64,000 bases of DNA from Pseudanabaena yagii GIHE-NHR1 (GTDB lineage Bacteria; Cyanobacteriota; Cyanobacteriia; Pseudanabaenales; Pseudanabaenaceae), in the NCBI RefSeq assembly GCF_012863495.1, contig NZ_JAAVJL010000001.1:1178001-1242000 (forward strand), given 5' to 3'. The notes beneath the pieces are model-generated. The model saw nothing but the letters and a program-made list of their open reading frames with translations, was not told where the DNA came from and ran no database searches. Position 1 is the stretch's first letter. Each line of letters begins with the position of its first letter. The position numbers and the translations under genes were made by a program. Shown here one piece after another: positions 1 to 64,000 of the stretch.

Positions 1-63
1 CTGGATGAGATTTTTAGCTATATTAATGCAGCGATCTCTTCTCGATCTTTAAGAACAGATTGA
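1..63 (+). CDS. possible 3' end of a gene cut by the window edge
   Basis: Frame 1 is open from the first base to a TGA at 61-63 and would encode about 20 residues ending in SLRTD. Nothing else supports it: the stretch is too short to recognise and could be chance. It runs towards hrcA, so a real gene here would converge with it. Treat it only as a candidate tail. Confidence 0.2.
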   Translation: MDEIFSYINAAISSRSLRTD

Positions 64-161
64 TTGAAAGGAAATTTGTAATTGTTCCATTAACTCAGTT
101 AGTGAAATGTTCCGCAATTGAGATAAATGGATAAGATGTGGAAGGCGATCACTTTGCCAGC

Positions 162-203
162 GGATTATTCGATAACTACCATGGATTATTCGATAACTAC
201 CAT
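162..203. repeat. perfect 21-bp tandem duplication at the hrcA 3' end
   Basis: The 21-mer beginning GGATTATTCGATAAC occurs twice back to back (162-182 and 183-203). The second copy contains the hrcA stop codon and its last tryptophan codon, so the duplication copied the gene end into the 3' flank without changing the protein. Confidence 0.9.
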
Positions 204-1261
204 TTACTGATTGCATCGGTGAGATGCAAAGCTGCTGCCTGTACTGAAGCGATCGCTCTGGTATAGCCTAAACGAGTAGGACCTAAAACTCCGACTGTGC
301 CAACGGGCTTATCATCACAGAGATAGGTACTAGAAATGAAAGTACAGTTTTGAATTGGCTCGATAGAAATTTCTGAACCGATGGAAATACTGACGGCTCT
401 GGTCGCAGATCGGGCTTGATCGACAATTAACGCCATTAACGAAGCGCGATCAGCTTCAAGAAGCTGCACAATATTCTGAACCTGTTGCAAATTAGAAAAT
501 TCGGGCTGACGTAATAGTTCCGTTAAGCCACTAATAAACATTTGCCCTAAAGCCGTGCGATCGCATAGTTTCATCAACTGCTGCAAGGACTGCTGTAATA
601 ACACCGCATATTGCTGAAACTGTCGATCTAGATCATCCCATTGCAGCGCACTGCCAAGTTCTGTCCAGCTTTTATCGCGTAAATGTTCATTTAAAAAATT
701 ATTGAGAATATTTAATTCACCTTCTAAAACATCAGGCTGAGTTTCGCTAGGCAAATCCATCGTTACAGAGGCAGTGTGGTAAGTATCACTAACCGCGATC
801 GCCATAATTTTGCGTTGATCGACCATGACTAATTGCAAATGCCTAATTCGCATAGTTTGCATATTCGGAGCCGTAATCACGGCGATACAGCCACTTAAAG
901 TCGCTAAAATTTGGGCAACATCACGCAGTACCCCATCGAGGCTGGACTTACCAAGGCGATCGCTTTTGCTTGCCATAAACTGATGGGTGCTATAGGTCAG
1001 CTCGCTGGCAGGATCGATTAGTTCATCGACATACACACGATAGCCAGAGTCTGAAGGCACACGTCCTGCTGAAGTATGGGGCTGATATAGTAAACCACTG
1101 CGATCTAATGTATGCATCACATTACGGATCGTCGCCGGGCTAATGTCAAAGTCATACTCTGACACTAAAGCCTTTGACCCAACAGGTTCCGCCGTTTGGA
1201 TATAGTGATCGATGGTTGCCCAAAGGACTTTTTGTTCACGATGGGTAAGTTGAGTTTTCAT
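197..1261 (-). CDS. hrcA: heat-inducible transcription repressor HrcA
   Basis: HrcA represses class I heat-shock operons (groESL, dnaK) by binding CIRCE elements; GroEL keeps it active. The N-terminal ~90 residues form the winged helix (LTHREQ start, then AEPVGSKALV and SPATIRNVMHTL, then PHTSAGRVPSD), all typical of the family. The rest is the HrcA effector/dimer domain, ending with the conserved IGSEISIEPIQNCTFIS and GVLGPTRLGYTRAI stretches. I start at the ATG at 1261 because homologues begin just before LTHRE; an in-frame ATG at 1288 would add nine residues. Length (354 residues) is normal. I saw no CIRCE copy (TTAGCACTC-N9-GAGTGCTAA) upstream or elsewhere in the window, so its targets lie outside. 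Confidence 0.95.
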   Translation of the reverse strand: MKTQLTHREQKVLWATIDHYIQTAEPVGSKALVSEYDFDISPATIRNVMHTLDRSGLLYQPHTSAGRVPSDSGYRVYVDELIDPASELTYSTHQFMASKSDRLGKSSLDGVLRDVAQILATLSGCIAVITAPNMQTMRIRHLQLVMVDQRKIMAIAVSDTYHTASVTMDLPSETQPDVLEGELNILNNFLNEHLRDKSWTELGSALQWDDLDRQFQQYAVLLQQSLQQLMKLCDRTALGQMFISGLTELLRQPEFSNLQQVQNIVQLLEADRASLMALIVDQARSATRAVSISIGSEISIEPIQNCTFISSTYLCDDKPVGTVGVLGPTRLGYTRAIASVQAAALHLTDAISKW

Positions 1262-1719
1262 AGGCTCTGACGATGTAATAATGTTCAAAAAGTACTAAAA
1301 GGTAATAAATAAAGGTTTTTTGATAAAAATCGAAGATAAATTGCCAAAATGAATTGCAAATTAAACAGAATAAAAATAAGTATTAAACAAGCATTAAATA
1401 AGTATTAAATTTTTATTGTTAAATTTAACTCCTATAAGTTAAGAGTTTAACTATTTCTATACCTAGATTCTAAAGAAATCCAGTATCAAGTTGTATATAC
1501 GTTGATATTTTTGGAGATTAGCTAGGCGCAGAACAGCTCAAAATCCACTAAAATTGTGACTTGGTTTCGCTACAATAGCCAAATGTCTCTTGAAGAAATA
1601 GACCAAACATTTAATACTGTAGTTTCTCCGATCATCACAGTCCTTACTGTAGTGGCTTAGACATACCTCAGCTTCACCTATATATTCACCATTGAGTTTG
1701 GTAAGTAACTAACATCTTC
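1262..1719. other. AT-rich intergenic region between divergent hrcA and the phosphatase gene
   Basis: About 460 bp carrying the divergent promoters. It holds A/T runs with repeated ATTAAATAAG-like words (1380-1410), a fragment resembling the left end of the family-B element (TTAGCTAGGCGCA near 1518), and a 25-codon open frame at 1583-1660 encoding a short peptide with a hydrophobic C-terminus (ending ITVLTVVA). A TACAAT box lies only 6 bases before that ATG. I cannot support this micro-ORF as a real gene; it is listed so it can be checked. Confidence 0.4.
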
Positions 1720-3627
1720 ATGGAAAATCAAGAGCAAACTACGGCAGTTGAGCAGCAATATCTTTGGGCAGTCGGACTAGATACCGAGTCCTTTCCGCCT
1801 GCATCGTTACTGGGCGATCGCTATCGTGTCCTATCCTCACAAATTGTTGTTGATACCGATGCCTTCACACTACCTGAGCTACCCCTTGAATTTCAGACTT
1901 ATGTAGTGTCTTATCTCAAGCTATCACGATTGAGCCTGCACCTGCCCCGTCCCTATGGTTTGCTTTTATTAGGTGAGGAGCTAAATCTTTCAGAAATATT
2001 TTTATTAGAAAATGTCCCCATCGATCGCCAAGGCAATCTTTGTCCGACCTTAGCTGAGAGTTGGGGACAAGCCTCCGCTTTACGCCAAATTAATTTACTC
2101 TGGCAAGTCCTCAACCTCTGGGAACCCCTCGCCGAACAAAATATGACGCGCACCTTGATCGAACCTAAATTGGTGCGGGTCGATGGCATGTGGGTGCGCC
2201 TGTTGGAATTACAAGCAGATGTATCGGCAGTGCATATCTCTCAATTAGGGGACATTTGGGTACAGTGGCTGGATCTGGCTAAGCCTGAAATTGCCGAACC
2301 GATCGCTGAATTTTTCTACAGTTTGGCTCGTGGTGAATACGATGTAAACAGTGCGATCGCCTATCTCGATAAGTTGACCTTAAAGGTGATGCAGGATCAG
2401 ACCTTCACCGTGCGCGTAGCCAGTGCCACGGATGTAGGACAACAGCGCGATCATAATGAGGATGCTTGCTATCCTGACACTAAGCGTCAAAAACGCAGCG
2501 AACAGGCTGAGAGTTTACGCGATCGTCTGGCGATCGTCTGTGATGGGCTTGGTGGTCATGATGGTGGTGAAGTCGCAAGTTCGCTAGCGATCAAAACCCT
2601 CGAACAACAACTCAAAACCCTCCTTAATCAAGCTGAGAATGATCCTGACTTCTCAGCGCAGGGATTTATTGCCCAGTTAGAGATGGTGGCTCGTGTTGTC
2701 AACAATCAAATTGTGGCAATTAACGACCAACAGCAACGCCATGCCCAGCAACGGATGGGAACCACTCTGGTTATGGCAGTAATTCCCCGTCCCAATGGAC
2801 AGCCCAGCAATGAGGTCTATGTAGTGCATGTTGGTGACAGCCGCCTCTATTGCATTAGCAAAGATAATTTGCGCCAAGTTACCCTCGATGATGATGTGGC
2901 AACTCGCGAGACTACCTTGGGCTATAACTTCTATGCCTATTCATCCCAACGCATTGATGGTGGCGCGTTGATTCAAGCCTTGGGAACTAGAGGCTCCGAT
3001 ATGTTAGTACCAAGGGTACAAAGATTCTTTATCGACGAAGATTGTCTGCTACTACTTTGTTCCGATGGTTTGAGTGACTTTGAGCGCGTTGAGCAGATCC
3101 ATGACAAATATTTGCTCCCAGTTTTAACTGAAGACAAACCCCTCAATCTCAGTTGCCAAAATCTCATTGATCAAGCCAATGAATTGAATGGGCATGACAA
3201 TATTACGGTCGCCCTGATGCGTTGTCGGTTTGCGCCTCCCGATCCTAATGAGGATAACGTAAATGAAGATCATCAGGTGACTTCTTCCGAGGGTTCTGAA
3301 GATGATGTAGATACTGAAGATATTTTGCCCAACCCCAATCATGTCAACGAAGAGGCAGGTGCTTTAGCAACCACAACTACTGATGCTGATAGCTCATCTA
3401 GCGAACCCACAGATGTCCCCGATAATTTGAGTGCCAGCGATCTGGAATCGGCAAAAACTGAACTAGCAGTGCCTAGACAGACTAACAAAGCCTTCATGAT
3501 TATTTTGATCTTAGTTGCCCTCTTGTTAGGGAGTGGCTTAGCGGCTTTTCAGTTTCCACAGGTAAAAGATTGGATTCGTCAGCATGTACCTGCGAGCTTC
3601 AAAAAGTTTGTGCCACCAAATTCCTAA
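1720..3627 (+). CDS. membrane-anchored PP2C-family Ser/Thr protein phosphatase
   Basis: A Mg/Mn-dependent phosphoserine/threonine phosphatase. The PP2C domain spans about residues 230-505 and shows the metal-binding signatures in order: DHNEDA, CDGLGGHDGGEVAS, GTTLV, HVGDSRLY, LLCSDGLSD and GHDNITVAL. The first ~200 residues are a poorly conserved region that begins LLGDRYRVLS and resembles a degenerate kinase lobe, as in other cyanobacterial PP2C proteins. An acidic, Ser/Thr-rich linker (about 510-585) leads to one C-terminal transmembrane helix (MIILILVALLLGSGLAAF), so the catalytic part should face the cytoplasm. The following gene begins 13 bases after its stop, which suggests co-transcription. 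Substrate unknown. Confidence 0.9.
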   Translation: MENQEQTTAVEQQYLWAVGLDTESFPPASLLGDRYRVLSSQIVVDTDAFTLPELPLEFQTYVVSYLKLSRLSLHLPRPYGLLLLGEELNLSEIFLLENVPIDRQGNLCPTLAESWGQASALRQINLLWQVLNLWEPLAEQNMTRTLIEPKLVRVDGMWVRLLELQADVSAVHISQLGDIWVQWLDLAKPEIAEPIAEFFYSLARGEYDVNSAIAYLDKLTLKVMQDQTFTVRVASATDVGQQRDHNEDACYPDTKRQKRSEQAESLRDRLAIVCDGLGGHDGGEVASSLAIKTLEQQLKTLLNQAENDPDFSAQGFIAQLEMVARVVNNQIVAINDQQQRHAQQRMGTTLVMAVIPRPNGQPSNEVYVVHVGDSRLYCISKDNLRQVTLDDDVATRETTLGYNFYAYSSQRIDGGALIQALGTRGSDMLVPRVQRFFIDEDCLLLLCSDGLSDFERVEQIHDKYLLPVLTEDKPLNLSCQNLIDQANELNGHDNITVALMRCRFAPPDPNEDNVNEDHQVTSSEGSEDDVDTEDILPNPNHVNEEAGALATTTTDADSSSSEPTDVPDNLSASDLESAKTELAVPRQTNKAFMIILILVALLLGSGLAAFQFPQVKDWIRQHVPASFKKFVPPNS

Positions 3628-3640
3628 GGCAAATTCCTCA

Positions 3641-5179
3641 ATGATCGATTGCCTTTCTTCACAAGCTATCGCTACTGCTGCTCAGATGCAAGCGATCGAA
3701 AATCTGATCTTCCAAGCAGGAATGCCCGTAGCCGCATTAATGGAAAAGGTCGCGCTGCGGATTACCCAAAGATTAACGGAACTCTATCCCGCTCGGAATT
3801 ATAGACGCATTGGCATCTTAGTTGGTTCTGGACATAATGGTGGTGATGCCTTAGTGGTGGCGCGAGAACTGCATCACCAAGGGCGACAGGTGCGAATCTA
3901 TACACCATTTGCCAAATCTAAACCCTTAACGCGAGTACATGGATGCTATGCCAAAAGTTTAGGGATTCCCTTTGTTGATCTAGAGGCACTACAGGATTGC
4001 GATTTGATTGTTGACGGCATCTTTGGATTTGGATTAGAACGGGATGTTACTGGCGATGTCGCGATCGCTATACACACCATCAACAATTGGCAAATTCCTA
4101 TCCTCAGCATTGATTTACCATCAGGGCTTCACACCGATCACGGTAAGGTCATGGGTATTGCGATTCGGGCAACCCATACTTTTTGTTTGGGACTATGGAA
4201 GCGGGGTTTACTGACAGAATCGGCTACGCCCTATGTTGGTAAGCTGGAAAGAATTGGGTTTGACATTCCTGAGCAATTTATACATCAAGTATTAGGGGAT
4301 CAACATCCTCTCTGGCGGATTGAGCCACAGATACTCCGCGATCGCCTACCAATTGTGCGTAATCCCATCGCTCACAAATATGAAATTGGCCATTTATTGC
4401 TAGTTGTCGGATCTCAACAATATGGTGGTGCGGCTCTTCTCGCGGCGATGGGCGCAAAGGCAACAGGTGTGGGAATGTTATCGATCGCTGTTCCCCATTC
4501 TCTAAAACCGCTAATTCTCGTCCAAGTTCCTGATGCCCTTGTCATTGGCTGCCCAGAAACTGCGGGAGCGATCGCCGAATTACCGAATCTTGATTTTGCG
4601 AAATATCAAGCGATCGCCTGTGGTTGTGGGCTGTCCCTTGAAGCTATGCCAGTTGTCAAGCAAATCATCGATAGCGATCGCCCACTAATTCTTGATGCCG
4701 ATGGTCTAAATGCTTTAGCCTCTTTAGACAGAGCCACTGGGCTTGACCAATTACAGAATAGAAAAAATTCTGTGATTCTTACTCCCCATTGGGGCGAGTT
4801 CTGTCGGCTATTTCCTGACTTACGCACAGTTGAACGCATAGAGGCTTTACAGAGAGCCGTAACCCTCACGCAATCCACAATTTTACTGAAGGGATCAAAG
4901 ACGGCGATCGCTTTTCCCCACAACACCTCATCACAGGTATGGATCAATCCCGAAAGCACTCCTGCCCTAGCTAGAGGCGGTAGTGGTGATGTCTTAGCAG
5001 GTATGCTTGGGGGCTTATTAGCTCAAGGCATGGCAGCTAATGATGTTGCGATCGCGGGAACATTGTGGCATTCCCAAGCCGCGATATGGCTCGCTAAACA
5101 GCGCACGGAAATGGGGGTTGACCCTGTAACCCTTGCCCAGAGTCTATTGCCTTTTTTAGGTCAAGAATTGCCTGTTTAG
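3641..5179 (+). CDS. nnrDE: bifunctional NAD(P)H-hydrate epimerase / ADP-dependent NAD(P)H-hydrate dehydratase
   Basis: Repairs damaged, hydrated NADH and NADPH. The N-terminal YjeF_N epimerase half (about 1-215) has GSGHNGGDALVVAREL and VDGIFGFGL. The C-terminal ribokinase-like dehydratase half (about 225-510) has the ATP/ADP-site motifs DADGLNAL, TPHWGEF and ARGGSGDVLAGMLGG. The fused arrangement is the usual bacterial one, as in E. coli YjeF. I start at the ATG at 3641, after the stop of the phosphatase gene at 3627; an in-frame ATG at 3584 would overlap that gene and add 19 unconserved residues. Length is 512 residues. Confidence 0.93.
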   Translation: MIDCLSSQAIATAAQMQAIENLIFQAGMPVAALMEKVALRITQRLTELYPARNYRRIGILVGSGHNGGDALVVARELHHQGRQVRIYTPFAKSKPLTRVHGCYAKSLGIPFVDLEALQDCDLIVDGIFGFGLERDVTGDVAIAIHTINNWQIPILSIDLPSGLHTDHGKVMGIAIRATHTFCLGLWKRGLLTESATPYVGKLERIGFDIPEQFIHQVLGDQHPLWRIEPQILRDRLPIVRNPIAHKYEIGHLLLVVGSQQYGGAALLAAMGAKATGVGMLSIAVPHSLKPLILVQVPDALVIGCPETAGAIAELPNLDFAKYQAIACGCGLSLEAMPVVKQIIDSDRPLILDADGLNALASLDRATGLDQLQNRKNSVILTPHWGEFCRLFPDLRTVERIEALQRAVTLTQSTILLKGSKTAIAFPHNTSSQVWINPESTPALARGGSGDVLAGMLGGLLAQGMAANDVAIAGTLWHSQAAIWLAKQRTEMGVDPVTLAQSLLPFLGQELPV

Positions 5180-5230
5180 TTATGCTTATAAGGCTCTTGC
5201 GGATAAAAAATGTCCCACCAAAGTTATCTA

Positions 5231-5274
5231 GCTTCGACTTCGCTCAGCTAACGTTGGCTGAGCGAAGTCGAAGC
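5231..5274. repeat. 18-bp-arm palindrome, GCTTCGACTTCGCTCAGC family
   Basis: Left arm GCTTCGACTTCGCTCAGC and its exact complement flank TAACGTTG. Related copies lie at 20160-20205, inside cobA-hemD, and at 50362-50412. There is no T-tract, so it is a dispersed palindromic repeat rather than a simple terminator, although it lies downstream of nnrDE. Confidence 0.85.
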
Positions 5275-5290
5275 CACAGGTACTTTAATT

Positions 5291-5393
5291 AATAGCAAGT
5301 TCCTAACAATCCTAAAATAGTTTGTGGAATCGCACCCCTTCGGGGCGCGATTCCACAAAACCCAAAATCTACCAAGGATTTGGAACTGCTATA
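5291..5393. mobile_element. family-A inverted-repeat mini-element (copy 1)
   Basis: About 100 bp bounded by ATAGCAAGTTCCTAA and, inverted, TTTGGAACTGCTAT. A central hairpin has the stem TGTGGAATCGC around CCCCTTCGGGG. Three other copies (23891, 36054, 46780) share the TATAGCAATCCTAAA-type ends and the TTTGTGGAAGCGC-type centre. No coding capacity. Proposed as a MITE-like or REP-like element; no transposase is visible. Confidence 0.75.
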
Positions 5394-5649
5394 TCTACTT
5401 AGCAATATCACAAATCTTATAGCTCTATTAAGCAAATTACGTCAGTTTGTGAGTAATTAGTGTCTTTTGAGAGCTACGATGAAATCAAGATTGTGATATT
5501 TGGGAATAATGTATTTACACTGTTGAGAATACTGTTAAGCAATTAAAATAATCTCTAAAATTTCTCTGGATCTCCTTAATTAATCTGTTTAGAAAATTGG
5601 TATTTAATCTTTCTATAGAGATGGTGGCTGTTTGAGCAGTTGGCACATA

Positions 5650-5739
5650 GGTAGTTAGATGTAATTAAATATAAAATCACCAAAACTGTGGTGTAAGCGC
5701 CACATAAACCACAGGATGTTGTTCTGATTTTCAATGATT
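5650..5739. mobile_element. family-B inverted-repeat mini-element (copy 1)
   Basis: Shares with the other family-B copies the order: GTAGTTAGATGTAATTAAATA, AAAACTGTGG, a variable core, CCACAG, then TTCTGATTTTCAATGATT. The arms can fold into one hairpin. This copy is degenerate. Confidence 0.6.
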
Positions 5740-5779
5740 TTAAGCTTATCTAATCAATATCTTTTTTCTAAATATCTGG

Positions 5780-5875
5780 ATGCAATTAAATATACAAGCT
5801 AAAAACCTGTAGACCATGCTGTGCTTGCCATAAATGTTTTGGCTCTGATTTTTAATTATGCCCAATTACTTAGTA
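5780..5875. mobile_element. family-B inverted-repeat mini-element (copy 2)
   Basis: Begins TGCAATTAAATATACAAGCT, with AAAAACCTGT in the left arm. It ends with GGCTCTGATTTTTAATTATG followed by CCCAATTACTTAGTA. The right end is close to that of the copy at 43298-43402. Non-coding. Confidence 0.65.
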
Positions 5876-6151
5876 TCAATATGGATTGGTATACGGGTTG
5901 TCTTGACAAAAAACACTATTAGACAAACTAAATACCTTGAATTTAGGCATACATTGTTGCCTAATCTTATATTTTTGATAGAAAGAAATCGATGCGATCG
6001 CAAGAAGATTTGAGATAAATTTGTCAGCCAATTTACTTACACTAAAATGTGTCAATTTATCGACAATATAAGATAATCTTAAAACTGTGGAAGATGACTG
6101 TACTTGCCTGTCTTAACAATAGGCAAACCTTGAAGTAGTAATTGCAAGTTT

Positions 6152-8140
6152 ATGAGCGATCAACCAGAAAAACCAGAAAATAATAGCGATCGCAACGATC
6201 AGACCAAAGATGTTCAACCCAAAATCTCTTTGAAGCCAAAGCTCAGTCATATTTTGGGGATGTTATTTCTTGGTGTTGTACTGAGCGGAGCAGCCGCAAG
6301 AACTTGGCAAATCATTGGTCAGCAAAAAATAGCCAATGAACCGATCGCTCAAGATCCGAATTCAGCAATCCCCCTATATGATCGCAATGGCTTTCCCAAT
6401 TTAATTCCACCACCACCTGCTGATGCAGAGGTATGGGAATGTGATGTGGCGATCGTTGGTGGCTCCCTAGGGGGGGTAGCTGCCGCCTATCATTCGATGA
6501 AAACTGGGGCAACGACTTGTTTAATTGAATTAACCCCCATGCTCGGTGGACAGGTGAGTTCGCAAGGGGTCAGTGCGATCGATGAATCCCTACTCATGCG
6601 CTATCGTCAGCAGTTTCCCCTCAGTTGGACGCATTTTAAAAATATTATTGCCAGTCAGCCTGCCCTACCCGAAAAATATTCATATCTCAAACCAGGGGGT
6701 GTAGTTGCTGACACCAATAGTTGCTGGGTTGGTAATCTTTGCTTTACTCCCTATTCAGGGGAATTAGCCGCCGAAGAATTTTTGCGTGAGTCACAGCGAT
6801 CTGCACCTAAGAGTCGCTGGGAAACACAAGTTGCCTTTAAGGGGGCAAGTTTTAACGATAAGGGCGATCGCATTACGGCTATCTATGGTGTGAGAAGAAT
6901 TCCCCGCGATCCTAATTACTTACCTCAAGGTCGCTTATCTCGCGAACTGAAAAGCTGGTTTAACTGGAACTCTGACGAAACCTTTGATAAAAAAGCAATT
7001 CGTTTGCAGGCTCCCGCAGGCAAGCAGATGATCGTAATTGATTCCTCTGACACAGGAGAGTTAATTGCATGGGCAAACTTACCCCATCGTCTCGGTGCAG
7101 AAGGTTTTAGTACAACGGGTGAAGTCCATGCCGTTGCCGATAACCCTGAATGTACTCAAGCATTTACATTCCCCTTTGTGCTGAAAATAGCCGATGACGA
7201 AGGGCAATCGCTGAAGGAACTACGCAAAGTGCAGCCCGGTTATTCACGGGAAGAACATCGTAAGGACTACGACTTGGGTAGATTCCCCATGTTTGAAGGA
7301 AATAGTGTGTTCAACTATCGCCGTATTATCAGCCTGAAACGTGATGATCCCTTTAAAGCAATTCCTGCTAAAGGTGATATGACCGTCGTGAACTGGAATC
7401 GTGGTAATGATTGGGGCGTTATGAATCCCCCTTTAATTTTGACGGATAAACAAATCCGTGATTCAGGACAGCAACAAAATTGGTTGGGTGGTTTAAATAC
7501 TACAGCACTAAAGGATGGCGAAAATCATGCACTGCTATTTGCAGAATGGATCATGGACAAATACGCCTCTCCCCAATTCCCTGTACGCATGATGTCGGGT
7601 CCCGATAGTCCTATGCCTACCCAATCTGGTTTGAGTATGTATCCCTATATTCGTGAAGGTCGGCGAATTTTGGGGCGTCAAGCCTATGGGCAAAAAGAAT
7701 TTTTCATGCGTGAGCAAGATATTCGTAAAGATATGGATGGGGGGCGCAATTTTAATCCCACTTCAATTGGCTTAACCCACTATGCGATCGATATGCATGG
7801 TTGCCGCTACCGTAACTGGGAACCATCGAAATCGCCAAGCGCTGCTCCTGCCAATGAGGATAAAGTCCGTCCAATTATTTTTCCTTTGGAGAGCTTAATT
7901 CCTCAACGCATTGACAATTTGCTGATGGGCGGCAAGGCGATCGCTGTTAGCCATATTGTTAATGGCGCAACTCGTATACACGTTGGCGAATGGGCAGCAG
8001 GCTCAGCCGCAGGTGCGACCGCCGCATGGATTATCTTGCAAGATGATCCATCGTTAACACCTCAAGCAATTCTGGATCGCGGCAAAATTAGTGATTTACA
8101 ATCCCATTTGCGATCGCAAGGTTTATTAATTGATTGGTAA
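6152..8140 (+). CDS. membrane-anchored FAD-dependent oxidoreductase
   Basis: A 662-residue flavoprotein of the FAD_oxidored type. One N-terminal transmembrane helix (about 31-52, ILGMLFLGVVLSGAAARTW) is followed by the dinucleotide-binding motif CDVAIVGGSLGGVAAAYHS near residue 95. Further conserved features are the GGQVSSQG stretch and the C-terminal FAD-contact region LLMGGKAIAVSHIVNGATR, then GEWAAGSAAG. The anchor suggests a membrane-bound enzyme; which side the domain faces is not clear from sequence. The substrate is unknown, and related proteins are annotated only as FAD-dependent oxidoreductases. The repeat-rich gap lies upstream and a bidirectional terminator follows directly. Confidence 0.85.
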   Translation: MSDQPEKPENNSDRNDQTKDVQPKISLKPKLSHILGMLFLGVVLSGAAARTWQIIGQQKIANEPIAQDPNSAIPLYDRNGFPNLIPPPPADAEVWECDVAIVGGSLGGVAAAYHSMKTGATTCLIELTPMLGGQVSSQGVSAIDESLLMRYRQQFPLSWTHFKNIIASQPALPEKYSYLKPGGVVADTNSCWVGNLCFTPYSGELAAEEFLRESQRSAPKSRWETQVAFKGASFNDKGDRITAIYGVRRIPRDPNYLPQGRLSRELKSWFNWNSDETFDKKAIRLQAPAGKQMIVIDSSDTGELIAWANLPHRLGAEGFSTTGEVHAVADNPECTQAFTFPFVLKIADDEGQSLKELRKVQPGYSREEHRKDYDLGRFPMFEGNSVFNYRRIISLKRDDPFKAIPAKGDMTVVNWNRGNDWGVMNPPLILTDKQIRDSGQQQNWLGGLNTTALKDGENHALLFAEWIMDKYASPQFPVRMMSGPDSPMPTQSGLSMYPYIREGRRILGRQAYGQKEFFMREQDIRKDMDGGRNFNPTSIGLTHYAIDMHGCRYRNWEPSKSPSAAPANEDKVRPIIFPLESLIPQRIDNLLMGGKAIAVSHIVNGATRIHVGEWAAGSAAGATAAWIILQDDPSLTPQAILDRGKISDLQSHLRSQGLLIDW

Positions 8141-8141
8141 G

Positions 8142-8174
8142 TCATCAAGGCGGCGCTTTGCGCCGCCTTGATGA
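8142..8174. terminator. bidirectional hairpin between convergent genes
   Basis: TCATCAAGGCGGCG and its complement flank the apex CTTTG. It fills the 34-base gap between the TAA of the oxidoreductase gene (8138-8140) and the TAA of the opposing gene (8175-8177), so one stem serves both. Confidence 0.85.
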
Positions 8175-8492
8175 TTAGAGATCTTGTGGTTTGCTAAAAA
8201 TAGCTGTAAATACCTGCTTAAGCGTTAGTAAGACCAGTCCCAAGGCAATTACTGCAAAAATCATCGTTATGCCTGAACCAAGCGCCAATAGGACTGTGCG
8301 GACAAGGGTAGACAGACGATTCGCTAGCGTATTTGTGGTCTGCAAGGGTGCAGTCGCTAACTTATGAGCCACCATATTTGTAAATGCGTAGAGACCGGTG
8401 GCTAGTGTGGCAGCGATCGCTGCGCCTGTGAGATTTTTAAAAGGTGAGGGGGTCTCGTTAGACGGAGATGGGAGTTGAGCTTCTTCAGTCAT
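8175..8492 (-). CDS. small two-helix membrane protein, DUF3082-like
   Basis: 105 residues. A polar N-terminus rich in Pro/Ser is followed by two hydrophobic segments (about 22-43, LTGAAIAATLATGLYAFTNM, and 62-95, TVLLALGSGITMIFAVIALG), joined by a short polar loop. The pattern (LTGAAIAA, then VRTVLLALG.GI) matches the cyanobacterial DUF3082 family as I remember it. That assignment is recognition, not a search result. Function unknown. It converges on the FAD oxidoreductase gene. Confidence 0.75.
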   Translation of the reverse strand: MTEEAQLPSPSNETPSPFKNLTGAAIAATLATGLYAFTNMVAHKLATAPLQTTNTLANRLSTLVRTVLLALGSGITMIFAVIALGLVLLTLKQVFTAIFSKPQDL

Positions 8493-8517
8493 CTTCTTGA
8501 GTCATATGTGAGATTAA

Positions 8518-8564
8518 ATGATTTGAGAGATTGCACCCCTTCGGTGTGCAATCTCTCAAATCAT
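8518..8564. terminator. hairpin with 18-bp arms upstream of the DUF3082-like gene
   Basis: ATGATTTGAGAGATTGCAC and its complement enclose CCCCTTCGGTG. It lies 25 bases upstream of the start of the leftward gene. There is no long T-tract, so it could be a repeat of the same hairpin class rather than a true terminator. Confidence 0.6.
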
Positions 8565-8705
8565 TTTTAGGAATGCCTTATATAAACTAAAAGATAAGTA
8601 GCAATGCTGAGCTTTACTACTTATCTTTTAAAATTTGTGACCTAAAATCACGAAAAATTCACCTAAACAGGCAAAAAACTTAATATCTTTGACCGCAAAA
8701 TGATC

Positions 8706-8765
8706 TAAGATATCCGCACTCAACACAAAAATGCTAGTCCCACTGGAAACAGTGGGCTTTCTTTT
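8706..8765 (+). ncRNA. probable Yfr2-family (Cyano-1) small RNA
   Basis: The 3' end is a strong intrinsic terminator: CCCACTG, a GAAA tetraloop, CAGTGGG and CTTTCTTTT (8739-8765). The GGAAACA word and the CTAGTCCCACTGGAAACAG context are what I recall as hallmarks of the abundant cyanobacterial Yfr2 RNAs. Upstream lies ATATCCGCACTCAACAC, consistent with the 5' half of that family. A TTGACC box at 8687-8692 could be a -35 element, but no clear -10 is evident. No gene upstream on this strand explains the terminator. The 5' end is approximate. Confidence 0.6.
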
Positions 8766-8821
8766 ATCATTGCACAAATGTTTGTGTGGTGCGACAACAA
8801 ATTTAGGGTAATGTTGTATGT

Positions 8822-9238
8822 TTATTTCTTTTCATGCCTTGCATAGTCATCTTGAAAGCGAATAATGTCATCTTCACCCAAATATTCGCCATTTTGCACT
8901 TCAATCAAGATAAGCGGAATAATGCCCGGATTTTCAAGACGATGCGCTGTACATTTAGGTACATAGGTCGATTGATTTGTACTAATCATCGTTTCTTTGT
9001 CCGCACAGGTCACTTTGGCTGTACCAGAAACTACGATCCAATGTTCACTACGATGATGGTGCATTTGCAAACTGAGGCGATGACCAGGTTTAACCTCAAT
9101 ACGCTTAATTTTGTACCCACGTCCCTCCTCTAACGTAGTAAATGATCCCCAAGGTCTCTCTACGGTGGCATGAGCAGATTCCCCATTGAGATTGGCTAGA
9201 CTGGCGATCGCGGAAGGAGCTTCTTTTACTGGTGACAT
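8822..9238 (-). CDS. cupin-fold mannose-6-phosphate isomerase-type protein
   Basis: A single-domain cupin resembling the C-terminal part of type II phosphomannose isomerase/GDP-mannose pyrophosphorylase. Motifs: RPWGSFTTLEEG, IKRIEVKPGHRLSLQMH with the HHHRSEHWIVVSG metal-binding histidines, STYVPKCTAHRLENPG, and LIEVQNGEYLGEDDIIRFQDDY. It probably acts on sugar phosphates for mannose-containing polysaccharide. I start at the ATG at 9238 because homologues begin shortly before the RPWGSF region; an ATG at 9295 would add 19 hydrophobic residues of doubtful reality. It stands alone, divergent from the peroxiredoxin gene. Confidence 0.85.
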   Translation of the reverse strand: MSPVKEAPSAIASLANLNGESAHATVERPWGSFTTLEEGRGYKIKRIEVKPGHRLSLQMHHHRSEHWIVVSGTAKVTCADKETMISTNQSTYVPKCTAHRLENPGIIPLILIEVQNGEYLGEDDIIRFQDDYARHEKK

Positions 9239-9437
9239 AATTTGCAACTTAGAAAGCTGAACTGCTCCTAGAATAGCACTAAGCCAAATAATCATGATGA
9301 CCTAAATCACAGCTTAATTAATCATTAATTTGACTTTGATTTATCAAATTTAAAAGCCATCAAAAAATCCCTAAATAATGTTGTATCTAGCAACAAAATA
9401 CTCAACAAATTTATTATGTTTATTAGTTAAATAGCTT

Positions 9438-10007
9438 ATGCTTGAATACTTACGGGTGGGTAATCCTGCGCCAGATTTTGAAGCAGATGCAGTCATCGAT
9501 CAGGAATTCACCAAAATTAAACTTTCTAGTTATCAAAAGAATAAATACGTTGTTTTATTCTTTTATCCCCTTGACTTTACCTTTGTTTGCCCTACCGAAG
9601 TGCTTGCCTTTAGCGATCGCTATGATGAGTTTGCCAAATTAAATACGGAAGTAATCGGTATTTCCGTTGATAGCAAATATGCTCATCTTGCATGGATTCA
9701 AACCCCACTCGCTGATGGTGGACTGGGCGGAGATATTAAATGTCCATTAGTGTCTGATCTAACAAAGGCAATCGCCACTGCTTTTAATGTGCTTGACCCA
9801 TCTACAGGCGTAGCTTTGCGGGGATTATTTATCATTGACAAAGCAGGAATTGTCCAGCACGCAACTATCAACAACCTAGCCTTTGGACGTAGCATTGATG
9901 AAACTATCCGCACCCTCAAGGCAATTCAACATACCCAAATCCATGAAAACGAGGTTTGCCCCGTTGATTGGCAAGAAGGAATGGCAACAATCACAATTTT
10001 TAGTTAA
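9438..10007 (+). CDS. 2-Cys peroxiredoxin (thioredoxin peroxidase)
   Basis: Reduces H2O2 and organic peroxides using thioredoxin. The peroxidatic cysteine is Cys51 in [13 protein letters not shown]. The resolving cysteine is Cys174 in [25 protein letters not shown] is the segment tied to sensitivity to over-oxidation. Length of 189 residues is typical of the AhpC/Prx1 class. The C-terminus ends ITIFS instead of the usual longer YF-type tail of highly sensitive eukaryotic-like enzymes, so it may be more robust; this is inference. Its ATG at 9438 follows AT-rich promoter DNA with no obvious operon partner. Confidence 0.95.
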
Positions 10008-10102
10008 CTAGGGTACAAATCAGAATCCTAAAATCAGTTAAGTTGACTTCATTAAAATTTAAAATTGTCAACTCATCTTAATGAGGAAAGCAAGTAGAGC
10101 GT

Positions 10103-10711
10103 ATGGCTGAGCAAAAAAAAGCTGTTTTAATGGTGCACATTGACCAATATCAAGGGCAACTGTGGCAAGCAGCTTTGGAAACCCAGCAATTGGAGGTAAC
10201 TTGGGAAAGTCCTAACTGTGATCTTGTGCAATATTTAGAGCAGTGCGATCGCCAAAATCTTCCCAATCTTCTACTGATGGATATAGCGCTCAAAAGCCCT
10301 AACTCAGAAACTTTGCAATCATCATCAGTATGTCAATGGGTAAAAAAACAACAGTCTGATACAAAAGTTGTCTTATTTAACCCTCGTCAAGAAAGAATCA
10401 AAGATATCGAACATAGCTGGGCATTAAGAAGAGGAGCAGTTGATGTCTTGCCACGCCTCTCAAGAGATAATTTAATTTCTGAAATCGCAAGAGTTACTGC
10501 CTTAATTGGCTGTTCATTAATTGCCCACCCCCTAGAAGCAATAGCCATTAGTATGGATGGAGTCTCCACAGTGGCACAAGAGAAGACAGTAGCGGTGACA
10601 CCCGTTGAAGCAATTAATGTAAACTCAAAGTCAGATATCACCAATAAGCCGAAAGTTGATACTAAGTCTGATACAGCAATAATGTATCGCGGCGTTAGAA
10701 TTAGAAGGTAG
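10103..10711 (+). CDS. degenerate response-regulator receiver protein
   Basis: 202 residues. The first ~130 look like a CheY fold, with LLLMDIALKSP supplying an aspartate (Asp60) at the phospho-acceptor position. The N-terminal acidic pair is reduced (only Asp14 in VHIDQ), and the late lysine is replaced by arginine (VLPRLSRDNL), so phosphotransfer is doubtful. A low-complexity Thr/Val/Lys linker follows, and the end is the basic YRGVRIRR, a tail I have seen on other cyanobacterial proteins. It lies 13 bases before the hydrolase gene, and the pair is probably co-transcribed. Function unknown. Confidence 0.6.
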   Translation: MAEQKKAVLMVHIDQYQGQLWQAALETQQLEVTWESPNCDLVQYLEQCDRQNLPNLLLMDIALKSPNSETLQSSSVCQWVKKQQSDTKVVLFNPRQERIKDIEHSWALRRGAVDVLPRLSRDNLISEIARVTALIGCSLIAHPLEAIAISMDGVSTVAQEKTVAVTPVEAINVNSKSDITNKPKVDTKSDTAIMYRGVRIRR

Positions 10712-10724
10712 TAGCCCTTAAATC

Positions 10725-11657
10725 ATGTCTAACAGTTCACCGCAGCAAGAGTGCTCTCAAGCTCAAAACTTCATATTATTTGCACAGCATGGGTGGGCGG
10801 ATACATATCACGACATTAACTACTTAGCTCAAGCATTAGTAGATCAATCATCAAGATCAAATATTCCTATCTATACGCCTGATCTTGGTTGGATTAATAC
10901 TTGGCTCACCATAACTCCACTAATCGATAAAGTTGAACGGATTGCAATAGAAGCGATCGCCCAATATCCAGATCTCCCCCTACGCATTGTTGGTCACTCG
11001 ATGGGTGGATTAATCTGGCTCGAAGTTTTAAATCGCCATCAGGAATGGTGGCACAAAGTCCATAGCCTAGTCCTAGTTGCCTCACCTGTTGGTGGCTCTG
11101 ATTTGGGTAGATTATTCGATCCATTGCGTTTATTTCCTCTAATTGCCCGTGACCTAGGCACAAATCGTCGCCCCATTGCTGAAGCGATCGCATCCCAAAT
11201 CCCCACATTATCCATCGTTGGCAATGTAGGTAATCACACAGATGGCACAGTACCTATAGGCTGTTCGCAGTTTAATTATGCAAGCCTTGTCTATCTAGAT
11301 GGGTTACGTCATCCCACACTTAAAAATCATCCCAGAGTTGCGGAAGCCATCCGCCAATTTTGGAATCGACCAGTAATTGCACCCCTACCAACAGATAGTG
11401 CTTCGCAATTAATAACCAAACTAAGAGCGATCGACCTCACCGAAACCAATAACCAAAGTTTTCAATATGCTCAAGTAATCAAAACCTATCCAGATGACAC
11501 AAAACTTTGGGTATGGAAAAACTATCTGCAAGTTACTCATATTTTTGTCAGTGACAGTATTGCAGAAGACCAAGGTTCAATCGATCGATGTATCTACACA
11601 GCTTTCACAGGTTGGAAAGATCAAGATAAATTGGTAATTGCTCTCAAAAATTTATAG
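10725..11657 (+). CDS. alpha/beta hydrolase, lipase/PGAP1-like
   Basis: 310 residues with an N-terminal hydrolase core. FAQHGWADT is the oxyanion-hole region, and the nucleophile elbow GHSMGG has Ser92. The GTVPIGCSQF and DGLRHPTLKNHPRV regions carry the likely acid and histidine. No signal peptide or membrane segment, so cytoplasmic. The last ~90 residues (after APLPTDSASQL) form an additional small domain I do not recognise. Substrate unknown. A strong terminator follows. Confidence 0.82.
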   Translation: MSNSSPQQECSQAQNFILFAQHGWADTYHDINYLAQALVDQSSRSNIPIYTPDLGWINTWLTITPLIDKVERIAIEAIAQYPDLPLRIVGHSMGGLIWLEVLNRHQEWWHKVHSLVLVASPVGGSDLGRLFDPLRLFPLIARDLGTNRRPIAEAIASQIPTLSIVGNVGNHTDGTVPIGCSQFNYASLVYLDGLRHPTLKNHPRVAEAIRQFWNRPVIAPLPTDSASQLITKLRAIDLTETNNQSFQYAQVIKTYPDDTKLWVWKNYLQVTHIFVSDSIAEDQGSIDRCIYTAFTGWKDQDKLVIALKNL

Positions 11658-11668
11658 ATTTATCAGCA

Positions 11669-11698
11669 AAAAAGCTCACACTTAGTGTGAGCTTTTTT
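11669..11698 (+). terminator. intrinsic terminator after the hydrolase gene
   Basis: AAAGCTCACAC, a TTA loop, then GTGTGAGC with a run of six T. Because the left arm is preceded by A-rich DNA it can also act for the leftward PEP-CTERM-like gene ending at 11731. Confidence 0.88.
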
Positions 11699-11730
11699 GT
11701 TGAGTTGAAGGTATGGCAATTTATCGGAAA

Positions 11731-12669
11731 CTAGGAATTAATATCTTTCTTGTTTCTCAGGGAGTGAATAGCTTTATTACCTAAATACAATGCACCCAGA
11801 ATACCGATACCTAAATTAGGTGAAAAATCGAAAGGTATTGGAGCGGTAGAAAACTGTGCATTATCAATAAAGTTTCCATAGGAAGTAGTATTAGTAGCAT
11901 TCTGAGCAATAGTCGAACCGTCAGACGTTGTAGTATTAAGCCCGTTGGTTGATGTTAATGCTGAATATGAAAATCTAACAGTCTTAGCAGAAGTACTAGT
12001 ATCTACAAAAAATGCAGAAAAAGCAGATGACTGATAATTAAACCACCCATTGTTAGCTCCTGGATTTGCAGGGTCTAACAACTTAGTTAGAAAATCTCTC
12101 TGGAAAAGAGTTGTTCCCCCACTAGTTATTGCACCATTGGCATCTGTTGTCGCACCAGTCATATCCGTAATCGTGAGTTGAATGATATTAATAGCAACAT
12201 TGGTATTACCTTGATTTTCTCTTGCTCGATGCCAAAAATCGAAGTAAAGCTGAGTCTGTCCGCCAGTCACTGGAGCTACTATCTCCTGATATAGAGAAGC
12301 TGCAGTAATTGCATTAATTTCAGCAAACTGATTGCCATTGGCAGTATTAGCTACAGTTACTGGCACTAGTGCTCCACCACTAAACCCAGATTGCCATAGC
12401 TCTATACCACCGTCTGCTGCAGTTGTTCTCCATCCCGTTATATTGTTTTCGGTAGTAACTACAAAATTGCTACCTGTTCTCGTTACAGGAGATGATTCAT
12501 ATTGAGAATCACCGTTTATAACAGGCAACGTTGTAACACTGTCAGCCTCAAAGCTGGGGTTAACTAGTGAAATAGCTTGAGCAGAACCGAAAGACAGAGT
12601 ATTACTTGCAATTAGAACTAATGCACCTAGTAGACTTGCATTTTTGACGGATGTGGTAAATGTCTTCAT
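11731..12669 (-). CDS. exported PEP-CTERM-like protein with PFDFSP sorting tail
   Basis: 312 residues. A signal peptide occupies about 1-32 (SLLGALVLIASNTLSFGSAQA, cleavage likely at AQA). The body is Thr/Asn/Ser-rich and probably beta-structured; it starts LVNPSFEAD and resembles the carbohydrate-binding-like ectodomains of PEP-CTERM proteins (HWRARENQG-like segment at about 145). The C-terminus has PIPFDFSPNLGIGILG, a hydrophobic helix and a basic end (RNKKD). That layout matches the cyanobacterial PEP-CTERM variant with a PFEFSP motif, implying sorting by a cyanoexosortase. The exosortase is not in this window. Low HIP1 density. Confidence 0.7.
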   Translation of the reverse strand: MKTFTTSVKNASLLGALVLIASNTLSFGSAQAISLVNPSFEADSVTTLPVINGDSQYESSPVTRTGSNFVVTTENNITGWRTTAADGGIELWQSGFSGGALVPVTVANTANGNQFAEINAITAASLYQEIVAPVTGGQTQLYFDFWHRARENQGNTNVAINIIQLTITDMTGATTDANGAITSGGTTLFQRDFLTKLLDPANPGANNGWFNYQSSAFSAFFVDTSTSAKTVRFSYSALTSTNGLNTTTSDGSTIAQNATNTTSYGNFIDNAQFSTAPIPFDFSPNLGIGILGALYLGNKAIHSLRNKKDINS

Positions 12670-13003
12670 AGGACTTGTGGTTAAGAATATTTAGGTTAAT
12701 GTACGCGATCTGTCTCAAGCTGCTATCCGACTTTAGTTAAAACCTGCCACCACTTTTGAATCAATAAATTTATTAACTAAATGATACCCAAGATTTAATA
12801 GTAAAGAAAGTTTATATCATATCCATATTGATTTAGACAAATAAGTAAAGCATTTTAAAGCTCTTATGGGGCTACGTATTATCTCTAGAGGTATCAAGAC
12901 TCTCATTTAATTCTTTTGTATTTCCCGCATTCAACACATTAAGATGTAAAGCCTAAATATGTCTAGATCAAATAATGGAATTGGTATGATAGGAATAATC
13001 AGT
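12670..13003. other. 334-bp AT-rich intergenic region
   Basis: Upstream of the PEP-CTERM-like gene and downstream of the leftward methyltransferase gene. I see no conserved element, no clear hairpin with a T-tract and no gene-like frame. It is AT-rich, as are its two neighbours. Confidence 0.5.
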
Positions 13004-13708
13004 TTATTTAATAGCTTCAAGATTAAGACTTACAGGATAATATTTGCCATTTACTAAAAGCTTGCGTCCTGAATTATCATCAAAAGTGGTCAGCTCATCC
13101 GTACCTGGTGTCCACTCTCTTACTTGAGAAAAACCAACTTTAAGTAATATTTCCGTCAAGCTGGATTGATTAAATATTGTCATGTGAAAATTATACTTAT
13201 AATCTTGTCCACCCATTAGTATGCCGACAATTGAATTCGCACTATTATCATTGTCTTTATAAATATTTAATATCAGATCAAAATCTGGTACGGAAAGACG
13301 AAGAATACCATCTTTTTTTAAGACTCTAAACCATTCAGCCAATACAAGTTCAACTCTAATATGATGTGAAAAATGCTCTAAACAGTGACAGGCATAAATT
13401 AAATCGACTTTATTGTCTGGCAAAAATGATAAATCATCAATATTTCTAACATAGTGGATGTGTGAAGCAGGTAATCCATCAACATTAATAAATTTACTAT
13501 GTTTAATATCCCCACATCCAAGATGCAAATTATATCTTCCATTTAAATCAGGGATAGGAGGACGAACAAATTGTCTTTTGATCTTTGCTAAAAAGACCTT
13601 GTAGCTAGATCCTAAGCTTGATAATCCATTGTAGTAATGAGATAACTTCATACGATATCTATATTTAATAGATGATGGAAGAAGTTTCTTAAAACTGTTT
13701 TTAATCAT
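13004..13708 (-). CDS. class I SAM-dependent methyltransferase (Methyltransf_11 type)
   Basis: 234 residues. The SAM-binding glycine loop is YNLHLGCGDIKHSKFINVDG (about 60-79). The acidic DLIYACHCLEHFSH follows, with RVLKKDGILRLSVPDFD as the post-IV strand; all are typical of the small-molecule or sugar methyltransferases found in polysaccharide clusters. The first ~55 residues are basic and unconserved. It is AT-rich with no HIP1 and stands alone between long gaps, which suggests horizontal acquisition. Substrate unknown; glycan or lipid modification is a guess from relatives. Confidence 0.8.
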   Translation of the reverse strand: MIKNSFKKLLPSSIKYRYRMKLSHYYNGLSSLGSSYKVFLAKIKRQFVRPPIPDLNGRYNLHLGCGDIKHSKFINVDGLPASHIHYVRNIDDLSFLPDNKVDLIYACHCLEHFSHHIRVELVLAEWFRVLKKDGILRLSVPDFDLILNIYKDNDNSANSIVGILMGGQDYKYNFHMTIFNQSSLTEILLKVGFSQVREWTPGTDELTTFDDNSGRKLLVNGKYYPVSLNLEAIK

Positions 13709-13982
13709 AATTTTTTGATGTTATAGATGAACTTTGCTACTTTTATCAGTTTATTTAACTGTCTAAGTCTTTTACTAAGTTACAGAATCATTTTATAAGA
13801 TTCATTAACTTGATTTTATGAAGAAAATGCGAGAATATTTTTGACAAAAAGATAACATAGGAGATAACGATCATTATCCATTTGCGAAAATCTTTGACTT
13901 TGACTAAGCTGCAGTGCTTTTACTTGATTAGAAATTGCTGTGACTATAATCTTCTCTCAAATCATTTCGGATTGCTATAGAT

Positions 13983-14819
13983 TTAATTTTGCATCTCTTT
14001 AATTAATTGCATAATAACTTGGCTGTCCTCAGCGTAGGGGATATGTTGTAGATAGTTTTCGAGATCTATTCTTGACTCGGTAAAGCGTTCGAGTTGATAG
14101 CAAATTAAACCCCGATCGCGCCATTGTGTAGGCACGTTTGGATTCAGCATTAGAGATCGCTCGATAGTTGCTAATGCTTTGTTGGGTTCATGGCGACGCA
14201 AATAAATTAGTTTTAAATTGTTAAGCAAACGGTCTAGAATGCGGCGAATGCTGACGGGTTCCAGATATTCTGGCTGAAGAGGAACTCTTTGGCCATATAG
14301 TTGAGCTAATTTATTCTCACAATCTTCAGGAAATAAAATTTCACCTTTATTATAGGGATCGATAAAAATTTCTAGATCTGGATGTTGAGGACGGATCAGA
14401 AAGTGTCCAGGGAAACTAATTCCTTCGATAGGAAATCCAAGGCGATCGCCTATTGCCATATAAATAATTGATAACGATATGGGGATTCCTAGGCGACGAT
14501 CTAGAACATCATTGATGAAGCTATTACGTGGATTGTAATAGTCCGTATCATTGCCACAGAAGGCTTTCTCAATAAATAGGTATTGATTGATCTCTTGTAC
14601 TATTTTGAGAGGATAACGAGTCTTGGCTAAACGGGGTTGCAAATCATCCACCATCTGTTCCAAAATTTCTCGATAATGTCCGAGATCCATCTTGGGATAT
14701 TCTTCCCATGCGATCGCCAATGCTCCTTCGAGCAAATGGTTAATGGTTATCTCAGAGTCAGGCGTATGGGCAATTTGCCAAAACTTTTGCCTTGCGGGGG
14801 AAAGACTTAACACGATCAT
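13983..14819 (-). CDS. SirB1-family transglutaminase-like protein with TPR tail
   Basis: 278 residues. The SirB1 N-terminal/transglutaminase-like core has the NSFINDVLDRRLGIPISLSI region, then GISFPGHFLIR with the catalytic-type His, and FIDPYNKGEILF. The C-terminal ~90 residues form tetratricopeptide-like helices (RRHEPNKALATIERSLMLNP, then QWRDRGLICYQLERFTESR). In this family the usual cysteine before the GIP motif is often lost, and I see none here (RRLGIPIS), so protease activity is doubtful. It ends a two-gene leftward unit, five bases after the HTH gene's stop. Confidence 0.82.
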   Translation of the reverse strand: MIVLSLSPARQKFWQIAHTPDSEITINHLLEGALAIAWEEYPKMDLGHYREILEQMVDDLQPRLAKTRYPLKIVQEINQYLFIEKAFCGNDTDYYNPRNSFINDVLDRRLGIPISLSIIYMAIGDRLGFPIEGISFPGHFLIRPQHPDLEIFIDPYNKGEILFPEDCENKLAQLYGQRVPLQPEYLEPVSIRRILDRLLNNLKLIYLRRHEPNKALATIERSLMLNPNVPTQWRDRGLICYQLERFTESRIDLENYLQHIPYAEDSQVIMQLIKEMQN

Positions 14820-14824
14820 TAAAA

Positions 14825-15691
14825 TTAATTGAGTGTATATACTTGACCGCTAAAAAGAATGCGGGTAATGCCTTTCTGCACAAGTTTAGGGCGCGTAATA
14901 TGAATGAGGTCGCTGGGGAATTTGATCACACGCTGATTATGGTGAGAAAAACGCCGCGCTACACGATGGTTATCAAAAATTGGGATGGTCTTGGATAGTG
15001 ATTCTTCAGGAGGGATTGAACCTAGATCCTTAAAATCCTTAAGGGGACGGGTGATAATCTCGGCAATGCGATCGACAACTATGTAGCAAATCACTGGTAA
15101 ATCAGCTTCGTCTAGTGGCAAAATTTCAAGGTGATCGCTGGCACTATGAGTACCATGCAAATCGGCAAACATCGTCAGGCTCGATTCGGTATCTTCTTCG
15201 GAGAAATCTAGCTCATCTTCACTCAGGTCAAGATTATCTTCATCGACTAGATCATCTTCAGATTCGTCATCGTCCTCTAGATCTTCATCTTCTAGATCTG
15301 CATCCTCTAGATCTACGTCTTCAAAGTTGCCCACGGTCATATTCAGGTTGTCATCTAGCTGCTGGTCATCCATTGCGATCGCCGTTTCTTCACCTTGCTC
15401 AAAGTTGTTAATCTCATCGGGAATAATTGACATATCATCGGGAATCAATGCAAGTTGATTTACCTGAAAATTGCCAAGATCGTGATTTACTCGCGATCCT
15501 CTTTTCCCTTTAGCCTGTTTTTGGCTTACCAATTGTCGATATTCCTCAGCAGGCATTAGCTCCTGTAGCAGTCGTGAAACTGTACTCGTACTAATGCCAA
15601 ACTGCTTCGCCAAGTTAACCGTAGTCGCGTCAGAGTCGCGATAAAGGCGAAGTATTTCTTGTTTTTCATCCAGCGCAAGTTTAACAGCCAT
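14825..15691 (-). CDS. helix-turn-helix DNA-binding protein with very acidic centre
   Basis: 288 residues. A homeodomain-like HTH occupies about 5-55 (LDEKQEILRLYRDSD, then TTVNLAKQFGISTSTVSRLL), of the kind seen in Hin recombinases and transposase N-termini. A basic KGKRGSR patch follows. About 125-165 is a strongly acidic stretch of DLED-type repeats. The C-terminal part (FKDLGSIP to IKFPSDLIHITRPKLV) is conserved among cyanobacterial proteins often mislabelled as transposases. There is no catalytic DDE core, so I call it a regulator or nucleoid-type protein. It is co-transcribed with the SirB1-like gene. Confidence 0.65.
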   Translation of the reverse strand: MAVKLALDEKQEILRLYRDSDATTVNLAKQFGISTSTVSRLLQELMPAEEYRQLVSQKQAKGKRGSRVNHDLGNFQVNQLALIPDDMSIIPDEINNFEQGEETAIAMDDQQLDDNLNMTVGNFEDVDLEDADLEDEDLEDDDESEDDLVDEDNLDLSEDELDFSEEDTESSLTMFADLHGTHSASDHLEILPLDEADLPVICYIVVDRIAEIITRPLKDFKDLGSIPPEESLSKTIPIFDNHRVARRFSHHNQRVIKFPSDLIHITRPKLVQKGITRILFSGQVYTLN

Positions 15692-15901
15692 TGATTTGGG
15701 AAACCCAGAAACCGCATCTACGAACCAATCAATATCTTAACGCTTGAGCGTATGGATTAGAGTCCTAATATGTGGCGCATTGGGCAAAAACATACTAGAA
15801 CTTGCTAAATATTTAGGTAAGGCAAGCCATCCATTACATAATTATTTAGTGAAATATCTTAAATGGCTGATTACATTAGGTTTCTAAGCCCCCCTAGATA
15901 T

Positions 15902-16852
15902 TTAATTAAACTTGACAGTTGGTAAGTGATTTCCTATGTATCCAATGATAATTTTTTGTGGTTGCTCTGGATAAAAATATATACGCCAAGCTAAAGGAGT
16001 AAGTCGAACATGCCAGCTAAAAATGCGGTTTTTTCCGTCGGGACAGGTAAAAGTATGTTCTTGTGAATATTTTTGTAGCGTAGCCTCACTTTCAGGAGTA
16101 GTTTTACTTAACTTTTTTGCATCAAAATTGCCTTCTGTCCAACCTTCTGAATATTTTTGTAACTCAAATAATCTTTTTGTCACTGGAGAAAGCATCAAAT
16201 TACCAATCGATAAACTTTGTAGCTGATTTTTTACAGAACCACAAAATTGAAGATTTGGGAATAAATCATCTTTCTGGCTCCATAAATCTCTCCCATCAAT
16301 ATTGCTATGAATACGATTCTTAAACCAGTCAATGTGATCTTGTAGATGTTCTTTTCGACTTGCATGAACAATTGCTATTTTTTTATCATCTTCGTCAATG
16401 GAGATAACATCTAAATCTAAGTAACTGCAATCCCAACAGATTTCTGAGAGTAAACTTACTGAAATAATATCCAGTAGGTAAGCAACACCAAGTCCGAGAG
16501 CGGGTTTACCCTGATATCGAAATTCATAAGAACCTCTATTATTTTCAAGTAATTGGACTTCGTCAGAATCTGGTGCACCTTCAGAAAAAGGAGCTTTTGT
16601 ACTAAGAGATCTAATAAATCGCCGTTCTTCCTTATCTACATCAATGTCATTCAACCATCGACGTAAAGTATAGTCAGATGCTAATAAAGTTAAGTGAAAA
16701 TCATATTGCGTTATTAGGATAGCTCGACTTTTAGTCTCAGCGTTTATAGATCTCACAGTTTGCATTAGGTTAGACATCCATTGACGAGCTATGGATGTAT
16801 TTGGGGCAGGAGTTTCTATAGACAACTCATTTAAGACAATATCTAGAGCCAT
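15902..16852 (-). CDS. unknown protein of the DUF262/AAA operon (third gene)
   Basis: 316 residues that I do not recognise as a named family. About 1-80 is alpha-helical and hydrophilic. A mid segment, GKPALGLGVAYLLDIISVSL, is hydrophobic but too polar for a certain membrane helix. A tryptophan/aspartate-rich part follows (SEICWDCSYLDLDVISID). The last ~50 residues (IFSWHVRLTPLAWRIYF, then IIIGYIGNHLPT) have the alternating beta pattern and late HLPT of RelE/HigB-like interferase folds; that similarity is weak and is inference. The start is three bases after the ATPase stop, so translation is coupled. It is the likely effector or specificity factor of the system. Confidence 0.75.
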   Translation of the reverse strand: MALDIVLNELSIETPAPNTSIARQWMSNLMQTVRSINAETKSRAILITQYDFHLTLLASDYTLRRWLNDIDVDKEERRFIRSLSTKAPFSEGAPDSDEVQLLENNRGSYEFRYQGKPALGLGVAYLLDIISVSLLSEICWDCSYLDLDVISIDEDDKKIAIVHASRKEHLQDHIDWFKNRIHSNIDGRDLWSQKDDLFPNLQFCGSVKNQLQSLSIGNLMLSPVTKRLFELQKYSEGWTEGNFDAKKLSKTTPESEATLQKYSQEHTFTCPDGKNRIFSWHVRLTPLAWRIYFYPEQPQKIIIGYIGNHLPTVKFN

Positions 16853-16855
16853 ATT

Positions 16856-17971
16856 TCACCCCTGAGCAGGCTCCAACAAAGCATCTAAGCTTTTGTCCCA
16901 TTCATCAAAAAAGCCATCTGGCCACTGATCAATTCGACCGTTTCGATCAATGCGAGGTGATGATACTTGAGTAGATGCTTGATCATTTTGTTCAATGCGT
17001 TGAAAGAAATGTAAGCAAACGTCTTCTGGTTTGATTTTGCCTCCATGTACTGCAAGCCGAACACCATTTAGCACATGATCGCTATGGGTTTCTAGGACAA
17101 CTTGCACACCACAATTAGCTGCAATAGCCAATAAATTCCCCATCATTGCTTGTCCTTGAGGATGAAGATGCGCCTCTGGATTTTCGAGAAGGAGGAGTGT
17201 ACCTGCTGGTGCGGATAATATAGCGATAAGGATTGGTAATGTACAGGTAATCCCAAATCCGACATTAGTTGCTCGATAGGGATTGCTCAGTCCATAGGAA
17301 TATTGCAAACTGACTAAACCCATATCAGGACTTAACTTTCTCTCAATCTTTGTTCCCGGACTAACTTCTCCCATCCAAGCCCTGACCTGTTCAATTAAGC
17401 TATCGGATTCAGCTTTTGGGTGACTAAGGGCAACGTTGGGGATATTCTCATCTCTATAAACTGACAAAAAATGTGCTGCATATTCTCCTCTAGTGCCAAT
17501 TTGTCTAAGTTGCCGCACTTGAAATTCTGATGTTTCAAAAAATGGACGAGGACCAATTCGTTCTGCGGTAAGGTATTGAAAAGAGTTATTAAAGAGGCTT
17601 GTATTATAAATTTTAGGATAAATAGGTTTTGAATTTAATTTCAAAACATCAGCCACTCTATTGTAATTAAATAGCCATACACCTTCTTTGCCATCTTTCC
17701 AACTAACCTTAAAGCCAATTTGATCTTCTGCTGCCCCTTCAAATAGTGCATCCTGTGCAGTGCCAATAGTAACTAAATCACCATTAAGTGCTAAGCCAGA
17801 ATCAGGAAGAAGTCCTTGATAATATGATTGTCGCAACAATAAAAGTGATTGAATAAATGTGGATTTTCCAGAACTATTAAGACCAGTTAGAAGTGTTATA
17901 TTACCTAATTTTAGAGTTTGTTTTTCAAAACATTTAAAATTTGTTAATCCTATTGTTTCAATCATGTTCAA
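16856..17971 (-). CDS. AAA15-type ATPase with C-terminal DUF3696 region
   Basis: 371 residues of the SMC/OLD-like AAA class. Walker A is GLNSSGKST at 30-38, after the typical IGLTNFKCFEKQTLKLGNIT opening. NVGFGI sits at the ABC-signature position. Walker B is LLLLENPEAHLHP and the D/H-loop region is VVLETHSDHVLNGVR. The end has the DUF3696-type IDRNGRIDQWPDGFFDEWD. There is no Toprim domain, so it is not an OLD nuclease. It sits centrally in the operon: 30 bases after the DUF262 gene and 3 bases before the unknown gene. Such ATPases commonly act as sensors or motors in phage-defence systems. Confidence 0.85.
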   Translation of the reverse strand: MNMIETIGLTNFKCFEKQTLKLGNITLLTGLNSSGKSTFIQSLLLLRQSYYQGLLPDSGLALNGDLVTIGTAQDALFEGAAEDQIGFKVSWKDGKEGVWLFNYNRVADVLKLNSKPIYPKIYNTSLFNNSFQYLTAERIGPRPFFETSEFQVRQLRQIGTRGEYAAHFLSVYRDENIPNVALSHPKAESDSLIEQVRAWMGEVSPGTKIERKLSPDMGLVSLQYSYGLSNPYRATNVGFGITCTLPILIAILSAPAGTLLLLENPEAHLHPQGQAMMGNLLAIAANCGVQVVLETHSDHVLNGVRLAVHGGKIKPEDVCLHFFQRIEQNDQASTQVSSPRIDRNGRIDQWPDGFFDEWDKSLDALLEPAQG

Positions 17972-18001
17972 TTTTCTTTTTTATTATATTAAGTTCTTAT
18001 T

Positions 18002-19195
18002 TTACTTGATATTTATATTTAAAATTTTATCAATCAACCATTTGACTGTGCTAAAACGATATTTAACCCTGCCAATAGAACCAGTTCCTTCAGAGATAGA
18101 ATCAATAAATCGACGATCTGCATTGATTTCAATAAATAACTCTATAAGAGAATCTTTTCTCATTTTTAATAATTCTATTTGATCGTAATTTAAACAACTT
18201 AGATTTACAGACCAAGCCTCAAATAAAGCTTTATTGAAAGGCATTTTCCTAGCATTTTTATCAGCCCGTTTACGAAATGCCTCATTGCCAAAGATATCTA
18301 TCGCAGCAGACATAGCCTTGAAAAAATCATATTCTAAATTGTCAAGATGTTCATCTGACATATCATTCATTATTTTCATAGCATTATTCAGAAATGTGTC
18401 TAAATCAACTGCATCATATTCTAAAAAATGAGTGATCTTAAATGCCAAAAAACGTAGGACTGTCTCACGATCTGCCATACGCTCATCTCGGACAGAATTT
18501 CCTGTAGCATTTTTAAATTCTTCAGTCTTAGCAAGTTTTTCAAGAAATTTTGTTGCTTTGCCTTGATTGATAGCATGACGAATTTCTTGAGGTGACAAGG
18601 GTAAACCACCAGTATTAATACGTTTAAATATATTAAATTTAAATTCCTCTGATGTCCCCTTTTCAATTAAGTGAATGGTGATTTGGGTTTCGTTGATTCT
18701 TCTCTGATAATTTCTTGGTATCTCTTCATAAGATTTCCCGTTAAGCTGTGTGAGAAACTCTAATTTTGACAATCGGAATATATCTTTATCATCATTTTTT
18801 TCTTCATCCTTACCTAACACAAAATGTTTAATAGCGGTTAATCGTTGCTGTCCATCTATAACTTTCCATTTATCCTCATCAGTTGCATCAATATAAAAAG
18901 CTGGTAATGGAATGCGTATAAGCATGGACTCAATCAATCGACTTTTAGCGACAGGATTCCAAATAGTAGAATTACGTTGAAAATCTGGAGATAGTTCAAT
19001 TTCACCAAATTTAATTCTGTTGAGGACTAAATCTATCGTTATTTGTCTTGTATCAATTTTAATCTTAGTAGGATCAAATGGCTCAATAATTTCCTGTTCT
19101 TCTTCTATCTCAACATCTAAAACATCATCCTCAAAAATTTGATTTTGCTTATAATTATCAACATTTTTTTGTGATTGATTTTTGATTGTACTCAT
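18002..19195 (-). CDS. DUF262-domain protein (GmrSD N-terminal-like)
   Basis: 397 residues. The DUF262 core has the PDFQRN motif (71-76) and DGQQRLTAI (114-122), the ParB/sulfiredoxin-like nucleotide-binding signature found in GmrS, BrxU and related defence proteins. It continues with RINTGGLPLSPQEIRHAI. The C-terminal HNH domain of complete GmrSD enzymes is absent: no HNH-like His-Asn-His cluster is visible. The N-terminus is acidic (DVLDVEIEEEQEIIEP). First gene of the three-gene operon; its promoter should lie in 19196-19380. AT-rich, with no HIP1 across the operon. Confidence 0.85.
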   Translation of the reverse strand: MSTIKNQSQKNVDNYKQNQIFEDDVLDVEIEEEQEIIEPFDPTKIKIDTRQITIDLVLNRIKFGEIELSPDFQRNSTIWNPVAKSRLIESMLIRIPLPAFYIDATDEDKWKVIDGQQRLTAIKHFVLGKDEEKNDDKDIFRLSKLEFLTQLNGKSYEEIPRNYQRRINETQITIHLIEKGTSEEFKFNIFKRINTGGLPLSPQEIRHAINQGKATKFLEKLAKTEEFKNATGNSVRDERMADRETVLRFLAFKITHFLEYDAVDLDTFLNNAMKIMNDMSDEHLDNLEYDFFKAMSAAIDIFGNEAFRKRADKNARKMPFNKALFEAWSVNLSCLNYDQIELLKMRKDSLIELFIEINADRRFIDSISEGTGSIGRVKYRFSTVKWLIDKILNINIK

Positions 19196-19380
19196 GGTAA
19201 CTATCCCTTGTTACAAATAGTAAATTAACTAGATTTAATAGGCTATTATATTAGATTTAGAATATAGATTTGATATGAATATAAATCAAACTAAACAATG
19301 ATTTTTAGGTGTGTACAAATATTGATTAGTATTAACTAGTATTGAAAGCATATACAGTCTTAAAACATAATAGCCGAAAA

Positions 19381-21021
19381 ATGAAAGGTAAAGTTTTTAT
19401 TGTTGGTGCAGGGATTGGGGGCGTAGAGTTTTTGACAGTTCGCGCTAGGGATTTGATATGTACTGCTGAAGTGATTATTAGTGATGCGCTAGTCGATCGC
19501 ACTTTATTAGACCTTGCGCCGCCACAATGTAATTGCATCATTGCGGGTAAACGGGGTGGACAGGAAAGTATTAAGCAAGCAGAAATCAATCAAATGCTGG
19601 TGGAATATTGCTTGCAGGGTAAGCAAGTAGTGCGGCTCAAGAGTGGCGATCCTTGGATATTTGGTCGATCGCTACCTGAGATATCAGCATTGCAAGCCGC
19701 TAATTGTGATTGGGAAGTAGTCGCAGGGATTTCTAGTGCGATCGCGGCTCCCATGTTGGCTGGGATACCACTTACAGAAGTGGAGGCGAGTTCTTGTTTT
19801 GCGGTGATGACGGGACATGATTTGGAGCGGCTGCCTTGGGATGCGATCGCTCAAATTCCGACATTGGTAATTTTGATGGGGACAAATAATCTGGCGGGAT
19901 TGTTGGCAAAATTGCAAGAGGGAAAATCTGGGGATACAAAAATTGCGATCGTGCGTTGGTGTGGGAGACCTGAGCAGCAGGTATGGACAGGTACTTTGAC
20001 AGATATCCAGTCAAAATTACCTGAAGGATCTCTATCGCCATCGGTGATTATTATTGGGGAAGTCGTAAAGTTTCATGAGCAATTGTCCCGTCCTGACAGG
20101 AAATTATTAGAAAATTGTGTTCTCCAAGACTTGGCATCAAGTCCTATAAAAAGTACGTTGGCTTCGACATCGCTTAGCCAACGTTGGCTGAGCGATGTCG
20201 AAGCCAGTGTTGATCTAGAAAAGGAAAAATTACCATTGCAGGGCAAACGGATTTTAGTGACAAGGGCAGCGACACAGGCTAGCCAATTTACAGATTTACT
20301 CACCAATCAAGGTTTTGAAGTTATTGAGATGCCAACTTTAGCGATCGTGCCTCCAAGCAGTTGGGAAATGTTGGATCAAGCGATCGCCGATCTTGCAAAT
20401 TATGATTGGTTGATTTTGACCTCAGCAAATGCTGTTGAGAGTTTTTTCGGACGCTTGCAACAGTCTGGCAAAGATAGCCGTGCCTTGCATTCCCTGAAAG
20501 TTGCCGTAGTGGGGCGCAAGACCGCCGAAGTGTTGGCAAATTATGGAATTACGCCCGATTTAGTACCAGTAGATTTTATTGCCGATTCCTTGATTGATGC
20601 CTTTTTGACAGGCAATCATGTTTTAACTGACAAAAAGTTGTTATTCCCGCGAGTGCAATCGGGTGGGCGTGAGGTTTTAGTGGAGCAGTTGCAACAACAT
20701 GGGGCAATTATCGAGTCGATTCCTGCCTATGAGTCGGGCTGTCCTGAAGCGATCGATCCTGTCGCCTTAGCAGCTATTCAAAGCCAAAAACTTGATGTAA
20801 TTACCTTTGCTAGCTCCAAGACTGTGAGGTATTTTTGTCAATTACTGGATCGTGTAACAGCTAGAGAAACTTGGCAGACTTGGATTGCCTCAGCAAAAAT
20901 TGCTTCTATTGGTCCTCAGACCTCTAAAACCTGTGATGAGTTATTGGGGCGAGTTGATTGTGAGGCTGTGGAATATACCCTAGACGGTTTAGCCGAAGCG
21001 ATCGCCAAAATCCTTAATTAA
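19381..21021 (+). CDS. cobA-hemD: fused uroporphyrinogen-III C-methyltransferase / uroporphyrinogen-III synthase
   Basis: The N-terminal half (about 1-240) is SUMT/CobA: KVFIVGAGIGGVEFLTVRA, GKRGGQESI, VVRLKSGDPWIFGR and SSAIAAPMLAGIPLT. It makes precorrin-2 for siroheme and cobalamin. The C-terminal half (about 282-545) is HemD: GKRILVTRAATQASQF, LTSANAVESFF, AVVGRKTAEVLANYG, ITFASSKTVRYF and IASIGPQTSKTC. The fusion is known in bacteria. The start is the ATG at 19381, where SUMT proteins begin; an upstream ATG at 19342 would add 13 residues. A 46-bp palindrome encodes residues ~260-275 of the linker in frame. Confidence 0.92.
   Translation: MKGKVFIVGAGIGGVEFLTVRARDLICTAEVIISDALVDRTLLDLAPPQCNCIIAGKRGGQESIKQAEINQMLVEYCLQGKQVVRLKSGDPWIFGRSLPEISALQAANCDWEVVAGISSAIAAPMLAGIPLTEVEASSCFAVMTGHDLERLPWDAIAQIPTLVILMGTNNLAGLLAKLQEGKSGDTKIAIVRWCGRPEQQVWTGTLTDIQSKLPEGSLSPSVIIIGEVVKFHEQLSRPDRKLLENCVLQDLASSPIKSTLASTSLSQRWLSDVEASVDLEKEKLPLQGKRILVTRAATQASQFTDLLTNQGFEVIEMPTLAIVPPSSWEMLDQAIADLANYDWLILTSANAVESFFGRLQQSGKDSRALHSLKVAVVGRKTAEVLANYGITPDLVPVDFIADSLIDAFLTGNHVLTDKKLLFPRVQSGGREVLVEQLQQHGAIIESIPAYESGCPEAIDPVALAAIQSQKLDVITFASSKTVRYFCQLLDRVTARETWQTWIASAKIASIGPQTSKTCDELLGRVDCEAVEYTLDGLAEAIAKILN
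20160..20205. repeat. palindrome inserted in frame in the cobA-hemD linker
   Basis: GGCTTCGACATCGCTTAGCC, AACGTT and the matching right arm form a 20-bp-arm palindrome with one mismatch. It belongs to the same family as 5231-5274. It is read in frame as ASTSLSQRWLSDVEA without introducing a stop, between the two enzyme domains. Confidence 0.9.
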
Positions 21022-21178
21022 AGGTTAGGTACAAAAGCACTTGACCTCAGTTTTTAAACATTACAAAAACAAGCAATTTCTGACATTTACTAGCTTTTTT
21101 CCATACAATAAATACATAGGCTCTTTTAAGAACGTAATTTGAATCTTGCTTTAGTGCTTCACCATAAGATAAGAAATC

Positions 21179-21217
21179 GATTTTTGATGACTTAGCGAAG
21201 CCAAGTCATCAAAAATC
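21179..21217. terminator. hairpin downstream of cobA-hemD
   Basis: GATTTTTGATGACTT and its exact complement enclose AGCGAAGCC. It lies in the 320-bp gap between cobA-hemD and the peptidoglycan-binding gene. No other feature is seen in that gap. The apex is of the GCGAAGC type common to hairpins across this window. Confidence 0.7.
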
Positions 21218-21344
21218 TGGTTCTCTATTAAATTGTGGAACTCTAAACTGGGAGAAATTACAAAAACTAGCGAAATCATGTTTTTACGAACACAAAAGAG
21301 CCAATTGATTAGCCTAGTGGCGTTTTTTATTGAGGCTGAATTGT

Positions 21345-22193
21345 ATGGAACTTGTTGCTTATCTCCACAGTGAAATGATTTCTGAACGCCTACAGCAAGG
21401 CGAATCTATTGATCAAACCTTAGATTGTCAATTACTAGACTCGATCGCTAAATCATCCCATCATGCTAAGTCCGTTGTATGTGTTGGACTGGCAGCAGGC
21501 GCGATCGCTCTTAACACTATGCCAATTGCTGCCTTTGCCTATACGCCAGAAATTGCCAGTATTCAACAACTATTGGCAAGACGAGGATTTAACCCTGGAG
21601 CAATTGATGGAGTTATGGGACCTGCGACCAGAGAGGCAATCGTCGCTGCCCAAACATTTTATAAGATTGAAGCTGATGGCGTTGTTGGCTCTGGTACTCT
21701 TGCCGCCTTGCAATCGGACACTTACGAATCTGGTTCTGTCCAGTCACTTCCTGCTGATTACAAAACACCAGATGAACACAAATCATCAGATGCGGTGAAA
21801 AATGTACAGCAATTGCTGAGTGATCGCGGTTTTTATGGTGGTGCGATTGATGGCATTAAAGGTCCCATGACCCAAGAAGCGATTATTCTTGCCCAGAAAA
21901 CCTATGGCTTAATCCCTGATGGTGTTGCAGGACCTATCACCATTGCGGCGTTAGAAGCAGATACTAATGTCCCCCAAGTCAAGATTGCGGAAACCCAGCC
22001 TAGTAGTAATGTTTCCGATAATTCCATTAAGCAAGGTCAAACTCTCCTAAGCAATTTAGGTTTTTATGATGGTGCGATCGATGGTATTCAAGGTTCCCGA
22101 ACTACGGCTGCGATCAAAAAAGCCCAAGCCTTTTATGGCTTGCCTGTAGATGGAGTCCTCGGTTCCCAAACCTTAGCAGCATTGCAATCCTAG
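21345..22193 (+). CDS. triple peptidoglycan-binding-domain protein
   Basis: 282 residues. The N-terminal ~40 are polar; a hydrophobic segment follows (VVCVGLAAGAIALNTMPIAAFA, ending in a plausible signal-peptidase site). Three PG_binding_1 repeats come next at about 65-120, 150-205 and 225-280. Each has the pattern QQLLxxxGFxxGAIDGxxGPxT and a DGVxGxxTLAAL ending. There is no catalytic domain, so it is probably a cell-wall-associated structural or targeting protein. The ATG at 21345 is preferred over an in-frame TTG at 21330. The stop codon lies in the following palindrome. Confidence 0.85.
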   Translation: MELVAYLHSEMISERLQQGESIDQTLDCQLLDSIAKSSHHAKSVVCVGLAAGAIALNTMPIAAFAYTPEIASIQQLLARRGFNPGAIDGVMGPATREAIVAAQTFYKIEADGVVGSGTLAALQSDTYESGSVQSLPADYKTPDEHKSSDAVKNVQQLLSDRGFYGGAIDGIKGPMTQEAIILAQKTYGLIPDGVAGPITIAALEADTNVPQVKIAETQPSSNVSDNSIKQGQTLLSNLGFYDGAIDGIQGSRTTAAIKKAQAFYGLPVDGVLGSQTLAALQS

Positions 22194-22232
22194 AAATAAG
22201 AAGCCTCGCTAAGCGAGGCTTCTTATTTCTAG
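22190..22232. terminator. perfect 43-bp palindromic terminator
   Basis: Two exactly complementary 21-base arms around a single central A; each arm carries AAGAAGCCTCGC or its complement. The left arm includes the TAG stop of the peptidoglycan-binding gene (22191-22193). There is no long T-tract, only TTCTTATTTCT. Confidence 0.85.
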
Positions 22233-22282
22233 GGATATCTGTGGATAATAGAAGTGCTGCAATCTTCTACGGTGAATTACTC

Positions 22283-23062
22283 ATGACCACTGTCATTGAT
22301 CTGAATATTCCGAAAATGGCGATCGCGATCGGTATGATTGCGATCGCTACTAGTTTCTCGGTTTGGCAAAAATTAGACATCGCTAAGAATTTAATCATCG
22401 CCACTTTTCGCAGCATCATTCAATTGATTGTGGTGGGATTTTTGCTAGATGCCGTATTTGAGATCAAGCAGCCCGTCGTCATTCTCTTCATCATTTTCTT
22501 AATGAGCCTAATGGCAGCCCGTGAAGCCAAAAACCGTGTGCGTGAAAAAGTACCTTACGTTCTGCCGATTATGTGGATATCGGTAATTGTTGGTACTCTC
22601 GCGATTCTTGCCTACACCACTTTCTTAGTGATTCAGCCCGATACTTGGTATTCACCGCAATATCTAATTCCCCTCGCAGGCATGATCTTAGGTAATTCGA
22701 TGAATGGTGCAGCGATCGCTGCCGAGAGATTTACACAGGATTTAGTCAAGCGATCGCGGGAAATCGAAACCCATTTATGTTTAGGTGCAACCCCACAACA
22801 GGCAATTTCTAACTATCAAACCGATGCCATTAGAGCCGCCATGATTCCCACGATTAACGTGATGATGGTAGCTGGCGTTGTATCTTTACCTGGAATGATG
22901 ACAGGACAAATTTTAAGTGGTACATCACCATTATTAGCAGTGCGCTACCAGCTAGTAATTTTATTCGCTATTACTACAGCTAATCTCATCACAGCCTTAA
23001 TATTAACGACTCTAGTTACACGCCAATTTTTCACTCCTGCTCAACAACTAAAACTACCATAG
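22283..23062 (+). CDS. FetB/UPF0014-type ABC transporter permease
   Basis: 260 residues with about seven hydrophobic helices. Family marks: SVWQKLDIAKNLIIATFRS, IQLIVVGFLL, PLAGMILGNSMNGAAIAAERF, and EIETHLCLGATPQQAI. Then AMIPTINVMMVAGVVSLPGMMTGQILSG. E. coli FetB is the permease of an iron-export ABC pair with FetA. No adjacent ATPase gene is present here, so the partner must be elsewhere and the substrate is unproven. The start is the ATG at 22283, with a GGTGA-like site before it; an upstream in-frame GTG at 22241 would overlap nothing but adds unconserved residues. Confidence 0.87.
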   Translation: MTTVIDLNIPKMAIAIGMIAIATSFSVWQKLDIAKNLIIATFRSIIQLIVVGFLLDAVFEIKQPVVILFIIFLMSLMAAREAKNRVREKVPYVLPIMWISVIVGTLAILAYTTFLVIQPDTWYSPQYLIPLAGMILGNSMNGAAIAAERFTQDLVKRSREIETHLCLGATPQQAISNYQTDAIRAAMIPTINVMMVAGVVSLPGMMTGQILSGTSPLLAVRYQLVILFAITTANLITALILTTLVTRQFFTPAQQLKLP

Positions 23063-23116
23063 AAATATTTAGTATATTGAGCTATAAGGGGAAGAAATTA
23101 AATAAAAATTATTATA

Positions 23117-23151
23117 AAACTGTTGCATAGAATTTGAGTATGCAACAGTTT
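23117..23151. terminator. hairpin between convergent fetB-like and hydroxylase genes
   Basis: AAACTGTTGCATA and its complement enclose GAATTTGAG; the right arm is followed by TCTTGGTTTT. It lies midway in the 133-base convergent gap and could serve both genes. Confidence 0.75.
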
Positions 23152-23195
23152 CTTGGTTTTACACTTAATAACAACCAGTTAATTATATTGGTGAA

Positions 23196-23729
23196 TTAGT
23201 TCAGTGAAACCTCTTGGTTTAATTGCTTAAACTTGCGACGGACAAAGCGTAAGAATAACAACCACTTTTCCGCAGGGTACTCATAGAATGAGAAAATATC
23301 TCCGAAAGCTGCAAAAGCATTTTGGTGGTGGAGCCAATGTCTTTCTGGAGTAGTGATAAAGAAGAAATCACAAAAAGCTTTAATAGGTTCAGGTGTTTTC
23401 CATTCCAGAATAGAAACATGTCGCCATACTACATGAAACTCACCTAGTAAAAGTCCAATAACCGTTCCTACTGGCGACAATTGCCATAGCCAAGGTGTAA
23501 ATATGAAATAGGGAACAGCACCTAAAATACCATCTAGTAACACGAGAGGATTTCTGGTTAAAACAGCATAATGGAGAAAGCTACGATTTTTACCATGATG
23601 CACAATGCTGTGAAACTTGCCAAATACATGCTCAGGTACATGATAGAAAAATGTTGAAAAAAAGTCGCCTAACAGAAGTAACAGCATCGTTGCTGTAATT
23701 GCTTTAATCAACTCTAAAATAACTTCCAA
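23196..23729 (-). CDS. sterol desaturase / fatty acid hydroxylase-family membrane protein
   Basis: 177 residues. The diiron histidine clusters of the FA_hydroxylase superfamily are present in order: FFYHVPEHVFGKFHSIVHH, WRHVSILEW and TPERHWLHHQN. There are three or four hydrophobic stretches (ITATMLLLLLGDFF, VLLDGILGAVPYFIF, VGTVIGLLLGEF). It is short, but so are several bacterial members. The substrate could be a lipid or carotenoid, and nothing in the context decides. A family-A element and several hairpins lie upstream. Confidence 0.8.
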   Translation of the reverse strand: MEVILELIKAITATMLLLLLGDFFSTFFYHVPEHVFGKFHSIVHHGKNRSFLHYAVLTRNPLVLLDGILGAVPYFIFTPWLWQLSPVGTVIGLLLGEFHVVWRHVSILEWKTPEPIKAFCDFFFITTPERHWLHHQNAFAAFGDIFSFYEYPAEKWLLFLRFVRRKFKQLNQEVSLN

Positions 23730-23890
23730 AGTAAACCCTCACAACTTGGTTTAAGCCTAGGAGATCAAGTTAAAGTTGCGTTTATATCAAGGTTAAGAAT
23801 CGATTTTTTAGAAGTAAATATACTTGAAACGCATGTAAATCGTTAAGTTAATCTTAAATCTGACTTAATATAACTTAATGTTTGTGTATA

Positions 23891-23979
23891 ACAGTTCTAA
23901 ATAATTTGTGGATTTTTGGTTTTGTGGAAGCACACTCCCTTTGGGGTACGCTTCTACAAACCATTGAGGATTGCTATAT
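23891..23979. mobile_element. family-A inverted-repeat mini-element (copy 2)
   Basis: Left end CAGTTCTAAATAATTTGTGG, central stem TTTGTGGAAGCACAC around a C/T-rich loop, right end CCATTGAGGATTGCTATAT. The centre stem has compensatory and wobble differences from copies 3 and 4. Confidence 0.75.
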
Positions 23980-24019
23980 AACACTTTTCAAGCATTGTAC
24001 ATAACACGCTTAAAATTGT

Positions 24020-24099
24020 CTTGATAGATGGTTTGCGTAGCAAATTCTCTATCAAGACGAGAATTAAAAGCTTTGCTTAGCAAGGCTTTTAATTCTCGT
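24020..24099. repeat. two back-to-back hairpins with GCGTAGC / GCTTAGC apexes
   Basis: Hairpin 1 (24020-24056): CTTGATAGA arms around GGTTTGCGTAGCAAATTC. Hairpin 2 (24057-24099): ACGAGAATTAAAAGC arms with a TTTGCTTAGCAAG core. The arms are unrelated to each other but the apexes belong to the same class. Confidence 0.75.
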
Positions 24100-24127
24100 C
24101 TTGTAAAAATTACGAGCTTAACCAAAA

Positions 24128-24164
24128 AGAGTTATTGCTCCACCTTTGACAAAGCAATAACTCT
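24128..24164 (-). terminator. terminator hairpin of the PatA-type regulator gene
   Basis: AGAGTTATTGCT and its exact complement enclose CCACCTTTGACAA. It starts 14 bases beyond the regulator stop codon in the direction of transcription. Confidence 0.75.
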
Positions 24165-24178
24165 AGCAAAAATTATGT

Positions 24179-25249
24179 TTAGCGTTTGCTATGTTTCTCG
24201 ATGGTTGTTAATAACTCCTTTTCCCCAAAGGGTTTAGTAAGGTATTCTGTCGCGCCAACCATCCGCGCTTTAACGCGATCGATAAAGCCATCTTTCCCCG
24301 TTAGCATGATAATTGGAATCTTGGCAAAAGCACTGGAGCGGCGTAGCATTCCACATAGCTCATAGCCATCTATCTCTGGCATAGTGATATCACACAAAAC
24401 TAGATCAGGCTTATATTGAAAGATCACACTTAAAGCCTTAATAGGACTAGAAACTGCCGTAACCTGATAACCATGATTATGCAAAATATATTCCACAGCA
24501 CGACAAATCGTCATGCTATCGTCAACGCATAAAATCCGTGGCGATTCCACCTTAGCTTGTGGTAAGACGTTAAGCATTAAAGGTGGAACTGTAACCTCTC
24601 CAGTAGCGATCGCCTCATAAATCGCCTGACCAACTTTGCATATATCTAATCCTGAATATCGGGATAACTGGCGAATAGTAGTTTTGCCATCAATCCAAGT
24701 ACTTAAGTGTGGCAACGCATCATTGGATAGCATTACGGGACATTGATTAACCGACTGGATAAATGGATAAAACTGCTGCCATGTCTGTAACTGTCGCGAA
24801 AATTCAGCACTGATTTGAGAAAATTTGAGGTGGGTTAATCTTGGTGTCAGGGCAGGGCTAATTTCAAAAACAAATGTGCCTTGGTAAAGACTCAGAATCT
24901 CAAAAAGTACCTCACGCATTGTACTTTCAATAATTGACTTCGCCTGAGCAGGATTGAGAATGTTGGATTCTAGCAGTGACCAAATTTGTCCATATTCCAA
25001 GACATTAATCCCTAGCTTGGAGGTGGCTAATCGATCAATCGCGTGTTCTAAACCTAGACCATGTAAGTAATCTCGCAGTCTAGTCAGATTACTATTAGTA
25101 TCAGTTGCATAGATCAACTCACCACGACTAAAAAATAAAAACCAAAACTTCCCTGCGGTTGACTCAATCAATAACTCGCCAGTTCGCTGCCCAAGCTCAA
25201 TCAGGTGAATAATAGTGTATACGTCAATTTCTCTGAGCGTGCCTTGCAT
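24179..25249 (-). CDS. PatA-type response regulator (DUF4388 + receiver)
   Basis: 356 residues. The N-terminal DUF4388/PATAN domain (about 1-105) opens MQGTLREIDVYTIIHLIELG with RTGELLIES. The middle helical part includes WIDGKTTIRQLSRYSGLDI. The C-terminal receiver (about 232-352) is complete: CVDDS, phospho-acceptor Asp in LVLCDITMPEIDGY, MLTGK and the late lysine in YLTKPFG. The C-terminal position of the receiver matches PatA/PixG regulators, which control heterocyst pattern, phototaxis or pili. No CheA/CheW/MCP cluster follows, so the pathway cannot be told here. Confidence 0.88.
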   Translation of the reverse strand: MQGTLREIDVYTIIHLIELGQRTGELLIESTAGKFWFLFFSRGELIYATDTNSNLTRLRDYLHGLGLEHAIDRLATSKLGINVLEYGQIWSLLESNILNPAQAKSIIESTMREVLFEILSLYQGTFVFEISPALTPRLTHLKFSQISAEFSRQLQTWQQFYPFIQSVNQCPVMLSNDALPHLSTWIDGKTTIRQLSRYSGLDICKVGQAIYEAIATGEVTVPPLMLNVLPQAKVESPRILCVDDSMTICRAVEYILHNHGYQVTAVSSPIKALSVIFQYKPDLVLCDITMPEIDGYELCGMLRRSSAFAKIPIIMLTGKDGFIDRVKARMVGATEYLTKPFGEKELLTTIEKHSKR

Positions 25250-25369
25250 GGGTGGTTATAAAGGGGAATTTTTGTGTCTTTGAATATATAGATTAATGTG
25301 TCTACATTATCAGAATCTCGTTATACTCCCTGATTTTAAGGCTTTTTTAGTAGAACTCCCACTTAATTC

Positions 25370-25762
25370 TTAACTATCTTGTAGCGGTGGAATACGAGCA
25401 ATTACACCACTTTTAAGAGGTTCAGGACGCTCTTTCCATGCCAGCATCCCATCAGCGCGATCGCTATATATCTCTGCACAGGACAAAATCGCTGAGGCAG
25501 TATTGAGAATATTGTCATTATCGATGGGTAAATCACCGAATAAATAGGAGTACTTACCCTCAGAGGCAAAAGTAACCACACAGGCATGACTACAAGCACT
25601 CATACAGGACACAGGACGGATGGCAAATTGCGATCGCCGATCCCAATCTTGATGTAACTGAGAAATTTCCTTGAGTAGCATTTCGCCACCACTCACACCT
25701 ACCTTTTTGCCGTTTTGCCAAGTACTCGCACAGGTAGTACAAACTAATAAACTATGGGTCAT
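25370..25762 (-). CDS. DUF1636 small Cys-rich (ferredoxin-like) protein
   Basis: 130 residues. Cysteines sit at 8 and 11 (LVCTTCAST) and at 53, 57 and 61 (SCMSACSHAC), matching the DUF1636 metal/2Fe-2S-binding pattern. The region SYLFGDLP is also conserved. Members are often found with cobalamin or metal genes; here the neighbours are unrelated. It is probably a soluble redox or metal protein. Function unproven. Confidence 0.83.
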   Translation of the reverse strand: MTHSLLVCTTCASTWQNGKKVGVSGGEMLLKEISQLHQDWDRRSQFAIRPVSCMSACSHACVVTFASEGKYSYLFGDLPIDNDNILNTASAILSCAEIYSDRADGMLAWKERPEPLKSGVIARIPPLQDS

Positions 25763-25787
25763 TTACGCCTCAATACCATACACAAGA

Positions 25788-25820
25788 AAAATTAAGCCTC
25801 ATACAATGAGGCTTAATTTT
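25788..25820 (-). terminator. intrinsic terminator after the DUF2973 gene
   Basis: AAAATTAAGCCTCAT and its complement enclose ACA. On the minus strand it ends in a short T-run. It separates the DUF2973 gene from the DUF1636 gene. Confidence 0.82.
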
Positions 25821-25839
25821 GATAAATTTTTTGATAAAT

Positions 25840-26118
25840 CTATGATTTTTCGCCATTAGGAGAAGAATTGTAGAGAGCATCAAGTCGAGAACGCGCATCA
25901 TCAACATTAATTGATTTAATTACCATTAATGGCTCATCGATATACTTACCATCTTTGTCCCATAATTCAGGATGAGCAAATTGGGGAGATACACGGCGGC
26001 GATTGTCTTGATAGCTACGAGCATCATTTTGAGAAAGCGATATCATGCTACGGATGAGATTGCTGATCGCAAAAATGGAGAGGATAGTAAAAGCGAGTAT
26101 GTAGATGATTTGTACCAT
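25840..26118 (-). CDS. DUF2973 cyanobacterial membrane-anchored protein
   Basis: 92 residues from the ATG at 26118. One N-terminal helix (VQIIYILAFTILSIFAISNLI) is followed by a polar tail with HPELWDKDGKYIDEPLMVI and the conserved end DDARSRLDALYNSSP. These features match DUF2973. An in-frame ATG at 26187 would add 23 residues not seen in the family. The DUF2605 gene lies upstream on the same strand, and the two are neighbours in other cyanobacteria as I recall. Function unknown. Confidence 0.83.
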   Translation of the reverse strand: MVQIIYILAFTILSIFAISNLIRSMISLSQNDARSYQDNRRRVSPQFAHPELWDKDGKYIDEPLMVIKSINVDDARSRLDALYNSSPNGEKS

Positions 26119-26290
26119 GTCTGCTTTCCTAAAAAAGTATATAAAATGAGTGAGTGGGTCTAGATTTGAAGATTGGGCAGATATCAAACGCGGATCTAAG
26201 AATGTCTAAAATCTACGTTCTCAAGGTTGTGATAACAAAGTTTTTTATAAGCGATCGCCGCGTGAGGCTAGCAGATCAGGAGTAAAAATT

Positions 26291-26608
26291 TTAATTTGAC
26301 TGATTACGATAGTAACGCATCCCTACGCTCTGACACTCCATAAGTAGTTTATGCCAAGGTTTCATTGCTGCCATATCTACCCCAATCTGATGTCCTGTAG
26401 CTCGAAACAGAGAGGTTGCGGCACTAACCTCTTTAAGAGCATTTTCAACTTGTGCCAACAAGTTTTGCTGTTCTACCTCAGTTAAGAAAGTGATGCGTTC
26501 ATTAGCAAGCAGTTTCTGAGCACGATCAAACCAATAGGTAAAGTCTTCTAGCAAAGGTTCTAGAAGTTGTCTGAGCATTTCAGGATCTGGGCTGGCGGTA
26601 TTACTCAT
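26291..26608 (-). CDS. DUF2605 cyanobacterial conserved protein
   Basis: 105 residues, soluble and mostly helical. Marks: LLEPLLEDFTYWFDRAQ, LTEVEQQNLLAQVE and ATSLFRATGHQIGVDMAAM, then PWHKLLMECQSVGMRYY. The composition and order match DUF2605. It lies 172 bases upstream of the DUF2973 gene on the same strand, so the two could be co-expressed. Function unknown. Confidence 0.82.
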   Translation of the reverse strand: MSNTASPDPEMLRQLLEPLLEDFTYWFDRAQKLLANERITFLTEVEQQNLLAQVENALKEVSAATSLFRATGHQIGVDMAAMKPWHKLLMECQSVGMRYYRNQSN

Positions 26609-26730
26609 GTAGGTAAGTGTCTAGCAGCATTATCAGCGCTATATATATTTTCGTAAAGGCATTTATTTTTATACTAAACAATATAGCATTTTGTTACTTT
26701 TCTTAACATTAAACAAATCTTACAAATCCT

Positions 26731-27540
26731 ATGAGTTTTGATTCTTCGGCTAACTTGGTTGCACTGCAACATTTGATCGATGTGGTGGCAAAGTTGCGAT
26801 CGCCTGATGGCGGATGTCCTTGGGATTTGGAGCAAACTCCTGAAAGCTTGATCCCCTATATCATCGAGGAAGCCTATGAGGTCGTCGATGCGATTCAGGG
26901 CGGCGATAAAAAGGCGATCGCGGAGGAGTTAGGTGACTTATTGCTACAGGTGGTATTGCAGTCACAAATCGCCAGTGAATCGCAGGACTTTAGCATCGCC
27001 GAAGTTGCCGAGGGGATTGCCCAAAAGCTAATTCGTCGCCACCCCCATGTCTTTGGTGATGTGAAAGCCGAAAATATGGAGGAAATTTATCAAAATTGGG
27101 AAAAGATCAAGGCTGAGGAAAAGGGTGAAGATTTGGCAGCAACCCAAAAGCTGAGTTACAAACTCAAACGCTATGCGCGATCGCTACCACCATTAACGGC
27201 TGGTATGAAAATCTCCCAGAAAGCTGCTGCTAATGGCTTTGAGTGGGACAATGCCGATGGAGTTTGGGCAAAGTTTCATGAGGAGTTAGATGAGTTGCGC
27301 CATGCCCTAGAACATGAATCAAAGGAAAATCAACAGGCGGAGTTAGGTGATTTATTATTTACGCTGATTAATGTGGCACGTTGGTATGACCTTGATCCCT
27401 CGGAGGCGTTGCAATCCACAAATCGTAAGTTTATTCAGCGTCTAGAAACGATTGAGACTTTAAGCGATCGCCCCATAGATAGCTTTACTACCGAGGAGTT
27501 AGACAATCTCTGGAAACAAGCCAAGGAAAAGCTCAAATAA
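26731..27540 (+). CDS. mazG: nucleoside triphosphate pyrophosphohydrolase MazG
   Basis: 269 residues with two MazG helical domains. The first has CPWDLEQTPESL, EEAYEVVDAI and EELGDLLLQVVLQ (the EExxE...ExxD metal site), then RRHPHVFGD. The second has NGFEWDNADGVWAKFHEELDEL and ELGDLLFTLINVARW. It cleaves non-canonical or excess (d)NTPs to the monophosphates and pyrophosphate, a house-cleaning role. The full two-domain length is typical of the housekeeping enzyme rather than phage MazG. It stands alone, followed by stacked hairpins. Confidence 0.95.
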   Translation: MSFDSSANLVALQHLIDVVAKLRSPDGGCPWDLEQTPESLIPYIIEEAYEVVDAIQGGDKKAIAEELGDLLLQVVLQSQIASESQDFSIAEVAEGIAQKLIRRHPHVFGDVKAENMEEIYQNWEKIKAEEKGEDLAATQKLSYKLKRYARSLPPLTAGMKISQKAAANGFEWDNADGVWAKFHEELDELRHALEHESKENQQAELGDLLFTLINVARWYDLDPSEALQSTNRKFIQRLETIETLSDRPIDSFTTEELDNLWKQAKEKLK

Positions 27541-27667
27541 GAAAAGTCGCGCTTTGTGTGGCTTTTCTTATACCAAAACTAAAAATGGCGTAGCCATTTT
27601 TAGTTTTAGAAACCCTTGCTGGGTTTGATTTTTAATCCACGAAAGTGTGACATCACTTTCGTGGATT
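27538..27667. terminator. three consecutive hairpins after mazG
   Basis: H1 27538-27571 (AAGAAAAGTCGCGC arms, imperfect) overlaps the mazG stop. H2 27575-27607 has arms AAAACTAAAAATGG around CGTAG. H3 27633-27667 has arms AATCCACGAAAGTG. H1 is the likely mazG terminator. H3 ends just before the stop of the leftward Cys-rich gene and may serve it. Confidence 0.78.
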
Positions 27668-27670
27668 GAT

Positions 27671-27850
27671 TTATTTAGCAGCAGGGGCATCTGGTGGTAA
27701 AAATCGCGAATCGGAAATTTCGATCAACTTATCAATGGAGGTTTCTTGTAAAAGCTTACGTGCTTTGGCTAAGTACTCTAAATTTGGGCATTGATCTCCG
27801 AGGATACAGCCATTAGTACATTCTTCTTGACAGTTGACTTGGCGGGACAT
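27671..27850 (-). CDS. 59-residue Cys-rich conserved-looking protein
   Basis: A small gene of 60 codons. The product starts MSRQVNCQEECTNGCILGDQ. It has cysteines at 7, 11, 15 and 21 (C-x3-C-x3-C-x5-C), a helical middle (EYLAKARKLLQETSIDKLIEI), and a Pro/Ala tail. The clean framing, the Cys pattern and the flanking hairpins argue for a real gene that binds metal or an Fe-S cluster. There is no signal peptide. I do not know a named family. Orientation is the same as the tRNA-Leu gene upstream, from which it is separated by a terminator. Confidence 0.7.
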   Translation of the reverse strand: MSRQVNCQEECTNGCILGDQCPNLEYLAKARKLLQETSIDKLIEISDSRFLPPDAPAAK

Positions 27851-27900
27851 GAGGTTAAGGATTGAATAAACTAAAATTTAAGGCTACTATACGAGCAATA

Positions 27901-27927
27901 AAAAAAGAGCGCTGAGCGCTCTTTTTT
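27901..27927 (-). terminator. terminator of the tRNA-Leu gene
   Basis: AAAAAAGAGCGC, TGA loop, GCGCTCTTTTTT. It lies 15 bases beyond the tRNA 3' end and is symmetrical, with T-runs on both strands. Confidence 0.87.
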
Positions 27928-27941
27928 TATGATTTTTATTA

Positions 27942-28022
27942 TGCGGTCAGAGAGACTCGAACTCTCACAGCTTTCGCCACCACCACCTCAAGATGGCGTG
28001 TCTACCATTCCACCATGACCGC
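27942..28022 (-). tRNA. tRNA-Leu (anticodon GAG)
   Basis: Read on the minus strand, the acceptor arms GCGGTCA/TGACCGC pair, with an A discriminator. The D-arm contains AATGGTAGACAC. The anticodon stem CCATC/GGTGG flanks the loop TTGAGGT, giving anticodon GAG. A long variable arm (class II, around GGCGAAAGC) and the T-loop GTTCGAGTC follow. CCA is not encoded. Confidence 0.95.
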
Positions 28023-28137
28023 AACTGCAATTTAGCTTTTCAGTTAAGTGCTTTACTATATTACAGCAATAGTGCAAATATGCAATATTTTTAGTCAAAC
28101 CTGATCTTTGAGACTATAGCAATGCTTGACCTAGTTA

Positions 28138-28176
28138 AGAGATGATGGGCGAAGCGAAGCGTCGCCCATCATCTCT
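28138..28176. repeat. perfect-arm hairpin upstream of the hydrolase gene
   Basis: AGAGATGATGGGCGA and its complement TCGCCCATCATCTCT flank AGCGAAGCG. It is about 70 bases before the hydrolase start, so it lies in leader or promoter DNA rather than at a gene end. Confidence 0.75.
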
Positions 28177-28245
28177 CTCTATTCAGTACCATAGGTACAG
28201 TACCCTTAACATCGGTTTCATAGGTAAATCCAGCAAATTAATCCC

Positions 28246-29166
28246 ATGACTGAATCATCTTTAGAATCAGCACAAAATCAGCAAACTCAAACCCGATCGC
28301 CTAAAAATTGGTTGCGTCCCGTCGCGATCACAGGCATCGCGATCGCTAGTTTTTATGGTTCAGTTTGTGCAGGGCTATGGTTTGGACAAACAAGACTGGT
28401 ATTTTCTCCTGAAAAAGAACTGACGACCACGCCAGCCAAGTTTAATGCGAAATATGAGGATGTCTTAATTCCTGTCAAAAAGACCGATGGCACAAGTGAA
28501 AATATTCATGGCTGGTGGCTACCCAATGCCAAACAGGTTCAGAGTAGTAATCTTAGCGATCGCAAAGTGATCTTGTATCTGCATGGTAAGGGTAAAAATA
28601 TTAGTGCTAATGCCAAGCACGCAAATCGCCTCATGCGAATGGGATTTTCGGTCTTAGTAATTGATTATCGTGGCTATGGCAGAAGTGAGGGTGATTTCCC
28701 CACTGAGTCCTCAGTTTATGCCGATGCCCAAACAGCATGGGACTATCTAATCGAAAAGGGTTACAAACCAAATCAAATCATGATTTATGGGCATTCCCTA
28801 GGTGGTGCGATCGCGATCGATCTTGCGCTGAAACATCCTGATGCCTTGGGCATGATTGTAGATGCTTCATTTACCTCGATGAGCGACATGGCGCAACTCG
28901 ATCCCAAATATCGCATTTTCCCCATTGATCTATTAATTCATCAGCGTTTTGATTCGATCGCTAAGGTGCGATCGCTAGCTATACCTGTCCTCTATATTCA
29001 TGGTACTGCCGATGAGTTGATTCCCCCCATGATGAGTCAGCGCTTATACGATGCAACACCAACCAAAAAACAAATTGTTTTCATTCCCAATGGCGGACAT
29101 AACAATAATGCCGCCACCAATGAGCCTTTATATTTGAATTCAATTAGTAGTTTCTTTAACCTCTAG
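28246..29166 (+). CDS. membrane-anchored alpha/beta hydrolase (BEM46/DUF-type)
   Basis: 306 residues. One N-terminal transmembrane segment (about 22-45, PVAITGIAIASFYGSVCAGLWFG) is followed by a hydrolase domain: VILYLHGKGKNIS (oxyanion region), LVIDYRGYGRSEG, and the nucleophile elbow GHSLGG with Ser184. Then VLYIHGTADELIPPMMS with the acid, and NGGHNN with the histidine. It resembles ABHD13/BEM46-type peptidases or thioesterases. The anchor puts it at a membrane, probably with the domain outside the cytoplasm. Substrate unknown. Confidence 0.85.
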   Translation: MTESSLESAQNQQTQTRSPKNWLRPVAITGIAIASFYGSVCAGLWFGQTRLVFSPEKELTTTPAKFNAKYEDVLIPVKKTDGTSENIHGWWLPNAKQVQSSNLSDRKVILYLHGKGKNISANAKHANRLMRMGFSVLVIDYRGYGRSEGDFPTESSVYADAQTAWDYLIEKGYKPNQIMIYGHSLGGAIAIDLALKHPDALGMIVDASFTSMSDMAQLDPKYRIFPIDLLIHQRFDSIAKVRSLAIPVLYIHGTADELIPPMMSQRLYDATPTKKQIVFIPNGGHNNNAATNEPLYLNSISSFFNL

Positions 29167-29218
29167 TAGAAATTACTTAACTAAACCAAGAATCTACAGA
29201 ACTTTAAGCTCAACACCT

Positions 29219-29251
29219 AAGTGAAGGCGGCACTTCGTGCCGCCTTCACTT
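29219..29251. terminator. hairpin after the membrane hydrolase gene
   Basis: AAGTGAAGGCGGCA and its complement enclose CTTCG. It lies in the convergent gap before the leftward xisI gene, so it can act on both. Confidence 0.82.
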
Positions 29252-29310
29252 ATTTGGGTTTTGATTTGTCCTATCTATCTCTTACACTGCTATACAATTA
29301 GTTATCTTTT

Positions 29311-29646
29311 CTAAACAACAGCATAACCTGTATGTACTCTTACATCAGGTGGATAAAATCCTAAAACAATCCTCTCTTTAGGAACACCAGCAGCAACCAA
29401 ATCTTCAGTTACGCTATCTTCTATTCCATCATAATGAATCCAGATTTTATCGTTAATAATCTGACCATGAAATAAACAACCATGCACCCGTAATCCTTTT
29501 TCCCAGCCCTGATCCATTAACAAAAAGTGGTTATGGTCTTCACTAATAATTAATGTGGTAGTAATGTCACCATATCTGTAGGGTATCTGAGTATACTTCT
29601 CAAGTATTTTTCGTAACAAACTTTGATATTCAGTTAGAGTTTCCAT
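29311..29646 (-). CDS. xisI: XisI family protein (fdxN element excision controlling factor-like)
   Basis: 111 residues. Family marks: YQSLLRKILEKYTQIPY, TTTLIISEDHNHFLLMDQGW, VHGCLFHGQIINDKIWIHYD and GVPKERIVLGFYPPDVR, ending HTGYAVV. XisI was described with XisH and XisF in excision of the Anabaena fdxN element. Stand-alone xisH-xisI pairs are frequent in cyanobacteria where no excision element exists. It overlaps xisH by 13 bases, so translation is coupled. No XisF recombinase is in the window. Confidence 0.92.
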   Translation of the reverse strand: METLTEYQSLLRKILEKYTQIPYRYGDITTTLIISEDHNHFLLMDQGWEKGLRVHGCLFHGQIINDKIWIHYDGIEDSVTEDLVAAGVPKERIVLGFYPPDVRVHTGYAVV

Positions 29647-30047
29647 TGGACTATTTCCTCCTTATTGGGATCAAATATGATTAGTCTCAAGTCAGTCTCG
29701 CTGAGCATAAGTTGACCAATTTCTTCTGAGAAAATCTCACTAAAAACTAGGCGTGTTATTGCTAAATATAGTATCCTGTCAGGCTCCTGTTGTGCTAAAA
29801 CCTTGGAGTATAGTACAAATTGTCCTACAGCCTGTTCTAAATCATGAAGCGGTGATGGGTTAAGAAAACTCTTAATTTCTACAGCAATTTTTTGACCTTC
29901 CCTTTCTGCTGCCAATAGTTTTTCCGCGCCTAAATCTACTAGAGCTTTGCGACGACCTATTTTTAAGGTCAAAGGATCATTAGTTATCAACCATCCATCC
30001 TTTTCTAAAGCTGTTCTTACAGCATTATGGTAAATATCTTTTGCCAC
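29634..30047 (-). CDS. xisH: XisH family protein (PD-(D/E)XK nuclease-like)
   Basis: 137 residues. It begins AKDIYHNAVRTALEKDGWLI and continues LVDLGAEKLLAAEREGQKIAVEIKSFL, a D...ExK nuclease core. Then DLEQAVGQFVLYSKVL and LRLIIFDPNKEEIVQW, as in XisH. I start at the GTG at 30047, which aligns with the family's MAKD start. An ATG at 30134 would place the start inside gatB's terminator and add 29 unconserved residues. The 3' end overlaps xisI. Confidence 0.9.
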   Translation of the reverse strand: MAKDIYHNAVRTALEKDGWLITNDPLTLKIGRRKALVDLGAEKLLAAEREGQKIAVEIKSFLNPSPLHDLEQAVGQFVLYSKVLAQQEPDRILYLAITRLVFSEIFSEEIGQLMLSETDLRLIIFDPNKEEIVQWKL

Positions 30048-30078
30048 TTCAGATTCCTTGTACAAAAATAGGAATTTA

Positions 30079-30115
30079 ATAAAGAAAGGCGGCGCATTGC
30101 GCCGCCTTTCTTTAT
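30079..30115 (-). terminator. gatB terminator hairpin containing the gatB stop codon
   Basis: ATAAAGAAAGGCGGCGCA and its complement; the gatB TAA (30112-30114) is part of the right arm. It separates gatB from xisH, and the GTG start of xisH lies 32 bases further on. Confidence 0.82.
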
Positions 30116-31593
30116 CCTGCCAATTTATCGGCAATCAATTTATTAGTAGATTGAGGTTCGGCGCGTCCTTGGGTTTTCTTCATGGTTTGACCGACAAAGA
30201 AGCCTAAGAGCTTGGTTTTACCAGCTTTATATTGCTCCACTTCCTTCGGATTCGCAGCAATAATCTCATCAATGATTTTCTCTAGTTCCGCACCCGCAAG
30301 AACTGTTAAACCTTTAGATGCAACAAGTTCTTTGACTGATCCACCCTTGACGATTAATTCAGGCAAGATGTCCTTCGCAATTTTACTGCTGATCGTACCA
30401 TCGGCAATTAAAGCAATCATTTCGCCTAAAATCGCAGGAGTAAGCGCGATGTCACCAATCTTGAGCTTATTCTCATTGAGATAGGCGGTAATGTCGCCCA
30501 TCACCCAGTTAAACACTTGCTTAGGTTCTGCACCAGTCAAAATTGTTGCATCAAAGAATTCAGCAATACTGCGATCGTCGGCAATCAGAGCGGCATCGTA
30601 GGGAGTCAGTCCAAACTCATCGCGATAGCGATGACGATTTGCCACAGGAAGCGTGGGAAGTTCGGAACGATATTTCTCCAAAGTCGTTAAGGGAATTTCG
30701 ATCGCCATCAAGTCAGGCTCAGGGAAATAGCGATAGTCACTAGCTCCTTCCTTAGAACGCATACTGATTGTGCGTTGACTATTTTCTTCCCAAAGGCGAG
30801 TTTCTTGTTTGATGGTTTCACTACCAGACTCAAGAGCTTCTATTTGACGATTAATTTCAAAATCGATCGCTCTTTGAATGGCATTAAAGGAGTTCATATT
30901 TTTGATTTCTACCTTCGTGCCGAACTTCTCTTGTCCGATAGGACGCACAGAGATATTTACGTCACAACGTAGCGAACCTTCTTGCATATTGCCATCGCAA
31001 ACACCAAGGTAGCGCATAATCCGTCGCAGTTCTTGAGCATAGGCAGCCGCTTCTGCTCCCGATCTCATATCTGGTTCCGAGACGATTTCGCACAAAGGTA
31101 CACCTGTACGATTGAAATCTACGAGGGAGTGACTAGAACCTGAGAGGCGATCGCTACCTGCATGGACTAACTTGCCTGCATCCTCTTCCATGTGTAGGCG
31201 GGTAATGCCAATACGCTTCGTGCTGCCATCTTCTAATTGGATTTCCAGCCAGCCATGTTCTGCGATCGGTAAGTCGTATTGAGAGACTTGATAGTTTTTG
31301 GGAAGGTCAGGATAAAAATATTGTTTGCGATCGAATTTGCTATGGGGGGCAATTTGACAATTTAGTGCTAGTCCAGCCTTGACTGCGTATTCCAAAACTT
31401 TTTCGTTAAGTACGGGCAACACCCCCGGCATTCCGAGACAAACAGGGCAAACATTAGTATTTGGGGTTGCGCCAAACTGGGTTGAACAGTTACAAAATAT
31501 CTTGGAGTTCGTGGTCAACTGACAGTGAGTTTCTAGTCCAATGACAGCTTCGTATTGTGTTTTGGTTGTTGTCTTGGTGGCGGTTGCAGTCAT
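30112..31593 (-). CDS. gatB: aspartyl/glutamyl-tRNA(Asn/Gln) amidotransferase subunit B
   Basis: GatB of the GatCAB complex, which converts misacylated Glu-tRNA(Gln) and Asp-tRNA(Asn) to the correct amide forms. Motifs: EAVIGLETHCQL, NVCPVCLGMPGVLPVLN, DRKQYFYPDLPKNYQVSQYD, LHMEEDAGKL and DFNRTGVPLCEIVSEPD, then RCDVNISVRP. The tRNA-binding tail (GatB/YqeY) ends LLGFFVGQTMKKTQGRAEP. I choose the ATG at 31593; the only longer start is a TTG at 31623. Length is 493 residues. gatA and gatC are not nearby, as is common in cyanobacteria. Confidence 0.96.
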   Translation of the reverse strand: MTATATKTTTKTQYEAVIGLETHCQLTTNSKIFCNCSTQFGATPNTNVCPVCLGMPGVLPVLNEKVLEYAVKAGLALNCQIAPHSKFDRKQYFYPDLPKNYQVSQYDLPIAEHGWLEIQLEDGSTKRIGITRLHMEEDAGKLVHAGSDRLSGSSHSLVDFNRTGVPLCEIVSEPDMRSGAEAAAYAQELRRIMRYLGVCDGNMQEGSLRCDVNISVRPIGQEKFGTKVEIKNMNSFNAIQRAIDFEINRQIEALESGSETIKQETRLWEENSQRTISMRSKEGASDYRYFPEPDLMAIEIPLTTLEKYRSELPTLPVANRHRYRDEFGLTPYDAALIADDRSIAEFFDATILTGAEPKQVFNWVMGDITAYLNENKLKIGDIALTPAILGEMIALIADGTISSKIAKDILPELIVKGGSVKELVASKGLTVLAGAELEKIIDEIIAANPKEVEQYKAGKTKLLGFFVGQTMKKTQGRAEPQSTNKLIADKLAG

Positions 31594-31691
31594 AACGGGT
31601 GCTTTTGAGATGCTTTTTGGCAAATATATCTAGTGCGTTAAATTGTAATGCTTTTAACTACAATCTTGCTTAACTATTATAGCGATCGCGC

Positions 31692-31958
31692 TTACTCGTA
31701 ATGTGTCCACATCCTGATTATTTTAATGGTTTGCTCTGATTCGATCACCTGATAAACAAGTCGATGCTGGATATTGATTCTGCGGGAATATGCACCAGCT
31801 AAATCACCAACTAACTTTTCATAGGGTGGCGGATTTTGGAATGGATTTACCTGAATTATGGCTAAAAGTTCAGTAACCTTATCTTTGAGATTAGTTGCAG
31901 CAATTTTCTTAGCATCCTTTTGAGCTTGCTTTGTGTATACCAATTTCCACTTCACCAT
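31692..31958 (-). CDS. yoeB: Txe/YoeB-family toxin (ribosome-dependent mRNA interferase)
   Basis: 88 residues with the YoeB fold: KWKLVYTKQAQKDAKKI, NPFQNPPPYEKLVGDLAGAYSRRINIQHRLVYQV, and the end IKIIRMWTHYE. The catalytic Glu/Arg/His positions are represented by the SRRINIQHRLVY region and the C-terminal THYE. It cleaves mRNA at the ribosome A-site when free of antitoxin. The start overlaps the antitoxin gene by seven bases, the usual TA arrangement. Confidence 0.92.
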   Translation of the reverse strand: MVKWKLVYTKQAQKDAKKIAATNLKDKVTELLAIIQVNPFQNPPPYEKLVGDLAGAYSRRINIQHRLVYQVIESEQTIKIIRMWTHYE

Positions 31959-32194
31959 TCTAGTGTCTCGCTACATTCACTAATGGGAGTTGCTAAACCT
32001 TGTAAAATTGAAGTGCCTACCTCAGGAATTGAAAGTAAATAGATTGTTTCTTGAATTCCCTTCCAATCTTCTTCAGATACTAAGAACGCATTAGAGGTTG
32101 ATCCTGAAATCATTATAGGCTCATGAGATTGTGAAACCTCATTAATCAGATCTTGAAGTTTAACTTGAGCTTCGTTTAGGGATATTGTTGACAT
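31952..32194 (-). CDS. yefM: YefM/Phd-family antitoxin
   Basis: 80 residues. The Phd/YefM N-terminal domain shows SLNEAQVKLQDLINEVSQSHEPIMISG and NAFLVSEEDWKGIQETIYLL. The C-terminal ~25 residues should wrap the toxin. It probably autoregulates the operon by binding its own promoter (32195-32330). It overlaps the toxin gene by seven bases. Confidence 0.9.
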   Translation of the reverse strand: MSTISLNEAQVKLQDLINEVSQSHEPIMISGSTSNAFLVSEEDWKGIQETIYLLSIPEVGTSILQGLATPISECSETLEW

Positions 32195-32453
32195 TTTTAC
32201 TCCTAAGAATTTAAGTTCATATAATAAAATTAAACAATACTATCATTGTCTAAATTGTAACTTCTGCTCATTCCTAATAATCTTTAAGCTAACTTAGCAA
32301 AGCAGAATATTTTTTGATTTAATAGTTTGTTGCCCCAAATTTACTTTGCCTTACCATTTTTTAATAGTCTTCATGATTTTAGTAGCTAAATTGAGTCTAT
32401 TATTCTATCAGTGGTATATCCTAAATATATTGCTTGAATTTCATGTGTTTAAG

Positions 32454-33368
32454 ATGTCAATTCCAGATTTTCAATCAATTATGCTTCCATTAATGCAACT
32501 GGCTAGCGATGGGAAAGAGCATTCTTTTAGAGATAGTGTGGAATATTTAGCAAAGTTGTTTAAGCTGTCTGATGATGATAGGAAAGAGTTACTCCCTAGC
32601 GGGCAACAACCTACCTTTGATAATCGTGTTGGTTGGACAAAAACACATTTGATCAAAGCAGGATTATTAGAATCTCCACGTCGTGCAATCTTTCAAATTA
32701 CGGATCGTGGCAAAGAAGTCCTTAGAAATAATCCGACAGAAATTAATGCCAAATTTCTTAAGCAGTTTCCTGAATATGTGGCATTTGCAGGTGCTAATAC
32801 ATCTGGGAATTCTAGTTTAGCTCCGCAAGACAATTTAACTGAACAAATCACTCCAGAAGAGGCTTTAGCTTCCGCTTATCAGAAGTTGAAGTTAGCTTTA
32901 GCTCAAGATCTGTTGACTCTTGTGAAAGAATGTTCACCTGACTTTTTTGAACGATTAGTGGTAAAACTATTGGTCAAAATGGGTTATGGTGGATCTATCC
33001 AAGATGCAGGAAAAGCTATTGGCAGAAGTGGTGATGAAGGTATTGATGGAATTATTAAAGAAGACCGTCTTGGGTTAGATGCAATTTATATCCAAGCTAA
33101 AAAATGGGAGGGAACGGTTGGTCGTCCTGAAATTCAAAAGTTTGTTGGCGCATTAGCGGGGCAGGGTGCAAAAAAAGGTGTATTTATAACGACTTCTAGT
33201 TTTTCAAGAGAAGCTCAAGAATATGCCAACAACATGAAAGACACTAAAATTGTGTTATTAGATGGTGAACAATTAACGCAATATATGATTGATTATAATT
33301 TAGGCGTATCAGTCATTTCACAGTATGAAGTTAAAAAAATTGATTCCGATTTTTTTGCTGATGAATAA
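32454..33368 (+). CDS. mrr: Mrr-type restriction endonuclease
   Basis: 304 residues. The N-terminal winged-helix Mrr_N domain (about 1-95) includes VGWTKTHLIKAGLLESPRRAIFQITDRGKEVL. The C-terminal Mrr_cat PD-(D/E)xK domain (about 155-290) has FFERLVVKLLVKMGYGG, then GDEGIDGIIKED and IYIQAKKWEG (the D...QxK catalytic site), and GVFITTSSFSREA. Mrr cuts methylated DNA and belongs to type IV restriction. The start is the ATG at 32454; a TTG at 32346 would add hydrophobic, unconserved residues. No HIP1 in the gene. Confidence 0.92.
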   Translation: MSIPDFQSIMLPLMQLASDGKEHSFRDSVEYLAKLFKLSDDDRKELLPSGQQPTFDNRVGWTKTHLIKAGLLESPRRAIFQITDRGKEVLRNNPTEINAKFLKQFPEYVAFAGANTSGNSSLAPQDNLTEQITPEEALASAYQKLKLALAQDLLTLVKECSPDFFERLVVKLLVKMGYGGSIQDAGKAIGRSGDEGIDGIIKEDRLGLDAIYIQAKKWEGTVGRPEIQKFVGALAGQGAKKGVFITTSSFSREAQEYANNMKDTKIVLLDGEQLTQYMIDYNLGVSVISQYEVKKIDSDFFADE

Positions 33369-33453
33369 TTCTTGAAACCCTCCACTTAGATAGATATAGA
33401 CAATATGCCGATCGCTTAAACTAGGTGAGGACTTATCAATTAAGCGATCTCAA

Positions 33454-34956
33454 GTGCTCAGTAAAAACAAACAGAAAATAATTGTAGTTGGGGCGGGAAT
33501 CGGTGGCTTAACGGCAGCAGCTTTATTGGCGAAGCGGGGCTACGAAGTGATTGTTTACGATCTCGCTCTAGTTGCAGGTGGTTGTGCATCAACATTTAAG
33601 CGAAGAGGCTTTACCTTTGATGTAGGCGCGACACAGGTGGCAGGATTAGAATCTGGCGGTATTCACGATCGCATTTTTCGTGAGTTAGAAATTGAACTTC
33701 CCGAAGCAACCCATTGCGATCCAGCCTGTGCCGTATTTTTACCCGATGAAAGCGAACCGATTAATGTCTGGCGCGATCGCCAAAAGTGGAAACACGAGCG
33801 TCAAAGACAATTTCCCAATAGCGAACCATTTTGGCAATTTCTCGAAGACTTATTTTGGCGTAGTTGGCGATTCCAGAGTCGTGATCCGATTTTGCCACCA
33901 CGCAATCTATGGGATGCATGGCAGTTAATTAAAGCCTTACGCATCGATACCTTAGCAACAGTTCCCTATACCTTTTCGACAGTGGGTGATGCCTTACGTG
34001 GTTTTGGATTAGCCAATGACAAAAGATTACGCACCTTTCTCGATTTACAGTTAAAACTCTATTCACAGGTCAACGCTGAAGAAACAGCTTTACTCTATGC
34101 TGCAACTGCACTAGCAGTTTCCCAAACCCCTTTAGGGCTATTCCATCTCCAAGGTAGTATGCAGGTATTGAGCGATCGCCTTGTTGCAAGTATTGAGCGA
34201 GATGGAGGAAAAGTGTTAATGCAGCATCGGGTTAGCGAGATTAAGGAAAAAGGAAAAAGGAAAAAGGTAAAGGTGGAAAGTCTCAAAACAGCAGAAACTT
34301 TTTGGGATGAGGCGGATCATGTTGTGGCAAATGTGACGGTGAATAATTTTGTGCAGCTTTTAGGCGATGCAACTCCTAAGGGTTATGCTCAGAGGGTAAA
34401 TCATCTCAAACCTGCTTCCGTTGCTTTTGTCGTTTATTTGGGAGTAGATCGCGCCGCTATTCCCAAAGACTGCCCACCACATTTGCAGTTTTTGGAAGCA
34501 TATGAAGGTTCCCCTATTGATAAACCCCATTCTCTATTTGTCTCAGTGAGCAAGGAAGGCGATGGACGTGCTCCTGAAGGCAAGGCAACAATAATCGCTT
34601 CAGAATTTACGGATGCAGCAATTTGGTATGGAGATAATGACTACCTAACTCTCAAACAGAAATTTACAGAACGAGCGATCGCTCAGTTGAGTGCCTACTT
34701 CCATCTCAATGAGCAAACCATTATCCATGTAGAAGCTGCTACACCCCAGACCTTTGCGCGATATACAGGACGCGATCGCGGCATCGTTGGTGGTGTAGGA
34801 ATGCGTGTTTCTACCTTTGGACCCTTCGGTTTTGCTAATCGCACTCCCCTCAAAAACATTTGGCTAGTCGGTGATTCCACTCATCCTGGAGAAGGAACCG
34901 CAGGGGTGAGTTATTCAGCATTAACTGTGGTCAGGCAGATAGAGCAGCTACAGTGA
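33454..34956 (+). CDS. crtD: carotenoid C-3',4' desaturase CrtD
   Basis: 500 residues of the phytoene-desaturase-like flavoprotein family. The FAD motif is IIVVGAGIGGLTAAALLAKRGYEV, followed by FDVGATQVAGLESGG. The C-terminal FAD contact is PLKNIWLVGDSTHPGEGTAGV, and the VNAEETALLYAATAL region is typical of cyanobacterial CrtD. In cyanobacteria it acts in myxoxanthophyll synthesis. The GTG at 33454 is the only start in place. A run of GGAAAAA heptamers inserts a basic KEKGKRKKVKVE stretch near residue 265. The 3' end overlaps the opposing oxidase gene by nine bases. Confidence 0.88.
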   Translation: MLSKNKQKIIVVGAGIGGLTAAALLAKRGYEVIVYDLALVAGGCASTFKRRGFTFDVGATQVAGLESGGIHDRIFRELEIELPEATHCDPACAVFLPDESEPINVWRDRQKWKHERQRQFPNSEPFWQFLEDLFWRSWRFQSRDPILPPRNLWDAWQLIKALRIDTLATVPYTFSTVGDALRGFGLANDKRLRTFLDLQLKLYSQVNAEETALLYAATALAVSQTPLGLFHLQGSMQVLSDRLVASIERDGGKVLMQHRVSEIKEKGKRKKVKVESLKTAETFWDEADHVVANVTVNNFVQLLGDATPKGYAQRVNHLKPASVAFVVYLGVDRAAIPKDCPPHLQFLEAYEGSPIDKPHSLFVSVSKEGDGRAPEGKATIIASEFTDAAIWYGDNDYLTLKQKFTERAIAQLSAYFHLNEQTIIHVEAATPQTFARYTGRDRGIVGGVGMRVSTFGPFGFANRTPLKNIWLVGDSTHPGEGTAGVSYSALTVVRQIEQLQ

Positions 34957-36030
34957 GAAAGGTTGCCAAGGTAAATCACTTTTGCCATTTAATAGTAAGT
35001 CTTTGGTAATTTGAGCAGTGACGGGAGCCATCATGACCCCATTGCGGTAATGCCCTGTGGCGATCAACATCTGGGGATGATTGGGGATAAATCCTAAAAT
35101 GGGTGCTCTTGTCGCTTGTGGTCTAGGTCGTTCTCCTGCCCATGTTTCTAGGACTTCCGCCTTAGCAAAAGCAGGACACCATGCGATCGCCTGTTCTAAC
35201 AAAAAGGCAATATTCTCCTCACGCGGTAATTGCTCGTACTCAAACTCAACGGTTGCACCAAGCCAATATTGATCATCTCCAAGAGGCACAATATTAATAT
35301 CTGAACCATCCTCATTTTCAGCATGAACAATCGTTTTGAGATTGAGATTTGGGACTTTTACACGCAGGGCTTGACCACCAACTGGTTGCAGTAAATCTTG
35401 CTTCTGCTCTCTTAACAATGGCGCAATGAGAGCATTAGAACCAAGACCTGCTGTAATCACAAGGTGATCGCTAGATAGGTCTTCTAAGTTCTGAACTGAT
35501 GTATTCCAATGAAACTTCACCCCATTTTGCGTAGCCGCGTCCACCAGAGCTTGGGCAAACTTGCGAGGATGCAGGGCGCGATCGCAAGGGCTGAGCAAAC
35601 CACTATCTGTGAGCCATTGGGGAAATTGTTCAGCAATTTGAGACTTTCCTAACCATTGCAACTCAAATCCCTGTTCTTTGCGAATTTCGATCAGCGATCG
35701 CGCTTTCATCTCAGCGTCGGGCGATCGATACAAGCTCAAAATGCCATGACGGTTATAGAGAAGATCATGTTTAGTTTGAGCAGTCAACTCAGCAATTAAG
35801 CGATCGTACTTGCTTAAGCTAGCCAAACGCAATTTGACCAAGTCCCCCTTTGCCTTAGCACTACAAGCCGCCATCAAAACTCCTAACGAAGCACCTGTTG
35901 CTCCCATAGCAGGTTGACTATTCGCCTCAATCACAGTTATATCAAGGTCGTTTGCCTGACTATCCTTGCTTAGTTCATAGGCAATTAATGCTCCGATTAC
36001 CCCGCAGCCAACAATAGTAACAGTTGTCAT
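34948..36030 (-). CDS. FAD-dependent amino acid oxidase (DAO / glycine oxidase-like)
   Basis: 360 residues. The opening VTIVGCGVIGALIAYELS is the FAD motif; TGASLGVLMAACSAK and VITAGLGSNALIAPLL follow. The substrate-side motif is GATVEFEYEQLP and the C-terminal FAD motif is WAGERPRPQATRAPILG, then IATGHYRNGVMMAPVTA. Closest in style to ThiO/glycine oxidase, which makes the imine for thiazole synthesis, but there is no thiG fusion or neighbour, so the substrate is open. Convergent with crtD. Confidence 0.82.
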   Translation of the reverse strand: MTTVTIVGCGVIGALIAYELSKDSQANDLDITVIEANSQPAMGATGASLGVLMAACSAKAKGDLVKLRLASLSKYDRLIAELTAQTKHDLLYNRHGILSLYRSPDAEMKARSLIEIRKEQGFELQWLGKSQIAEQFPQWLTDSGLLSPCDRALHPRKFAQALVDAATQNGVKFHWNTSVQNLEDLSSDHLVITAGLGSNALIAPLLREQKQDLLQPVGGQALRVKVPNLNLKTIVHAENEDGSDINIVPLGDDQYWLGATVEFEYEQLPREENIAFLLEQAIAWCPAFAKAEVLETWAGERPRPQATRAPILGFIPNHPQMLIATGHYRNGVMMAPVTAQITKDLLLNGKSDLPWQPFSL

Positions 36031-36053
36031 GAATGTCTTAAAAACTCATTGCA

Positions 36054-36142
36054 TATAGCAATCCTATTTCATTTGCAAATTTTTGGGTTTGTGGAAGCGC
36101 ACCCCGCAGGGGGACTTCCACAAACCATTTAGGATTGCTATA
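36054..36142. mobile_element. family-A inverted-repeat mini-element (copy 3)
   Basis: Ends TATAGCAATCCTATTTC and, inverted, CATTTAGGATTGCTATA. Centre TTTGTGGAAGCGCACCCC with a partly broken right arm (GGGGGACTTCCACAAA). It directly abuts a family-B element. Confidence 0.85.
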
Positions 36143-36235
36143 GCTGAGCGCAATTAAATATAAAACTCAAAAACCTGTGGCACAGGCGGCAAATGCATCA
36201 CAGGTTTTTGCTGCTGATATGCGTAAATTTTAGCG
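36143..36235. mobile_element. family-B inverted-repeat mini-element (copy 3)
   Basis: GAGCGCAATTAAATATAAAA, AAAAACCTGTGG, a variable core, CACAGGTTTTTG, then GCTGATATGCGTAAATTTTA. Placed end to end with family-A copy 3, upstream of the FHA gene. Confidence 0.7.
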
Positions 36236-36348
36236 AGTTGTGAGAAAGTCAGTGTTAGACTTTTGAAATAAACTGCAAAAGTGCAAATTCTGTAGAGCAC
36301 TTGTCGTCAAATCTTGATTATCCCTGTAAAAATTCTGCATGAAAGCCT

Positions 36349-36747
36349 GTGATTACGCTTAACTTGCTGCATCCTATTGAGGCTACTCCTATCCAAACAT
36401 GGAAATTTGAGTCTGAGCCAGTGATTCGGATTGGGCGCTCTGGTGATAATGACGTTATTTTATATAGCTCAGTTGTTTCCCGTTACCATGTCGAAATCCA
36501 CCGTCATCCCCTACATTGGGAAATCGTCAATATTGGTGCAAATGGTACATATATCAACGATCAGCCCATCGAAAAAGAACGAGTACAAGATGGGATCACC
36601 ATTCGACTAGCAGCAACGGGACCAAAATTACAAATTTTATTAGATGGGGCAGGATCTCCCACCCCTCTCCAACAGATTGCTGCCACTCAGCCAGTCACAT
36701 CCAAGAAACCAAGCGATAATCGTCCTACTTTTATGCCCCGTAAATAG
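36349..36747 (+). CDS. FHA-domain protein
   Basis: 132 residues, essentially one forkhead-associated domain: VIRIGRSGDNDVIL, SSVVSRYHVEIHR and IVNIGANGTYINDQPI, which carry the phosphothreonine-binding Arg/Ser/Asn set. A short Pro/Lys tail follows. It recognises phosphothreonine in partners, so it likely serves a Ser/Thr kinase pathway. The start is a GTG at 36349; no ATG precedes the domain. It is isolated, between a pair of mini-elements and a triple hairpin. Confidence 0.88.
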   Translation: MITLNLLHPIEATPIQTWKFESEPVIRIGRSGDNDVILYSSVVSRYHVEIHRHPLHWEIVNIGANGTYINDQPIEKERVQDGITIRLAATGPKLQILLDGAGSPTPLQQIAATQPVTSKKPSDNRPTFMPRK

Positions 36748-36748
36748 T

Positions 36749-36877
36749 GCAGAATCAAAAGCCTTGCTAAGCAAGGCTTTTGATTCTGCGTTTTGAGAGA
36801 TGGTTGGCTAAGCCAACCATCTCTCAAAACGCATCGAATTAAAGAAATTGTGGCGAAGCCGCAATTTCTCTAATTCG
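36749..36877. terminator. three abutting long hairpins after the FHA gene
   Basis: H1 36749-36789: arms GCAGAATCAAAAGCCTTGC around TAA. H2 36788-36832: arms GCGTTTTGAGAGATGGTTGG around CTAAG, sharing two bases with H1. H3 36835-36877: arms CGAATTA..AAATTGTGGC around GAA. The apexes are GCTAAGC, GGCTAAGCC and GGCGAAGCC. The first is likely the FHA terminator; the role of the other two is unclear. Confidence 0.8.
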
Positions 36878-37102
36878 GTGTGGCTTGCTGTAGCACCTTT
36901 ACATCTGCTTTGGTAATCTTTTGGCGATCTAGGCGATCTATTTTTTATACAAATATGAGCGTCGATATCGTAATATTATAGACTTGGCATAACTTATCAC
37001 TTGCTGACAGTTTTGCTAAAAAGTTGGCAAAACACCAAAAAATGTTTTTTGATTTCTAGATATATTCAATCTAGGCATACTTAATCTAGGCATATTTAAA
37101 TA

Positions 37103-38518
37103 ATGAAGGTCACTCTAGAGAAGCTTCCCGCTAGTCAAATTGGTTTTGACATTCAAGTAGAAGGGGCAAAGTCTCAAGCAATATACGATCGCGTTGTCAA
37201 AGACTTGACACGTACGATCCAAGTCCCCGGTTTTCGCAAAGGCAAAGCACCCCAACAGCTTGTACTAAGACAAGTTGGTAGTCAGCGACTCAAAGCAAAT
37301 GTTCTCGAAGAGTTGCTAGAAAAAACCTTAAACGAAGCCCTCGCCGAAAATAAAGAAGTAAAAGATAAAGCTCTAGGCGGCTTTCAGCTAATTACTGATC
37401 TCGAAACCCTTGTCCAAACCTTCATCCCTGGGCAAGATTTATCTTTTAAAGCAGCGATCGATGTAGAGCCAGAAATTACTCTTGCAAAGTATCAAGGTTT
37501 TAGCGTTAAAGCTGAGGAAATCAAACCCGATCTTACGGAAGTCGATCGCACCTTACATGAATTTCAAGTGCGTAAGTCCACCTTAGTACCCGTCGAAGAT
37601 CGCGCCATTGAATTAAATGATGTCGCAACAGTTGATCTAAAAGTACTTGATCGTGAAACTGGTGAAGAATTACCTGATGCTGGTGAAGACGATTTTCAGG
37701 TAGATGTTGATGAAAAAGCATTTATCCCTGAAGTTGTCAAAGCATTGGTTGGCGCAAAAATCGACGATGTGGTGGAAGTTGAGTCAGTTTTCCCCCAAGA
37801 CTACTACCCCGAAGAATATGTCGGTAAGGAAATTAAGTATGTAATTACAGTTAAGTCAATTAAGGGTCGTGAATTACCCGCCCTTGATGATGAGTTTGCC
37901 AAATCCATCAGCGATAAGGAAACGATCGCTGAATTGCGTGAGCTTTTAGAACAGCGCGTTATTGATGAGGCTGATTCCAAGACTAAGGCAAACAAAGAAA
38001 CTGCTATCCTTGAAGCCCTCACTGCTGAACTCGAAGTAGATTTACCTGCGACATTGGTGCAGCAAGAACTAGATTTCTTGGTAAGACAGCAAGCCAGCTA
38101 TCTGCAAGAGCGCATTGATCCTGCGATGGCAAAGCAACTCTTCACCAAGGAGTTGGTCGAAGAAATGCGCCGCCTCAATCGTCCAGAAGCTGTGAAACGC
38201 CTCAGACGTAAGGTTGCCCTTGATGAAATCGTCAAACAAGAAAAAATTGTTGCCGATGAAGCTACCCTCAACGAAAGAGTTGCTGGTGCGCTAGAAGCCC
38301 TCAAGGGTCAAAATATCGATCCTGATCGCTTGGCAACCGTCATTCGTGAAGAAATCTTGACCGAAAATGCCCTCACATGGTTGATCGAACATTCTGAGAT
38401 CGAGCTAGTTGAGCAAGGCTCTTTGAAGCCGCCAGCTGATGAAACCCTCGAAAGCATTGAACCAGAGATTGATGCTGATGGAGTAGTAACGGTTGATGCA
38501 ACATCTGAAGAAGCTTAG
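37103..38518 (+). CDS. tig: trigger factor
   Basis: Ribosome-bound chaperone and prolyl isomerase. The N-terminal ribosome-docking signature is QVPGFRKGKAP (about 38-48). The FKBP-like PPIase domain occupies about 165-245, and the helical C-terminal arms run to the acidic tail. Length of 471 residues is normal for cyanobacteria. It heads the conserved tig-clpP-clpX order, though a terminator hairpin and ~165 bases separate it from clpP. The upstream DNA has a short tandem repeat of TTAATCTAGGCATA-like words (37065-37098). Confidence 0.96.
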   Translation: MKVTLEKLPASQIGFDIQVEGAKSQAIYDRVVKDLTRTIQVPGFRKGKAPQQLVLRQVGSQRLKANVLEELLEKTLNEALAENKEVKDKALGGFQLITDLETLVQTFIPGQDLSFKAAIDVEPEITLAKYQGFSVKAEEIKPDLTEVDRTLHEFQVRKSTLVPVEDRAIELNDVATVDLKVLDRETGEELPDAGEDDFQVDVDEKAFIPEVVKALVGAKIDDVVEVESVFPQDYYPEEYVGKEIKYVITVKSIKGRELPALDDEFAKSISDKETIAELRELLEQRVIDEADSKTKANKETAILEALTAELEVDLPATLVQQELDFLVRQQASYLQERIDPAMAKQLFTKELVEEMRRLNRPEAVKRLRRKVALDEIVKQEKIVADEATLNERVAGALEALKGQNIDPDRLATVIREEILTENALTWLIEHSEIELVEQGSLKPPADETLESIEPEIDADGVVTVDATSEEA

Positions 38519-38524
38519 TTAACT

Positions 38525-38553
38525 AAAGAGGGGGTGCAACGCACCCCCTCTTT
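38525..38553 (+). terminator. terminator of tig
   Basis: AAAGAGGGGGTGC, AAC, GCACCCCCTCTTT. It starts seven bases after the tig stop, so clpP probably has its own promoter in 38560-38680. Confidence 0.85.
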
Positions 38554-38685
38554 GCTAAGAAATTCAGATTGCAGAAAAGATTACAATAGGAATGACAACA
38601 TCATCAAATACGATTTTTGAGTCATAATAGCTCTCAAATAGGTATGGTAAAACTCAAGCATTGCCTGAGATAATGCGTCAAAATT

Positions 38686-39375
38686 ATGGTGAATTCAAAA
38701 CGAATGTTCCCTTTATCTAGTCAATTAACATCGAGTCAATTCGCGATCGCTTCAACCCAAAATCAGGTTGTACCAATGGTGGTTGAGCAATCAGGTAAAG
38801 GCGAGAGAGCATTTGACATCTTCTCGCGCCTATTGCGAGAGCGGATTATTTTCTTGGGTTCGCAAGTCGATGACACCAGCGCCAATTTAATCATGTCCCA
38901 GCTTTTATTCTTAGAAGCTGAAGATCCCGAAAAAGACATTTATCTGTACATCAACTCCCCCGGTGGCTCTGTCTACTCAGGGATGGCGATCCTCGACACG
39001 ATGAACCATGTCCGTCCTGATGTCTGTACCATTTGTATGGGTCTAGCTGCTAGCATGGGAGCATTCCTCCTTGCGGCTGGTGCTAAGGGCAAGCGGATGT
39101 CTCTACCAAATGCACGGATCATGATTCACCAACCCCTCGGTGGCGCTCAAGGTCAAGCAGTGGATATCGAAATTCAAGCAAGAGAAATTTTGTATATTAA
39201 GCGATCGCTGAACGAGATGTTAGCCGAAAATACAGGTAAGCCCCTTGAACAGATCGAGCAAGATACCGAGCGCGATTTCTTTATGTCCCCTGCCGAAGCT
39301 CAGCAATATGGTTTAATCGATCGCGTTTTAACCAATGCCAATGGCCCTCAGCCATCTGTCCTCTCCCTAGTCTAG
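38686..39375 (+). CDS. clpP: ATP-dependent Clp protease proteolytic subunit
   Basis: Serine protease ring subunit. The catalytic serine is in [12 protein letters not shown], the histidine in [11 protein letters not shown], and the aspartate in [28 protein letters not shown] is also diagnostic. 229 residues from the ATG at 38686, with an N-terminal extension of about 25 residues before [17 protein letters not shown], so an internal start is possible. clpX begins 17 bases after the stop. It partners with ClpX here and may form mixed rings with other ClpP/ClpR copies elsewhere. Confidence 0.96.
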
Positions 39376-39392
39376 CCACAGCGAGATAGCTT

Positions 39393-40730
39393 ATGCCCAG
39401 TAAATATGACTCTCATCTAAAATGTTCCTTCTGTGGTAAATCGCAGGAGCAGGTACGCAAGCTAATTGCAGGACCAGGGGTATACATTTGTGATGAGTGT
39501 GTGGATTTGTGTAACGAAATCCTCGATGAGGAGCTATTTAATAGCGCTCCCCCCCAAGCTGCTCAGCGTAAAGATCCTGCCAATGAAAAGCGTAAAACCA
39601 AAACTGCGGCAAATCTCAATCTCAACCAAATTCCCAAACCTCGCGATATCAAACGCTATCTCGATGAAAATGTAGTGGGGCAAGACGAAGCTAAAAAGGT
39701 TTTGTCTGTGGCTGTATATAACCACTACAAGCGCCTTAGCTTTATCGAGTCAGCTAGTAAGGGACAGTCTGAGGATGGGGTTGAACTTCAGAAGTCAAAC
39801 ATTTTGCTGATAGGTCCTACGGGTTGTGGTAAGACCCTTTTGGCGCAGACCTTAGCCGAAATGCTAGATGTGCCTTTTGCGGTCGCTGATGCTACCACCC
39901 TCACCGAGGCGGGCTATGTCGGCGAAGATGTGGAGAATATTTTACTGCGGCTATTGCAAGTTGCGGATCTCGATGTCGAAGAGGCGCAGCGGGGCATTAT
40001 TTATATTGATGAAATCGATAAAATTGCCCGTAAGAGTGAAAATACTTCGATTACCCGTGATGTGTCAGGCGAAGGCGTACAACAAGCCTTGCTGAAAATG
40101 CTAGAAGGGACGATCGCTAATGTGCCGCCCCAAGGTGGACGTAAGCATCCTTATCAAGACTGCATCCAAATTGATACCAAAAATATTTTGTTTATTTGCG
40201 GTGGAGCCTTCGGGGGCATGGAAAAGCTGATCGAGCAACGCATCGGTAAAAAGTCGATGGGGTTTGTGCAGCAGGGCGAATCGATTCCCCGTGAAAAGCG
40301 TACTGCCGAGATTCTGAAAAACTTGCAGCCCGATGATCTGGTTAAGTTTGGGATGATTCCTGAATTTATCGGTCGTGTGCCTGTAACGGCTGTGCTTGAT
40401 CCTCTCGATGAAAAAGCCCTCATGGCAATCTTGACTGAGCCTCGTAGTGCTCTGATTAAGCAGTACCAGAAACTCTTAAAAATGGATAATGTCCAGCTTG
40501 AGTTTCAGCCCGATGCTGTACAGGCTATCGCCAAAGAAGCCTATCGTCGTAAAACGGGGGCAAGAGCATTACGCGGTATTGTCGAGCAGTTGATGCTAGA
40601 CATGATGTACGAGTTGCCATCGCGTAAGGATGTAACCAAATGTCTGATTACTCGCGACATGGTCGAAAATTTATCAACTGCCGAGATATTGCAACATCCT
40701 GCATCAATGCCTAAACCTGAATCCGCCTAA
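39393..40730 (+). CDS. clpX: ATP-dependent Clp protease ATP-binding subunit ClpX
   Basis: AAA+ unfoldase of ClpXP. The N-terminal zinc-binding domain has [11 protein letters not shown] and CDECVDLC. Walker A is GPTGCGKT, Walker B is [11 protein letters not shown], and sensor/arginine-finger regions are at GRVPVTAVL and [12 protein letters not shown]. 445 residues, complete. In a clpP-clpX operon. The stop codon is part of a palindrome shared with hflX. Confidence 0.97.
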
Positions 40731-40765
40731 TAAAAAAGCCTCGCTTTGCGAGGCTTTTTTATTAG
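40727..40765. terminator. perfect palindrome holding the stop codons of clpX and hflX
   Basis: CTAATAAAAAAGCCTCGC and its complement flank TTT. The clpX TAA (40728-40730) is in the left arm and the hflX TAA (40762-40764, minus) in the right arm. T-runs on both strands make it a bidirectional intrinsic terminator. Confidence 0.93.
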
Positions 40766-42381
40766 TTTAGTTCACCGATCGCATATTCAATTAGCTTTAG
40801 CAATGACTTGCTCATTTGCTCAAAGCCTTGACGCTTCAATGCCGAAATGGCGATCGCCTCAGGATATTTCTCTAGAATTGCCTGAGGCTCAGGGACAGCA
40901 TCGATTTTATTGAAGACTAATAATGTGGGACCGACCGCGATCGGCATATCCTTGAGGATTTTATCCACCGCTTTAAGTTGATCTTCCCATGCGGAATGGG
41001 AGGCATCGACTAGATGTACCAAGACATCAGCTTCGGATACCTCTTCTAAGGTGGCGCGAAAGGCATCAACGAGGGAATGAGGCAGTTCGTGAATGAAGCC
41101 TACGGTATCAGTAAGCAAAACGGTATGAATTTTGTCATCTTCACCCGTGAGGCTGAGGCGGCGTGTAGTGGGGTCAAGGGTGGCAAATAACTTATCGGCA
41201 GCGTAAACATCAGCCCTTGTCATCGCATTGAGCAAGGTTGATTTACCCGCATTGGTATAACCAACGATCGCCACTGTGGGTACTTCCTGATCGATACGCT
41301 TTTGGCGAATACGTGATCGCTGTTCTTGCAAACGATTGACCTGTTGTTGCAGGAACGTAATCCGTTTTTGGATCACGCGGCGATCGGTTTCCAATTTGGT
41401 TTCTCCAGGTCCGCGAGTACCAATACCACCACCGAGTCGAGAGAGCGCCTGCCCATGACCAGCAAGACGTGGTAATCGATATTCTAATTGTGCTAGCTCA
41501 ACCTGTAACTTTCCCTCAGATGTCTGGGCACGTTGAGCAAAAATATCAAGAATCACTTCCGTGCGATCGCTAACTCTTAGACCAATCATTCTTTCGAGAT
41601 TACGAGTTTGGGAAGCTGTCAGTTCGCGATCGAATACGACCAGATTTGCTCCTTTAGTTTGAGCGGCGATCGCTAATTCTAAAACCTTACCTTCACCCAG
41701 CACTGTTTGCGGATGGGGACGTTCGCGCTTTTGCCAGAGAGCATCGAGGACTTTGCCGCCCGCACTTTCCACTAAATGACCAAGCTCAATGAGGGCAAAG
41801 GGCATCGAGTCAGATTTCTCCTTTTGATGCATTAAGCCTACTAGCACCACCCGATCTTGATTATCATCAGTCGCCCTACCCGCAAAATTGCGGCTAAATT
41901 CCTCTTCTAAGCCTTCAACTAATTCTAAAAAATCCTGCTTGGACAAAGCATCCAATGTCATGGGCTTAGATACGCGCCAAGCCTCCTGCTTTTCTGGTAA
42001 TTCTGTATCGGTTGCAGGCAATAAATGCGCCAAGTAACCACGTTCGGCATAGCCCTTGAGATTGACAGGCAAAATTACCAAGGCATCGAGACGCTGCATT
42101 AACATGGCGGTGAGATCGGTTACATTTGGCGGCTCAGTATCGGGAGTGGCACAAATGCAACGTAAACCACTGAGGCGATCGCTACCATAGCGCGGCAACT
42201 CTAAGGGCGGAATTTTGGTTTGATTAGGTGTCCCGATCGCCACACGAATCACCTGTCCGCGCCGATTGATATAAATACAGATAGATTCCTTTAGCTCAGC
42301 GCTGACCACAGCAAGGCGTTGAGCGAGTTCGGGAGTGGTGAGGCTATCTTGTGGCAATCGCGATCGATAGAGTCGATCCAA
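40762..42381 (-). CDS. hflX: GTPase HflX
   Basis: Ribosome-associated GTPase that splits or rescues stalled ribosomes. The HflX N-domain has VFDRELTASQTRNLER; GGIGTRGPGETKLETDRR is the linker motif. The G domain has P-loop GYTNAGKSTLLNA, DTVGFIHELP and FNKID. The first usable canonical start is a TTG at 42381. In-frame codons upstream (to 42435) encode an IETIYGKTQGLKAHQLKQ stretch that matches the conserved HflX start, so translation probably begins at a non-canonical codon (ATC 42435 or ATT 42426) or the start was altered. Divergent from cbiX. Confidence 0.93.
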   Translation of the reverse strand: MDRLYRSRLPQDSLTTPELAQRLAVVSAELKESICIYINRRGQVIRVAIGTPNQTKIPPLELPRYGSDRLSGLRCICATPDTEPPNVTDLTAMLMQRLDALVILPVNLKGYAERGYLAHLLPATDTELPEKQEAWRVSKPMTLDALSKQDFLELVEGLEEEFSRNFAGRATDDNQDRVVLVGLMHQKEKSDSMPFALIELGHLVESAGGKVLDALWQKRERPHPQTVLGEGKVLELAIAAQTKGANLVVFDRELTASQTRNLERMIGLRVSDRTEVILDIFAQRAQTSEGKLQVELAQLEYRLPRLAGHGQALSRLGGGIGTRGPGETKLETDRRVIQKRITFLQQQVNRLQEQRSRIRQKRIDQEVPTVAIVGYTNAGKSTLLNAMTRADVYAADKLFATLDPTTRRLSLTGEDDKIHTVLLTDTVGFIHELPHSLVDAFRATLEEVSEADVLVHLVDASHSAWEDQLKAVDKILKDMPIAVGPTLLVFNKIDAVPEPQAILEKYPEAIAISALKRQGFEQMSKSLLKLIEYAIGELN

Positions 42382-42448
42382 TTGTTTTAATTGATGAGCC
42401 TTTAGTCCTTGGGTTTTTCCGTAAATAGTTTCGATATGCGTTACTCGA

Positions 42449-42580
42449 TATAATTATAAACACCGCTAAGAGTTCAGCAATTTCATAAAGAACTTAATTT
42501 GTTGTGATGTAGCTTCGTCGCACCTCATCAAATTGGCTCTTTATTGCCTGTGATTCTCAAGGCAGTGTTTATAATTATAC
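42449..42580. mobile_element. family-C inverted-repeat mini-element between hflX and cbiX
   Basis: Ends TATAATTATAAACACCG (left) and CAGTGTTTATAATTATA (right) are inverted copies. The interior continues as an imperfect palindrome, CAATTTCATAAAGAAC against GGCTCTTTATTGCC. Flanks ACTCGA and ACTCAA could be a degenerate duplication. It occupies nearly all of the divergent promoter region. Confidence 0.65.
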
Positions 42581-42590
42581 TCAAGAGACT

Positions 42591-43301
42591 ATGAACGCCA
42601 CAGCGCTTTTTTTTGTAACGCATGGTAGTAGCGATCGCCGTTCGTGGTCAGCATTACAAGATCTCGTGACCGTAGCGCGATCCCATAGCAATTTATACAT
42701 TAGTGGCGGATGCCTAGAGGGACAGCCCCTCACACTGGCTCAGCAATTAGAAAAGTTTGCTAATGAAATCACTGATTATGGTGTTTCGACAATTGCTATT
42801 TTGCCATTATTACTATTGGAAGGGATTCATGTTAGTGAGGATATTCCCCATGAGGTAGCGATCGCCCAAAGTAAACTCCAAAATCAGATCACCTTGCGGA
42901 TACTTTCACACTTAGGAACACATTCGCAAATTCCTGATTTACTAGCGAAGCAGTTTGAGAAATATGCGGATCAGCATTCCCCCGCAAAACAAGCAAGAAT
43001 TTTAGTTTCCCACGGTAGTCGTCGAGCCGTTGCGAACCAAGTAGTGGAGAATCTAGCTAAGTCGAGTCAAGCGATCGCGGCTTATTGGGGAATTGAACCC
43101 AAAGTCGAAACGCAAATTGAGCATCTGATTGCTCAAGGCATTGAGCGAATCAACGTATTACCATATTTTTTAACTGAAGGGGGCATTACTGAAGCGATCG
43201 CGAATAAATTAAAACCCTATAGCGATCGAGCGCAGATTCGACAGTTGCCAGTACCATTATCAAATGAGCAACTTGTAAATTTAGCTTTGAGTATGATCTA
43301 A
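42591..43301 (+). CDS. cbiX: sirohydrochlorin chelatase / CbiX-type protein
   Basis: 236 residues with two CbiX-like halves. The first has ALFFVTHGSSDRRSW and LPLLLLEGIHVSEDIP; the second has ARILVSHGSRRAVANQ and VLPYFLTEGGITEAI. It inserts Fe or Co into sirohydrochlorin for siroheme or cobalamin, acting after the CobA-HemD product is oxidised. The duplicated ~230-residue form is the cyanobacterial SirB-like type. The TAA stop belongs to the left end of a family-B element, so that insertion set the C-terminus. Confidence 0.85.
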   Translation: MNATALFFVTHGSSDRRSWSALQDLVTVARSHSNLYISGGCLEGQPLTLAQQLEKFANEITDYGVSTIAILPLLLLEGIHVSEDIPHEVAIAQSKLQNQITLRILSHLGTHSQIPDLLAKQFEKYADQHSPAKQARILVSHGSRRAVANQVVENLAKSSQAIAAYWGIEPKVETQIEHLIAQGIERINVLPYFLTEGGITEAIANKLKPYSDRAQIRQLPVPLSNEQLVNLALSMI

Positions 43302-43402
43302 GTAGCTAGGCGCAAAATCCATCAAACCCCAAAAGCTGGGGCGCAAGCGCAGCGTGTGCCACAGCTTTTGGTTCTGTTTTTTAATTATGTCTAGCTACTT
43401 AG
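43298..43402. mobile_element. family-B inverted-repeat mini-element (copy 4, best preserved)
   Basis: Terminal inverted repeats CTAAGTAGCTAGGCG and, at the right, inverted (ATGTCTAGCTACTTAG). Inner arms CAAAAGCTGGGGC and GCCACAGCTTTTGG surround a GCAAGCGCAGC core. The left end supplies the cbiX stop. Confidence 0.85.
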
Positions 43403-43443
43403 TACATACAATAATTTTAGTAAGACCGACAAGGTAAAAAAAG

Positions 43444-45981
43444 TTGGCCGAAAGATATCAAAATCTGAATCCGATCTATCAAGAGATTCTCAAAGCAGAG
43501 CGTCTTAAGAACTTGATGCGTATTGCTAAATGTATCGAAAATAGTACGGTTGGAGTTTTTGAGACCACGTTAGATGATCAAATCCTTGAGGTGAGTGTAT
43601 CCTTTTGTGATTTGTTAGGATATAGCGCTTCACAAATCTCTCAACTCAAATATGAGCAAATCTGCCATCCCGATGACCTATCAGCCTACTACTTCCTCAA
43701 AGAGAGATTGCTATCGGGGGAAATCGATCATTGCTATTTGAATGTGCGTTATATTCGAGAAGATGGGCAAATTGTCCAAGTATTACAGAGTACCGATCTC
43801 TCTGTAGACAATACGAAGGAACCAAACTTCGTTAACCGCTTTGAGGATATAACCGATTGGGAACAAACAGCGAAGAACCAGCGAGATGCTGATAATCGGA
43901 CTCGCTATCTATTTGAAAATAATCCCAATCCAATGTGGATTTATGATATCGAGACATTGCGATTTTTAGCGGTCAATCAAGCTGCCATTAATCACTATGG
44001 TTATAGTGAAGCCGAATTTCTATCGATGACTTTGCAGGATATTCGTCCACCTGAGGATATTCCTCGTTTGCTAGAGGCGATTTCTAAGGTGTCGGTAGGC
44101 TTTACTGAGTCTGAAGTATGGCGGCATTGCAAAAAAGATGGAAGTCACATCATCGTGTCAGTTTCAGCACATACCCTTATCTATAACAATCGGAAATGCG
44201 AACTGATTTTAATTAATGATGTGACGCAAAAGATGCAGGCTGAGGAAGCACTTAAAAGAGCAGAAGCTAGGTATCGCAGTATTTTTGAGAATGCCATAGA
44301 AGGAATTTTTCAATCATCGGTGGATGGACGTTTTTTAATTGCCAATCCGATGCTCGCTAAAATCTATGGCTATGAATCATCCACAGATTTAATTGAGAAT
44401 CTTACTGATATTGGCAGCCAATTGTATGTTGATCCTCAACGAAGACTGGAACTAATTAACCTTTTGAAGGAACAAGAGGATGTGAAATTATTTGAGTCCG
44501 AGGTTTATCGTAAGGATGGGGCAATCATTTGGACTTCGGAAAATGTATATGCAGTTCATGATGTAGCAGGTAATATTCTCTATTTTGAAGGAACAGTGGA
44601 GGACATTACCGCCAGCAAAATCGCAAAAGCAGAGATTGAACATCTTGCCTTCCATGACTCGCTCACCAATTTGCCAAATCGAGTTCTATTCCGCGATCGC
44701 CTTTCCAAAGCCCTGAATAATTCTTCTGAAAAGTTGCATTCCTATTTAGATCAAATGCAGGAGGTAGAAATTAAACTAATTCCTCCATTACTTGCTGTTT
44801 TATTTCTAGATCTCGATCGCTTTAAATTGGTCAATGATACGATGGGTCATGCCGCAGGTGATCGCCTTTTAATTGAAGTCGCCAAAAGACTGAGTGAGTG
44901 CATGTTTGAAAGTACTTTCTTAGCCAGAATGGGTGGCGATGAATTTATGATCTTTGTGTCCGATTTGCAGAGTGTAGAGTCGATTCAGCAATTCGCCCAG
45001 TTGATATTACAGTCCTTTGAAGTTCCGTTCTTTGTGGAGGAAATGGCGCTATATATTGGCACAAGTATCGGTATTAGTCTTTATCCCAGTGATGGGATGG
45101 ATGAGGATACCTTAATGAAACATGCAGATACAGCAATGTTTCGGGCAAAGGAACGGGGTAGAAATCATTATCAATTGTATAACCATGCGATCGGCGCTCA
45201 GGTTATGGAATATGTGGCGATTGAGAATGGCATTCGTCAAGCCCTTGAACGTTCCGAATTTCAGGTGTTTTATCAACCCCAGATTAATCTGGCGACGGGT
45301 GAAATTGATTGTGTAGAAGCTTTAGCGAGGTGGCTACATCCCGAATTAGGTTGGGTTCCACCCAATCAGTTTATTCCTGCGGCAGAGGAGCATGGTCTGA
45401 TTGTGAGATTGGGAGAATGGATTTTGCGAACTGCCTGTAGCCAAACGCGCTCTTGGCAAAAAAATGGTTTACCTCATATTCGAGTTGCCGTAAATTTTTC
45501 GGTCAAACAGTTCCAGTCACCAAATTTATGTGATCGCATTATGCAAATTCTCGCAGAAACAGATTTAGAGCCGCAGTATCTGGAACTAGAGATTACCGAA
45601 AGCTTGGTGATGCAAGACCAAAACACGGTTATCAAAATGCTGCGTCAATTGCAGTCCTTGGGTATGCGCGTATCGATCGATGATTTTGGTACTGGTTATT
45701 CTTCGCTGAGTTATTTACGGCTATTACCAGTTAGTAAAGTCAAAATTGATGCTAGTTTTGTGCGCGAAACCCCTCAAAATAACGAGGATGCGGCAATTAC
45801 ATCAGCTATTATTGCGATGGCGCATAACCTTAATCTGATCGCGATCGCTGAGGGTGTAGAACGTAAAGAGCAGTTAGAGTTTTTGCGATCGCATAATTGT
45901 GATGCAGTACAGGGTTATCTCTTCAGTCGCCCCGTCCCTGCCCACGAAGCAACTTTATTACTCCAAGCGCAATTTAAATAA
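43444..45981 (+). CDS. triple-PAS diguanylate cyclase/phosphodiesterase (GGDEF-EAL)
   Basis: 845 residues. Three PAS domains lie at about 28-145, 155-270 and 275-395; GYSASQISQL, GYSEAEFLSM and YGYESSTDLIE mark them. The GGDEF domain (about 400-575) has the intact MGGDEF motif; the DLDRFK and NDTMGHAAGD parts are also intact. The EAL domain (about 590-840) has VEALARW, then EITESL and DDFGTGYSSLSYLRLLPV, so both cyclic-di-GMP synthesis and hydrolysis are possible. No membrane helix. The start is a TTG at 43444 with AAGG upstream; an ATG at 43516 is the alternative. Confidence 0.9.
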   Translation: MAERYQNLNPIYQEILKAERLKNLMRIAKCIENSTVGVFETTLDDQILEVSVSFCDLLGYSASQISQLKYEQICHPDDLSAYYFLKERLLSGEIDHCYLNVRYIREDGQIVQVLQSTDLSVDNTKEPNFVNRFEDITDWEQTAKNQRDADNRTRYLFENNPNPMWIYDIETLRFLAVNQAAINHYGYSEAEFLSMTLQDIRPPEDIPRLLEAISKVSVGFTESEVWRHCKKDGSHIIVSVSAHTLIYNNRKCELILINDVTQKMQAEEALKRAEARYRSIFENAIEGIFQSSVDGRFLIANPMLAKIYGYESSTDLIENLTDIGSQLYVDPQRRLELINLLKEQEDVKLFESEVYRKDGAIIWTSENVYAVHDVAGNILYFEGTVEDITASKIAKAEIEHLAFHDSLTNLPNRVLFRDRLSKALNNSSEKLHSYLDQMQEVEIKLIPPLLAVLFLDLDRFKLVNDTMGHAAGDRLLIEVAKRLSECMFESTFLARMGGDEFMIFVSDLQSVESIQQFAQLILQSFEVPFFVEEMALYIGTSIGISLYPSDGMDEDTLMKHADTAMFRAKERGRNHYQLYNHAIGAQVMEYVAIENGIRQALERSEFQVFYQPQINLATGEIDCVEALARWLHPELGWVPPNQFIPAAEEHGLIVRLGEWILRTACSQTRSWQKNGLPHIRVAVNFSVKQFQSPNLCDRIMQILAETDLEPQYLELEITESLVMQDQNTVIKMLRQLQSLGMRVSIDDFGTGYSSLSYLRLLPVSKVKIDASFVRETPQNNEDAAITSAIIAMAHNLNLIAIAEGVERKEQLEFLRSHNCDAVQGYLFSRPVPAHEATLLLQAQFK

Positions 45982-45993
45982 CATCATTGTTGA

Positions 45994-46020
45994 GAGAGGG
46001 TTGGCGTAGCCAACCCTCTC
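45994..46020. terminator. hairpin between convergent GGDEF-EAL and trmB genes
   Basis: GAGAGGGTTGGC, GTA, GCCAACCCTCTC. It lies between the two stop codons and can act for both. Confidence 0.85.
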
Positions 46021-46027
46021 CAAGCTT

Positions 46028-46762
46028 TTACTTGCGTTTTAAATAAGCTCTATATACAGGTAATCCCTGTGATAGAACAGAACTTTCCCGTTCCGTAGGA
46101 ATATGCTCAGGGAAAATAGTGTCATCGGCAAAATTCCCTTTCCCAGCAAGATTAATAAAGTTCTCGTTGTCTTCAAAATGTTGGCGCATATCCTCCGCAA
46201 CTTCCAAAATATCTGATTGCAAAAACACAGGCGCATTGGGCACTAATAACTCTGCTAGGGTTGCTACTAGTTCGGGTTGCACAGTGCGGCGTTTTTGCTG
46301 GCGGCGTTTAAACCAAGGATCGGGAAATTGGACAGTGACCTCATGCAGTGAATTTTTAGTTAGCAAACCTGCCAGTGATACATTTGCATTGCAAAAAATG
46401 TAATGCAAATTAGTTAAACCAAGTTCGTCACGCACTTCATTACAGCGATCGACTAGTGGCTCGCGAATTTCTAAGCCCAAAAAGTTCCAATCAGGCTTTA
46501 GTTGCGACATCTGTAAAATGTAGCGCCCCCTCGCTGAGCCAATATCTAGACTGAGAGGTTTTGACCAATCAGCGTAAATCTCTGTCCATACTGGCGGTGC
46601 GATCGCGACACTGTATTTTTTGGCGAGGGGATTGACATGCTCCCGTACTCGCGCCCGTCGTGACACATTTTCATTGCTGACATTGACGACGACTTCACCT
46701 GCATTGGTGACATTGACAATTTTATGAGGGGTTGAGGAGTTCTGCTGCATATTATTTAGCAT
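46028..46762 (-). CDS. trmB: tRNA (guanosine(46)-N7)-methyltransferase
   Basis: Makes m7G46 in tRNA. SAM site LSLDIGSARGRYILQMS, then FLGLEIREPLVDRCNE. The catalytic region TVQFPDPWFKRRQQKRRTVQPELV is diagnostic of TrmB. The start is uncertain: ATGs at 46762 and 46750 are both possible, and the first ~35 residues are poorly conserved; homologues begin near RARVREHVNPL. A family-A element lies directly upstream. Confidence 0.93.
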   Translation of the reverse strand: MLNNMQQNSSTPHKIVNVTNAGEVVVNVSNENVSRRARVREHVNPLAKKYSVAIAPPVWTEIYADWSKPLSLDIGSARGRYILQMSQLKPDWNFLGLEIREPLVDRCNEVRDELGLTNLHYIFCNANVSLAGLLTKNSLHEVTVQFPDPWFKRRQQKRRTVQPELVATLAELLVPNAPVFLQSDILEVAEDMRQHFEDNENFINLAGKGNFADDTIFPEHIPTERESSVLSQGLPVYRAYLKRK

Positions 46763-46779
46763 AGCCAAAAACTACAAAA

Positions 46780-46868
46780 TATAGCAATCCTAAATAGTTC
46801 ATGGAAGCGCTCCCCGAAGGGGAGCGCTTCCATGAACCCCAAAATCTACGAATGATTTAGGACTGCTT
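46780..46868. mobile_element. family-A inverted-repeat mini-element (copy 4)
   Basis: TATAGCAATCCTAAATAGTT at the left. Centre arms TCATGGAAGCGCTCCCC and their complement flank GAA. Right end GAATGATTTAGGACTGCT. The centre stem is perfect here and carries a different flank word (CATGG instead of TGTGG), a sign of compensatory change. Confidence 0.85.
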
Positions 46869-46984
46869 TTTTGATTGCTGCTAAGTAAAAGACAAAAATA
46901 TCTTTTGGTTTTTGGTAAACACTTTCAATTTTGAGTCTGCGATATATCTAGAAGTAACGCTCAAAATTCACCCAGTTGATCACC

Positions 46985-48007
46985 ATGCCTGTCGCAGATT
47001 GGTCTCTCAAGGAGTTCCTAAGTACAACTGACCATATCTTCCCGATCACCTATTCCACTCTTGCCCCGCAAGCATTGGTTGATCGCGTTTTATCTCGTTA
47101 CGCAGTGGGAGAAATTACTAGCTGTGTATTCTGGATGAGGGGATTGAGCGATATCTATTTGGTGGAAACTGACAATAATCGTTATGTTTTGCGTGTTTCC
47201 CACGCCCATTGGCGATCTAGAGCCGAAATTGAGTTTGAGTTAGAGTTATTAACCTTTTTACACAACAACTATATTCCTGTTGCCTATCCCCTTGAGACTG
47301 AGGATGGACAATTAGCGATCGAGATTCCCGCCCTTGAGGGTAAACGCTATGCATCACTATTCACCCATGCCGAAGGTCAAATCGCTGTTGGGGATCTCAA
47401 TAAAACTCAAGCACAAAAACTTGGTGAAACTGTAGCCAGACTACATAATACTGCTCAAAATTTTCAATGCCATGTGGCGCGTCCCCATTTGACCATTAAC
47501 TATTTACTCGATGATTCCTTCCGCGACCTGTCTCCATTTTTTAATGAAGTGGCACGTAACTATATGAGTGAAGCGATCGCCCAAATTAAAGAACAAATTC
47601 GTTATCTGCCACAGGAATTTCCTCTGTGGAGTGTTTGCTGGGGTGATCCGCATAGTGGCAATGTACATTTTACGAAAACTAACGAGATTACCCTATTTGA
47701 TTTTGATCAATGTGGCTATGGTTGGCGCTCTTTTGATATTGCTAAGTTTCTGCAAGTGACTTTGCAAGCGGGGATTAGTCCTAGTGTTCGCAAGGCATTT
47801 TTGCAGGGTTATCAGACCGCGCAACCCCTTGAGGAAATCGAATTAAAATGTATGCAGCCATTGATGCAAGCCGCGCAAATCTGGTCATGGGCAATTAGTG
47901 TCAAATCGGCAATTGTCCACAATCACAGCAAACTGGACGAGAGTTACTTCCACCATCGTCTCGAACACTTTAAAATGTTGCGATCGCCCGATTGGAAGCC
48001 TTTTTAG
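46985..48007 (+). CDS. aminoglycoside phosphotransferase-like kinase (APH family)
   Basis: 340 residues with an APH/choline-kinase fold. NRYVLRVS carries the ATP-binding lysine/arginine position. The catalytic loop is CWGDPHSGNVHF and the metal motif is LFDFDQCGYGWRSFDIAKFL. It resembles the homoserine-kinase-II/SrkA group rather than true antibiotic kinases, so I infer a metabolic or protein substrate. Start at the ATG at 46985, nine bases inside a TTG-start frame. Two hairpins follow. Confidence 0.82.
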   Translation: MPVADWSLKEFLSTTDHIFPITYSTLAPQALVDRVLSRYAVGEITSCVFWMRGLSDIYLVETDNNRYVLRVSHAHWRSRAEIEFELELLTFLHNNYIPVAYPLETEDGQLAIEIPALEGKRYASLFTHAEGQIAVGDLNKTQAQKLGETVARLHNTAQNFQCHVARPHLTINYLLDDSFRDLSPFFNEVARNYMSEAIAQIKEQIRYLPQEFPLWSVCWGDPHSGNVHFTKTNEITLFDFDQCGYGWRSFDIAKFLQVTLQAGISPSVRKAFLQGYQTAQPLEEIELKCMQPLMQAAQIWSWAISVKSAIVHNHSKLDESYFHHRLEHFKMLRSPDWKPF

Positions 48008-48019
48008 TATTTAGCAAAG

Positions 48020-48090
48020 CTGTGGGGCACGCACAGCGTGACCCACAGAGAATTGTACTGCCTGCGTAGCAGGCAGTACAATTCTCTGTG
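48020..48090. terminator. two hairpins after the APH-like gene
   Basis: The first (48020-48048) has CTGTGGGGCACGC against GCGTGACCCACAG, imperfect. The second (48044-48090) has arms CACAGAGAATTGTACTGCC with a GCGTAGC-type apex. They share the ACAG segment and so could be mutually exclusive folds. Confidence 0.75.
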
Positions 48091-48178
48091 TTTACAATCG
48101 TAGTTAACAAAGCAGGACAAAGCACTGTAAGATAACAACTACACATCGGGGCATCCCCACTATGCCTGACTTTTTGCC

Positions 48179-48940
48179 ATGACGATCGCCATGACACGCA
48201 ATGACGACTTAACAATTTTAGATATTGAAGCATCTCCACTTAGCCCATTGGACTTGCCCCCCGAAGAGGAAATGCCTCTTCCTGATCCTGACGAGATGTT
48301 AGCTCTTCTCAATTCAGATGTAATCTTAGAGAGAATGCAGGCTGCTAGAGCTTTTTGTGAATTAGAGGATGAGCGAGCCATCCCCCGTCTAATCGAATTA
48401 CTTCAAGATGAATGTCCTCTTGTGCGTGTCAGTGTTGCCTATGCGCTTGGGCGCAACAAGAGTGAAAAAGCGATCGCCCCATTGATCGAGCAACTCAACC
48501 AAGACTGGAATGGTTATGTTCGCAAAGGTATCGTCTGGGCATTGGGAACTTGTCGTGCGGCAATAGGTTTAAAACCGCTAATTTCAGCACTCAAATATGA
48601 CATTACCGCAGTACGCCTATGGGCTGCGAGTGCGCTAGGACAGTTGGGCGATATAGAAGCGATCGAGCCATTGGTAGAAGCTTTAACGCAAGATGCTGTA
48701 TCCGCTGTGCGTGGTAACTGTGCATGGTCACTAGGCAAACTGATTGTCCAGAAACGTAGTGAATTTGATGCTCAAGATGAAATTTATCATGATGCGGTAG
48801 ATGCGCTGATCTATGCACTCGATGATGATGATCTCAGTGTGCAGACCGATGCACGTAATGCCTTACGGAAGCTGGGCGATCCACGCGGATTAAAGGTGCT
48901 CGATCGCATCGAAATGGATCAAGGCTATTGTGAATTCTAA
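48179..48940 (+). CDS. HEAT-repeat / PBS-lyase-like protein
   Basis: 253 residues. An acidic N-terminus (LDLPPEEEMPLPDPDE) precedes about five HEAT repeats, recognisable by AIPRLIELLQDECPLVRVSVAYALG, AIAPLIEQL, GLKPLISAL and AIEPLVEALTQDAVSAVRG, then ALIYALDDDDLSVQTDA. HEAT repeats of this type occur in phycobilin lyases (CpcE) and in NblB-like proteins, but nothing here shows chromophore lyase activity. It is probably a protein-protein scaffold. Starts at 48179 and 48191 are both ATG. Confidence 0.82.
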   Translation: MTIAMTRNDDLTILDIEASPLSPLDLPPEEEMPLPDPDEMLALLNSDVILERMQAARAFCELEDERAIPRLIELLQDECPLVRVSVAYALGRNKSEKAIAPLIEQLNQDWNGYVRKGIVWALGTCRAAIGLKPLISALKYDITAVRLWAASALGQLGDIEAIEPLVEALTQDAVSAVRGNCAWSLGKLIVQKRSEFDAQDEIYHDAVDALIYALDDDDLSVQTDARNALRKLGDPRGLKVLDRIEMDQGYCEF

Positions 48941-49005
48941 AAAATGCTTTGACAATATCGCGATCGCTGCTATAGTTAATAACTGCGTATGAAAAGTATG
49001 CAATT

Positions 49006-49076
49006 GCGAATGTAGTTTAGTGGTAAAACCTCTGCCTTCCAAGCAGATGTTGCGGGTTCGATTCCCGCCATTCGCT
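49006..49076 (+). tRNA. tRNA-Gly (anticodon TCC)
   Basis: Acceptor GCGAATG pairs with CATTCGC, discriminator T. The D-loop has TTTAGTGGTAAAAC. The anticodon stem CTGCC/AGCAG region encloses CTTCCAA, giving TCC. The T-arm contains GGGTTCGATTCC. 71 nt, with no encoded CCA. Confidence 0.95.
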
Positions 49077-49081
49077 TACAT

Positions 49082-49114
49082 AAAAAAGAGACTCGCTTTG
49101 CGAGTCTCTTTTTT
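49082..49114. terminator. terminator between tRNA-Gly and tcdA
   Basis: AAAAAAGAGACTCGC, TTT, GCGAGTCTCTTTTTT. Bidirectional; it ends at the start of a tandem repeat that runs into tcdA. Confidence 0.88.
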
Positions 49115-49154
49115 ATTGCATAAGAGTTATTGCATAAGAGTTATTGCATAAGAT
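49113..49154. repeat. three tandem 14-bp repeats at the tcdA 3' end
   Basis: TTATTGCATAAGAG occurs at 49113, 49127 and 49141 (last base changed to T in the third copy). The third copy encodes the final LMQ and stop of tcdA, so the gene end has been duplicated outward twice. Confidence 0.9.
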
Positions 49155-49857
49155 CGCGAATGACAATACTTGCCATATTGATGCCAAATAGTGCAGGAAT
49201 ATAAGAAATTGTGCCGTAATACGATCGCTTGAAATTACTGCCATCAGTTAATTGCAGAGACTCCCGATTTACTAACTCCTCCGAATAGACGGCAATAATA
49301 TTTGCTTTCCCAAAACCCTTGCGTCTTAGTCCTTTTCGCACTTTATAAGCAAAGCGGCAGCAGTCCGTTTCAAATATTGGGGCAATTCTAATCTTCTGAG
49401 GATCGATGCGACCACCTGCGCCCATACTGCTTGCTACCTTTACCCCATTAGTAACTGCTGCCCCAAGGAAATAGAGCTTGGGTTGTAAACTATCGATACA
49501 ATCTAGCACCCAGTCAAATTGGGTCGTGACTAGCTCCATCATCAAGTCAGGCGTGAGAAATTCCTTAATGGCAGTCAACTGAATGTCTGGATTAATATCC
49601 TCCATTCGTTGGGACATTACATCTGCTTTGTGGACATCAACGGTACTATCGAGCGCGACAATCTGCCGATTTTTATTAGAAGGATCAACGCGATCGCCAT
49701 CAACGATGGTCATCCGCCCAATGCCTGCTCGACATAAAAATTCCGCCGCAAAACTACCAACACCGCCCATACCCACAACTAACACATTTGCTTGCTTGAG
49801 CTTGTGCAGTCCATCAGCACCAATCAGTAATTCTGTACGTTGCAACCAATCCGTCAT
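49141..49857 (-). CDS. tcdA: tRNA threonylcarbamoyladenosine dehydratase (TcdA/CsdL type)
   Basis: An E1-like ThiF-fold enzyme that cyclises t6A37 of tRNA. It has LLIGADGLHKLKQANVLVVG, GMGGVGSFAAEFLCRAG (nucleotide loop), DGDRVDPSNKNRQ and DWVLDCIDSLQPK, then GAGGRIDPQKIRI. The C-terminal GTISYIPALFGINMAS region is typical. 238 residues from the ATG at 49857; an ATG at 49878 would add seven hydrophobic residues. It could alternatively be described as a HesA/MoeB-like protein, but the length and motifs favour TcdA. Confidence 0.88.
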   Translation of the reverse strand: MTDWLQRTELLIGADGLHKLKQANVLVVGMGGVGSFAAEFLCRAGIGRMTIVDGDRVDPSNKNRQIVALDSTVDVHKADVMSQRMEDINPDIQLTAIKEFLTPDLMMELVTTQFDWVLDCIDSLQPKLYFLGAAVTNGVKVASSMGAGGRIDPQKIRIAPIFETDCCRFAYKVRKGLRRKGFGKANIIAVYSEELVNRESLQLTDGSNFKRSYYGTISYIPALFGINMASIVIRDLMQ

Positions 49858-49934
49858 GATAAAAATGAATATATACAACTCTAGGATAAATATTAGAAGT
49901 ACAAAGTGCTTCTAAATATTTGCAGAAACCGATT

Positions 49935-50318
49935 ATGACATTACCTTCTCACGCAGCGCTCACCAAAGCTGAATTACTCGATCGCTATGCTAAAGGCGAT
50001 CGTAACTTTGAGCAAACCCATTTGCATGATGTCGATATGCAGGGTGTGTCTTTGCATGGAATTGACCTTAGCGAATCCATTTTGACCCACGTTAACTTAA
50101 GTGGAGCCGATCTCCGAGGAGCCGATCTCGGCTGGGCAGATCTCAGTCGAGCTAATCTCGAAAAAGCTGATCTGCGGGGAGCAATTTTGACTAGAGCCGA
50201 TCTTAGCCGTGCCAACTTACAGGGGGCAAATCTCCTCAAAGCGGATCTGAGCTTAACTAAAATCGATCACACAAAATTTAGTGGGGCAACGATGCCCGAT
50301 GGCTCTATTCACACATGA
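49935..50318 (+). CDS. pentapeptide-repeat protein
   Basis: 127 residues. After a helical start (ALTKAELLDRYAKGDRNF), about 15 A(D/N)LxX pentapeptides run from LHDVDMQGV to FSGAT, e.g. GADLRGADLGWADLSRANL. They would form a right-handed quadrilateral beta-helix. No signal peptide. Function unknown; related cyanobacterial proteins are very common. ATG at 49935 preferred over a TTG at 49920. Confidence 0.88.
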   Translation: MTLPSHAALTKAELLDRYAKGDRNFEQTHLHDVDMQGVSLHGIDLSESILTHVNLSGADLRGADLGWADLSRANLEKADLRGAILTRADLSRANLQGANLLKADLSLTKIDHTKFSGATMPDGSIHT

Positions 50319-50361
50319 AGAACGTCAGTTCGAGTTATAGATAATTCAAATAAGAACTACA

Positions 50362-50412
50362 GCTTCGACTTTGCTCAGCTAGCTTACACCGATGGCTGAG
50401 CGGAGTCGAAGC
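50362..50412. repeat. GCTTCGACTTCGCTCAGC-family palindrome (degenerate loop)
   Basis: GCTTCGACTTTGCTCAGC (left) and GCTGAGCGGAGTCGAAGC (right) with a longer loop, TAGCTTACACCGATG. Third copy of the family seen at 5231 and 20160. Confidence 0.85.
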
Positions 50413-50460
50413 CCCTCTGCAAATTATTTAAAACAACTATAAGTTGGCAAATTTTAAAAG

Positions 50461-50503
50461 CCCCAAATCAAAAGCCTTGCATAGCAAGGCTTTTGATTTG
50501 GGG
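50461..50503. terminator. long hairpin after the pentapeptide gene
   Basis: CCCCAAATCAAAAGCCTTGC, ATA, and the complementary arm: 20 paired bases with no mismatch. Confidence 0.8.
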
Positions 50504-50515
50504 CTTTTGGATAAG

Positions 50516-50703
50516 GTAATTGCTCAACCTAGAAGAAATAAAGGTTTCAGCCATTTTGATGCATCAAAAAACATCTAAATGATTCCATTCTCATTAAGTA
50601 AACGATAAATTACTATTTTATTTATTAATTTACAAAGATAATCAGTAATTTGCCAGTTATATGAACACTGTTTTTTGTTGATTCTTCTAGGTTGAGCAGT
50701 TAC
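50516..50703. mobile_element. 188-bp MITE with 22-bp terminal inverted repeats and 8-bp target duplication
   Basis: The left end GTAATTGCTCAACCTAGAAG and right end CTTCTAGGTTGAGCAGTTAC are inverted repeats differing at one base. TGGATAAG is duplicated exactly on both sides (50508-50515 and 50704-50711). The interior is AT-rich and non-coding. This is the signature of a non-autonomous DNA transposon moved by an 8-bp-duplicating transposase not present in the window. Confidence 0.9.
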
Positions 50704-50757
50704 TGGATAAGTTTGCGTAGCAAACCCTCTCTCAAAGCCTCGCATTGTTTTAAGTTT

Positions 50758-51318
50758 TTACTTTAGCTTCTTCTTGATAAAGTCTACTAGCTGCTGGAAC
50801 TGCTTCTGCTGTGTTACCAACTGTTGCTCTAAGTGCTTCTGCTTCGCTTCTAGCTCCTCAATCCGTTTAACCAAGTTACTATCTTTCTCTGTATTAGGAA
50901 TGTCTGACTTGGGCGTAATAACCGAAACTTTGCGCTTGTCCGCTAAAACCTTTGCCCTTTTGATCGCTGTGATTAATTCCTTTTGTTCAAAGGGCTTTTC
51001 AATAAACACCAAATATTTGTCTTCAAAAGGTTCCGCGATTTTACTCGTTACTTCTTCCTTGCGCCCAGACATCAAAATTAGAGGAATGAGACTGAGTTCT
51101 GGATTTTGCTGCAAAGCCTCATAAACCTCAAAGCCACTCATCCGAGGCAGTAAAAAATCTAGCATGATCATCCAAGGGTGTTGCTGCTGGATCATTTCCA
51201 GACCCTTGATACCGTCGGCTGCCTCTACTACTTCAAAATTTGCTGGCGGGAGCATATCACGCACCATATTACGGATTACGCGACTATCATCAATCACTAG
51301 TATCTTGTGAGCTGCCAC
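50758..51318 (-). CDS. CheY-like response regulator with C-terminal coiled coil
   Basis: 186 residues. A complete receiver occupies about 1-125: ILVIDDS, Asp54 in MIMLDFLLPRMSGFE, LILMSGR and the lysine in VFIEKPFEQ. A charged linker leads to a coiled coil (about 148-186, RIEELEAKQKHLEQQLVTQQ). No DNA-binding domain, so output is by protein contact. No adjacent kinase. A similar receiver is in the PatA-type gene at 24179. Confidence 0.9.
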   Translation of the reverse strand: MAAHKILVIDDSRVIRNMVRDMLPPANFEVVEAADGIKGLEMIQQQHPWMIMLDFLLPRMSGFEVYEALQQNPELSLIPLILMSGRKEEVTSKIAEPFEDKYLVFIEKPFEQKELITAIKRAKVLADKRKVSVITPKSDIPNTEKDSNLVKRIEELEAKQKHLEQQLVTQQKQFQQLVDFIKKKLK

Positions 51319-51712
51319 TGCTGATAACCCCTCAGTTGGTTTGGTGAATGGACATATATAGTAGTTAGCTAGTTCCTTAAGTTATTACATTACTGTCCCT
51401 GCAAGGATAGCTGATTCTATAAAAGATAACGATCGCAAGCCTTTGTTTTTAAGGTAAAAGTACCAGATCAATAAAAGCTTACTAGTTTTTTGATAAATTT
51501 CGCTCATGATATCCCATGAGTAAAAATTTTTAACTACAGATTTTCAATCTCATTTACGATTTGGAAACCCGCAATAATGTAGCATAAAGCGCTTTGCGCT
51601 GAGTATTAAAAAAGATAGCGTCAATACTCTTTAGATTAGGGCAATAGCTGATGCTGATCCCTTGACTAGATCTGTATAATCTCAAGTACAAAAGACCGAG
51701 CATGGTATATCT
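51319..51712. other. 394-bp intergenic region between divergent genes
   Basis: Carries the divergent promoters of the regulator and ftsE. I see no repeat element or RNA-like hairpin. The sequence is AT-rich, with one HIP1-like partial site (ACGATCGCAA near 51430). Confidence 0.5.
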
Positions 51713-52495
51713 ATGCTCAACTTTTTCAGAATAAAAAAGCGATCGCCCATGCTAAAACTGCCAACCAAGCCAAATCCGACAGCAACCAACTCTAATCCCA
51801 ATCATCCTCCTGACACCAATGCCACTAATCCTAAAAAGTCGGTGATCGTTAAATTAGAAAATGTTCGTAAAACCTACACTAATGGTGCTGTGGGTTTACG
51901 AGATGTCAGTATCGAACTTTATCAAGGGGATTTTAAATTTATTACGGGGCATTCAGGATCGGGGAAATCCACATTACTAAAATTGCTATATGGCGCTGAG
52001 CAAGCCACGGATGGGGAAATATTTGTCAATGGCTTTAACCTCAATGGCTTAAAAGGCAAGAATTTGGCGATGTTGCGCCGCAAAATTGGCATTGTCTTTC
52101 AAGATTACAAGCTCGTACCCCGTCGTACTGTGTCCGAGAATGTTGCCTTTGTACTCATGGCTCAGGGCTATACCTATAAGGAAATTCAGCGTCGGGTGCA
52201 GCCTGCCCTGAAAATGGTGGGTTTATTACATAAAGCCCATTGCTTCCCCGAAGAACTCTCTGGTGGTGAGCAGCAAAGAACCAGTATTGCCAGAGCGATC
52301 GTTAATACACCACCTCTTGTTCTTGCCGATGAGCCAACGGGTAATCTCGATCCTGACAATGCATGGCAAGTCATTAAAATCCTGAAAAAGCTCAATTCCT
52401 TTGGTGTCACCGTCCTATTAACTACCCATGATGAGCAATTAGTTAGAGCCGCCAATCATCCTGTATTACATTTGCAAAATGGTTATATTGTTTAG
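51713..52495 (+). CDS. ftsE: cell-division ABC transporter ATP-binding protein FtsE
   Basis: Walker A GHSGSGKSTLLKLLYG, Q-loop IGIVFQDYKLVPRRTV, signature ELSGGEQQRTSIARA, Walker B PLVLADEPTGNLDP and switch TTHDEQ. The Q-loop DYKLVP is characteristic of FtsE. It pairs with the FtsX permease 111 bases downstream; together they activate peptidoglycan hydrolases at the division site. The N-terminus has an unusual ~45-residue Pro/Asn/Thr-rich extension (PTKPNPTATNSNPNHPPDTN) before VIVKLENV. Starts at 51713 or 51749 are possible. Confidence 0.92.
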   Translation: MLNFFRIKKRSPMLKLPTKPNPTATNSNPNHPPDTNATNPKKSVIVKLENVRKTYTNGAVGLRDVSIELYQGDFKFITGHSGSGKSTLLKLLYGAEQATDGEIFVNGFNLNGLKGKNLAMLRRKIGIVFQDYKLVPRRTVSENVAFVLMAQGYTYKEIQRRVQPALKMVGLLHKAHCFPEELSGGEQQRTSIARAIVNTPPLVLADEPTGNLDPDNAWQVIKILKKLNSFGVTVLLTTHDEQLVRAANHPVLHLQNGYIV

Positions 52496-52606
52496 GCTAT
52501 CGGCTTTTAGCTTTTAGCTATTGGCTTTTAGCTTGGTGATTGGTAATTGCTGGCATCACTTAAATTTTTTTCTGTTTTCCTTTTTCCTTTTTCCTCCTCT
52601 AACGCT

Positions 52607-53524
52607 ATGGTTCAAAACGTCGTTCGCTTCTTTACGAAAATTGACTACTTGCTCCGCGAGACTCTGCTCGGTTTGCGGCGTGGTGGTTGGATGAACTGGG
52701 CGGCAGTGAGTACGGTAGCGGTGTTGTTATTTTTGTTTGGTGCAAGCTTACAAATTTCTTGGCAATTGGAAAATGTTCTAGGGCAGTTAGGCAGCCAATT
52801 AGAAATTTCGGTGTATTTAGATGAAAATACGGTGGGCGAGTCGATGCAGTCACGCTTGCTGCTAGTTGATGGTGTCGCTGCGGCAAAGCTGATCCCCAAG
52901 GAAGATGCATGGCAAAATTTGATGAAGGATCTCGGTAAAAATGATCTGACTCAGGCGACACAACAATTAGGGGGTAATCCTTTGGTTGATGAGTTTAAAG
53001 TGCGGGCAACATCTAGCGATCGCGTGCCTGATATTGCCAAACGAATTTCGGGCTTAAAGGGTGTCAATGAGGTTTGGTATACCAATGAGGTGGTCGAGCG
53101 TATTGGTCAGTTGCGCCGTGCGGTGAGTAATAGCAGTGTAGCGATCGTGGCGATTTTTACTGTTATTGCGATCGCTGTAATTACGACCACTATTCGTCTC
53201 ATCGTTTTAGCGCGACGACGCGAAATCGAGGTGATGCAACTAGTGGGGGCAACGGCAACATGGATTTATTTCCCGTTTGTCTTGCAGGGAGTAGTATTTG
53301 GGGTTACGGGTGCGGCAACTGCCTATGTAATGTTGATGCTAAGTCTCAATCTCTTGGGAGAAGCGATCGTTAATCAACCTGAACTGATCAAATCCCTAAC
53401 TCTTGGTTTAACTACGGATTTCCGCGTACAACTTCTTTTACCGCTGGTGTTATTAATTTTTGGTTCAGTCATTGGCGTGCTAGGTAGTTTATTAGCTGTA
53501 CGCCGATTCTCTTTCAATTCATAA
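52607..53524 (+). CDS. ftsX: cell-division permease FtsX
   Basis: 305 residues. The N-terminal helix (NWAAVSTVAVLLFLFGASL) is followed by the periplasmic FtsX domain (LEISVYLDENTVGE through VNEVWYTNEVVERIG) and three C-terminal helices with RREIEVMQLVGATATWIYFPF. ATG at 52607, directly after a pyrimidine-only tract of CTTTTTC heptamers that leaves no purine-rich ribosome site. A TTG at 52547 would extend through the tract. It partners FtsE upstream. Confidence 0.92.
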   Translation: MVQNVVRFFTKIDYLLRETLLGLRRGGWMNWAAVSTVAVLLFLFGASLQISWQLENVLGQLGSQLEISVYLDENTVGESMQSRLLLVDGVAAAKLIPKEDAWQNLMKDLGKNDLTQATQQLGGNPLVDEFKVRATSSDRVPDIAKRISGLKGVNEVWYTNEVVERIGQLRRAVSNSSVAIVAIFTVIAIAVITTTIRLIVLARRREIEVMQLVGATATWIYFPFVLQGVVFGVTGAATAYVMLMLSLNLLGEAIVNQPELIKSLTLGLTTDFRVQLLLPLVLLIFGSVIGVLGSLLAVRRFSFNS

Positions 53525-53543
53525 AATTATCGAGTGAAGTATG

Positions 53544-53578
53544 GGTTTGTTTACCCGCCTTCGGCGGGTAAACAAACC
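53544..53578 (+). terminator. ftsX terminator hairpin
   Basis: GGTTTGTTTACCCGCC, TTC, and the complementary arm. It is 20 bases after the stop. Confidence 0.82.
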
Positions 53579-53608
53579 TGAAACCTATGGTATGATTTGT
53601 CAAAGTAT

Positions 53609-53682
53609 GGGTATGTAGCTCAGTTGGATAGAGCATCAGATTCCGGTTCTGAGGGTCGGGGGTTCGAGTCCCTCCATACTCG
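53609..53682 (+). tRNA. tRNA-Arg (anticodon CCG)
   Basis: The acceptor GGGTATG/CATACTC pairs with one G-U, discriminator G. The D-arm is GCTCAGTTGGATAGAGC. Anticodon stem TCAGA/TCTGA encloses TTCCGGT, so anticodon CCG. The T-arm has GGGGGTTCGAGTCCCTC. A frame read on the opposite strand here is not a gene. Confidence 0.95.
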
Positions 53683-53687
53683 TAAAT

Positions 53688-53736
53688 CCAATTAATGATA
53701 GTGGTGGCGCTTAGCGCCACCACTATCATTAATTGG
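53688..53736. terminator. 49-bp perfect palindrome after tRNA-Arg
   Basis: CCAATTAATGATAGTGGTGG and its complement enclose CGCTTAGCG. It is immediately downstream of the tRNA and likely terminates it. Confidence 0.85.
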
Positions 53737-53795
53737 GTTATAAAGCACAATGCGATGTCATCGGTGTTAGCAAATCAACTAAACTTTTCGGTTTT

Positions 53796-54215
53796 ATGGA
53801 ACGTGGACTTTTGTGGTTGCCTCTGCTAGTAGTGTTCTTTTGGCTAGCGTGGTCGGGCTGGAATGAATACCAAAAAATTGAGTCCTATAAGAGATGGGCA
53901 AGCCAATTTGAGCGCCATAAATATGACATTTATTCCGTGTTAGGACAAAAAGATGATCGCCTGACTTGGGGCAAACCGACACGTAAAGATCCTCAAAATT
54001 TACAAACAGTTAGCTTTGCTGATATTGCTCGTATTCGCTTTCGGATTGATAGTAAATTTTTTGATGATCAAGATGCAGAATTCCCTTTAAATGGCAAACA
54101 AATTTCTCTGGAGCTGGTATTAAAGACTGGAGAGATGCCTAGTATCAGGTTTACCGATGTCAATATTGCTTCAAATTGGTATCGCTTTTTAAGTGATCGC
54201 TTAGCTACAGAATAA
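53796..54215 (+). CDS. unknown membrane-anchored small protein
   Basis: 139 residues, not recognised. One N-terminal transmembrane helix (LLWLPLLVVFFWLAWSGW) and a soluble tail with YSVLGQKDDRLTWGKPTRKDP, then VSFADIARIRFRID and LELVLKTGEMPSIRFTD. The tail looks like a mixed alpha/beta, PH-like or DUF domain. ATG at 53796; a TTG frame start at 53733 lies inside the palindrome. Orientation and spacing suggest its own promoter. Confidence 0.7.
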   Translation: MERGLLWLPLLVVFFWLAWSGWNEYQKIESYKRWASQFERHKYDIYSVLGQKDDRLTWGKPTRKDPQNLQTVSFADIARIRFRIDSKFFDDQDAEFPLNGKQISLELVLKTGEMPSIRFTDVNIASNWYRFLSDRLATE

Positions 54216-54227
54216 AAATTTCCTGAA

Positions 54228-54266
54228 AGTTCTAGAGATTCGCTCGAAGAGCGAATCTCTAGAACT
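54228..54266 (+). terminator. hairpin after the small membrane protein gene
   Basis: AGTTCTAGAGATTCGCTC, GAA, GAGCGAATCTCTAGAACT: 18-bp perfect arms. Confidence 0.82.
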
Positions 54267-54303
54267 GCTATATCAATATCAAGGCACAATTAGGGAGATA
54301 CAA

Positions 54304-54660
54304 GTGTCACAAGACTATGTAGGTTTAATTCAGGATTTGCAAAGTCAGTTAGAGATATTGCAAAGGTTAATCGCATCACAGGTAGAACCATCATCCTCAC
54401 TTGCTAAAGACTGGCTGCGATCGCATCGGGAAATCCAAGCTTTTTTTCAATCCAAAATTATCAATACTAATTTAGAGGTCATGCCACCCAATTTATCTTT
54501 GCAAGTAGAAATTGATAAACAGCTAAAAATGCTGGGTGTGGACTTAAGCATGTTACAAACCGCTCGTAATCCTGATACTTGGCAAAAGCGACATCAACAG
54601 GCTAGCGATCGCTTCGTCTTGCTCAAAAAATACTGTCAAATGCACTCAAACTTAACATGA
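54304..54660 (+). CDS. patD: PatD-like heterocyst-frequency control protein
   Basis: 118 residues, all helical. The order LIQDLQSQLEILQRLI, SHREIQAFFQSKI, LQVEIDKQLKMLGVDLSMLQTAR and RFVLLKKYCQMHS resembles PatD of heterocystous cyanobacteria as I recall it. PatD-like genes also occur in non-heterocystous species, where PatD's role is not clear. The GTG at 54304 is the only start near the conserved region. Family assignment is by memory, so moderate confidence. Confidence 0.6.
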   Translation: MSQDYVGLIQDLQSQLEILQRLIASQVEPSSSLAKDWLRSHREIQAFFQSKIINTNLEVMPPNLSLQVEIDKQLKMLGVDLSMLQTARNPDTWQKRHQQASDRFVLLKKYCQMHSNLT

Positions 54661-54671
54661 GTTCGATCAGT

Positions 54672-54702
54672 CATTTGCTCGGCGCTTCGCGCCGAGCAAA
54701 TG
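54672..54702 (+). terminator. hairpin after the PatD-like gene
   Basis: CATTTGCTCGGCGC, TTC, GCGCCGAGCAAATG. Twelve bases after the stop. Confidence 0.82.
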
Positions 54703-54924
54703 GCTAAAAATTAAGCGGTATTGCTAAAATCCGAATTTTGTAACGTGACTTTGCCGCGCCACAAAATCCCAGCGTGGAAACCTAACCTATTCTCTATGGA
54801 TATGCCTTATATCAAATATTCTTAGTTAATCAGGCAAGCTTAGGCACGAAACATTTTGATGTAAACTTTTAAAATATTTGATACTTTTTAATATAAACAT
54901 AGTAAAAACTCTATAGTAGAATCA

Positions 54925-56799
54925 ATGATCCTAGAAACAGCTTGGCTACTTCCTTGCTATGGTTTGCTGGGCGCAGGAATCACCCTACCTTGGTCACTGA
55001 GGTTAGTGCGGCGCACTGGTCCACGTCCTGCGGCTTACCTAAATATATTGATGACTGTACTAGCCTTAGTGCATAGTTGTTGGCTACTGACATCGATCTG
55101 GGGCGAACCAGCTCAACAGGTTGAGTTTAGTTGGTTTCAAGCCTTTGATTTAAATCTTGTTTTTTCCTTTGATATTTCTACAATTAGTGTGGGCGCATCG
55201 ATACTGATCGCCACCATGAGCTTAATTTCACAGGTCTATGGACTAGGCTCTCTGGAAACTGATTGGGCGATCGCGAGATTTTGCGCCTTAATTGGTTTCT
55301 TTGAGGCAGCGATTACAGGAATTGCCTTTAGTGACTCGCTCTTTTTTAGTTATGCCTTGCTGGAAATGCTCACCCTGTCCACCTATTTATTAGTGGGTTT
55401 CTGGTACGCACAGCCCCTCGTAGTCACGGCAGCCCGTGATGCGTTCTGGACAAAACGGGTCGGTGACCTATTCCTATTAATGGGTGTAGTGGCGCTGTCT
55501 AACTTAACTGGCAGCTTAAATTTCTCGGATTTAAAAGAATGGGCGGCTAATCCACAAACGATCGCCTATTTCTCAGAACATCAACAATTTGGCACTTTAT
55601 TAGGACTAGCCCTAATCGCGGGACCCCTTGGTAAATGCGCCCAGTTCCCTTTACACCTCTGGCTCGATGAGGCAATGGAGGGACCTAACCCCGCTTCGAT
55701 TTTGCGAAACTCGGTGGTTGTGGGGGCAGGAGCCTATGTACTAATTAAGTTTCAGCCAGTTTTATCACTGTTCCCTGTGGCCGCCGAAGTTTCGGTGATT
55801 ATTGGGGCAATTACAGCAATCGGTGCAAGTTTAGTAGCGATCGCCCAAATCGACCTCAAACGTGCCCTGTCCCACTCCACTAGTGGCTATTTAGGTTTAG
55901 TCTTCATCGCTGTGGGGATGCAACAACCTGACCTCGCCTTAGGATTGCTCTTTAGTCATGGCATCAGTAAGTCCTTGCTATTCCTCAGTTCTGGCGCAGT
56001 GATGATGACGACAATGACGCAGGATCTTACGGAAATGGGCGGACTGAAAACGCGAATGCCCGCTACTTTAGTTTCCTTTATCATTGGTTCCCTCAGTCTA
56101 GTTGCCCTATTGCCCTTTGGCGGATTTTGGACGCTCCTACGTTGGGAAGAAACTTTTTGGAATAGCGATCCTTGGCTAATTGCGATCGCTTTATTAGTTA
56201 ACTGCATTACTGCCTTTGGCTTAATCCGAATTTTTGCACTGGTCTTCTTAGGACCTACACAGCAGAAAACCCGACGTGCACCCGAAGTCGCTTGGCAGGT
56301 AGCACTACCCCTCGTAGCGCTGACGGTTATTACACTGCTTGTGCCAATTCTCCTACCATCTTGGGAATTTGTAGATATTGATTTAGATACAGTGGATATC
56401 TGGGGTACAACCATATTGTCAGCGTCAGGATTGCTTGGCTTTGGTGTGGGTGCATATATCTATATCAAGCCCTATTACTCAACCGTAAGTTCTGTTGCCA
56501 TGCCTCCTAAGTTGGTTCGCAGTGCATGGAAAGTTGTGCAGGATTTACTTGCCTATGATCTATATGTGCAAGCGATCTACAAATATACGGTGGTCTTAAT
56601 CGTCGGTGGTGGTTCCAAACTTCTAGCTTGGGTCGATCGCTATTTAGTTGATGGTTCCGTTAACTTTTTGGGCTTTGCTTCCATTTTTAGTGGTGAGAGC
56701 CTGAAATATACAGTTACAGGCAGATTACAGCAGTACGTTTTAACAATCTTAATCGGTCTGATTCTGATTGGTTTCGCCGCCTTCTATGGCTTAAATTAA
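54925..56799 (+). CDS. ndhF: NAD(P)H-quinone oxidoreductase subunit 5, CO2-uptake type (NdhF3/NdhF4)
   Basis: 624 residues with about 16 membrane helices. Motifs: TGPRPAAYLN, SYALLEMLTLSTYLLVGFWYAQPLVV, ARDAFWTKRVGDL, and KCAQFPLHLWLDEAMEGPNPASILRNSVVV. The FWYAQPLVVTAARDAF stretch is typical of the NdhF3/F4 subunits of the NDH-1MS/MS' complexes that drive CO2 hydration, not of respiratory NdhF1. NdhD follows after ~245 bases of repeats. No cupA/cupB/cupS gene follows, as with the F4/D4 arrangement where cupB is elsewhere. F3 versus F4 cannot be decided by eye. Confidence 0.88.
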   Translation: MILETAWLLPCYGLLGAGITLPWSLRLVRRTGPRPAAYLNILMTVLALVHSCWLLTSIWGEPAQQVEFSWFQAFDLNLVFSFDISTISVGASILIATMSLISQVYGLGSLETDWAIARFCALIGFFEAAITGIAFSDSLFFSYALLEMLTLSTYLLVGFWYAQPLVVTAARDAFWTKRVGDLFLLMGVVALSNLTGSLNFSDLKEWAANPQTIAYFSEHQQFGTLLGLALIAGPLGKCAQFPLHLWLDEAMEGPNPASILRNSVVVGAGAYVLIKFQPVLSLFPVAAEVSVIIGAITAIGASLVAIAQIDLKRALSHSTSGYLGLVFIAVGMQQPDLALGLLFSHGISKSLLFLSSGAVMMTTMTQDLTEMGGLKTRMPATLVSFIIGSLSLVALLPFGGFWTLLRWEETFWNSDPWLIAIALLVNCITAFGLIRIFALVFLGPTQQKTRRAPEVAWQVALPLVALTVITLLVPILLPSWEFVDIDLDTVDIWGTTILSASGLLGFGVGAYIYIKPYYSTVSSVAMPPKLVRSAWKVVQDLLAYDLYVQAIYKYTVVLIVGGGSKLLAWVDRYLVDGSVNFLGFASIFSGESLKYTVTGRLQQYVLTILIGLILIGFAAFYGLN

Positions 56800-56834
56800 C
56801 CGTCATCATCCCCCCCCTGTCCCAATCTAACGTT

Positions 56835-56985
56835 TACACACAAGTCTCTCTGTCTACGTTCTGATTTATCACCCCCCCTAAATCCCCCAATTCTGCGGGA
56901 CTTTGAAAATTCTTGTTCCCCCAGAATTGGGGGCTAGGGGGCAATTAATTGTTGACTTAGCTAGGTTTTATGACTTGTGTGTGCA
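56835..56985. mobile_element. nested inverted-repeat element between ndhF and ndhD
   Basis: Outer arms TACACACAAGTC (56835-56846) and GACTTGTGTGTG (56972-56983) surround an inner pair: CCCCCTAAATCCCCCAATTC and, inverted, GAATTGGGGGCTAGGGGG (56874-56941). The inner pair resembles a palindromic repeat I recall from many cyanobacterial genomes. It interrupts the ndhF-ndhD operon but encodes nothing. Confidence 0.7.
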
Positions 56986-57043
56986 TGATAGCCTCTGCCA
57001 ATGAGAGGGACTCATAACATAAATTCCTTTTTCTTTCTCAAAT

Positions 57044-58567
57044 ATGTTAAGCACATTAATTTGGTTCCCGATCGCTGGAGCGGTAATAGTTGCTTTACTA
57101 AGCGGCATACTTGACTCCAAAAAATTACGCAACATCTCATTAGGAATAGCGATCGCTAATTTTGGGTGGTCTTTATTTCTACTGACAAAATTTGATCTCA
57201 GTCTTGCCACCATGCAGTTAACTGAGTCCTTAGCTTGGTTAGATCAAATCGGACTTAGTTATCGATTAGGCGTAGATGGCTTAGCATTCCCCTTAGTCCT
57301 ACTTAATGGATTACTACTAAGCATTGCAATCTATATCAGCACAGATATTCAGCGTCCCAATCTCTACTTTCCTCTGCTATTACTCATTGGTGGTGGTGTC
57401 AATGGTGCTTTCCTTGCTCAAAATCTACTCCTATTCTTCCTATTCTTTGAAGTTGAACTAATTCCTCTCTATCTCTTAATTGCAATTTGGGGTGGAGAAA
57501 GACGTGGTTATGCTGCAACCAAGTTCTTGATTTATACCGCCATTTCAGGAGTATTGATTTTAGCCGCATTCTTTGGAATGGCAGCCTTTGGTAGTGGCGA
57601 TGTTACTGGTTTCACCTTTAACTATCAAGACTTAAATCTAGAAGGAGTATCAAAAAGCACTAGAGGAATTTTACTGATTCTCCTGTTACTCGGATTTGGC
57701 ATCAAGATTCCTATTGTGCCATTACATACATGGTTGCCAGATGCTCACGTTGAAGCTTCCACTCCCGTTTCAACTTTACTCGCAGGCGTTTTACTGAAAT
57801 TAGGAACCTACGGCTTATTACGTTTTGGTCTTGGTTTACTGCCCGAAGCATGGCAAGCGATCGCTCCTTTCTTAGCAATATGGGCAGTAGTCAGCGTCAT
57901 TTACGGATGTCTCACAGCAATCACCCAAAAAGACATGAAGAAGATGGTTGCTTATAGCTCCGTTGGTCACATGGGCTATATTATTTTGGCTCTAGCCACT
58001 GCTACCCCGCTTTCCCTTGTCGGCGCAACTTTTCAGATGGTCAGTCATGGCTTAATTTCTGCACTCCTCTTCATTTTGGTGGGTATTGTCTATAAGAAGA
58101 CTGGAACTCGTAATCTTGACTCCCTCAATGGTTTGCTCAATCCTGAACGGGGCTTACCAATCACAGGTTCCTTAATGATTTTGGCAGCGATGGCTAGTGC
58201 AGGTACTCCGGGGATGATGGGCTTTATTGCTGAGTTTGTGATCTTTCGTAGTAGCTTTGCCGTTTTCCCTGTACAGACAATTCTCTGCATGTTAGGTACA
58301 GGCTTAACCGCAGTTTACTTTCTGATCATGCTCGATCGCGTGTTTTTTGGTCGCTTCTCCGTTCGCAAAGATGGTAGCGATAAAATTATTACTTCGATCC
58401 CCTTTGCTCAATGGCAAGAAAAATTTCCTGCGATCGCCCTTGCCCTGATCATCGTTTTCTTTGGACTGATTCCCAACTTGGCGACTAACATGATCAGCAG
58501 TTCCGCAAATGCGATCGCGCCTAACCACACCCAATTTAAGCAAATTGCTTTGTTACAATCGAACTAA
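57044..58567 (+). CDS. ndhD: NAD(P)H-quinone oxidoreductase subunit 4, CO2-uptake type (NdhD3/NdhD4)
   Basis: 507 residues with about 14 helices. Motifs: YRLGVDGLAFPLVLLNGLLL, LFFEVELIPLYLLIAIWGGE (the conserved Glu), GFGIKIPIVPLHTWLPDAHVEA with STPVSTLLAGVLLKLGTYG, and ITQKDMKKMVAYSSVGHMGY (the conserved Lys). Proton-pumping antiporter-like subunit of the membrane arm. Adjacent to the F3/F4-type NdhF, so it is presumably the matching D3/D4. The gap between the two holds a repeat element. Confidence 0.9.
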   Translation: MLSTLIWFPIAGAVIVALLSGILDSKKLRNISLGIAIANFGWSLFLLTKFDLSLATMQLTESLAWLDQIGLSYRLGVDGLAFPLVLLNGLLLSIAIYISTDIQRPNLYFPLLLLIGGGVNGAFLAQNLLLFFLFFEVELIPLYLLIAIWGGERRGYAATKFLIYTAISGVLILAAFFGMAAFGSGDVTGFTFNYQDLNLEGVSKSTRGILLILLLLGFGIKIPIVPLHTWLPDAHVEASTPVSTLLAGVLLKLGTYGLLRFGLGLLPEAWQAIAPFLAIWAVVSVIYGCLTAITQKDMKKMVAYSSVGHMGYIILALATATPLSLVGATFQMVSHGLISALLFILVGIVYKKTGTRNLDSLNGLLNPERGLPITGSLMILAAMASAGTPGMMGFIAEFVIFRSSFAVFPVQTILCMLGTGLTAVYFLIMLDRVFFGRFSVRKDGSDKIITSIPFAQWQEKFPAIALALIIVFFGLIPNLATNMISSSANAIAPNHTQFKQIALLQSN

Positions 58568-58575
58568 TCAAATCC

Positions 58576-58612
58576 GCTTTGGTAAGACTTATTTCTTGAG
58601 TCTTACCAAAGC
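58576..58612 (+). terminator. ndhD terminator hairpin
   Basis: GCTTTGGTAAGACT, a 9-base loop, and AGTCTTACCAAAGC. It starts eight bases beyond the stop. Confidence 0.82.
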
Positions 58613-58639
58613 CCCATTTAATCGTAAGGATGGAAACGT

Positions 58640-59203
58640 ATGACCGTCACTACTGCTAGAAAAATGACATTTGAGGAATATCTCACCTATGACGATGGTA
58701 CTGACAAACTGTATGAATTTAATGATGGGGAGTTAGTTGAAGTGACCCCTGCGACAGTATTTCATAACGATTTGATGATGTTTTTTGCATTTTTCTTGCA
58801 ATCAGAAATAAATCGCTCTCAGCATCCATACTGTGTTCGGGTCAATAGCACTGAAATTTTCAATGGTAAAAGAACTCGCAGACCCGATGTTTTGGTAATG
58901 ACCCTCGCTCAGAAAAAAAGCTTGGGAAATCAGCCAGATATTCTGCGTGATCCATGTTTACTAGTAATTGAAATCGTAAGTCCAACCTGTCGCACAGTAG
59001 ACACTATTGAAAAGCGTGAGGAATATGCTCAGTTTGGTATTCCTGAATATTGGATTATTGATTTTTTGTTGGGGACTTTTACGGTTTTAAATTTGGTGAA
59101 TGGAGTTTATATCGAGAAGGTTTATAGAGAAAGCGATCTCATTATCTCCAATGTTTTCCCAGAAATTTCTTTAATGATGAGACAAGTGCTAGAAAGCATT
59201 TAA
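58640..59203 (+). CDS. Uma2-family (DUF820) endonuclease-fold protein
   Basis: 187 residues. MTFEEYLTYDD, DGELVEVTPATVFHNDLM, RRPDVLVMT (the Asp of the PD-(D/E)xK core), LVIEIVSPTCRTVDTIEKREEYAQFGIPEYWIID. This family is hugely expanded in cyanobacteria; its role is unknown. Starts at the ATG at 58640 with an AAGGATGGA site. Not obviously part of an operon. Confidence 0.92.
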   Translation: MTVTTARKMTFEEYLTYDDGTDKLYEFNDGELVEVTPATVFHNDLMMFFAFFLQSEINRSQHPYCVRVNSTEIFNGKRTRRPDVLVMTLAQKKSLGNQPDILRDPCLLVIEIVSPTCRTVDTIEKREEYAQFGIPEYWIIDFLLGTFTVLNLVNGVYIEKVYRESDLIISNVFPEISLMMRQVLESI

Positions 59204-59283
59204 TTGTAAAGTGAGATTGGGATACAATTAGAGACCGATTGAATTTTATAGATTTAAGTCTAAGTTTGTAATAAGGATTGTAA

Positions 59284-60402
<1,119 letters not shown>

Positions 60403-60411
60403 AAACCAAAT

Positions 60412-60795
60412 ATGCTGCGTTTATTACTTTACTTCTGTTTATGGATTGGCTCTGTGGGGTTAGCGATCTTTGCTAGCCAAAACATTTATCCTGTCACAGT
60501 GAAATTAGGAACATTTGAATCCATCAAACTACCTTTAGGGCTAGTCCTTATTTTTTGTACAGGAGCAGGCTCAATAACCATGAGTCTATTCATGGAATTT
60601 TCTCAAAACTCCCTCCAAGTCTCATTTTCTAGTCTTCCAAAATTCACTGTTCCTAACACAAAACCCTCTTTCCAAAAGCGACAAACAGAACCTCAAAAAA
60701 CGTCATCAAAAAATTCATTTGTAAATCCATCTACAAAGAAAAAACAAGGTTTTAGAGACGATTTCGACGATGATTGGGATGATGACTGGGGCTAG
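60412..60795 (+). CDS. LapA-domain (DUF1049) inner-membrane protein with acidic tail
   Basis: 127 residues. Two membrane segments at about 3-20 (RLLLYFCLWIGSVGLAIFA) and 40-60 (LPLGLVLIFCTGAGSITMSL), separated by ASQNIYPVTVKLG, the LapA signature. The cytoplasmic tail is basic then acidic, ending FDDDWDDDWG, a type of ending seen in cyanobacterial LapA relatives. It begins nine bases after tgt, so co-transcribed. In E. coli LapA/LapB control LPS synthesis; here the role is not shown. Confidence 0.82.
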   Translation: MLRLLLYFCLWIGSVGLAIFASQNIYPVTVKLGTFESIKLPLGLVLIFCTGAGSITMSLFMEFSQNSLQVSFSSLPKFTVPNTKPSFQKRQTEPQKTSSKNSFVNPSTKKKQGFRDDFDDDWDDDWG

Positions 60796-60943
60796 AATGT
60801 ATTTAACAATACATTTGTTTCTTTCCAATTTTGTTAGTTTTTCATCAGTTACGGTATTGTTACTGTGAGCAATTTTTGTAAAAATAATTATTTTGCTTAG
60901 GTTGTTCATACGTAGCAGATTCTTCTCTAATTGGTGTGATGGT

Positions 60944-62662
60944 ATGAAAAAAATCAGTAATCTCTCAGTTCTATTGGGACTGAGTGTGTTAGCAGCAGCT
61001 ACAGGCGTAAGTGCAGAAAATCAAAGTCAAGCTAAAGTTCAATCTAAAGCTTCTTCAACTCCTGTATTACAGGCATCTTTACCCACAACTGAGGTAAAGG
61101 TAAATGAATCGGAAACTATTCGAGCAATCAATACAGAACTAAACCGTCCTAAACAAGAAGTAGCTCAAAATGTTACTTCTGTTTCTCAACTGAGCGACGT
61201 AAAGCCTACAGATTGGGCTTTTACTGCATTGCAGTCTCTAGTTGAGCGCTATGGATGTATCGCAGGTTATCCTGATCGCACTTTCCGTGGCAAACAAGCA
61301 ACCAGTCGCTACGAGTTTGCGGCAGGTTTGAATGCTTGTTTGGACAAAATCAACGAAATTATCTCCGCAGGTCTAGCTGATAAGGTCAGCAAAGAAGACC
61401 TCGCTACCTTGCAAAAACTGCAAGAAGAATTTGCAGCCGAGTTGGCAACCCTCCGTGGTCGTGTCGATGCTCTAGATGCCAAGGTAACTAAGCTCGAAGC
61501 ACAGCAGTTCTCCACAACTACCAAATTAAGTGGTCTAGCATTCTTTAACGTCACTGGGGCTACAGGTAATAATGCTGTTTTAAATCCAGCTGGCGCTCCT
61601 CAAGCCACTCCAAATATAACCATGAGTGGACTAGTTTGGCTGACTCTAAACACATCCTTCACTGGTAAGGATTCTTTGGTTACTCAGCTAGCTGCTGGTA
61701 ATGGTAATTCTCCATTTAATAACTACACGGCTGGTAGCCTCTTTAATACTACAGGTGTTCCATTCACCGATCAGCAAGCTGGATCCGGAGCTAACCTCTT
61801 TGTATTGCGTGAATTGTCCTATACCTTCCCAGTATTTGAGAAGGCTAGCTTAGTTGTTGGTCCTCGTGTCAACTTCTACAAATACTTTGACAATATTCGC
61901 TTTATCTATCCTTGGAATACCAGCTTTAACTCTATCAACAGCACATTGTTGACTAACGCCAAGCGTGGTGCTGGTGCTGTGTTCTTGACTCCTCTAGGCA
62001 ACCAGTTTGATTTCAAAATTGGTTACTTGGCTGAGAGTAATGAATTTGGAACCAATGGTTCAGCGTCTAATCCAAACCAAGGTCTATTTGGTGGTAACAA
62101 TGCCTTAACTGCTGAGCTTGGTTTCAAGCCAAGTGATGCATTTAAGTTCCGCTTGCTTTACAGCCGTACTAACCTTGCTGCTAATGCTGGAGTAGTTGGT
62201 GGGGCTGGATTTACTCCATCTCTTCCTGGTACTGTAATTAATGCCAACAATGGTCAGTCAGATGTATTTGTTGCTAACTTTGACTGGTTGGTATCTAAGG
62301 GATTTGGCTTGTTTGGTCGCTATGGCTATGGTACTACCAACGTTAACTTGACTGCTGGCGGTTCTACCAATGTCGTGATGCAAACATTCCAAGTTGGTGC
62401 AGCATTCCCTGACCTCTTCAAGGAAGGTGCTCAAGCTCTGATTTCCTTTGGAATGCCCTTTAACTTTACTAGTGGCAAGGGTTCTCTAGCTACTGGCGCA
62501 GGTGATGGTGGTACACAGTACGATTTGGAACTGTCCTACGTCTATCCAATCAGTAAGAATATTTCTCTTGTTCCTTCTTTCTATACTATTTTCAGCCCCA
62601 ATAACTTCAACAGTAATCCAACTGTTTTTGTTGGTAACTTGCAGGCAGTCTTTAGCTTCTAA
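60944..62662 (+). CDS. SLH/OprB-type outer-membrane porin (iron uptake porin family)
   Basis: 572 residues. A signal peptide (about 1-24, NLSVLLGLSVLAAATGVSA) is followed by an SLH domain (about 85-135, LSDVKPTDWAFTALQSLVERYGCIAGYPDRTF) that binds peptidoglycan and a coiled coil (about 150-190, LRGRVDALDAKVTKLEAQ). An OprB beta-barrel follows, ending in the terminal YPISKNISLVP and LQAVFSF. This is the major cyanobacterial porin architecture. ATG at 60944; a TTG frame start at 60893 is rejected. No HIP1 and a uniform codon choice, typical of a very highly expressed gene. A strong terminator follows. Confidence 0.92.
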   Translation: MKKISNLSVLLGLSVLAAATGVSAENQSQAKVQSKASSTPVLQASLPTTEVKVNESETIRAINTELNRPKQEVAQNVTSVSQLSDVKPTDWAFTALQSLVERYGCIAGYPDRTFRGKQATSRYEFAAGLNACLDKINEIISAGLADKVSKEDLATLQKLQEEFAAELATLRGRVDALDAKVTKLEAQQFSTTTKLSGLAFFNVTGATGNNAVLNPAGAPQATPNITMSGLVWLTLNTSFTGKDSLVTQLAAGNGNSPFNNYTAGSLFNTTGVPFTDQQAGSGANLFVLRELSYTFPVFEKASLVVGPRVNFYKYFDNIRFIYPWNTSFNSINSTLLTNAKRGAGAVFLTPLGNQFDFKIGYLAESNEFGTNGSASNPNQGLFGGNNALTAELGFKPSDAFKFRLLYSRTNLAANAGVVGGAGFTPSLPGTVINANNGQSDVFVANFDWLVSKGFGLFGRYGYGTTNVNLTAGGSTNVVMQTFQVGAAFPDLFKEGAQALISFGMPFNFTSGKGSLATGAGDGGTQYDLELSYVYPISKNISLVPSFYTIFSPNNFNSNPTVFVGNLQAVFSF

Positions 62663-62682
62663 TTTAAGAGGTTAGAATCTCC

Positions 62683-62721
62683 AAAAACAGAAGGATGCGC
62701 TTTGCGTATCCTTCTGTTTTT
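62683..62721 (+). terminator. porin terminator
   Basis: AAAAACAGAAGGATGCGC, TTT, GCGTATCCTTCTGTTTTT with one G-T pair. It is 20 bases after the porin stop. Confidence 0.88.
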
Positions 62722-62863
62722 ATAGCTATAGCTATGTATTGACTCAGGTAGTTGGTGATACATTTGTTACAAATGATGTTTGCTAACTTCTAAGCAGTGT
62801 AGATTTCTATTAATAGTTTTTTCTTAACTCCCAGAACATTCAATCCTTGAAAGGTGTGAAGGC

Positions 62864-64000
62864 ATGAGTCCAATCTATATTCCACGTCGCAAGTTTATTC
62901 GGGGCGCGATCGCTACAGCAGCTTTTGGAGCAACTTCTCAACTGTGGGCTGGTTGCACAGAGCAAGCCCCTACGAATACAGCCAATACAGGAGCGCCAAG
63001 TACCTCAGGATCGCCTGCGGCAGCCTTATTAACTATTGGGTTTGTCTATGTTGGACCTAAAGATGATTTTGGCTATAGCCAAGCTCATTATGAAGGTGAA
63101 ACAGCGATCGCCAAGTTGCCTAACGTCAAAACTGTGAGTGAAGCTAGTGTTGCTGAAACTGCTACAGTTCAAGAAACGATGTTGAGCATGATTAATCAAA
63201 ATAATGTCTCAGCTCTTTTCCCAACATCTTTTGGTTATTTCGATCCGCATATTTTGAAGGTTGCGGCAGCTAATCCCAAAGTGCAGTTCTTCCATTGTGG
63301 AGGCATGTATACGGAAGGGAAACATCCTAAAAACATTGGTAGCTACTATGGCTATATCGACGAAGCTGAATATGTTGCGGGAGTGGTTGCAGGACTCACC
63401 ACCAAAACTGGTAAGTTAGGATTTGTGGCAGCAAAGCCAATTCCACAGGTAGTTCGCAATATTAACAGCTATACCCTTGGTGCACGCAGCGTTAACCCTA
63501 AGGTAACAGTGCAAGTTATTTTCACAGGTGATTGGTCAGTTCCTGTTAAAGAAGCGGAAGCTGCGAATAGCATGGTCGATCAAGGCGTAGATGTATTGAC
63601 CTGTCACGTAGACAGCCCCAAGGTGGTCATGGAAACTGCGGAGAAACGCAAGATTTTCTGTACTGGATATCATGCTAATCAGTCGAAGCTTGCTCCTAAT
63701 GGCTATTTGACTGGCGCAGAATGGGATTGGACGAGTGTATATACTCAGTATGTGGAATGGTTTAAGGCTGGTAAATCAGTAACAGATGGAGGTATTCCTC
63801 ACCTAGTACGTGGTGGTCTCAAGGAGAAGTTCTGTAAAGTTTCGCCTTTTGGTAGTGCTGTCAGTGCTGCAACTAAGAAGGAAGCTGAGAAGGTACTGGC
63901 GAAGTTCATGGATGGCAGCATGGTGATCTATGCTGGTGAGATTAAGGACAATACTGGTAAGGTCGTAATTGCCAAGGGCAAAGAATATAAGCAAACTGAT
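62864..64000 (+). CDS. BMP-family ABC transporter substrate-binding lipoprotein (3' end beyond window)
   Basis: 379 codons are visible and the frame is still open at 64000. The N-terminus has a twin-arginine-like signal with lipobox: RRKFIRGAIATAAFGATSQL, then WAGC (lipidated Cys about 27). The periplasmic BMP fold shows GFVYVGPKDDFGYSQAHYEG, NIGSYYGYIDEAEYVAGVVAGL and GKLGFVAAKPIPQVVRNINSYTLGA, then VDVLTCHVDSP. BMP proteins bind nucleosides or related solutes; transporter genes would lie beyond the window edge. The ATG at 62864 has GAAGG upstream. Confidence 0.9.
   Translation, partial: MSPIYIPRRKFIRGAIATAAFGATSQLWAGCTEQAPTNTANTGAPSTSGSPAAALLTIGFVYVGPKDDFGYSQAHYEGETAIAKLPNVKTVSEASVAETATVQETMLSMINQNNVSALFPTSFGYFDPHILKVAAANPKVQFFHCGGMYTEGKHPKNIGSYYGYIDEAEYVAGVVAGLTTKTGKLGFVAAKPIPQVVRNINSYTLGARSVNPKVTVQVIFTGDWSVPVKEAEAANSMVDQGVDVLTCHVDSPKVVMETAEKRKIFCTGYHANQSKLAPNGYLTGAEWDWTSVYTQYVEWFKAGKSVTDGGIPHLVRGGLKEKFCKVSPFGSAVSAATKKEAEKVLAKFMDGSMVIYAGEIKDNTGKVVIAKGKEYKQTD

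Follow-up and report, generated by a model that had tools for sequence, protein, structure and literature searches.

The window, the whole 64,000-nt stretch of Pseudanabaena yagii GIHE-NHR1 DNA that was analysed, contains a cobA-hemD fusion gene encoding uroporphyrinogen-III C-methyltransferase joined to uroporphyrinogen-III synthase (Table 1). The listed ORF begins at an earlier TTG; residues are numbered here from the ATG at 19381. By Pfam, TP_methylase spans residues 4 to 209 and HEM4 residues 302 to 538, the latter being the single HEM4 match in the whole genome of this organism (G000; other G numbers denote compared genomes). Between the two domains lies a 46-nt palindrome, GGCTTCGACATCGCTTAGCC-AACGTT-GGCTGAGCGATGTCGAAGCC. 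The initial annotation had located it in the linker and described it as translated in frame, and both its position and its reading proved exact. The near-perfect arm pairing claimed for it was also found, with Watson–Crick pairs at 19 of 20 positions and T/G as the exception. As single-stranded DNA the palindrome folds with −24.6 kcal/mol (z −10.1), a value equalled by none of 200 shuffles. The AlphaFold2 model of CobA-HemD is weak (mean pLDDT of 61.5 and pTM of 0.37, from 15 sequences); in this weak model residues 216 to 283 form the longest low-confidence stretch, with pLDDT below 50, and residues 236 to 289 are predicted to be without helix or strand.

Table 1. Features of the cobA-hemD locus and further copies of the repeat, in window coordinates
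Feature	Position	Strand	Remarks
cobA-hemD fusion gene (uroporphyrinogen-III C-methyltransferase + uroporphyrinogen-III synthase)	19381..21021	+	ORF; Pfam domains
Stretch preceding palindrome	20125..20159 (approximate limits)	+	35 nt; together with palindrome, the 81 nt by which the linker exceeds the commonest length (72 nt)
In-frame 46-nt palindrome	20160..20205	.	Codes ASTSLSQRWLSDVEA, residues 261-275; insert unseen in 26/31 aligned homologues
Left arm of palindrome	20160..20179	-	18/20 identical to family arm
Loop AACGTT of palindrome	20180..20185	.	Loop common to many family A copies
Right arm of palindrome	20186..20205	+	19/20 identical to family arm
Family A copy	5230..5275	+	Within element of about 118 bp
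Family B copy	50361..50413	+	Different outer flanks, longer loop

CobA-HemD linkers with and without the palindrome

Thirty-three CobA-HemD fusions were taken and 31 were aligned, G044 and G036 being dropped without a recovered ORF. The insert is present in five of the 31, namely G000, G021, G023, G025 and G011. Linker lengths were measured among 25 fusions, a set from which G025 and G010 are absent. The linker is 153 nt long in G000, G021 and G023, and that of G025 has the same length as that of G023. In non-carriers of the genus, 19 linkers were measured: nine of 72 nt and five of 66 nt (14 of 19 thus having one of these two lengths), two of 84 nt, and one each of 93, 48 and 39 nt. The carrier excess over 72 nt is 81 nt, or 27 codons, a multiple of three. 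This comparison supports the in-frame insertion into the linker that the initial annotation had proposed. The full peptide encoded without palindromic DNA, which would speak against such an insertion, was sought in other CobA-HemD fusions and occurred in none of the 31 aligned. The peptide goes together with palindromic DNA in G000, G021 and G011, and in G023 and G025 one arm is flipped and the peptide has diverged to AERIRCQRWLSKVEA. A near case is the 39-nt linker of G006, in which EQLASTASIDLEK is encoded, a short stretch that resembles LAST and has no palindrome; the best arm match in this linker is 8 of 10, equalled by 12 of 100 shuffles, and remnant and chance are alike possible. A stretch resembling the arm (TGAGCAAAGT against TGAGCGAAGT) reaches 9 of 10 in four of the 19 non-carrier linkers, a score equalled by 0 to 4 of 100 shuffles; one of these four linkers has it elsewhere, and the remaining 15 fall short of 9 of 10. 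This gives a weak hint that an arm-like stretch in linkers without a copy might have guided insertion. The alignment shows that a member of a dispersed family sits in frame in cobA-hemD and is absent from most aligned relatives. The repeat thus occurs outside genes and also in frame within a conserved gene whose orthologues lack it, which is what characterizes an in-frame protein-coding palindromic repeat.

The G011 linker contains two perfect arms around the loop ACCATCATCAAAGCT and is read as ASTSLSHHHQSWLSEVEA. Its left flank is unlike that of the G000 lineage, and G011 lies far from the other carriers in the gene tree. Judged from these sequences, two separate linker gains, one in the G000 lineage and one in G011, would be the simpler reading. 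The right junction is similar in both (VEA-S-V), as would be expected if a single ancient insertion in the genus had been lost in most lineages and retained in these two. Non-carrier G002 nests among the carriers in both trees (FastTree support of 0.872; IQ-TREE split support of 58), so that loss may occur. We nevertheless consider one ancient insertion improbable, since it requires many losses that restored short linkers and since G011 has a loop and a left flank unlike those of the G000 lineage. Within that lineage, monophyly of the four carriers was not rejected (AU p of 0.263); together with the nesting of G002, this would fit one gain as well as a gain with loss or exchange in G002.

The carriers also differ in whether the hairpin is kept. 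G021 has a perfect 46-nt palindrome, from which G000 differs at positions 10, 16 and 37. Positions 10 and 37 pair with each other, and the T/A of G021 is A/T in G000, a compensating change. The codon difference pointed out in the initial annotation, CTT AGC versus CTG AGC, is present and is synonymous (CTC to CTT) against the perfect G021 copy. In G023, 17 of the 20 left-arm positions agree with the right-arm orientation and 10 of 20 with the expected one, and G025 is identical in sequence at this flipped arm. Despite the flip the 15 codons of G023 stay open: frame and length are kept and the hairpin is lost. The predicted RNA fold has −45.7 kcal/mol in G000, −47.7 kcal/mol in G021 and −19.9 kcal/mol in G023, for which 6 of 200 shuffles are as stable. 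The great stability of the first two folds, the fact that two of the three differences between G000 and G021 form a compensating pair, and the perfect arms of the separate G011 copy would all suit an mRNA hairpin that is functional, for example in ribosome pausing between the domains or in expression tuning, and is kept by selection. However, the loss of the hairpin from G023 and G025 with frame and length intact argues against a needed hairpin, and 26 of the 31 aligned homologues do without the insert altogether; we therefore hold a functional hairpin to be quite improbable. Replication errors templated by hairpins, or template switching, would suit both the flipped arm of G023 and G025 and the paired change in G000.

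Dispersal of the repeat and the longer elements around it

The arm GGCTGAGCGNNGTCGAAGC, searched with at most one mismatch, has 200 + 197 matches in the genome of P. yagii itself, and the reversed-pattern control has 0 + 0. Within a contiguous 400 kb of this genome, 34 arms (at most four mismatches) group into 16 clusters, compared with 0, 0, 0, 1 and 0 matches for five shuffled arms on the same DNA. Among the 16, only the cluster in cobA-hemD lies within an ORF of at least 110 aa, a distribution that fits purging of most coding insertions. The 15 clusters not so spanned would also be in keeping with a palindrome that once stood in the gap between cobA and hemD, then distinct genes, and turned into linker at their fusion. 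Yet repeat-free fusions exist in the genus and in other families, so that the fusion is older than the insertion. We rejected this origin as contradicted by the repeat-free fusions among the aligned homologues, and regard it as having next to no likelihood.

Across 26 genomes of the genus the arm sum at the same threshold ranges from 0 to 397, with matches in 21 of the 26. Sums are 342 in G004, 344 in G011, 93 in G025, 89 in G023, 13 in G021, 4 in G002 and 0 in G013. Of 386 genomes taken as a sample of the phylum, 12 contain the exact 20-mer pattern; G000 has 201 occurrences, and the 11 others have between 1 and 17 apiece. Against 72,556 plasmid records, from which those of the source genome were possibly excluded, the perfect palindrome gave one match, at 81% identity, in Pseudanabaena galeata.

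Many intergenic copies are the centres of longer, MITE-like repeats. In 125 clusters from sampled DNA, a biased sample because their choice was partly guided by arm matches, the same core is found within several recurrent outer contexts (families A to D). A consensus built from 40 copies of family A measures about 118 bp, with recognisable ends that form imperfect terminal inverted repeats, TAAGGCTCTTGC...GCAAGTCCCTAA; in family B copies ACTAC adjoins the arm. The initial annotation had reported intergenic palindromes of the same family at 5231 and 50362. Both are indeed present (Table 1), with the correction that each is the centre of a longer repeat.

Synteny between G000 and the G021 stretch compared with it is largely scrambled. 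Of the 125 clusters, 14 had a flank match over 150 nt between these genomes, seven of these were aligned, and one (L057) had readable junctions. At L057, G021 reads agatagttagaac where G000 has a family A element between TTAG and TAG. The junctions of this full/empty pair carry a 3-nt TAG repeat, which is possibly due to chance, and a second insertion or deletion of about 100 nt directly adjoins them. The cobA-hemD copy was compared with the outer ends of families A to D in three carriers (24 comparisons). The best match was the left end of family B, with a raw p of 0.001 in G021, 0.01 in G000 and 0.129 in G023, and the 35 nt before the palindrome showed no consistent match to the outer ends of these four families in the three carriers. 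The cobA-hemD copy thus appears to be a core in which outer flanks of families A to D are not convincingly present.

Two further observations concern repeat architecture. Some loci have arrays of three or four arms rather than one pair (L080, 2017-2108; L106, 1471-1558; L060, 1433-1520), suggestive of tandem duplication of arms. There are also many long inverted repeats with 1 to 3 nt between their arms, at 21172-21224 of the window and elsewhere, which are unrelated to this palindrome family.

In-frame arms in other genes

Beyond cobA-hemD, the coding copies described here are at least those found among the matches listed. A type I restriction locus (L103, G000:C1:1925300-1939200) has many in-frame arms. 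Its hsdR (1553-6097) is a 1515-aa open frame with the Pfam domains ResIII, EcoEI_R_C and HSDR_N, and its hsdM (10486-12186) is a 567-aa open frame with N6_Mtase and HsdM_N. In-frame arms lie between domains of type I restriction genes in four members of the genus, and one diverged arm does so in a fifth. The HsdR open frames measure 1515 aa in G000, 1316 in G011, 1298 in G022, 1136 in G010 and 896 in G004, where the contig end cuts the frame. Counted from a shared Met, HsdR has 1501 residues in G000 and 1135 in G010, 366 more in G000. Most of the difference in length comes from stretches derived from arms, located ahead of HSDR_N and in the region separating the helicase domain from the C-terminal one. 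In G010, which has no arm genome-wide at up to one mismatch, HsdR retains a single diverged arm. Searching the 26 genus genomes with a 31-aa stretch of HsdM gave 16 matches in five of them, each match within an open frame of at least 463 aa.

Other coding copies include a 1386-aa methyltransferase-like ORF of G014 (L210, G014:C67:101500-108000; 67-4224), with two places at which these arms stand in frame; we take this ORF to resemble PglX. At L207 (G011:C17:28500-32500; 1990-2035) a 576-aa ORF, presumably a PilB/GspE-like ATPase, ends in a C-terminal tail that comes from the palindrome.

Reading frames were counted in nine ORFs from six genomes: HsdR of G000, G011, G022, G010 and G004, HsdM of G000 and G004, a GIY-YIG ORF of G000 that probably includes some leader, and the 1386-aa ORF of G014. 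Their 57 arm matches (at most three mismatches) are read as LSEVEG-like in 28 cases, ASTSLS-like in 25 and AERSRS-like in four, and the other three readings, one of which holds a stop, are not used. Our impression is that arms in genes stand mostly in one reading frame; many of the matches duplicate one another, and a few overlap. A further copy, which covers the 3′ end of cobA-hemD in G011 (L006, G011:C22:152428-157011; 3083-3137), is read in another frame than those in the nine ORFs. It codes the last residues, LRLRSATIKIAG, and a TGA in its right arm is the stop codon.

Relation to known repeats and interpretation

A search of open-licence papers yielded no description of this repeat. According to excerpts of two papers, RPEs are dispersed palindromes that also occur in frame inside protein genes and are considered tolerated in at least one case (PMC2229807, PMC3733652); the same texts report further small repeats that likewise stand in frame within genes. 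The cobA-hemD palindrome is like these Rickettsia elements, as excerpted, in being dispersed and in frame within a protein gene. The excerpted accounts give RPEs a length of 105 to 146 bp (PMC2229807) and place CGTC at one end of R. conorii repeats, RPE-4/6 (PMC3733652). In contrast, the palindrome studied here is 46 nt long (81 nt in total excess), which sets it apart from RPEs as described there, and the cobA-hemD copy has neither CGTC nor GACG within 15 nt of its ends. Thus, the likeness to Rickettsia RPEs drawn in the initial annotation holds as an analogy rather than as evidence of membership.

GTAG/CGTC REPs are, in the excerpted text, short palindromes that are mainly intergenic, with a minority within ORFs, where flexible linkers or loops are suggested and the copies may be neutral (PMC3733652). 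The cobA-hemD copy differs in that neither GTAG nor CTAC lies within 15 nt of its ends; against this difference stands the ACTAC next to the arm in family B copies. Nor could a transposase be tied to the core: among sampled copies no Y1 transposase gene was found beside it, which may be a second difference. Y1_Tnp has three matches in the P. yagii genome, and the nearest core in the DNA sampled around them is ∼2.8 kb or more away. Nesting of the core in families A to D is like that of Anabaena variabilis GTAG-15 dimers, which the excerpt describes as nested in longer palindromes (PMC3733652).

Family A would resemble MITEs in its length, its imperfect terminal inverted repeats and perhaps the TAG repeat at the one full/empty junction. 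The cobA-hemD copy, a core whose outer ends are not convincing, seems to differ from them. The paper 'Very small mobile repeated elements in cyanobacterial genomes' reportedly deals with small mobile repeats, some of them nested in other repeats, and in these respects the small dispersed repeats of cyanobacteria would be like ours. We would file the cobA-hemD copy under the general kind of in-frame palindromes and assign it neither to RPEs nor to GTAG/CGTC REPs.

The best reading of these comparisons is that of a REP-like selfish repeat in a disordered linker, one that would behave like Rickettsia RPEs. Specifically, we propose, with a probability of about 0.83, that a high-copy, REP-like repeat of the genus was gained in frame in the cobA-hemD linker, once in the G000 lineage and separately in G011, and is tolerated in the disordered linker. 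There would have been one gain in the lineage of G000, G021, G023 and G025, within the 27-codon addition, and an independent gain in the G011 linker. Two properties would let the palindrome persist: the linker, being disordered, can vary in length and sequence, and two of the palindrome's three frames are without a stop. In-frame insertions in disordered linkers would survive through doing little harm, and neutral tolerance would account for them better than benefit.

A bolder proposal, which we put forward tentatively and think rather unlikely, is that the repeat is suited to coding DNA, with two open frames, of which an Ala/Ser/Glu-rich one dominates in genes, and a third that can give a stop. 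Such a repeat might be a recurrent generator of linker length and of new protein ends, as in three CobA-HemD events in two lineages (two linkers and one C-terminus) and in HsdR, lengthened from about 1135 to 1501 residues, where it possibly forms a coding module of its own.

The repeat offers a free-living cyanobacterial example of protein-coding palindromes, with many sister genomes of very different copy number. Because carriers, non-carriers and a carrier lineage without the hairpin are all at hand, whether such inserts are tolerated, useful or removable becomes directly testable. The restriction genes are indicated as sites at which in-frame palindromes accumulate.
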